Shown here: one piece after another, positions 1 through 24,605 of the stretch | How positions within the stretch are numbered: the first letter of the stretch is position 1 | Layout: each line of letters opens with the position of its first letter | Origin: a virus | Length of the DNA stretch: 24,605 bases | IMG/VR virus record: IMGVR_UViG_3300022413_000037 | Span: 1-24,605 of that record | Direction: 5' to 3' (one strand) | Notes under the pieces: generated by a model | What the model saw: only the letters and a program-made list of their open reading frames with translations | Database searches by the model: none | Told to the model about the DNA's origin: nothing | Translations under genes and position numbers: made by a program

Positions 1-1476
1 TTCCTCGGTGTCCAAGTCAAACATGTCCGCCACCTGGTCAGCTGTCAAATCGTCCTCTGTATCGGCATCCAAGCCTAACATCTTTCGGCCAGCGTCGACC
101 AGTTGCGCGGCCTGAATGGCGCCTGAGCCCACGAGACGTTCAGCGGCGTTTGTGTCGTCCGTCAGGCTGAAACGGCTAGCCCGAGTGAGCGGGAACCGCG
201 ATGTCTTGCCGTTTACCGGAGATTGGCCATTCCGCTGACCTGTACCTAACTGATTATCCGTGTGGGCGTCACCCGACGACGCGGTTAGGTTGCTCGCATC
301 CTCATCCTTTGACGCATCGGGCTTGATCTGTTCCATGGCCTGTTCTGCGAGCGGTTTTGTTGTCACTTCGAAATCGATCGCCGAACCCCAGTTAAGAAGG
401 ACCAGCGGTTCCAGTATCTGTGACACCACCATTCCTACGATCTGCGACAACCACCGATCGGAATTGACAAAGAATGCCAGCATAGGTACCTGTTTGCCCT
501 GCCAAGCACCGGTCTTGTCGCTAATCAGCATATCGTCGGGTATCTCAATGCCTCGGAGTATCTCGATGTCGAGGTCTTTTGGATATTGAAGAATGTGAAG
601 TGGGTTTGACGGGATCGTGGCTTGTTCGACTGTCCATAGTGCTTTTCCAGTAGCGGGATCGACATCACTGGGGAACGTCAGCACGTTTCCGGCCTTCGCT
701 TGTTCAACGATTTCTCGCGCGATGTCGCGATTAGGCACCTCGTTGCCCTGATCGTCCTCCGTCGTTCCCGACGGGTAGCCCATCGACATGCCGCCGTAGG
801 CGTCCTTATGGCAAAACAGTCGGCGAACATCTAATGCGCCGCCGTCTAGCCACTTGTCGCACCACGGAGAAAACGCACCATAGAGGACCGATTGACCAAA
901 TGGCGAATCAGACTCAGGTGAGTAGCTGTGCCAACATGCCTTCGGAAACAGTAGGTTGACGTGGCCCTGCTTTTTCAGGCCGCGGAACTGGACCCCCTTG
1001 ACCTCGCCTCCCTCGGTCAATGGCAAGGTGTCCATCGCGTGGCGTGGCAATAGCTTTTTCACTGCGACCTGGTTGCTGGAATTCAACTTGTATTCGACCT
1101 CACAACCAGACCAGCCCCACACTTGCGCCCGAGTTATTTTGTGCAGTTCATTGCGCCAGATTCGCATGAGTTGTTTTTCGACGAACTTAGCGACCTCCTG
1201 ATTTGGAGAAGCGACGCCCGGCTGAAACGTTGTCTTACCCGTCGTAGCGTCCTTGTCATTCCTGCCAAATTGAGCTTGTGCTAGTGGTGCCGCCCGCATC
1301 GCAAGGCCAAGCCGCACCGTGGGGTCGATCAGCATTGCCCGAATCCAGTTAAAACTGAAGACGGGAAGGTCTCGCACCTGCGTGTAGTACGAGTGTGAGA
1401 AAGAGCTGTAGTCCGCGGTCGCTGGCTTGCCGACTAGTGCACGCTTTGCTTTCGCCGTTTTCTTTGTTGCTGCCAT
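1..1476 (-). CDS. Phage portal protein, Mu gp29-like (DUF935 type), 3' end outside window
   Basis: The frame is open for 492 codons from an ATG at 1476 to the window edge, with no stop. A GAGG Shine-Dalgarno site lies 9 bases before the ATG. Portal proteins form the dodecameric ring at the capsid vertex that connects head and tail and through which the terminase pumps DNA. The protein starts with a Lys/Ala-rich tail, followed by a portal-like core with the segments VRDLPVFSFNWIRAML, MRIWRNELHKITRAQVWGWS and LHILQYPKDLDIEILRGIEI, which match the DUF935/gp29-like pattern as I know it. The last ~110 residues are polar and probably an extension. Its place is odd: portal genes usually follow terL, but here about 12 kb of head and tail genes come between. 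The family call is from recognition only; the portal role is fairly secure. Confidence 0.75.
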   Translation of the reverse strand, partial: MAATKKTAKAKRALVGKPATADYSSFSHSYYTQVRDLPVFSFNWIRAMLIDPTVRLGLAMRAAPLAQAQFGRNDKDATTGKTTFQPGVASPNQEVAKFVEKQLMRIWRNELHKITRAQVWGWSGCEVEYKLNSSNQVAVKKLLPRHAMDTLPLTEGGEVKGVQFRGLKKQGHVNLLFPKACWHSYSPESDSPFGQSVLYGAFSPWCDKWLDGGALDVRRLFCHKDAYGGMSMGYPSGTTEDDQGNEVPNRDIAREIVEQAKAGNVLTFPSDVDPATGKALWTVEQATIPSNPLHILQYPKDLDIEILRGIEIPDDMLISDKTGAWQGKQVPMLAFFVNSDRWLSQIVGMVVSQILEPLVLLNWGSAIDFEVTTKPLAEQAMEQIKPDASKDEDASNLTASSGDAHTDNQLGTGQRNGQSPVNGKTSRFPLTRASRFSLTDDTNAAERLVGSGAIQAAQLVDAGRKMLGLDADTEDDLTADQVADMFDLDTEE

Positions 1477-1500
1477 GTCTGGCGACCTCGGTATCTTTCG

Positions 1501-1803
1501 CTAATGTGTTTCACTTCGCGGCGTATTCAGAAGGTTTTTCGCGGCCTGTGTTTGCGCTTTCTGGGCAAGTTCTTCGTCGCCGTAAGCGTCGAGGTATAAC
1601 TGATAAACCCCCTCGAAATCCGTTGCCTCATAATACCTGTGGAACAATTTCGATTGAGACTGTACCCGTGATAGATTCGCCATCAAGCCTAGCTGCCTTT
1701 CGCGCGGAAGTGCAGCTACGTCAAATCCGTACCAAAAGCTAAGATCGGAAGTTACCTCGTTTTTTTTTGACACTCCGCGAAATAGGCATTCACCATTTGC
1801 CAC
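1501..1803 (-). CDS. Downstream frame of putative tail assembly chaperone, probably made by -1 frameshift
   Basis: This 100-codon frame overlaps the end of the upstream 118-aa gene by 52 bases. Its only upstream start is a GTG at 1803 deep inside that gene, with no Shine-Dalgarno site, so independent initiation is unlikely. A run of nine A on the minus strand lets ribosomes slip back one base at 1761. The product would then be residues 1-116 of the upstream protein followed by 86 residues of this frame (starting NEVTSDLSFWYG), 202 residues in all. That is the layout of lambda G/GT-type tail assembly chaperones, which hold the tape measure protein before tail polymerisation. The frame ends 24 bases before the portal start. 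Function is inferred from layout; I do not recognise the sequence family. Confidence 0.6.
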   Translation of the reverse strand: MANGECLFRGVSKKNEVTSDLSFWYGFDVAALPRERQLGLMANLSRVQSQSKLFHRYYEATDFEGVYQLYLDAYGDEELAQKAQTQAAKNLLNTPRSETH

Positions 1804-2108
1804 GCAGCAATCGCGATGGCCGGGCCGGATGGCTGACCTGCGGCCGACAATGCCCTTGCTAACGAATCGGCAAAGTCTGCGGTCGCAAACACTTGATCGC
1901 CATCACTGGCGAGGTCGTGTTGACGTTCCACGATCTGGCAAGTCAGCTTCAATAGCATTGCGTCCATTGAAAACGTCCGGCCGTCGTGCTCACCACCCTT
2001 AATCCTAAACTCGATCACTTCGTCTGTCACAACAGGCTTTCCGTTCGCCGACGGTTTCGCTGTTCTTCGTTTCGCCACTTTCTTTTTGGTCCCGGTAGTT
2101 GTCGCCAT
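1752..2108 (-). CDS. Small tail protein, probable upstream (G-like) tail assembly chaperone
   Basis: This 118-residue protein is preceded by GAGGAAAC directly before its ATG, a good Shine-Dalgarno site. Residues 1-25 are Lys/Arg-rich and likely disordered. The rest (about 27-114) is a compact alpha/beta domain with no membrane segment or cysteine cluster of note. It ends in Gln-Lys-Lys-Thr-Arg, with the Lys codons inside a nine-A run that forms a slippery site leading into the next frame. Small size, place at the end of the tail module and a -1 slippery site near the stop all fit the short product of a tail assembly chaperone pair. The usual order puts such a pair before the tape measure gene; here a 309-aa tape-measure candidate lies upstream instead, which weakens the call. 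Confidence 0.6.
   Translation of the reverse strand: MATTTGTKKKVAKRRTAKPSANGKPVVTDEVIEFRIKGGEHDGRTFSMDAMLLKLTCQIVERQHDLASDGDQVFATADFADSLARALSAAGQPSGPAIAIAAWQMVNAYFAECQKKTR
1761..1767 (-). promoter_or_regulatory. Slippery heptamer A AAA AAA for -1 ribosomal frameshifting
   Basis: On the minus strand the sequence TGT CAA AAA AAA ACG AGG TAA is read in the frame of the 118-aa gene. The nine consecutive A (1760-1768) contain A AAA AAA in the correct zero frame, where both P- and A-site tRNAs can re-pair after a one-base backward slip. The next codon in the -1 frame is AAC and that frame then stays open for 86 residues. The zero-frame stop is only two codons beyond the slip site. No stimulatory stem was worked out. 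Confidence 0.6.
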
Positions 2109-2119
2109 GTTTCCTCGCT

Positions 2120-3772
2120 TTACGATATCGCCACATTGTCTCTCGAGTTGACCTTATCTTTGTGATCCTCCGGAGGGTACACAACCCCAGGACTTCCGGC
2201 GATCATGTAGTCCGCATACCACATGGCCTCGTAAACTGGAACGCCGAGGAAGTTTCCCACAACCCTTTCCTTGAATTGTGATGATATTTCCACCGCATTA
2301 TGGCCAGCTACGGACATGATAACCGTCCTCGGTATGTGGTGCCCTGCCCGTTCGGCCCGGCCTATTATTCGAATTGAATACCGAGGAAGCCCCGCCTGTT
2401 GGATAACGTCGTTTTTTGCGTTCGATGGTGGTGTTCCGTAATCCGCTGGCCGAGATGGTGGGACACTGCTATCTAGCTCCCACCCGCCAGCGTCAGACGT
2501 CGAATCCTGGATAATTGGCAATCGACTCGACGGACATTCGCGAAACACCTCTGAATCGTTTTGATAATAGAGCCAGCTGTCCTCTGCCTTTGGCTGTTCA
2601 TTTTTCAGCTTTGCGGGCCTGCCTCCTTTGTGCACATAGCCGCGAAACTTATTGTTAACCACGACAGCGTCCGCCGGCTCGCACAAGCCGAACTTAATGT
2701 CGTTTGACGGCTCATCAAACAGTTTAGCGGCGCCGCGCTGGTCAAACGCGGTGTCGGCTAGGGACACCTGCCACACGTTCCAGTTTGTGCCGAGTGGTGT
2801 GAATAAACCCGACGAGCCCACAAACTTCGCGATTGGCGACAGTATTCTGTACGTTAATCGGAATGATTGTGATCGCGTGAACAAGTCCTCTTCGATGTCA
2901 TAACCGTCAATCAGTATTCCGCCAGTAACGTCTCGCGCTTGCCGCAACCGCCGGCCTGCCATTGTCAGGAATACTTGCCAGGCTTGCGACGGACTCAGTT
3001 TCGCGGAGGGATGAATCACTGCGGTTATTGTGCTGCCTAGCTGTGTTCCCTGGGGGCCCCTGCGCCAACTGACACGGTGCTGGCCCGACATCTCGACCAT
3101 GCCAGGATAGAATGGATTGTTACTGCCGATTTCCTCATCGACGATACTAAATTCTAGCCGGCTTCTGTCGCTGCTGACGGACCACGATTGAGTCCGTCTG
3201 AATCCTGGTATTGCTGGCGTTTTGAACTTATTGCGGTACCGATCGGCAGTGTCCCTACCTACTCCAAGTCCCGCAATCGTCAAGGCGCCTTCGATCGACC
3301 GCGTTGTCTCGCCTTTGTGGTTTATGTCGAACGTGATGCCGAAGCTTAGGGATTTAATGCCCTTTGTTTTTGCTAGTCCTTTGCACACGGTCGTCGTAAC
3401 GACGCACTGCCACACAATTTCAGCCGCTTTATTGTCGCCGATCGGTTCCCATGACAAGAGTTTCGGTTTTGGCCCGTTGTCGGTGTCTCGCTTGCCGCCG
3501 AAGCTAGTGTTTATCTGGAGGTCGTCACCGAACCCTTTGCCGCGAAAGGTGAATCCTTTGCCCGATTCTCCGAGCCGTTGGCGTAGGTTCGCGACCTCCA
3601 TGGACAGTCCAGTGTCGTCCTGGACGATCGCCTGAACCACAAACATATGCTTATGTGAAATTATCGTTCGGTCGTCGTCGTCATAGACGAACTCGACATC
3701 GACCTTGATATGGGACGCCGCATCGAATGTGTAGCCGTTGTAGCTGAGTTCCCCGGTGGCTGCTAATGCCAT
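2120..3772 (-). CDS. Large tail or baseplate structural protein, family not recognised
   Basis: This 550-residue protein starts 3 bases after the preceding gene, whose G-rich end supplies a plausible ribosome site. There is no signal peptide or membrane segment. The composition is soluble and beta-rich, with many short hydrophobic strands and charged loops. Residues ~1-340 look like one region, and ~345-440 like a polar linker (KLKNEQPKAEDSWLYYQNDS). The last ~80 residues (from about GLPRYSIRIIGRAERAGHHI) look like a separate small domain. It lies between a tape-measure candidate and the chaperone-like pair, so a tail-tip, baseplate or receptor-facing role is the best guess. No catalytic motif was seen. 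The call as a virion protein rests on position and size. Confidence 0.55.
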   Translation of the reverse strand: MALAATGELSYNGYTFDAASHIKVDVEFVYDDDDRTIISHKHMFVVQAIVQDDTGLSMEVANLRQRLGESGKGFTFRGKGFGDDLQINTSFGGKRDTDNGPKPKLLSWEPIGDNKAAEIVWQCVVTTTVCKGLAKTKGIKSLSFGITFDINHKGETTRSIEGALTIAGLGVGRDTADRYRNKFKTPAIPGFRRTQSWSVSSDRSRLEFSIVDEEIGSNNPFYPGMVEMSGQHRVSWRRGPQGTQLGSTITAVIHPSAKLSPSQAWQVFLTMAGRRLRQARDVTGGILIDGYDIEEDLFTRSQSFRLTYRILSPIAKFVGSSGLFTPLGTNWNVWQVSLADTAFDQRGAAKLFDEPSNDIKFGLCEPADAVVVNNKFRGYVHKGGRPAKLKNEQPKAEDSWLYYQNDSEVFRECPSSRLPIIQDSTSDAGGWELDSSVPPSRPADYGTPPSNAKNDVIQQAGLPRYSIRIIGRAERAGHHIPRTVIMSVAGHNAVEISSQFKERVVGNFLGVPVYEAMWYADYMIAGSPGVVYPPEDHKDKVNSRDNVAIS

Positions 3773-3775
3773 GGA

Positions 3776-4705
3776 TTACGGCCCCCCGGCGATAGGTGCC
3801 AAGGGCCGTTTGAACTGCATACGGTCGGGCTGCGGCGGTATTCCTCGTAAAAACGAGTTTGTGAATGGGTCCGCGTTCGCGTCGGGATCGTTGTTATTTA
3901 TCTGCACGCCGAATTGTCTGGCGATTTGCCCAATGACTTCGATTGTGCCAAATAATGGATTGCCGACACGCAAAATGAAAGCAAGCACTTCAGCGATGGA
4001 CGTACCGTTTTTTTCCAAAAACGACGATATGCCACCTAGCACTACGAGAGCTAGGTCAATGAACGGTTCCAGTTTCTGTGATAACTGCAGCAAAATATCC
4101 AAAATCTGCGTGCCGATATCAAACATCTGGGTGGCGGCCTGCTGGCGTAAGTTCTCAAATCTCGCTAGTCCTGGGCCGATTTGCTGAGCTCGCCTCAGCT
4201 GTGCGAACTCTCGACGGATGCCACCGATCGCCTGAACTGCTGACAACTCGGTCGACAAGCCGGCCAAGTCGTTAGCATTCCTTTGCACTGCACCGACGAA
4301 TGCTTTAAGCGCGAGTGCAGTTGCGCCTAGCGCGCCTGTTATCGCGATTGACGCGACGCCTACCGGCCCCGTGATCGCCGCCAATGCGGACGACGCAACT
4401 GCCGCAACACCACCGACATTGCCTGCCGCGATCGCAGATATGCCACTTACCCCAGCTTGTGCGGTTCGTCGAGCCGATGCTAGTGATTGGTTTCTGCGGT
4501 CGAGCGGAGTAAAGGGCGGGGGTTCAATAGGCGGCGGTATTGGGATCGATCCGGGAACACCCGGGATTACACCTGGAACGCCCGCGGTCGATGACGTTGC
4601 AGATGCGGGAACCGACGGTGACGTACCAACAGGCGGCGCAACTGGTGCCGTCGCTGGAGGCGGGCCACCTTCGTCCGTAACAATGATCCTGAGTTCTTCG
4701 GCCAT
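3776..4705 (-). CDS. Hydrophobic Ala/Gly-rich tail protein, possible short tape measure protein
   Basis: This protein has 309 residues. Residues ~14-70 are Pro/Ala/Ser/Thr-rich and probably disordered. About 75-140 are Ala/Gly/Val-rich and strongly hydrophobic (AAIAAGNVGGVAAVASSALAA), like the membrane-active stretch of tape measure proteins. About 140-215 are helical with Gln/Arg/Leu heptad-like spacing, and ~200-265 carry two further hydrophobic helices. Tape measure proteins set tail length and enter the host envelope at DNA delivery. Its place just after the tail tube candidate and its hydrophobic helical make-up support that role. At 309 residues it would imply a very short tail, so it may be only an accessory internal tail protein. 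It starts 2 bases after the upstream stop and ends 3 bases before the next gene. Confidence 0.45.
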   Translation of the reverse strand: MAEELRIIVTDEGGPPPATAPVAPPVGTSPSVPASATSSTAGVPGVIPGVPGSIPIPPPIEPPPFTPLDRRNQSLASARRTAQAGVSGISAIAAGNVGGVAAVASSALAAITGPVGVASIAITGALGATALALKAFVGAVQRNANDLAGLSTELSAVQAIGGIRREFAQLRRAQQIGPGLARFENLRQQAATQMFDIGTQILDILLQLSQKLEPFIDLALVVLGGISSFLEKNGTSIAEVLAFILRVGNPLFGTIEVIGQIARQFGVQINNNDPDANADPFTNSFLRGIPPQPDRMQFKRPLAPIAGGP

Positions 4706-4707
4706 AT

Positions 4708-5193
4708 TTACGTCAGCACATAAAACGAGTCGCTAGGCGCCGTTCCGGTGGGGTACAGCCTCATCCTAACCGGTATTTCCCTGAGAGCTGGCGCGTAAAG
4801 AATCCTGACCGGGAAATCTTCGGCGAGTATCGCCAGGTCCGCTTGCAACTCCGTAGCCGACGGAACTGGAGCGCCGGTAAGTCCGTCCAGCTGCAGACTT
4901 CTTGCGACAGCTGTGTCTAGCCGACCGATAACCCCTTGCTCGCCTTCAAGCACGTCGTACGGCCAGAACACGTCCAAAGCTCCAGCCTGGTCATATTCCA
5001 TTAGTGTGAATTCGACGAACACATTGTGGCCTTGATAGACAGCATCCTGAACCGTCTGGCCTGCGTTGTCGCCAGTAATTAGTTGTTTGCTTACCGAGTG
5101 CTCAATCGTGATGCCTGCGGATATCTGTCCAACCGTTATTTCGGCTCCATCCGTTCCATAAATTGCATCGTATTTTCCGGCGATAAATGACAT
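4708..5193 (-). CDS. Putative major tail tube protein
   Basis: This 161-residue protein has a strong GGGGGA ribosome site 5 bases before the ATG, in line with high expression. The sequence is beta-rich and acidic, starting MSFIAGKYDAIYGTDGAEIT, with a motif-like stretch QDAVYQGHNVFVEFTLMEYD and a final beta region. This resembles the small all-beta tube proteins of siphophage tails, where a polar start contacts the neighbouring subunit and the strands build the hexameric ring. It follows the tail-completion and terminator candidates and precedes the tape-measure candidate, which is the usual slot for this gene. No cysteine and no signal peptide were seen. The call comes mainly from position, size and fold impression. 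Confidence 0.5.
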   Translation of the reverse strand: MSFIAGKYDAIYGTDGAEITVGQISAGITIEHSVSKQLITGDNAGQTVQDAVYQGHNVFVEFTLMEYDQAGALDVFWPYDVLEGEQGVIGRLDTAVARSLQLDGLTGAPVPSATELQADLAILAEDFPVRILYAPALREIPVRMRLYPTGTAPSDSFYVLT

Positions 5194-5195
5194 GG

Positions 5196-5606
5196 CTATC
5201 CCCCGTGAGTCAGTATTGTCGGGGTCTTAATCCCCTGCGCTTCAAGCCATTGGTTGCAACCGCTGCAATTGACTTTGTGCGTGTGGTTTGTCGCGCCTTC
5301 TTTTTCGAGTCCTCGGGTAGTGTATTGCCGTTTCGGCTCGCACGCGATGCGGAATCGGCCTTTTCGTCCAGGTATTGGACCACGTTTGTCTGGTACCAGC
5401 AAATGAATGAGTGTCCGTAGCTTGATAGTTGGCCACCCGGTCGATGTGCATTTTGGGCACTCGGCGTATTCGCTAGTGAATACAAACGGCTTTGAGCTAG
5501 TCCCACAGGTGCGATTGAAGCAAATCCACGTCAAGGGCTGCCGCATCGTTCGGCTACATATCGCTTTCGAATCAGGCAGCAAGGGTGTTCTAGTAGTTGT
5601 TATCAT
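5196..5606 (-). CDS. Small zinc-ribbon-like protein in the tail module
   Basis: This 136-residue protein's ATG overlaps the stop of the upstream gene (ATGA) and its stop lies 2 bases before the next start, so it is translationally coupled within the tail operon. It has paired cysteines typical of structural zinc sites: CFNRTCG near residue 29, CPKC near 50 and CSGC near 114. A basic segment between them (VPDKRGPIPGRKGRFRI) could bind nucleic acid or be a loop. Zinc ribbons are not standard parts of the head-tail joint or tail tube cassette, so the role is open: a virion component, an assembly factor or a small regulator. I do not recognise a named family. Confidence 0.6.
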   Translation of the reverse strand: MITTTRTPLLPDSKAICSRTMRQPLTWICFNRTCGTSSKPFVFTSEYAECPKCTSTGWPTIKLRTLIHLLVPDKRGPIPGRKGRFRIACEPKRQYTTRGLEKEGATNHTHKVNCSGCNQWLEAQGIKTPTILTHGG

Positions 5607-6136
5607 GATCGGGTTACTATCCTGCGAGCGCCACGAAACTGCGTACGACGTACAACGGCCGCCTCCGATCCTCCTGGCACGCCTGCGAATATCTCAGCCG
5701 GCGCGATCCGAAACGGACCGTTGCTCCTGAACTTCAAAGGCTCGATGAATCCCTGAGACGATGCGGATTCCGCCAGTATCAGCGCGTTTGCAGTTGATAG
5801 CGTCGTGTAATCGAAATCGATTTGCTCCTCTACCATTGCGAGGATTGTTTCATGGCTATCGGAAAGATCGATAAATAGCCCCCGTTTGCGGTCTCTGGGG
5901 CGCTTCGGTGATCGTAGGATTACCGACACATCGACGCCATACAGCTTATCGATAACGCATCCGCTGACGTCGTGCGTGGGACCTCGCTCGGTTCCTCCCG
6001 CCATTACGGTGATGTGAATGTCTCCTGAAACGGCCGGAGCCTGTTCGTCGAGTTCGACCGTGACCCAGCTCGATTCAATCGACGCGTGGGCGGCGATCCG
6101 CGTAGCGACAGCACGGACTATCGCTGAGGTGCTCAT
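5603..6136 (-). CDS. Putative tail terminator / minor tail protein
   Basis: I chose the ATG at 6136 (MSTSAIVRAV), which overlaps the upstream stop as ATGA; the frame is open further upstream, but those residues lie inside the gpG-like gene. The product has 177 residues. The N-terminal helix AIVRAVATRIAAHASI, then alternating beta strands and a central DKLYGVDVSVILRSPKR strand, followed by a helix (SHETILAMVEEQIDF), fit the alpha/beta sandwich of tail terminator proteins. These cap the tail tube and join it to the head. The place between a gpG-like protein and the tail tube candidate is the expected slot. There is no clear sequence signature, so the call is from shape and synteny. Confidence 0.5.
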   Translation of the reverse strand: MSTSAIVRAVATRIAAHASIESSWVTVELDEQAPAVSGDIHITVMAGGTERGPTHDVSGCVIDKLYGVDVSVILRSPKRPRDRKRGLFIDLSDSHETILAMVEEQIDFDYTTLSTANALILAESASSQGFIEPLKFRSNGPFRIAPAEIFAGVPGGSEAAVVRRTQFRGARRIVTRS

Positions 6137-6972
6137 GCCGCCCCCCTCGCGAAAAGGATGCGAGCCGCCACGGCAAGCGACTGTACGGCGACACCCGACC
6201 ACCGATCCCACCACAAAGCGGGTACCGGATTCTGCTCGTCTGGCAGGAACGGCCTAGCTGGTATATTCCGTTCTTCGTTCCCGTGCTGGTGCGTTCCGGC
6301 ATAGACGATATTGGTGCCGACGATAATTTGACCAGCCGACGCCTCAAATATCTGTTCTTCGCCACCGTCACCCGCCGGCTTGCTGTAATTCGTCAAACCG
6401 GCCGAACCTGACAGCGTGCCTGGCGACAGCGAGTTCAGCAGGAATCCGCGATCGCGAAGGATTTCGACTTGTCGGCCGCCGAGCGTCTGGACCTTCGTTT
6501 TTCCGGTTTCTCGCGTTGCTTTCAGACCGCCGACGATACGTGCGCGACGTAGCGCTTCCTTCGGTTCAAGCCCCGATAGTTCGAAACGTATCAGCGCTTT
6601 CTTTGTTTCGCGCGTCCTTATCCGCTCGCGATTACGCACGAGCAGTGCTTGCTGAGCCGCGTCCAGGGTGCTCTGGCCGGGTAGCCTTGTGATCCTTTTA
6701 CCTACGCCGCGATCGCCAGCGCCTACCCGACGATTCGCGATCGTTGAGGGTGCCAACTCGGGCCAGGTGATTCCCATTTCATCCGTGCCGCCAGATGACT
6801 TTGTCACAAACGCGTCCTTGATATCTGACAGCGCGGCGAAACCCAAAGACATGACGAACCCAATGCCCAGGCCAAGCGAATCACTCTGCCTACCCGACAG
6901 GATAGCGGCCAGTGTGTGCGCAACTCGAGTGACGTCTGCCCTGCTCCCTCGAAAATGGACTACTTGCGCCAT
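6133..6972 (-). CDS. Phage virion morphogenesis protein, Mu gpG-like / tail completion
   Basis: This 279-residue protein carries the hallmark of gpG-like and HK97 gp10-like tail-completion proteins. There is a TWPELAPSTIANRR segment near residue 70 (the 'W..L...T...R' signature) and a C-terminal stretch VGTNIVYAGTHQHG...IPARPFLP (about 217-243), where the particle-facing strand and the 'PARPF' loop are conserved. Such proteins act late in head completion or at the head-tail joint. The middle (about 110-170) is Arg/Lys-rich and helical and longer than the minimal family. It overlaps the next gene by ATGA. The residue motifs make this one of the more secure calls in the connector region. Confidence 0.75.
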   Translation of the reverse strand: MAQVVHFRGSRADVTRVAHTLAAILSGRQSDSLGLGIGFVMSLGFAALSDIKDAFVTKSSGGTDEMGITWPELAPSTIANRRVGAGDRGVGKRITRLPGQSTLDAAQQALLVRNRERIRTRETKKALIRFELSGLEPKEALRRARIVGGLKATRETGKTKVQTLGGRQVEILRDRGFLLNSLSPGTLSGSAGLTNYSKPAGDGGEEQIFEASAGQIIVGTNIVYAGTHQHGNEERNIPARPFLPDEQNPVPALWWDRWSGVAVQSLAVAARILFARGAA

Positions 6973-6992
6973 GTGATTGTCATTGTGCTGTG

Positions 6993-7514
6993 TTAGTACG
7001 TTGGCACACCGGGCCCGTCGTCAAAGTCCTGGCTCATGTCTGAGGGTGCGTCCGAACTATTCGGCCTAGTAACCCTGACAGTTGACGTCCGCCGACGGCG
7101 ATCGATTCTGAGGTTGCTCATCGTCGGGCGCAGGTCAGCCCGCTTTGCTACGCCAGGTAACTGAATGCGTCCGGTTTGTAGTTGCATTAGCAAGCCGGAA
7201 CCTGGATTAGCGATGCGCTCCCATTCTATTTCGACCGTTGCGGGTATATCGTTTCCGCGACGCATGAATAGGAACCGCGTCGCAATGACAACGCACCATC
7301 GATTCACAAGGGTACTTGTTGCTAGCTGGGCTGGTGTGTACTTCTGGCGCGAGTAAAGCTCGATCTCTTGTGACGCCTGATTAATGCAGTCATCCACAAC
7401 ATCCGTATCCGCGGTGTTGTCACCGTCATTGTCAGCGGCCTCGTCGACTCCGACTTGGCCAATAAACCGAACGATCTCGGCTTCCGTGCAATAGGTGTTA
7501 GCAATGAGTGTCAT
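6993..7514 (-). CDS. Head-tail connector protein, DUF1320 / gp36-like
   Basis: This 173-residue protein begins MTLIANTYCTEAEIVRFIG, followed by an acidic linker (DEAADNDGDNTADTD) and a helix with INQASQEIELYSRQKY, then helices carrying NRWCVVIATRFLFMRRG. This pattern of a helical bundle ending in 'A..L...R....P' is that of DUF1320-type adaptor proteins that sit under the portal in Mu-like phages. The last ~50 residues are Arg-rich and polar. The acidic run resembles a calcium-loop composition, but this is only a resemblance. The gene starts just 12 bases after a strong terminator, so its expression must come from read-through or from a promoter overlapping the terminator. The ribosome site is weak. 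Confidence 0.65.
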   Translation of the reverse strand: MTLIANTYCTEAEIVRFIGQVGVDEAADNDGDNTADTDVVDDCINQASQEIELYSRQKYTPAQLATSTLVNRWCVVIATRFLFMRRGNDIPATVEIEWERIANPGSGLLMQLQTGRIQLPGVAKRADLRPTMSNLRIDRRRRTSTVRVTRPNSSDAPSDMSQDFDDGPGVPTY

Positions 7515-7526
7515 TTTGTCATACCC

Positions 7527-7564
7527 AAAAAAGAAGGCCGACCGATGGACCCGGTCGGCCTTCT
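7527..7564 (-). terminator. Strong rho-independent terminator after the capsid genes
   Basis: On the minus strand an 11-bp perfect stem, GAAGGCCGACC with GGTCGGCCTTC, with an extra A-T pair at the base and a 9-base loop, is followed directly by six T. It lies between the 142-aa virion gene and the connector gene. The opposite strand has no T tract, so it acts in one direction. It should lower transcription of connector and tail genes relative to capsid genes. Confidence 0.9.
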
Positions 7565-7597
7565 GCCCGTGAGGCTACGGCGAGGTGTTGTTGTGGC

Positions 7598-8026
7598 TTA
7601 TCCTAAATTCCCGTCGGTGGACATCGGAACCCATAGCATTGCGAATTCAATGACTCCGGCCGTCATCGGCGAAGTTGTAACCTTCAAAAGTATGTCGCTT
7701 CCGACTAGCTGGTTAATGATCGCCGTCGCGACATTGATATCCGTAGGCGTAGCGTCGTTCCAGAACTCGGTTGCTATCAGGTCGCCCGCGTCCGCGATCT
7801 GAGCAATCAACGCGGCAGTATTGCCAGCAACGCCTAATTCCAACTCACCCGCGGTGGTTGTCACGACCGACGTGGAGCAATAGGCACTCAAGTGCGTTAT
7901 CAGAACACGACCCGTCACCGAGGCGATGGTTATATTGCCGGTCGCACCTGCCCCGGCAGTACCATCGAACGTGACCGTCTTGGCGAAGTGTCTGGGCTGT
8001 CGGCCCGGTATTGTTAAGCCTGGCAT
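7598..8026 (-). CDS. Small virion protein downstream of the major capsid protein, function unknown
   Basis: This 142-residue protein has a good AGGGA ribosome site 5 bases before the ATG. Sequence is Thr/Ala/Val/Ile-rich with alternating strands (VTFDGTAGAGATGNITIASV; GVIEFAMLWVPMS), no signal peptide and no charged helices, suggesting an all-beta, probably jelly-roll-like fold. It sits in the same transcription unit as the protease, decoration and major capsid genes and is the last gene before a strong terminator, so it is likely made in large amounts. A second decoration protein, a capsid fibre base or a head-joining factor are all possible. I do not recognise the family. Confidence 0.55.
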   Translation of the reverse strand: MPGLTIPGRQPRHFAKTVTFDGTAGAGATGNITIASVTGRVLITHLSAYCSTSVVTTTAGELELGVAGNTAALIAQIADAGDLIATEFWNDATPTDINVATAIINQLVGSDILLKVTTSPMTAGVIEFAMLWVPMSTDGNLG

Positions 8027-8048
8027 GATTGTCCCTAAGCACTACTGA

Positions 8049-9182
8049 TCAGAAAATAACAGTGCCGTAAGCCGTTGAATTGGGAATGTGATTGACTGCC
8101 AACGCGTTGTCTAGCGCGAACAGGGTTGTCTCTGTCGGATTCGAGGTATCGGCCGACCATGCTGAGAATCCCGTCTTGACCACCTTGTTTGCTCCGTCTC
8201 GTTCGGCGATCGGCTCGGAACCTTCGAACAGCCCGTACGTGTCGCGCTGTCGGGGATCAGGCATGAAGATTGCGCCGGTCGTCTCGACGTACTTCACAAA
8301 GGATTCGCTACCCTCCACCCCGATATCAAGTCCCTCGTCCGTGATGTAGAACATGACGCCCGGTCGTGCGCTGATCTCGCCGACCGATACATTGATCGGT
8401 GAGCCGTCTTCACGAGTACCCACTACGCGCTCGAATTGTCGGAATGGTGTATTGGCAATACCCGCCTGCGTTGCCACCTTGTCGTTGTTAATTACGTTTT
8501 GCCATACAGCGCCAGTGCAGATAACGTTCTGCAGTCTTCCGCCGTACAACTCCTGGAACGCCGCATCAATGTTGGAAATATGAAGCGGGATGTCAGCCGA
8601 TGGATTGTCCCAGGATACGTCGATGATGTCGCCATCACCCAACATGTCTAGTTGTGTTTTGTTGCCAGCAGGCATCCCGAAGTTGATCTGATACAACCCG
8701 CTAGACAGGTTCAGGTTCCAGTCGTCGCCGTCCTCGTTGACATAGAGGCTATCTCGCAGCATTCCGATCGTCATCAACGCGCGGAAATTCGCGGCCTTAG
8801 AACCAAGGACGCCACCCTGTCGACGGATGTAGTTCTCTCCTGCAATATCGCGCGTGCGAGGGTCGCCAATCTGAGCGAGGTTGTGCAGTTCTTCAGCGAG
8901 CAGCGGAACAGAGTCGTGCATTCGCGGATACACGAAGGGCACTGAGCCAACCGCCTGTCTTGCAGATCGCGCGGCGGCAGCTCCGGGCGCTCGCATTTTG
9001 CCGACCTTGCGCGTATTGTTGAACACCTGGTATTCGCCAGTGCGGCCATGCCCGAAGTTCTCGACGTTGAATCCACCCGGGCCGAAACCCATGAATTGCA
9101 GAATCCACTTGTCGGCCGACATGATGCGACTGACAACCTTCGTCAGGACGATAGGTTCTAAGATTTGCTGAATGCTGGCCAT
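8049..9182 (-). CDS. Major capsid protein (HK97 fold, lambda gpE-like)
   Basis: This 377-residue protein has GAGG 8 bases before the ATG. The N-terminal helix region (MASIQQILEPIVLTKVV) is followed by an extended arm with many Gly/Asn, then SVPFVYPRMHDSVPLLAEELH. The 'PRMHD.V.L.AEEL' stretch matches the capsid E-loop-to-spine region of gpE-type capsid proteins as I know them. The middle (IDAAFQELYGGRLQNVICTGAVWQNVIN) fits the A-domain pattern. Following a protease/scaffold gene and a decoration gene is the standard layout. The start MASIQQ is close to mature N-termini, so little prohead delta domain is present, in line with scaffold being supplied by the neighbouring protease protein. Assignment to the gpE family rather than another HK97 group is tentative; the capsid role is well supported. 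Confidence 0.8.
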   Translation of the reverse strand: MASIQQILEPIVLTKVVSRIMSADKWILQFMGFGPGGFNVENFGHGRTGEYQVFNNTRKVGKMRAPGAAAARSARQAVGSVPFVYPRMHDSVPLLAEELHNLAQIGDPRTRDIAGENYIRRQGGVLGSKAANFRALMTIGMLRDSLYVNEDGDDWNLNLSSGLYQINFGMPAGNKTQLDMLGDGDIIDVSWDNPSADIPLHISNIDAAFQELYGGRLQNVICTGAVWQNVINNDKVATQAGIANTPFRQFERVVGTREDGSPINVSVGEISARPGVMFYITDEGLDIGVEGSESFVKYVETTGAIFMPDPRQRDTYGLFEGSEPIAERDGANKVVKTGFSAWSADTSNPTETTLFALDNALAVNHIPNSTAYGTVIF

Positions 9183-9242
9183 CGTTTTTCCTCAATCCTG
9201 TGCCCTGTTCGGCTATCGGAAACTTTGCGTTGTGTGATCCCG

Positions 9243-9262
9243 GAGCGTTTATGCAAACGCTC
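9243..9262 (-). other. Perfect hairpin over the decoration gene stop codon
   Basis: GAGCGTTT and AAACGCTC form an 8-bp perfect inverted repeat with a 4-base loop. It spans the TAA of the decoration gene (9249-9251). No T tract follows, so it is not an intrinsic terminator. It may be an mRNA stabiliser or a processing site between the decoration and capsid genes. Confidence 0.4.
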
Positions 9263-10064
9263 TCGCGAGTGTGTCATTGGTTTGGACAAGCCACTTGGCC
9301 GTGGTGCCCTCGTAGACCGCTTTCGCGTGTACGTATGCTCCCAGGTGCTGGGACGCCGTCGTGTAAGTGACCGTGGTAACCGTCGTATCGTTGTCGCCGA
9401 TCATGATGGCGCTGCCTGCGGTTACAATGAATTCCTCATCGCCTGTTCTCACAAGCATGAATTCGAGCCCAGGCTTGCACGTCGGCAGGGTAACGGTTAC
9501 TGAGGCTGCGTTGCTGTAAAACAACGTCGAACCGGTTTGTGAATCAGTGAGCGTGTCGGTGGTTCCTGTTACAGTCCCGCCGAACCTCGTAAGTCCACCC
9601 GCTAAGGCCCCTAATGGATCGTCATCGAAGACGAACGACCGGGCCATTTGCTGGCGTGCTAAGAACTCGTCTACGTGTCCAACGAACGCGTCGCCCTGTA
9701 TTAGTAAATGCGTCGCCTTGACTGGACCACCGACACACACAGCCGCAACGCGATCAGCATCGTTCGCGTCAAAGTCCTGGGCCCTTAGTTCGTGAGCTAG
9801 GATTCCAGCGACGTTTTCTGAGCCGTCGGCTGCATCGCCGTCGAACTCACTGTATTCAGTCGTGGACGTTTCGAGGCCAAGCAGCAGACCAGGACGCAAT
9901 ACGGTCGTGGGGCTATTGCCAGCGTCGCGACTTTCGCCACGAATAACCCCGTTCTTTTTGAGCGAGGTCTTATTCGCATCGCCGCCCCACAGAAATTGAA
10001 CTTCCGTGGTTTCGGCAATACTGCCGGCACCAGGAACGCCGAAGCCACCAGAAAACGTAGCCAT
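9249..10064 (-). CDS. Head decoration protein with an extra C-terminal beta domain
   Basis: This 271-residue protein has a GAGG site upstream of the ATG. Residues ~50-155 contain the head-decoration pattern: TVLRPGLLLGLET, then AGILAHELRAQDF, then AAVCVGGPVKATHLLIQGDAF. Proteins of this kind bind at capsid three-fold sites and stabilise the expanded shell against DNA pressure. The usual family length is about 110-150 residues. Here a further ~110 residues follow (from about TDTLTDSQTGSTLFYSNAAS), Thr/Val-rich and beta-like, resembling a surface-exposed add-on domain. It sits between protease/scaffold and major capsid genes, the expected place. The N-terminal ~45 residues are Gly-rich and probably flexible. 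The decoration role is fairly secure; the function of the extension is unknown. Confidence 0.75.
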   Translation of the reverse strand: MATFSGGFGVPGAGSIAETTEVQFLWGGDANKTSLKKNGVIRGESRDAGNSPTTVLRPGLLLGLETSTTEYSEFDGDAADGSENVAGILAHELRAQDFDANDADRVAAVCVGGPVKATHLLIQGDAFVGHVDEFLARQQMARSFVFDDDPLGALAGGLTRFGGTVTGTTDTLTDSQTGSTLFYSNAASVTVTLPTCKPGLEFMLVRTGDEEFIVTAGSAIMIGDNDTTVTTVTYTTASQHLGAYVHAKAVYEGTTAKWLVQTNDTLARAFA

Positions 10065-10121
10065 TTCAGAACCTCATGAACTCTCGGAATTATTGCTTTG
10101 GACCGTATTGGCCCTGGTGAT

Positions 10122-11312
10122 TTACGACTTACGCAAGATTTGGTCAGCTAACTTGTCGGCTTCCTCTTCGGACATCTGTTCACCGGTTACGACGCCCGGC
10201 TGTTTCTCGACGTTGAGCGACATACTTGTACGCCGTTCGGCATCCCAAAACGTGCCCGCGGGAACTGGTTCGCGGCTTGCGATCCAATGTTCTATCGCAG
10301 TGGGTTCGTTCACACCCTCACTGTTGAGACTGAGTTGAATCGTTGTAACGCCCGCGCTTTTGTCTTTGTGTTCTGCGGGCGTACAGCGGCCGGTTTCAAG
10401 CAGCGTTTGTAATCTTTGGGCGAGGACGTCCCTATGTGCCGCCGAAGAATGTTTCTTCATCGCTTGCAGTTCAAGCGACATCGCGGTCATTTGAGGGCTT
10501 TGGACTTCTAGGTTTTCATTTGCCACGTCATCACCTCCCATGGCATTTGCGGTGAGCAACGCCTGGTGTAAATGGGATAGAAAGTTGTCTATTGTCGTGT
10601 CGCTGGAAAGCACGAGGCCCAGCGCTGTTAGTGATTCAAGTACCGATTTAAGACGTTCCGGATCATCCATCTCTGAGGTACCGGAGTCTTCGTCTGACTC
10701 GTCTTCGGAGTCGAGCGCCAGATCGTCAAGGTCAGACTCTTCCGCGTCTTCCAGGCCAAGCTGGAACACATTCGGTGCGTTGTCGTCCTCCTCGAAAAAG
10801 GTCAAGGAGCACGCAATCATTTCGTGACCTTCTGAGTCAACCTTCTCGAAACGAGATTGGGATGAATCGACAGGATGCACCACTAGGTCGACATGTGTAA
10901 TCACGTCCTCGTGCACAGTTCCCGAGCCATCTTTCCAGTTGTCGAATATGACCGGGGACACGTCCGCCAAATTTGCTTCGACCTTGCTGGCGTCGACTGC
11001 CCTGGGAATGTCTAGGGTGATTTCAGCGCTTTGGCCGTCATCTGCCACCTTGAAGGAGTCGAGGAAGCCTACGTTGTCTTGCGGCGGTGCCACCCTGCGG
11101 CGTTTCCGTTGGCTGGGTGACAATTCGTAGGGCTTGCTCTTTTCGGGGTCTTTCGAATGGTCCCACGCCACCGGAACGCGAATCCCTGCCTCGCTGAATC
11201 CCTTAAAAGTGCTTTCCCAGTGCCGTAGGCGATTCTCGTCAACGGCGAGTTCACCCGTTGGACTGTGGTACGTTCGTCCGGCTTTCAGGATTCCTTTTTT
11301 GAACTTCGGCAT
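10122..11312 (-). CDS. Capsid maturation protease fused to scaffold, Mu I-like
   Basis: This protein has 396 residues. Residues ~3-160 resemble Mu protein I: a beta-rich domain with VPVAWDHSKD, carrying the putative catalytic His52, and LADVSPVIFD, carrying the putative catalytic Ser119, in the order and spacing known for this serine protease group. Residues ~173-217 are very acidic (EEDD, DLDD, DSEDESDEDS). About 220-396 are polar and helical with Gln/Glu/Leu-rich segments, as expected of a scaffold removed after prohead assembly. In Mu the scaffold is an internal restart of the protease gene; an ATG at residue 215 (MDDPERLKS) could serve the same way, though its ribosome site was not judged. 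The gene is first in the capsid unit, just after a strong terminator, so a promoter is expected upstream of it. Confidence 0.75.
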   Translation of the reverse strand: MPKFKKGILKAGRTYHSPTGELAVDENRLRHWESTFKGFSEAGIRVPVAWDHSKDPEKSKPYELSPSQRKRRRVAPPQDNVGFLDSFKVADDGQSAEITLDIPRAVDASKVEANLADVSPVIFDNWKDGSGTVHEDVITHVDLVVHPVDSSQSRFEKVDSEGHEMIACSLTFFEEDDNAPNVFQLGLEDAEESDLDDLALDSEDESDEDSGTSEMDDPERLKSVLESLTALGLVLSSDTTIDNFLSHLHQALLTANAMGGDDVANENLEVQSPQMTAMSLELQAMKKHSSAAHRDVLAQRLQTLLETGRCTPAEHKDKSAGVTTIQLSLNSEGVNEPTAIEHWIASREPVPAGTFWDAERRTSMSLNVEKQPGVVTGEQMSEEEADKLADQILRKS

Positions 11313-11421
11313 ATCCGGAACCTATTTCGGCGCCTCATATCTCACAAGTTGGGGATACGCAGAATGCGGACTAGATGGACTATAGGGAATCTATAGAGAT
11401 TGCGGGGCCGTTATTTTCGAC
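11313..11421 (-). other. Leader region of the capsid module, promoter expected but not resolved
   Basis: This 109-base gap follows the terminator at 11422-11457 and precedes the protease gene. It holds two CTATAG hexamers 5 bases apart (11379-11395) and no other open frame. I could not find a convincing -35/-10 pair with normal spacing on the minus strand. Since the terminator should stop upstream transcription, a promoter is expected here, perhaps one read by a phage-modified or alternative polymerase. Confidence 0.3.
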
Positions 11422-11457
11422 AAAAAAAACGCGACGGCCCATGGTGTGGCCGCCGCG
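11422..11457 (-). terminator. Strong rho-independent terminator before the capsid module
   Basis: On the minus strand a 10-bp stem (CGCGGCGGCC with GGCCGTCGCG, one G-T wobble) with an 8-base loop is followed directly by eight T. It lies 30 bases after the end of the 416-aa virion gene and before the protease gene. Its form is textbook and no T tract exists on the other side. Confidence 0.92.
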
Positions 11458-11487
11458 CCCAAGTAACGCAACCCTCAGAAAGGACGT

Positions 11488-12738
11488 TTATGTCACCGTA
11501 ATGCCAGTGACGAGTGAAGTTGTCGAAACATTGTCGCCGAGAATCTTACGGGATGGGTCTACGATGTTTGCACCGGGTCTAACTGATATGGGGTTTGTGG
11601 CTGTGACAGTTGTGGGACAGTTCGTCAAATCGAATGTGGGGCTACCTTCGCCGCCAACGGTCAACGTCGTAATCGTCGTGCCACCGGCTCGATAGTTTAT
11701 CGTCCCTCCCTGCTGATTAATACCAGAAATCGTCCCGGTTGTACCTTCCACATTCAAGACGCCGCCAGTCATCGTGATCGTGCTGGACGTCACTCCGCGT
11801 AGCGTGCATGTCCCGCCGAACACGTCCATCGTGGCAAGCGTCAACCCCACCCCTAATTCGCACGTCCCGTCCGCTACCACCAAGTCGGTGAGCGTAGCAA
11901 GCTCGCCGCCGAATGATGCCACTCCGACCGATCCGTTGAGCATGTCAAGCGTGCTGCTCGCGTGCGTGCCCTTCCAAAGAAATGCGGGCAAGCCGAATTC
12001 GCTAGAACTTCCGGTGTTTATGACGGCTATGATGGCCGCAGTCGACGATCCGGTGTCTATCTTGGTTCGACCGCTACCACTTCCCTCTCCCGTACCGATT
12101 GTGATTTTTGCGCAGTTGAGTTGTAAGTAACCGCCGGATTCTCGGTACTCCTTGTAACCACCTGGCGCCACTTCAGGTAATCCGATATCGCCCGTGAAAT
12201 TGAGTCCTTCGGTGAACGATGCAATAGGCACCGCTGATTGGTCCAAGCCCCATAGGATAGACACGTCGCTATTATCGACGTATACGTCATCGGTACCGAT
12301 CGGAACGCTGCTCGACCAATTGTCTGAATTATCATAGTGATTCGGCCCAGTGGCTGCCGTCGCTGTCGCTTCGACTGCCGTGCCGTCGCCCGCCGTTGTC
12401 TCCACGACGGTCATCACGAACGGCTCGCCTGCGATACCTCGCACCGTCACGACGCTGCCGGATACCGTGGCTGTTAGTTCGGAGAATTCCGCGATATCTG
12501 GCCCGGCACCGGTTGGAACGACGGTGGTAGTTGTATCGGTGAATGTCTCCCCGTTGATCGCCTCCTTGACCGCAATCGCTACGTCGGTTGTCGCTGAATC
12601 GGTACCGACGCTCACCGTCAAGACCTTGGTATTGATCGTTATCGCGACAGTATCTGCCGTTGCCCAGGTCAGCGCAACTGTGATCGTGTCCACCTGCTGG
12701 ACGGCTGCGGCCTTTGGTTCCCATCGATTATTGGCCAT
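11488..12738 (-). CDS. Thr/Gly-rich beta-solenoid virion protein (possible fibre or appendage)
   Basis: This 416-residue protein is extremely rich in Thr, Val, Gly and Ser, with few charged residues. Residues 1-130 form a region with VDTITVALTWATADTVAITINTK-type strand repeats and a small-domain pattern of alternating Val/Thr. Residues ~133-210 contain Asp/Trp/Asn-rich turns. From about 215 to 390 a run of short beta rungs recurs (GGTCTLRGV, STITMTGGVLNV, GTTGTISGINQQGGTI), typical of a right-handed beta-helix or solenoid. Such folds build phage fibres, spikes and capsid appendages. No signal peptide is seen. It is the last gene before the terminator that isolates the capsid module. A capsid or tail fibre is the best guess; no enzyme motif was found. 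Confidence 0.6.
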   Translation of the reverse strand: MANNRWEPKAAAVQQVDTITVALTWATADTVAITINTKVLTVSVGTDSATTDVAIAVKEAINGETFTDTTTTVVPTGAGPDIAEFSELTATVSGSVVTVRGIAGEPFVMTVVETTAGDGTAVEATATAATGPNHYDNSDNWSSSVPIGTDDVYVDNSDVSILWGLDQSAVPIASFTEGLNFTGDIGLPEVAPGGYKEYRESGGYLQLNCAKITIGTGEGSGSGRTKIDTGSSTAAIIAVINTGSSSEFGLPAFLWKGTHASSTLDMLNGSVGVASFGGELATLTDLVVADGTCELGVGLTLATMDVFGGTCTLRGVTSSTITMTGGVLNVEGTTGTISGINQQGGTINYRAGGTTITTLTVGGEGSPTFDLTNCPTTVTATNPISVRPGANIVDPSRKILGDNVSTTSLVTGITVT

Positions 12739-12779
12739 TGTCTAGGTGCTCCGTGTGAATTCGTCTACTATTCCTGCCT

Positions 12780-13286
12780 TCAGTCTTGCTCGATAAACAG
12801 CTTGAGCGTGATCACCTCCGCCGAGGCAGGAACGTACGCGTTTCGGGCCACCAGGACACCATACAACGCGTCGTCGGCAGTAGCGGTAACGAATCGCATC
12901 GGCAGAAATGTCCGACTGGCCGGAATCAGCACATTGCCTGCCGCGGTTCCCACGAATCCGTTGCCGGTCGCAAATGGAATTACGCCTACCATGTTCCGCA
13001 TTTCGGCATCTGTGGGTGTGAAAGCAAGGTTATCGACATCCAGGGCCATCAGCGTATCCATGACCCATAGTTCGCCGTCTAACGGCGTGCCGTTGCTATG
13101 GCTACTGAAAAGCATGGCGTGGTTGATCTGCCCGCCCATAGCGTTGCCGCGAGCAGCAGTGGCGAATGTAAATCCGCTGGCCGTTGAGTTTTCGACGACA
13201 TCGCCCGCCGCATAGGCCGTTGTATTGGCGGCGCGAATTATCGATGTCTCGATTACCTTGTTATTCCGAAGTGTTGCTATCGCCAT
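12780..13286 (-). CDS. Putative virion protein, function unknown
   Basis: I chose the ATG at 13286 (MAIATLRNNKVIETS), which has GGGAAGAA just upstream and overlaps the end of the HTH gene by 26 bases; the frame is open further upstream but without a ribosome site. The product has 168 residues. The pattern IIRAANTTAYAAGDVVENS near the start, followed by beta-rich, low-charge sequence with FATGNGFVGTAAGNV, resembles short jelly-roll structural proteins seen near head genes of many phages. There is no signal peptide and no catalytic motif. Position between terminase and fibre-like gene supports a virion role. Confidence 0.5.
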   Translation of the reverse strand: MAIATLRNNKVIETSIIRAANTTAYAAGDVVENSTASGFTFATAARGNAMGGQINHAMLFSSHSNGTPLDGELWVMDTLMALDVDNLAFTPTDAEMRNMVGVIPFATGNGFVGTAAGNVLIPASRTFLPMRFVTATADDALYGVLVARNAYVPASAEVITLKLFIEQD

Positions 13287-13602
13287 TTCTTCCCGGCTCC
13301 TGTGTATTGGCGAATTCCTGCAATGCAGAGCCGCCGATGAACTTCTTGATCTCCGACAAGCGAATGCCGAACGTCCCTCCAGGCAATGGTCCTTCATACT
13401 CCATCAATCCATCTTTAAGCCACCTGGCGACCGTCTGATGTGACTTCCGGAACATCCTCGCCGCCTCCGTGATCGTCACCAGCGGATTGGACTCGCTCAT
13501 CTCCGAAAACTGCTCGACCGGGTCCGCTTGCGCCGGCGGGTGGCATTCTCCGCATGACGTTTGTGTATTCGACCTAGCCCTCGTCGCGCGTCTTTTGGCC
13601 AT
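13261..13602 (-). CDS. Small DNA-binding protein with excisionase-like helix-turn-helix
   Basis: The start is the ATG at 13602 (MAKRRATRARSN), preceded by AGGTGAGG 5 bases upstream, an excellent site; the upstream ATG at 13620 lacks one. The product has 113 residues. Residues 1-10 are basic, and CGEC at 17-20 could be half a zinc site. Residues ~42-90 (LVTITEAARMFRKSHQTVAR, then a wing and RLSEIKKFIGG) match the MerR/excisionase-type winged helix of the HTH_17 kind. It follows terL directly and overlaps the next virion gene. It may be a regulator of late genes or an accessory to terminase packaging; small terminase subunits also carry HTH domains, so a TerS role is possible though the position after terL is unusual. 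Confidence 0.65.
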   Translation of the reverse strand: MAKRRATRARSNTQTSCGECHPPAQADPVEQFSEMSESNPLVTITEAARMFRKSHQTVARWLKDGLMEYEGPLPGGTFGIRLSEIKKFIGGSALQEFANTQEPGRNGDSNTSE

Positions 13603-13619
13603 CTGTTCCTCACCTGTCA

Positions 13620-16600
13620 TTAATTGATAACACCACCCCACGGCTGACTGCGCGTCCCCACATGATGGGCCGCATAAGAACAGACGTCAACTTGATCTGA
13701 CGTCTGTTCAGGCAATCCCGTCCACCCCATGAGTTCGCCTTCGAAGTCGGGGAGCCATTCGGACACGCCCGCTACGCTTTCAATATCTGGCAGGAAAAAC
13801 CGGCCCTCAGCGATCATTGACAGTAATCCTGACGCCACTGCACGCTCATGTTTTGCCGAGTCGGTCATTGTCTCCTTTATGCCTTTAATCTTTGTTGGTG
13901 CCAGCTTTATGCGTGTTTTGACAAGTTTCTTCAAGTCCGCCGCGAGCGGTTGGCCGTGGTGTGCGTTTTCGATCACTGTGACCGGAACCGCCCATTTTGT
14001 CAGGACCTTGGCAATTTGCGTCTTTAGGTCCGTGTATCCTACCCGCTCGCGCCATATGTGGCGCAAATGCAGGAACTTCAGCTTAGAGCAATAATCCCAG
14101 ATCGCACACACCGACCACGATGACGGCCTACCGCGTAGCTCTGCCGCTTTCTGTTTGCTGGTGCCCGCCGTGTCGATCGTCGCGAAACGTTTTAACATCG
14201 TCGGTGGCGTCGCTGTATCGCATAGATCGGCCTTTGTTTTTGTCATATTCACAATCGATTCGCCCCCGAGCAGCCTGAAGTACCTAAAGTCACCAGGATC
14301 GATAATCGCGCCCTCGATGACCGACCAATCGCCGTTCGCGAGCCTGGCCGCGAGCTGTGCCCCTAGCTTAGATTGCAAGCGCTCGATGTATTCGTCAATT
14401 TCGATTGACGGATTATCCGCAACTCGAGACGGCATAAACATAGCACCCGTAGGAGTCTCGAATACCAGGTCAGGCGGAGAAGGGTCCCGGGCGTTGAATC
14501 CCCTGAGTGCCTGGATTGCCTCCTCGGTGACGAACCGCCTCTTTACCCATATGCCTCCGATGGGATTGGCCGCTGACCTCATGCCGCAAGGGATCGGGTA
14601 GCCTTTCGTGCGACGCAAACGACTGAACATATAGGCATATTGCGACTCACTGAATCCCTCAACCTGGTCGACGCAATTTTGGCATACGGTGTAACCCGAT
14701 ACAATGAAGTGTGATGCCTCTTCAACAGTCAAATCCATCAGTTCCGCCTCACCCGCTCGGACCATTTCTCCGCAAGCCTGGTGGACGTCCTCGCAAAGAC
14801 GTAAAGGTCTGGTCGTGTAGGGGTGGAGCGGTTTATATCGGTCGAGGGTATGCGTTTGAGTATTGCCCTGATCATCCCGAAGCGTCAAAACGCGGTTGTG
14901 TTTCCAAGCACCGGCTTGTGATGGAATGCGTCCTTGGTCGGCTACTGAAAAGGGGCGAAGTGGTCCATCACAAAAACGGGGATCGTCTGGACAACCGGCC
15001 AAGCAATATTGAACTGCATACCCGGAGTTCCCATGGGAAAGCTCATGCGGATGAAGTTCGGAAACGTTTCCAGATTGAGCTAACTGAGTCCCAGGTCCGA
15101 AAAGCATTAAAGGAAAGGACCACGAAGCAAGCCGCTCAGCTGCTAGGTGTTCATCACCAGACTCTGCGTAATCGCTTCGATCATCTATTGTCGAAACGTC
15201 GAGGCACGAACGCTCCCCTAGCGCCTGACCTGGAGCGCCGCCTGCGCCAACTAGCCCACGATCCGATGGTGTCGTGGAGTGCTGCCTGTAGGGTTCTTGA
15301 TACATGTCCTCAGAGTATAAGCAACTGGCTGAAGGTGACCGGCATACGATGGACCGCTGCTCCGACGGGCAGACCCAGCCGAACGGCGTAAGCATCCGAT
15401 GGGAATCGCTACATAGCGCCGATCCGTAAGGTGTCGTAACGCGAACAACCGGTTTCCGGCCCATGTTCCATAGTCGCGTGACTGCTCGTGGTCCCTCAAG
15501 AGTCTGCACGTAATCACCGACCCGTATCTGATGAATCGCGAGCCATGACCCATCCGCCATCAGTACCGGTGTTGTCCTCTCAACACAAATCCGATGAAAT
15601 TCTGTCCCATCGTAGTTGTGCTTGTCGTTCTCGTGCTGCATCGATCCGAAGCGGATCATTGCGCCGTTCGGGAACGTCCAGACCTTTTTACTGTCGTTGA
15701 ATATGCCGTCCCTGACCTTGAAAAAGCGATACGATCGCTCTACGGGTGTCGTTGGTGATCCTTGTAGCTGTGGCATCGTACGGCGCAAGAACAGCCCGCT
15801 GAACCCAGGATACTGGATGCCCTCTTCAAGCCAGCGAATGAGCACTTCGGTGTTGTGGGTGACTATGAAATCCCTGGTGACATAAAGACCTCGTGGTCCG
15901 GAAACCTTAATGCACACTGATTCCTGCGGCTCAACTTCAGTTATTGAAACAACCTCCCTGCTCAGCTCTGCGCCGCCATTCCACGAATCTGTGCACCTTT
16001 CGATCTTTTTTGTACACCGAAACATCGCAGAATTTCGCCTGAGCCAGATTCGAACTTGATACGATGGACGGCCATCCTTTTTGTCGCCCTTATACGTGAA
16101 TCTTGTTTGCCGATCTCGCAACCTAGCCTTACCGCCAAGTGACCTAGCGAGTGCCTGAACGCCCTCGGATAGCTGTCGGCTTGTGCTTATGAAGTAACAA
16201 CGACCGCGTTCATCAGCGGTTCCGCCGCTGTCCATGAGTCCTTGGAGGAAATGAAGCCGGTATTCGACTGACGAAGTGAATACGTAGGAAGGGATGAATT
16301 TCTCCCACGACCTACATTTCGTCAGTCCATGGTTTTTCAGCCACGCTCGAACTAACTTTCCGCATTTGCCGGTCGCTCGGTATGTTTTCGGAAGGCCGTC
16401 TTTGTGCAATTCAGCGTGCGGACTGAAGCCAGCCGCAATGAGTTCCGCCCTCACGTCATTATCGCAAGCCGTCACTGTCGCACCACGTAAATGCCCGTCA
16501 CCAATTAATATCCCTGCGATATAAGGCGAGACTAAACCCTTACCCGTGCGACCATTAGCGGTGAACGAGATTGGTTCAGAAAGTGGTATCCTCGGTGGAG

Positions 16601-17177
16601 TTCCACGTTCAAGGAAGGATCGCATCTCGTCCGTGGTGCCAACCCGCAAAGTGTCCCACCGAGTCGTCGGAGTCTCGGCACCAAGATGCTGCGTTGCAAA
16701 CTGACGTTGCTTGCTATGTTTAGTTCCTGGGCGCTTGCGACCTACGACGCGATACGCCCACAAATGCTCCGCCCCAACAAAGGTGGATGCGCCGTCGTCG
16801 CATGTGACTTTCCAAATCCTTTGGACTCCCTGCGGAAATACACCGATAACCCGTTGACTGCCTCCGGTCGTCGGGTCAGTAACGGAATCACCAACTCTTA
16901 GTGACCCAATTGCCCCCCACCCCTTTGGTGTGAGCACAGGCTCCGATAGTGGCATCAACTTTCCGCCCCCGAGCGCGCCGCCGAACATCGCCTCTTCACA
17001 GGTCAGGTCAAGGAACTCCTGTTGGCGACGGTGCGGCGGGTCAATTCGATGCTTGGTCACCAAGCGGCTGGTCAGCTGTCGCGTCGATTCCGCGTCGGGC
17101 GAGCTGGTCATCAATTGCCGCAAGGACAGCAGCGAACTCGGGGTCATCGCTGCCAGTATGCTGGTGTCGATGTCCAT
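13620..17177 (-). CDS. terL: Large terminase subunit precursor with two inteins
   Basis: The reading frame has 1185 codons; removing two inteins (residues 74-442 and 531-834) leaves 512 residues, a normal terminase size. Large terminase is the ATPase-nuclease that cuts concatemeric phage DNA and pumps it into the prohead through the portal. Walker A is GGALGGGK (66-73) joined to T443 after splicing. The Walker B region is EFHRI (526-530) joined to CVDQVEGFSESQ (835-846). The RNase H-like nuclease shows D1002 (TIDTAG), E1070 (VIEN) and D1164 (DQVDVCSY). The start at 17177 overlaps the upstream gene by 137 bases and has GGAG 10 bases before; starts at 17147 and 17111 are possible. Because both ATPase motifs are interrupted, the enzyme should be inactive until both inteins splice. 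Confidence 0.93.
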   Translation of the reverse strand: MDIDTSILAAMTPSSLLSLRQLMTSSPDAESTRQLTSRLVTKHRIDPPHRRQQEFLDLTCEEAMFGGALGGGKLMPLSEPVLTPKGWGAIGSLRVGDSVTDPTTGGSQRVIGVFPQGVQRIWKVTCDDGASTFVGAEHLWAYRVVGRKRPGTKHSKQRQFATQHLGAETPTTRWDTLRVGTTDEMRSFLERGTPPRIPLSEPISFTANGRTGKGLVSPYIAGILIGDGHLRGATVTACDNDVRAELIAAGFSPHAELHKDGLPKTYRATGKCGKLVRAWLKNHGLTKCRSWEKFIPSYVFTSSVEYRLHFLQGLMDSGGTADERGRCYFISTSRQLSEGVQALARSLGGKARLRDRQTRFTYKGDKKDGRPSYQVRIWLRRNSAMFRCTKKIERCTDSWNGGAELSREVVSITEVEPQESVCIKVSGPRGLYVTRDFIVTHNTEVLIRWLEEGIQYPGFSGLFLRRTMPQLQGSPTTPVERSYRFFKVRDGIFNDSKKVWTFPNGAMIRFGSMQHENDKHNYDGTEFHRICVERTTPVLMADGSWLAIHQIRVGDYVQTLEGPRAVTRLWNMGRKPVVRVTTPYGSALCSDSHRMLTPFGWVCPSEQRSIVCRSPSASCLYSEDMYQEPYRQHSTTPSDRGLVGAGGAPGQALGERSCLDVSTIDDRSDYAESGDEHLAAERLASWSFPLMLFGPGTQLAQSGNVSELHPHELSHGNSGYAVQYCLAGCPDDPRFCDGPLRPFSVADQGRIPSQAGAWKHNRVLTLRDDQGNTQTHTLDRYKPLHPYTTRPLRLCEDVHQACGEMVRAGEAELMDLTVEEASHFIVSGYTVCQNCVDQVEGFSESQYAYMFSRLRRTKGYPIPCGMRSAANPIGGIWVKRRFVTEEAIQALRGFNARDPSPPDLVFETPTGAMFMPSRVADNPSIEIDEYIERLQSKLGAQLAARLANGDWSVIEGAIIDPGDFRYFRLLGGESIVNMTKTKADLCDTATPPTMLKRFATIDTAGTSKQKAAELRGRPSSWSVCAIWDYCSKLKFLHLRHIWRERVGYTDLKTQIAKVLTKWAVPVTVIENAHHGQPLAADLKKLVKTRIKLAPTKIKGIKETMTDSAKHERAVASGLLSMIAEGRFFLPDIESVAGVSEWLPDFEGELMGWTGLPEQTSDQVDVCSYAAHHVGTRSQPWGGVIN
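14676..15587 (-). mobile_element. Intein 2 of TerL: class 1, 304 residues, no nuclease in its own frame
   Basis: This corresponds to residues 531-834 of the precursor. Block A is CVERTTPVLMADGSWLAIHQ and the following IRVGDYVQTL, with Cys1. Block B is GSALCSDSHRMLT with the key His at intein residue 63. Block F/G is DLTVEEASHFIVSGYTVCQN, ending in Asn304, with Cys at +1; the penultimate residue is Gln instead of the usual His, a known but less common variant. The stretch from ~67 to ~280 has no LAGLIDADG or other nuclease motif in this frame and low-complexity, shadow-like sequence. That same stretch is occupied on the other strand by an HNH endonuclease gene. The frame stays open throughout, as terminase synthesis requires. 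Insertion is in the Walker B region, between Ile530 and Cys835. Confidence 0.88.
14711..15391 (+). CDS. HNH homing endonuclease encoded antisense inside intein 2
   Basis: The gene has 226 codons (GTG at 14711 or ATG at 14714), on the opposite strand to terL. Residues 22-31 contain a GGRPRK AT-hook-like core. Residues ~35-62 carry a CRGG...GRGY...CPDHPEA lead-in. Residues 64-112 are a clear HNH_3-type domain: KHRLVMECVLGR, GEVVHHKNGDRLDN (His86-His87), RPSNIEL and HGKAH. Residues ~124-160 (SQVRKAL...QAAQLLGVHHQTLRNRF) and ~185-212 (SAACRVLDTCPQSISNWLK) look like two helix-turn-helix units for site recognition. It ends opposite intein residue 66, just past block B, and begins opposite block F, so it fills the usual endonuclease slot of the intein but in reverse. 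Expected role: cutting intein-less terL alleles to drive homing. A weak GAAG is the only ribosome site seen. Confidence 0.88.
   Translation: MMPLQQSNPSVPPHPLGPFLRKPGGRPRKDVKVWSCRGGAVYIGRGYAFEYCPDHPEASKRGCVSKHRLVMECVLGRLLKRGEVVHHKNGDRLDNRPSNIELHTRSSHGKAHADEVRKRFQIELTESQVRKALKERTTKQAAQLLGVHHQTLRNRFDHLLSKRRGTNAPLAPDLERRLRQLAHDPMVSWSAACRVLDTCPQSISNWLKVTGIRWTAAPTGRPSRTA
15852..16958 (-). mobile_element. Intein 1 of TerL: class 3 (WCT), 369 residues, with LAGLIDADG domain
   Basis: This corresponds to residues 74-442 of the precursor, inserted between Lys73 and Thr443 of the P-loop. The first residue is Leu, not Cys or Ser. Block B is GAEHLW (His at intein 65, Trp at 67), block F has Cys349 in QESVCIKVSG, and block G is DFIVTHN with Thr367 before His-Asn. 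Trp, Cys and Thr in these places are the WCT signature of class 3 inteins, where the block F Cys starts splicing. Residues ~145-305 hold a dodecapeptide endonuclease: motif one YIAGILIGDG has its Asp154. Motif two FLQGLMDSGG has Gly245 where the metal-binding Asp is expected, so cleavage activity is probably lost or altered. The +1 residue is Thr. Confidence 0.88.
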
Positions 17178-17571
17178 GCACGTGTAGCTCCGGAGTCGCC
17201 TGGGTTACGACGAAATGCTCGTCACTTTGGTTCTGCGATTCCATCCTGATTAGGTTGCTGACGGCCTGTTGAGCGCGTTCGCCGCCCATGTCATTGATGA
17301 CTGCCAATAACGCCCGTTCTTTGGCGTTTAGGCCGTCCTTCTTCGACCTCTCCTGAAGGGCCTTGACTGTGATGTCGGTGTCCCATCGCTGACCGTCCTG
17401 TCCTATCCAGCCTTGTTTGATGGCTTGCGCGATGAGCGGTTGAGAGCTCACTGAATCATCGACTAGGGCTGTCTTCGGTCGATGCGACTTAGGCACCTTC
17501 TTTTTCTTCTTGTAGCCGTCCTTGTCGGTGTATCGGCCCTGCTTCTCGTGCTGGCGTTTGCGCTTGGTCAT
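17041..17571 (-). CDS. Basic protein in the small-terminase position, unknown
   Basis: This 176-residue protein's ATG overlaps the methyltransferase stop (ATGA). Residues 1-32 are very Lys/Arg/His-rich (MTKRKRQHEKQGR, then YKKKKKVPKSHR), fit for DNA contact. About 45-110 are helical (IAQAIKQGWIG, ALQERSKKDGLNAKERALLAVIND). About 125-140 are His-rich (ELHVHGHRHQHTG), and the end (~146-160) is helical. It overlaps the terL start by 137 bases in another frame, which is long even for phages; either both frames are used or terL starts later. Position right before terL and the basic helical character suggest a small terminase subunit or packaging accessory, but I see no diagnostic motif. Confidence 0.6.
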   Translation of the reverse strand: MTKRKRQHEKQGRYTDKDGYKKKKKVPKSHRPKTALVDDSVSSQPLIAQAIKQGWIGQDGQRWDTDITVKALQERSKKDGLNAKERALLAVINDMGGERAQQAVSNLIRMESQNQSDEHFVVTQATPELHVHGHRHQHTGSDDPEFAAVLAAIDDQLARRGIDATADQPLGDQASN

Positions 17572-18845
17572 TTCGCTAGTGTTGCTTGACAGCCAATCGC
17601 CTTCATGCGTTCCAGGGCGACGGCGACGTACTTGGGCTCGATCTCAATTCCGTAGCAACGGCGGCCAAGCTGCTCGGCGGCTAGGAATTGCGGTCCACTT
17701 CCAGCGAACGGCTCATAGGCTATTTCGCCTGGCTTCAAGTGCTTGACGATGGGTATGCGAAACAGCTCGACCGGCTTGGGGGTCGAGTGATTCATTTCCT
17801 TACGTTCTGCGTTAGAGACCGAGTCGATTTCCCAGACGGTCGTTTGCGTCCGCTCACCGTTTCCCTCTCCGTAGTCCGGTGGTTGGTTTCCCTCGACCCA
17901 TCCCATGAAACATAACTCGTGCTTCCAATGGTATTGACCGCGACCGAAGACCAAGGCGGGTTTAACCCAAATGATCTGGCGGTGAAGAATCACCCCAGCA
18001 GCAGCAGCAGCAGCAGCAGAAAAATAACCCTGAGTTAGCATCGCGTGCCACATATACCACGCTGCATTCTTTTTGATCGCGTGTGAGACGGCAACCTTCC
18101 AGCACGATTCCAGGAACGGCTGAATAGCTCCCCCGGTTTTATCGTCTCCAGATACCTTGTCGGCGATTGGACCATGATCAGGATGTACGGATGCGTTGTC
18201 GTATCCGATCCCGTATGGTGGATCGGTGTTCATCAATCCCGCTCGTTCAACACCCATCAACAGGCGGACGTTGTCTTCTTGTGTCGCATCTCCACACAAG
18301 AGCCGATGCGTCAGCCCACTCGGCCCGGCAATCTCCCACAACTGCCCTTTCTTGACCTTCCATTTCTTGCGGAGCTGCTCGGCCTTGTCGATCTCCGCTG
18401 GTGGGTCATCTAGCTCGCCGTTAGCTGACTCGTTCAGGTCGATGCCGTTATCCTCAGCCAGCGTCGCCAGCATCTCACTGGTGCCGTCGTCTGTAAAGCT
18501 TACACCAGACAGTAGGGATGCAAGTTTCTCCGCGTCCGCGTTCGCCATTGCGGTCAATGGATCGAGGGTCGCTAGGAGTTCGTCGGCTTCCTTGGCGGTG
18601 ACGTTCAGCACAAGCACCGGCCACTTAATGTCCGGGTTTTCCTCGACCCTCATGTGGCCATCGATCAGTTCCAGACCTTTTCGCGTCCGCCGCGCGATGA
18701 GTGCGTCAGCGATGCCGATCTGAGACAGTACGCCCGATAGCGCTTCCCTTTGTTCCTGCGGATGGATGCGCCAATTTTGGTCATTTTTGATCAGTTCGCT
18801 GCCTTTAACCCGAACCAGTTCCTTAATGCGGTCTTTTATCTGCAT
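17568..18845 (-). CDS. ParB-like / N4-N6 DNA methyltransferase fusion
   Basis: This protein has 425 residues. Residues ~10-95 form a ParB/sulfiredoxin-type domain with IDGHMR at 61-66, the usual nucleotide-binding loop region. Residues ~165-415 are an amino-methyltransferase of the beta order: DPPYG (208-212, catalytic motif IV) before EPFAGSG (378-384, AdoMet motif I), with HSTPKP at 353-358. It should methylate adenine N6 or cytosine N4, probably protecting phage DNA from host restriction; a matching restriction enzyme is not seen, so it acts as an orphan. Ala277-283 are encoded by seven GCT codons in a row. It starts one base after the stop of the upstream gene and overlaps the next gene by ATGA, close to the packaging genes. 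Confidence 0.88.
   Translation of the reverse strand: MQIKDRIKELVRVKGSELIKNDQNWRIHPQEQREALSGVLSQIGIADALIARRTRKGLELIDGHMRVEENPDIKWPVLVLNVTAKEADELLATLDPLTAMANADAEKLASLLSGVSFTDDGTSEMLATLAEDNGIDLNESANGELDDPPAEIDKAEQLRKKWKVKKGQLWEIAGPSGLTHRLLCGDATQEDNVRLLMGVERAGLMNTDPPYGIGYDNASVHPDHGPIADKVSGDDKTGGAIQPFLESCWKVAVSHAIKKNAAWYMWHAMLTQGYFSAAAAAAAGVILHRQIIWVKPALVFGRGQYHWKHELCFMGWVEGNQPPDYGEGNGERTQTTVWEIDSVSNAERKEMNHSTPKPVELFRIPIVKHLKPGEIAYEPFAGSGPQFLAAEQLGRRCYGIEIEPKYVAVALERMKAIGCQATLAK
17997..18017 (-). repeat. (GCT)7 trinucleotide repeat inside the methyltransferase gene
   Basis: Seven perfect tandem GCT codons (AGC on the plus strand) encode Ala277-283 of the methyltransferase, just before the strand GVILHRQIIWVK. 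Uniform codon use makes the tract slippage-prone. Changes would keep the frame and alter the number of Ala residues. Confidence 0.9.
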
Positions 18846-20471
18846 TTACGGCTCGATTGTGATATTCAATGGGGCGCCGGGGAACACGCTGCGGCGCACG
18901 TTGACGCCATCTTCAGTGTAGGGCTTTACTTCTGGCCCGCTGCCTTTGATGCTTATATTGGCTGATCCCCTCCATGCGCTCTCGGTCCAGACGTCGTAGG
19001 GATATTGCCGTATGCTCACCTCGTCGTAATTCGCAAACGACGCCAATATACCTTCCAGTCTTTCGCTGGCTTCCGGATATGCAAGGCCGAGTGATTCGAG
19101 TTTGCTTGTAGCAGTCGCCGCGAAGTCAGCCAGGATGATTCCCCCGTCCTCGATTTGGAAGGTGTTGTCGGTCAAGGGATTGCTCATGTGAGCGCCAATG
19201 TTGTAACCGTCGATGCCAGCCAAGGACAGGTTTATATGATTACTGCGCAAAATGTTGTCGTTGATCACGTCGAGGTTGTATCGCGGCTCGCCAGTTTCTT
19301 TGTTCCAGTTGCCTTGCGACTCTAAGGTGATCGCCTTTCCATAATGCCTGCCGATTAGCAGTTCGCCATCCAAGACCGCTTGGAATGTGTTGTCAATAAA
19401 CGTGCTGCTAAACCCAACGTCATTGGACAGGTAAAGCCCGGTGCCGCCAGTATAGGGTGGTCCGCCTACGGCCAGGCAGACATTACTCGATACTTGGTTG
19501 TTCATAGCATCGTACCTCACCCGAATACAGTTGGCATTCAATGCGCCACCGAATTCCGCATTCGGTTTCTCGCGAGCGAAGATTACGTTGTCACGTACGA
19601 GGTTCCCCCTGTCCGTGTCTTTGCCTGTGCCGCCATTGATCAACACCCCTCTACCGTTATTGGCGACTATCAGGTTGTTCTCGACGAGAACGTTGTCGAC
19701 GCGATATATGGCGACACCGTATCCGTTGGTTGCGATTGAATCTACCGAGATGAAGTTATCGCTAACGACTGACCCGGTTCTGGCCAGAACCCCAACTTGC
19801 CCGCCTATGATTGCACACTTCTGCATGTCCGTGCTGCCCCACTCGCAACGAACAACAGACGGCATCTGATGACGGTTATTAGTCTTCGTGACGTAAGACA
19901 GGCATAGGCAATTCCTAATGACCAGGCTCGACGATGTTCGTACGCAAGAAGCATCTACACCGTGACACACTAGGGTTGCGCCATCAATAGCCAGACCTTT
20001 CCCGACGTATAGGTTGACGGCATCCGTCGTCATTGACTCAATACGGCCAGGTCCCCGGATCACCGTATTGTCGGGCGTCGGACGTTTCCCATAGATGTCG
20101 CCGTCCCTCCACGCCGCGTAGTTCTTCACGCCCTCATTGTTAGCAGTGATTGAATGGCCGTTGAGCCTCAGTTCTATGTTCTTGTTGGCGATGAAGACCC
20201 GGTTAGTTAGGTCCCTGTCGAGCTCGTAGACTCCTGACTTCCGTAGAACGATATTTCCGAAGCTGTCAGGTTGTGGGATGCCTTCTTCGGGTGGAGGTGG
20301 AGGCGGCGGTTCTGGATCGGTTTCCGTCACTTCCGTGACGGTACCTTCGACCTGGGCCGGTAGCGTGATGCGGTACTTTTTACCCGTCTCGGAGTCTATG
20401 ACGGTAATTTCCGACGCAATTGCCAAACCTGCAACGAGCAATACCGCAACAGCCAAGATTCGTTTTATCAT
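18846..20471 (-). CDS. Exported parallel beta-helix protein
   Basis: This 541-residue protein has GGAG 5 bases before the ATG. Residues 1-20 are a Sec signal peptide (MIKRILAVAVLLVAGLAIAS). Residues ~21-50 form a small beta region, ~52-68 a Pro-rich linker (DPEPPPPPPPEEG), and ~75-440 a right-handed parallel beta-helix with repeating rungs (IELRLNGHSITA, VLVENNLIVANNGRGVLING, NLVRDNVIFA, NQVSSNVCLA). The pattern resembles pectate-lyase-like and NosD-type repeats, so sugar binding or cleavage is possible, but I could not locate catalytic residues. A signal peptide is unusual for a phage tail spike, which assembles in the cytoplasm; an exported host-altering factor is an alternative. It ends directly before the methyltransferase start. 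Confidence 0.75.
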   Translation of the reverse strand: MIKRILAVAVLLVAGLAIASEITVIDSETGKKYRITLPAQVEGTVTEVTETDPEPPPPPPPEEGIPQPDSFGNIVLRKSGVYELDRDLTNRVFIANKNIELRLNGHSITANNEGVKNYAAWRDGDIYGKRPTPDNTVIRGPGRIESMTTDAVNLYVGKGLAIDGATLVCHGVDASCVRTSSSLVIRNCLCLSYVTKTNNRHQMPSVVRCEWGSTDMQKCAIIGGQVGVLARTGSVVSDNFISVDSIATNGYGVAIYRVDNVLVENNLIVANNGRGVLINGGTGKDTDRGNLVRDNVIFAREKPNAEFGGALNANCIRVRYDAMNNQVSSNVCLAVGGPPYTGGTGLYLSNDVGFSSTFIDNTFQAVLDGELLIGRHYGKAITLESQGNWNKETGEPRYNLDVINDNILRSNHINLSLAGIDGYNIGAHMSNPLTDNTFQIEDGGIILADFAATATSKLESLGLAYPEASERLEGILASFANYDEVSIRQYPYDVWTESAWRGSANISIKGSGPEVKPYTEDGVNVRRSVFPGAPLNITIEP

Positions 20472-20501
20472 TGCATCTCCATATGTAGGACTGTGGTCCC
20501 G

Positions 20502-20975
20502 TCAAAACTCTTCTAGCGCGTCATGCACTCGCATGTATTTGTCGCCATATTGGTACGTCGCAATATCGTATTCCAGGTCCGAACCATTGACCAACAACCA
20601 CGCCTGTGAGGTACCATAGTACCCTGCAATAGCTTCAGCCAACGCGGCAGCCTCAGCCACAACGGATGTGTAATCACCACCAGGCGGAGTCTCAGCCCTG
20701 GCTGTACGGAAAGCTGCCTCCAATGCCGCGTAATATTCAGCATCCGGCCAAAATTGTTGCACGATGTTGAAATGACTTTGAAACAATTGGCTGTTTTTTG
20801 GGTGCGTCGCGCAAATGTCCTTGTGGACGTCCACGAGCCAGTATGCGGCGTCCTTCAGCGCCTCGGTACTATCAATTGCGACGTCTAAATCTGCTGCGGT
20901 TATTTGTGCGCGTGCCTGCACCACGCACAATCCGAGTAGCATCCACGCCAGGCATGATTTACGAATGATGATCAT
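20502..20975 (-). CDS. Small exported protein, unknown
   Basis: This 157-residue protein's TAAGGAG site sits very close (2 bases) before the ATG. Residues ~1-24 are a signal peptide (MIIIRKSCLAWMLLGLCVVQ, then ARA before the likely cut). The mature part is acidic and helical with many Ala, Tyr and Trp (YWLVDVHKDI; PDAEYYAALEAAFRTARAE), without cysteines beyond one. It lies between a small HTH gene and the beta-helix gene and likely shares their transcript. No family was recognised; a periplasmic or envelope-acting role follows from the signal peptide only. Confidence 0.6.
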   Translation of the reverse strand: MIIIRKSCLAWMLLGLCVVQARAQITAADLDVAIDSTEALKDAAYWLVDVHKDICATHPKNSQLFQSHFNIVQQFWPDAEYYAALEAAFRTARAETPPGGDYTSVVAEAAALAEAIAGYYGTSQAWLLVNGSDLEYDIATYQYGDKYMRVHDALEEF

Positions 20976-20982
20976 ATCTCCT

Positions 20983-21012
20983 TAGTAAAGAATAAAGGCT
21001 AACGCTTTACTA
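20983..21012. promoter_or_regulatory. 8-bp inverted repeat around the HTH gene stop and next ribosome site
   Basis: TAGTAAAG and CTTTACTA form perfect 8-base arms separated by 14 bases. One arm covers the stop codon of the 59-aa HTH gene and the other abuts the Shine-Dalgarno site of the exported-protein gene. It could be an operator for a dimeric HTH protein or an mRNA hairpin that controls translation of the next gene. Confidence 0.4.
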
Positions 21013-21189
21013 GCGACACATTTTCTGATTTACCTGCAACTCAAATCCCGCTTGAATTGCCTTGCGTTTAATGACGTTGACCCATTGACGACTGACATCG
21101 TACTTGCGAGCGATATCGGCGGGCGTATCGCCATCCAACAACGCCTTGAGGATCGTGAACGTTCTCACTGAACCGTCGTTCCTACTCAC
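21010..21189 (-). CDS. Small helix-turn-helix protein
   Basis: I chose the GTG at 21189 (then SRNDGSVRTF) because GAGG lies 5 bases upstream; this gives 59 residues and an 8-base overlap with the upstream gene. Longer starts would run through that gene. The core TPADIARKYDVSRQWVNVIKRKAIQAG is a clear helix-turn-helix of the homeodomain-like/resolvase-C type, with Gly-Asp before the first helix and Ser-Arg-Gln-Trp at the recognition helix. With little else in the protein it may bind DNA as a dimer. An 8-bp inverted repeat lies directly at its end and might be its target. Confidence 0.7.
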   Translation of the reverse strand: MSRNDGSVRTFTILKALLDGDTPADIARKYDVSRQWVNVIKRKAIQAGFELQVNQKMCR

Positions 21190-21400
21190 AGGCACCTCGG
21201 TCCCAGCACGCGTTGATACGATTCGCCCAGCACCGCGCCTCCGACAATGACTCGAAATCGAAGTACACACAATCGATCGCCGTGATGTCTAATTTCAACA
21301 TCCATTTATGCTCGGCCGTCACCTTGGATTCGCTATCGACTTTCCGGATTTCCATCGCCGAATATCGCGAGGGGTTAATCCACTGGCCTTGTATTTCCAC
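21182..21400 (-). CDS. Small unknown protein (GTG start)
   Basis: This 72-residue protein starts at a GTG inside the end of the upstream gene (26-base overlap), with GGGGC nearby as a weak ribosome site. The sequence is balanced, with LDITAIDCVYFDFESLSEARCWANRINACW in the second half; it has three cysteines and no membrane segment. A second start at ATG 21355 (MEIRKVDSESK) is possible. It overlaps the following HTH gene by 8 bases, in line with coupled translation. No function can be given. Confidence 0.5.
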   Translation of the reverse strand: MEIQGQWINPSRYSAMEIRKVDSESKVTAEHKWMLKLDITAIDCVYFDFESLSEARCWANRINACWDRGACE

Positions 21401-21560
21401 GATTGCCCCGAGCAGACGAAACGTTTTTCATAAGGGCTTTGCGTATCAGGGCTGTCGTATTGTTAATCAGGATACCTCGATTCTGTGTTTCTATCGACAC
21501 CGCCATGTTACTGAGCTTGCGGCTACGATTCCGACGTACGATGTGTTTCTTAACTTTCAT
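21375..21560 (-). CDS. Small basic protein, unknown
   Basis: This 61-residue protein overlaps the end of the holin candidate by 11 bases and the start of the next gene by 26. It is strongly basic (MKVKKHIVRRNRSRKLSN at the start; RKALMKNVSSARGNRGNTR near the end), so nucleic-acid or membrane surface binding is plausible. No motif was recognised. Its tight overlaps on both sides favour a real gene over a chance frame, but it is short. Confidence 0.45.
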   Translation of the reverse strand: MKVKKHIVRRNRSRKLSNMAVSIETQNRGILINNTTALIRKALMKNVSSARGNRGNTRPVD

Positions 21561-21855
21561 CAGTATCGCCTTTCTCTTGCGCGTCTTGCACGAGTGGACA
21601 GTTGCCTATCGTGTCCGCCAGTGTTCCCAGCGACTTAGATAATTCCGCAATTGCCTGTGTATTTTCGAACACCATGTCATACAGCTTTGTCCCTTCGCCG
21701 CGCTCATGACGATGATTTACGGCATCGTTTACCTCGTTGAGAATTCTGTCTGACTTCTCGCCTCGACGTTTAGCCATCATGAAGTCGAAATGGCTTTTAA
21801 TCGCCAGGCCGGCCAGGCCAACCAGTGCTAATACGACTTCCGAACTACCATCCAT
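21550..21855 (-). CDS. Putative holin (DUF2746-like)
   Basis: The start is the ATG at 21855 (MDGSSEVVLALVG), with AGGAG 5 bases upstream; upstream frame residues lie inside the CAP gene. The product has 101 residues. One membrane helix spans about residues 5-20 (EVVLALVGLAGLAIK), followed by a cytoplasmic tail with Arg/Lys at its membrane edge and a helical region (NDAVNHRHERGEGTKLYDMV...ELSKSLGTLADTI), the layout of single-span phage holins of this type. Holins open the inner membrane at the end of infection. The gene follows a CAP-domain gene by 8 bases and may form a lysis unit with it. The name rests on topology and on likeness of the NxxH...G.....D region. Confidence 0.6.
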   Translation of the reverse strand: MDGSSEVVLALVGLAGLAIKSHFDFMMAKRRGEKSDRILNEVNDAVNHRHERGEGTKLYDMVFENTQAIAELSKSLGTLADTIGNCPLVQDAQEKGDTDES

Positions 21856-21863
21856 CAAAGCTC

Positions 21864-22280
21864 CTATCGTCCAAAAAGTAGAGTCCAATAAGTGCCCGAC
21901 AGACCGCCACCTACGTGGGTCCAGTCGCCCCGCATATTTCGTCGGTGCCCCGAGGACGTGTCCCAGTCGGCGATCACCTCACGGTCATTCCGCTGCCCTT
22001 TGGCGATGTTTTCGGAGCCGCCTGCAAACTTACACACCGACAGCCGTGTCGACATTCCGGCATGTGTCAAGTCTCCGTGGCCTTCCATCCACTGCGAATG
22101 CTCGTCTGCTTGCTCCTGAAGACAGCCGCTGACAATCAGTGGTCTCAGTCCTGCTTTCGCCCGATACTCGTTCAGCGTAGCCTCAAGAGTTCCTGGCGGG
22201 CCGCTATCGTCGGGTGGGGGTGGATTCGGCAGCCAACGGCCGCGCAGCAAACGCAAAATTAATCGGAGCCAGCGAGGCAT
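21864..22280 (-). CDS. CAP-domain (SCP/PR1, YkwD-like) protein
   Basis: The start is the ATG at 22280 (MPRWLRLILRLLR), with GGAG 6 bases upstream, right after the upstream stop. The product has 138 residues. Residues 1-17 are a basic amphipathic/hydrophobic stretch and 18-30 a Pro/Gly linker. Residues ~32-138 are a full CAP domain: HSQWM (61), LTHAG with His73, GSENIAKGQ with Glu90, REVIADW with Glu101, GHRRNM with His112 and YWTLLFG at the end. All four residues of the CAP tetrad (His-Glu-Glu-His) are present. Bacterial CAP proteins are mostly exported and act in the envelope; their reaction is not settled. Placement directly before a holin candidate suggests a part in host lysis or envelope change. 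Confidence 0.85.
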   Translation of the reverse strand: MPRWLRLILRLLRGRWLPNPPPPDDSGPPGTLEATLNEYRAKAGLRPLIVSGCLQEQADEHSQWMEGHGDLTHAGMSTRLSVCKFAGGSENIAKGQRNDREVIADWDTSSGHRRNMRGDWTHVGGGLSGTYWTLLFGR

Positions 22281-22282
22281 GA

Positions 22283-22474
22283 TTATCTCCAGGTTCGTCT
22301 GATAGCACGCAATCGCCAGCCGAGCGTTCGGCCAGATTCTCGACGGTGCTGGATTACTCTCGCGACAGCAGCGCGGACAGGTGCGCGGCGAAAGCATCTA
22401 CCACGGGCATCGGCGGGCGCCGCAATAGCTAAAACGGACATCACAATTACGACGGACAACAAAATCCTAAGCAT
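22283..22474 (-). CDS. Small exported Arg-rich protein
   Basis: I chose the ATG at 22474 (MLRILLSVVIVMS), with AAGGAG 8 bases upstream; a GTG three codons earlier is too near that site. The product has 63 residues. Residues 1-~24 are a signal peptide (LLSVVIVMSVLAIAAPADA). The mature ~40 residues are very Arg-rich (12 Arg or more; VRAAVARVIQHRRESGRTLG; LRAIRRTWR), amphipathic and cationic. Such a peptide could act on membranes or bind wall polymers, in line with its place next to the CAP and holin candidates. It could also be a spanin-like part, but no lipobox is seen. Confidence 0.55.
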   Translation of the reverse strand: MLRILLSVVIVMSVLAIAAPADARGRCFRRAPVRAAVARVIQHRRESGRTLGWRLRAIRRTWR

Positions 22475-22490
22475 GATTAACACTCCTTGC

Positions 22491-22766
22491 TCAGTTGACG
22501 CCCTTCAGCGCCGAGTAGTAGGGTTTGGACATCAGGTGCCGCATAAAGCGTTCCCGATCTTCCCCAATTAATCCGTGCTTTTCGCACATCTCTAATCCAA
22601 GTTCGCGACGACCTTCAACGGCAACAATACTGGGATTTGCAATGCGTGTCTTCGGAGCATCCTGAAGGGACAGCTCGGGAGGCCCGATCGTCACAGATAT
22701 GCCACCAACGATAAACATCGTGGTTGTCATGATCACTAACCAATTGAGGACGCGATCGCTAATCAT
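22491..22766 (-). CDS. Small membrane-anchored protein, unknown
   Basis: This 91-residue protein has one N-terminal membrane segment at about residues 8-27 (NWLVIMTTTMFIVGGISVTI), followed by a polar domain with charged helices (EGRRELGLEMCEKHGLIG; EDRERFMRHLMSK). Topology with a short N-terminus and soluble C-terminus suggests an anchored periplasmic or cytoplasmic domain. Its ribosome site is weak, and it starts 18 bases after the upstream stop. It belongs to a run of exported or membrane proteins ending in the lysis-like unit. No family was recognised. Confidence 0.5.
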   Translation of the reverse strand: MISDRVLNWLVIMTTTMFIVGGISVTIGPPELSLQDAPKTRIANPSIVAVEGRRELGLEMCEKHGLIGEDRERFMRHLMSKPYYSALKGVN

Positions 22767-22784
22767 GACACAGTCTGCCCGATC

Positions 22785-23459
22785 TTATGGTGCTTGCTTC
22801 TGATACGTAGCTGGGCTTTCGGACCCATCTCGAAAATACAGCGTCTCACCTGTGCCGTGATCAGGATGCTTGCATTCTAACCTTAGCCAGTTGGTGTCCC
22901 ATGGTTCGGTTGGCGCAAAATTGGACGTGTTATTGCACCATGGGCAAACGTGGCCGTCATCGATGAACGGCACATGATCGCCATCCCAGAACACATCGCC
23001 AGCATCGCCTGAGCCAGCAGCGGCATACGGCTTGTCGTAGCCGAGTCCTGGATCGTCAATCCAAGCTTTCTTATTGCCTGCATCAACGTACTTGTCCCAA
23101 TCTGCCTGGGCCTGCGAGGTCTGCCACTGACTGTACCAATAGGATTCCGCGATCCCGTAGGTGGTCTCGTCGTTCATCACAGACTTTTGTAACTCATGTA
23201 GGTCTTCGGATAGCGCCCAGTCCTGCGCCTGAGTCCCCGTATTTAGGTCAAGCATGTCACCATAAACATCGAGCAGGAACGTTTTCTTATCGCCAGCGCC
23301 AAGATTCTGGACGTAATAATCCGCAGTGCTTTGGCGACTGACAGCGCTCGCGATGCTGTAAACGTAGTCTGGATTGGTCAAGTCCAGAAAAATCGCACCC
23401 GCATACACGGCTGCGCACGCCACACACACATAGGCTAACTTCAAGAGTTTTTTTAACAT
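22785..23459 (-). CDS. Membrane-anchored protein with zinc-ribbon-like C-terminus
   Basis: I chose the ATG at 23459 (MLKKLLKLAYVC), with AAGAAAGAG 5 bases upstream; the frame extends to a TTG six codons before. The product has 224 residues. Residues ~5-26 form a signal anchor (LLKLAYVCVACAAVYAGAIF). About 30-150 are acidic with many Asp, Tyr, Trp and Gln. Near the end CPWC (172-175) and Cys196, His198, His201 could make a zinc site. A membrane-tethered, outward-facing protein with a small metal-binding domain is what the sequence shows; the function is not known. It heads the block of exported proteins. Confidence 0.55.
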   Translation of the reverse strand: MLKKLLKLAYVCVACAAVYAGAIFLDLTNPDYVYSIASAVSRQSTADYYVQNLGAGDKKTFLLDVYGDMLDLNTGTQAQDWALSEDLHELQKSVMNDETTYGIAESYWYSQWQTSQAQADWDKYVDAGNKKAWIDDPGLGYDKPYAAAGSGDAGDVFWDGDHVPFIDDGHVCPWCNNTSNFAPTEPWDTNWLRLECKHPDHGTGETLYFRDGSESPATYQKQAP

Positions 23460-23496
23460 TTCGGCTCTTTCTTGCAAAAAGGGGGAAATTCAGTCG

Positions 23497-23814
23497 CTAT
23501 CGATGGGCGGGTTTTATCATTTCACCGCGGCTTAGAAGTTTATCTGATTTGCGCAACACCGACGGACGAGACGGTTCGTTAGAGATGACGTCGCTTTCCA
23601 GCCTTTGGGCCTCCCTGACGGCGTCTGACACAATGCCGGCCGGATTGATCTCGCTTGTAGGTATATCCACGCGGCGCCACAAGGTAACGACATGCGACCC
23701 CTTCACGATGTCCTGTGTGATCCTCCAGCCATCTGGGATTTCCATCGTCGCAAATCGCAATGCCAACTGTAGGTCTGAGATTTGCGATGCGGTGTTTGGC
23801 TTACGTTTGGTCAT
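23497..23814 (-). CDS. Small unknown protein
   Basis: I chose the ATG at 23814 (MTKRKPNTASQIS), which overlaps the end of the upstream gene by 14 bases; the frame is open farther but only inside that gene. The product has 105 residues. It is soluble, with a beta-hairpin-like middle (MEIPDGWRITQDIVKGSHVV, then TLWRRVD) and a charged C-terminus (REAQRLESDVISNEPSRPSV). No cysteine, signal peptide or known motif is present. The coupling to its neighbour supports a real gene. Confidence 0.5.
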   Translation of the reverse strand: MTKRKPNTASQISDLQLALRFATMEIPDGWRITQDIVKGSHVVTLWRRVDIPTSEINPAGIVSDAVREAQRLESDVISNEPSRPSVLRKSDKLLSRGEMIKPAHR

Positions 23815-23986
23815 CAGTGTACTCGCAAACTGAGTCCTCGTCCTCATGGACGCATGGACAACGCATGACGCTCCGCGTTCCATGGACTAGACGTCGGACG
23901 CGTTCCTTGTCGGTCCAATGGCTTTTAATCTCTTCGCAACGCTCTTCGATTTCTACCGGCGTCGGATTGTAGCGCTCAATTGCCAT
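23801..23986 (-). CDS. Small Cys-containing acidic protein, unknown
   Basis: This 61-residue protein has AGGTAGG about 6-8 bases upstream of the ATG, a good site. The first half is helical (TPVEIEERCEEIKSHWTDKE), the second holds RCPCVHEDED and a final Cys, possibly a small metal site. It overlaps the next gene by 14 bases. A stretch of 61 bases without genes lies before it. No family was recognised. Confidence 0.5.
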   Translation of the reverse strand: MAIERYNPTPVEIEERCEEIKSHWTDKERVRRLVHGTRSVMRCPCVHEDEDSVCEYTDDQT

Positions 23987-24047
23987 GCGTCACCTACCTA
24001 TTGCAAGCATGTGATCCACGCCAGCACCTTGTATCGCCTATCCTATC

Positions 24048-24335
24048 TCAATCGGGCCTCGGAATCACTGCCCAGTGAGTCACGGCATCTGGCGACACCA
24101 CGGGGCCATCACCACCCGGCAGCATGAATGCGTCGATTTGCGCCATGTACTGAGCGGGCCAAATCCATCCCCCGTTGGTGATATGGCAATCCAGCTTGTT
24201 GCCCGGCCGCATCGCAATAGGCACCCAGTTCACGAACCCGTTCGACTTGGCGATTGTATTCTGAATCTTCTGAACCGCCGAACTCATCTCAAGTACAGAA
24301 TTGCTCAGTGCGTTGACGTCTTCTTTTAGTCCCAT
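24048..24335 (-). CDS. Small unknown protein with N-terminal coiled coil
   Basis: This 95-residue protein has GGGGAG 7 bases before the ATG. Residues ~2-32 have heptad-like spacing (LKEDVNALSNSVLEMSSAVQ, then KIQNTIAK), so a short coiled coil is likely. The rest is beta-like with WVPIAMRPGNKLDCHI and IWPAQYMAQIDAFMLP. The start overlaps the stop of a preceding open frame by 10 bases, suggesting coupling. It could be a small virion or fibre accessory, but nothing diagnostic is seen. Confidence 0.5.
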   Translation of the reverse strand: MGLKEDVNALSNSVLEMSSAVQKIQNTIAKSNGFVNWVPIAMRPGNKLDCHITNGGWIWPAQYMAQIDAFMLPGGDGPVVSPDAVTHWAVIPRPD

Positions 24336-24505
24336 TTCTTAACTCCCCGTAAATAGAGTCCTTCGCCCTGGCGACCCAGTTGCTTGCGGAGTTTCTCCAG
24401 CGATAAATACCGCGTGAATCTGTATTCGCGTTCGATTAGCTCAGCGTTTGAATTAAATGCCCCGGTACGCCGCCGGGGCTCGGCCGTGGGCCATCTCCAC
24501 GATTG
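24326..24505 (-). pseudogene. Open frame of 59 codons without a clear start, possible remnant or read-through part
   Basis: The frame runs from just after a TGA (24506-24508) to a TAA that overlaps the next gene's ATG. It has no ATG, GTG or TTG start. The last ~40 residues look protein-like (AELIEREYRFTRYLSLEKLR, then KQLGRQGEGLYLRG). It is in the same frame as the partial gene upstream, separated only by that TGA. It could be a gene tail cut off by a nonsense change, or noise. Confidence 0.25.
24459..24479 (-). terminator. Possible weak terminator hairpin
   Basis: GCCCCGG and CCGGGGC form a 7-bp all-GC stem with a 7-base loop, followed on the minus strand by ATTTAATT, an A/T-rich but not pure T tract. 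It lies after the stop of the partial gene at the window edge and before the 95-aa gene. It may end that transcript or act as an mRNA hairpin. Confidence 0.4.
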
Positions 24506-24605
24506 TCATGGATATACAATCAGACCGCGATGCTTAGCTCTTGCGCCAACAGCGTGTGGAATCGCATAGTACGATCGGTCTTTGTTGTCGGGTTCTTCCA
24601 CGACT
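24506..24605 (-). CDS. C-terminal end of an unknown gene, 5' part outside window
   Basis: Thirty-two codons of an open frame enter from the window edge and end at TGA 24506-24508. The visible residues (VVEEPDNKDRSYYAIPHAVG, then ARAKHRGLIVYP) look like real protein, but no family can be named from so short a part. A GC-rich hairpin follows 27 bases after the stop, as at a gene end. Confidence 0.35.
   Translation of the reverse strand, partial: VVEEPDNKDRSYYAIPHAVGARAKHRGLIVYP

Follow-up and report, generated by a model that had tools for sequence, protein, structure and literature searches.

An intein in a viral terminase gene with a putative homing endonuclease encoded on the antisense strand

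In the textbook view, an intein combines a splicing domain and a nuclease within one reading frame. The terminase large subunit (TerL) gene in IMG/VR record IMGVR_UViG_3300022413_000037 raises the question of whether an intein can instead carry its nuclease as a separate gene on the opposite strand. The 24,605-nt virus stretch analysed here (positions 1 to 24,605 of that record), hereafter the window, contains a TerL gene interrupted by two inteins (Table 1). The original prediction held that intein 2 has splicing blocks at both ends of one open minus-strand frame devoid of any nuclease, and that a complete HNH endonuclease gene is read on the plus strand between these blocks, opposite intein residues 66 to 293. 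Comparative data from more than 100 loci support the reading of this element as an intein with an antisense endonuclease gene. We put at about 0.86 the probability that intein 2 is mobile and that a separate antisense gene, not an in-frame domain, encodes its homing endonuclease, with splicing, expression and cleavage being inferred.

Table 1. Features of the TerL gene, its two inteins and the antisense HNH gene (window coordinates; slashes mark insertion points).
Feature	Coordinates	Strand	Basis
terL, terminase large subunit, two inteins	13620..17177	-	single 1185-aa ORF; PHROG TerL families
Intein 1 (369 aa), Walker A (GGGK/T), class-3-like, in-frame LAGLIDADG	15852..16958	-	Hom_end and LAGLIDADG_3 matches; class 3 by eye
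Intein 2 (304 aa, TerL aa 531-834), directly before Walker B	14676..15587	-	alignment, structure model, fold search, empty alleles of relatives
Intein 2 N-terminal splicing segment (residues 1-80; C1, block B His63)	15348..15587	-	pLDDT, invariant residues
Intein 2 linker, mostly disordered in model, open but little constrained	14841..15347	-	pLDDT; codon-position test on relatives
Intein 2 C-terminal splicing segment (residues 250-304; HPYT, block F Asp285/His293, Asn304)	14676..14840	-	pLDDT 83-97
HPYT motif of intein 2, faces S-C-R-G-G of HNH	14814..14825	-	kept H[PF]Y in relatives; present in HNH-less mini-intein
Antisense HNH endonuclease gene, 226 aa	14711..15391	+	Pfam HNH_3; PHROG HNH families; relatives
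HNH catalytic domain (residues 66-109; H67, H86, H87, N95, N99, H108)	14906..15037	+	Pfam; invariant columns, 30 sequences
Two helix-turn-helix-like units (residues ~126-160, ~172-210)	15086..15340	+	weak Pfam HTH matches; model helices

The extein junctions of intein 2 (GTEFHRI/CVERTT... and ...YTVCQN/CVDQVEG), together with its alignment with related inteins, agreed with the predicted splicing element. Intein 2 meets the criteria of a class 1 intein, with Cys1, a block B His, a block F Asp, a C-terminal Asn and Cys+1, and C1, H63, H255, Y257 and D285 are invariant in 23 aligned intein sequences. The C-terminal Asn is replaced by Gln in some relatives. An AlphaFold2 model built with 23 inteins gave pLDDT values of about 94-98 for residues 1-70 and 83 for residues 71-80; residues 1-80 and 250-304 were mostly above 90, and most of residues 83-247 fell below 50, a short segment at ~150-165 excepted. 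Foldseek matched this model to the DnaB, gp41-1, PI-SceI and RecA inteins, thereby satisfying the criterion of a Hint fold, and an intein sequence profile matched PI-SceI and DnaB. At the level of sequence and model, these results confirmed that intein 2 retains an intact splicing domain, from which splicing itself is inferred. A Pfam search of the TerL protein returned no nuclease match in the frame of intein 2, which fails the canonical criterion of an in-frame endonuclease, the nuclease lying on the plus strand instead.

The penultimate residue of intein 2 is Gln303. A penultimate His is common in inteins; it is absent from the entire group of inteins inserted at Walker B, and four of these (L011, L053, L056 and L067; L numbers are locus labels used in this analysis) have a terminal Gln followed by Ser or Thr. 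Intein 1 has the look of a class 3 intein, without an N-terminal nucleophile and with a block B Trp, a block F Cys and Thr+1. The second LAGLIDADG motif of intein 1 is LMDSGG, compared with LMDTDG in the L282 homologue, so its nuclease may be missing one catalytic Asp. L282, a relative of L006, has an intein-1-like intein at Walker A, and its Walker B site is empty, indicating that inteins at the two sites assort independently.

The plus-strand ORF opposite intein 2 begins with GTG, with an ATG one codon downstream. It matched Pfam HNH_3 (E 5e-13) and several PHROG HNH endonuclease families, and its position opposite intein residues 66-293 is as predicted. An HNH motif with conserved catalytic residues, encoded by a gene located inside a mobile unit, satisfies the criteria for an HNH homing endonuclease. 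The structure model (mean pLDDT 84) has strands and a helix in the HNH region and a helical C-terminal half that, as modelled, is consistent with two HTH units; together with weak Pfam HTH matches, it supports the two DNA-binding units expected there. Of the AT-hook-like element that had also been proposed, only a GRPRK motif near the N terminus could be recognized. The best PDB match of the model was the homing endonuclease I-HmuI, a weak one (E 0.13, probability 0.69), and no solved structure related to the HNH protein by sequence was found. The HNH gene was also predicted to share its bases with an intein linker. The linker is indeed overlapped, but the first ~45 HNH codons additionally overlap the C-terminal splicing segment, including the conserved HPYT motif and block F. 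HNH codon positions 1, 2 and 3 lie opposite intein positions 1, 3 and 2, respectively, a register that is not the direct-complement phase.

A first search of IMG/VR with the HNH protein showed that 12 of 12 full-length or nearly full-length relatives are antisense in TerL inteins, with both frames open. Wider alignment-based searches yielded 284 HNH ORFs, 114 of which face a long opposite ORF, and profiles of the intein N- and C-terminal blocks placed nearly all of these 114 loci inside inteins. When an open frame was not required, 105 HNH loci from IMG/VR and two MAGs (one Verrucomicrobiota contig, one Phycisphaeraceae contig) were flanked by opposite-strand intein blocks. Both blocks lie in one frame in all 105 loci, in the same codon phase throughout, and the interval between them is free of stops in 104; the exception, L059, has six stops and is either a decayed copy or a locus with weak block matches. 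Stops in the used phase amounted to 0.03 per 100 codons in antisense-intein loci versus 3.9 in 177 other HNH ORFs, while the other two phases differed little between the two sets. An artefact of GC content was rejected as the source of this strand phase, given the register described above and the density of stops that other HNH genes carry in it.

Removal of near-duplicates left 79 inteins, most of which occupy three sites: before Walker B, in the P-loop directly before [ST]GK, and in the P-loop after GK. The stop codon of the HNH gene lies within the intein in all 79, as does the start codon of the window copy. To avoid sampling based on HNH, we also assembled a second sample by intein alignment alone. 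Among its 54 distinct inteins, a scan of the opposite strand revealed an antisense HNH in 43; five have a loose in-frame LAGLIDADG pattern and are found at other sites or in other genes, one is a mini-intein, and five are unclear. The prediction would have been refuted if related inteins at the same site all lacked the antisense frame, and the outcome was the opposite, nearly all of them having it. As judged from sequence comparisons, the architecture is real, conserved and recurrent.

Several observations concern the distribution of these genes. In L142, L080, L106 and L097, antisense-HNH inteins sit in the P-loop of proteins that do not resemble TerL and are, by eye, SMC/RecN-like, clamp-loader-like or helicase-like. 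L035 and L039 (by block profiles) and L030 (by eye) have an HNH of the same Pfam type in frame on the sense strand; both HNH orientations therefore exist in inteins. Some seemingly free-standing HNH genes, such as that of L054, sit at the end of a contig and could be members that have been cut short. Searches of named phage isolates with four HNH proteins and three inteins as queries, and of a collection of phages that includes actinobacteriophages, gave no HNH under a terminase gene among the matches listed. The TerL intein of Mesorhizobium phage Cp1R7A-A1 is at a different position and LAGLIDADG-like by eye, and the HNH profile detected no antisense HNH in it.

The relative search found no TerL close to that of the window, so the tests of empty alleles and divergence rest on relatives. 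Empty sites are present in TerL genes with C-exteins matching that of L006 at up to 98% identity, which makes the insertion point exact; for the relatives of L006, precise in-frame insertion with empty homologues is thus satisfied, and L276 offers a natural sequence of the empty site. When TerL genes with inteins were compared pairwise, the insert was in most cases far less diverged than the host gene, up to about 25-fold at the freest positions. Third positions differ by 1.7% in the HNH gene versus 42% in the exteins of L127 and L137, by 1.4% versus 29% in L099 and L100, and by 7% versus 50% in L182 and L183; the pair L125/L134 is an exception (15% vs 15%). Even in the 450 bases next to the insert, third-position divergence of the flanks is high. 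Such a contrast between insert and flanks is what recent homing into diverged genes would leave.

These data bear on the possibility that a free-standing selfish HNH gene landed antisense in a pre-existing mini-intein, which would serve merely as a safe harbour for a nuclease not adapted to the intein site. Related free-standing HNH genes are common in phages, and L029 has an antisense HNH (3818-4345), again in this phase, within a DNA methylase insertion where no intein blocks could be detected. A natural mini-intein of 151 aa without the HNH region also exists at the Walker B site (L368:613-1065). Its alignment with L376 indicates that most of the region of the antisense gene is missing while HPYT is retained, so that the intein core seems not to need the HNH segment. 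Nevertheless, HNH clades track the insertion site. On an HNH tree of 168 rows, built from few columns and weakly supported, the three sites of the antisense members require only 5 changes, and the clustering of each site group greatly exceeds that obtained with shuffled labels, a pattern compatible with every HNH lineage having its own cleavage site, although such cleavage is inferred. The excess similarity of the insert over its flanks in several pairs, with high divergence so close to the insert, likewise fits cutting at or near the intein site, and the single phase and the placement of the HNH stop inside the intein in all 79 cases also count against a mere harbour. We regard this alternative as unlikely.

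Which of the two overlapping frames is under selection was examined in 13 pairs of close relatives. Substitutions in the overlap numbered 138/129/400 at HNH codon positions 1/2/3. The corresponding counts were 65/57/234 at intein positions in intein-only DNA outside the HNH gene and 322/166/1111 in the exteins, both being the usual pattern. HNH is thus the constrained frame in the overlap, since substitutions concentrate at its third position. Substitutions that are silent in HNH and change the intein occurred at 2.27 times the neutral expectation, versus 0.58-0.67 times for those that change HNH. By this test, the HNH frame is under purifying selection. When HNH codons were shuffled synonymously, 471.8 stops were expected in the intein frames of the 79 inteins and 0 were observed; for the window copy, 7.06 were expected versus 0 observed, and zero was reached in 0 of 20,000 shuffles. 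The substitution and shuffling patterns indicate that the main constraint on the intein frame in the overlap is to remain open. At HNH position 3, the rate was 0.140 in the linker and 0.056 over the C-terminal splicing segment, where both frames are, on this evidence, held. H[PF]Y is retained in 22 of the 22 Walker B inteins listed, and the facing HNH residues vary (SCRGG, RYKDA, PSRDV).

Shine-Dalgarno-like sequences precede 78 of 275 in-frame HNH starts versus 92 of 544 out-of-frame starts (Fisher p = 1.2e-4). At the HNH start of the window copy, no Shine-Dalgarno sequence of at least 4 bases was found, and a promoter scan of positions 13600-15700 revealed no promoter-like site on the plus strand. 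Expression of this copy is therefore unproven, and synthesis of the nuclease independently of terminase expression remains an inference. The HNH gene could be a relic, or unexpressed, with the intein moving passively or by means of another nuclease such as that of intein 1. The lack of a promoter and of a strong ribosome-binding site in the window copy is compatible with this scenario, yet purifying selection acts between close copies, the HNH frame is uninterrupted in all of them, and transfer between diverged TerL genes has been recent. We find it hard to reconcile a relic with these observations and consider it very unlikely. Finally, chance does produce long antisense ORFs in GC-rich DNA, and antisense ORFs in another phase and without intein blocks lie over HNH in L190, L079, L091 and L023, but a chance frame, or an HNH frame arising as the by-product of a linker that is a real domain, can be discarded with near certainty given the HNH_3 match, the catalytic residues invariant in 30 sequences, the coding-type substitution pattern, the stop counts and single phase in 105 of 105 loci, the shuffling test and the mostly disordered linker model.

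Ordinary intein homing driven by the antisense-encoded nuclease is then the most likely mechanism. The terminase strand would be translated into a TerL precursor in which the N-terminal segment, the disordered linker and the C-terminal segment of intein 2 form a Hint domain, and intein 2 would be excised by class 1 chemistry through Cys1, the block B His, the block F Asp, Asn304 and Cys+1. The opposite strand would yield a stand-alone HNH nuclease that binds DNA through HTH-type units; this protein is expected to cleave or nick terL copies without the intein close to their Walker B codons, and repair from an intein-bearing copy would insert the intein and the HNH gene together. We propose that the linker exists because the intein frame must avoid stops while the opposite strand encodes the nuclease. 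Sequence data alone establish the two frames, their conservation, selection on HNH, stop avoidance, the empty alleles and the excess similarity of inserts; that intein 2 splices, that the antisense gene is transcribed and translated, and that its product cleaves DNA at a particular target are inferences from them.

We lean slightly towards the view that antisense-HNH inteins form a single, old and successful mobile class, in which a single capture event placed an HNH gene between the two halves of an intein, antisense and in one phase. The composite would subsequently have reached three or more sites, one at Walker B and two in the P-loop, in TerL and other phage ATPases, with a layout that uncouples nuclease expression from the host gene while both genes share codons. 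The deep forks of the HNH tree are unresolved, so a single origin is neither shown nor excluded. A widespread class with an opposite-strand nuclease means that the splicing and nuclease functions need not share a polypeptide, and makes the timing of nuclease versus host-gene production through antisense expression a testable question. These inteins also offer one of few natural examples of a long antisense gene pair whose overlap is complete and in which selection can be measured on both frames, and they supply many new HNH nucleases whose targets are probably phage packaging genes. Our results suggest that intein surveys restricted to the host frame would score them as endonuclease-free.

The original prediction knew of no established antisense endonuclease in an intein, and none was found in the open PMC full texts, the only literature covered. 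A preprint on actinobacteriophage inteins of "non-canonical architecture" (Gosselin et al. 2025, bioRxiv 10.1101/2025.01.02.630785), which by its title concerns unusual intein layouts and is cited in PMC11855218 for overlapping frames, was outside this scope and may bear on novelty. Mycobacteriophage TerL inteins occupy several sites in the ATPase domain (Kelley et al. 2016, PMC5050341), and intein 2 resembles these in its location within the ATPase domain of TerL; a term search of that paper found no antisense arrangement.

Canonical homing-endonuclease inteins such as PI-SceI carry a LAGLIDADG or HNH domain in the intein frame. The class of intein 2 shares with these inteins the Hint domain, the placement of nuclease information between blocks B and F, the insertion at conserved ATPase motifs, the existence of empty alleles and the signs of lateral transfer. 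Unlike these, the nuclease of intein 2 is a separate protein from the opposite strand, and the in-frame segment between blocks B and F is mostly a disordered linker.

The ShiLan-type insertion, found in a phage DNA methylase, hides an HNH gene on the strand of the host gene itself, and no splicing domain could be detected in it (Arsenault, Gosselin and Gogarten 2025, PMC11855218). As in intein 2, the HNH lies in another frame, the host frame is left open and the host is a phage. In contrast, the HNH of intein 2 is antisense and its host frame contains complete intein blocks, so that the criterion of a ShiLan-type insertion is not satisfied. The L029 insertion is perhaps the antisense counterpart of the ShiLan insertion.

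Antisense endonuclease genes are known from group I introns, for example L2066 of Didymium squamulosum, for which antisense expression has been shown (PMC9548176). L2066 and intein 2 both have a homing endonuclease gene antisense within a self-splicing element. L2066 differs in being an rDNA RNA intron with a His-Cys nuclease in a peripheral segment, and because of this location there is no second protein-coding frame to keep open. In intein 2, the host frame stays open across the insert and is bounded by intein blocks.
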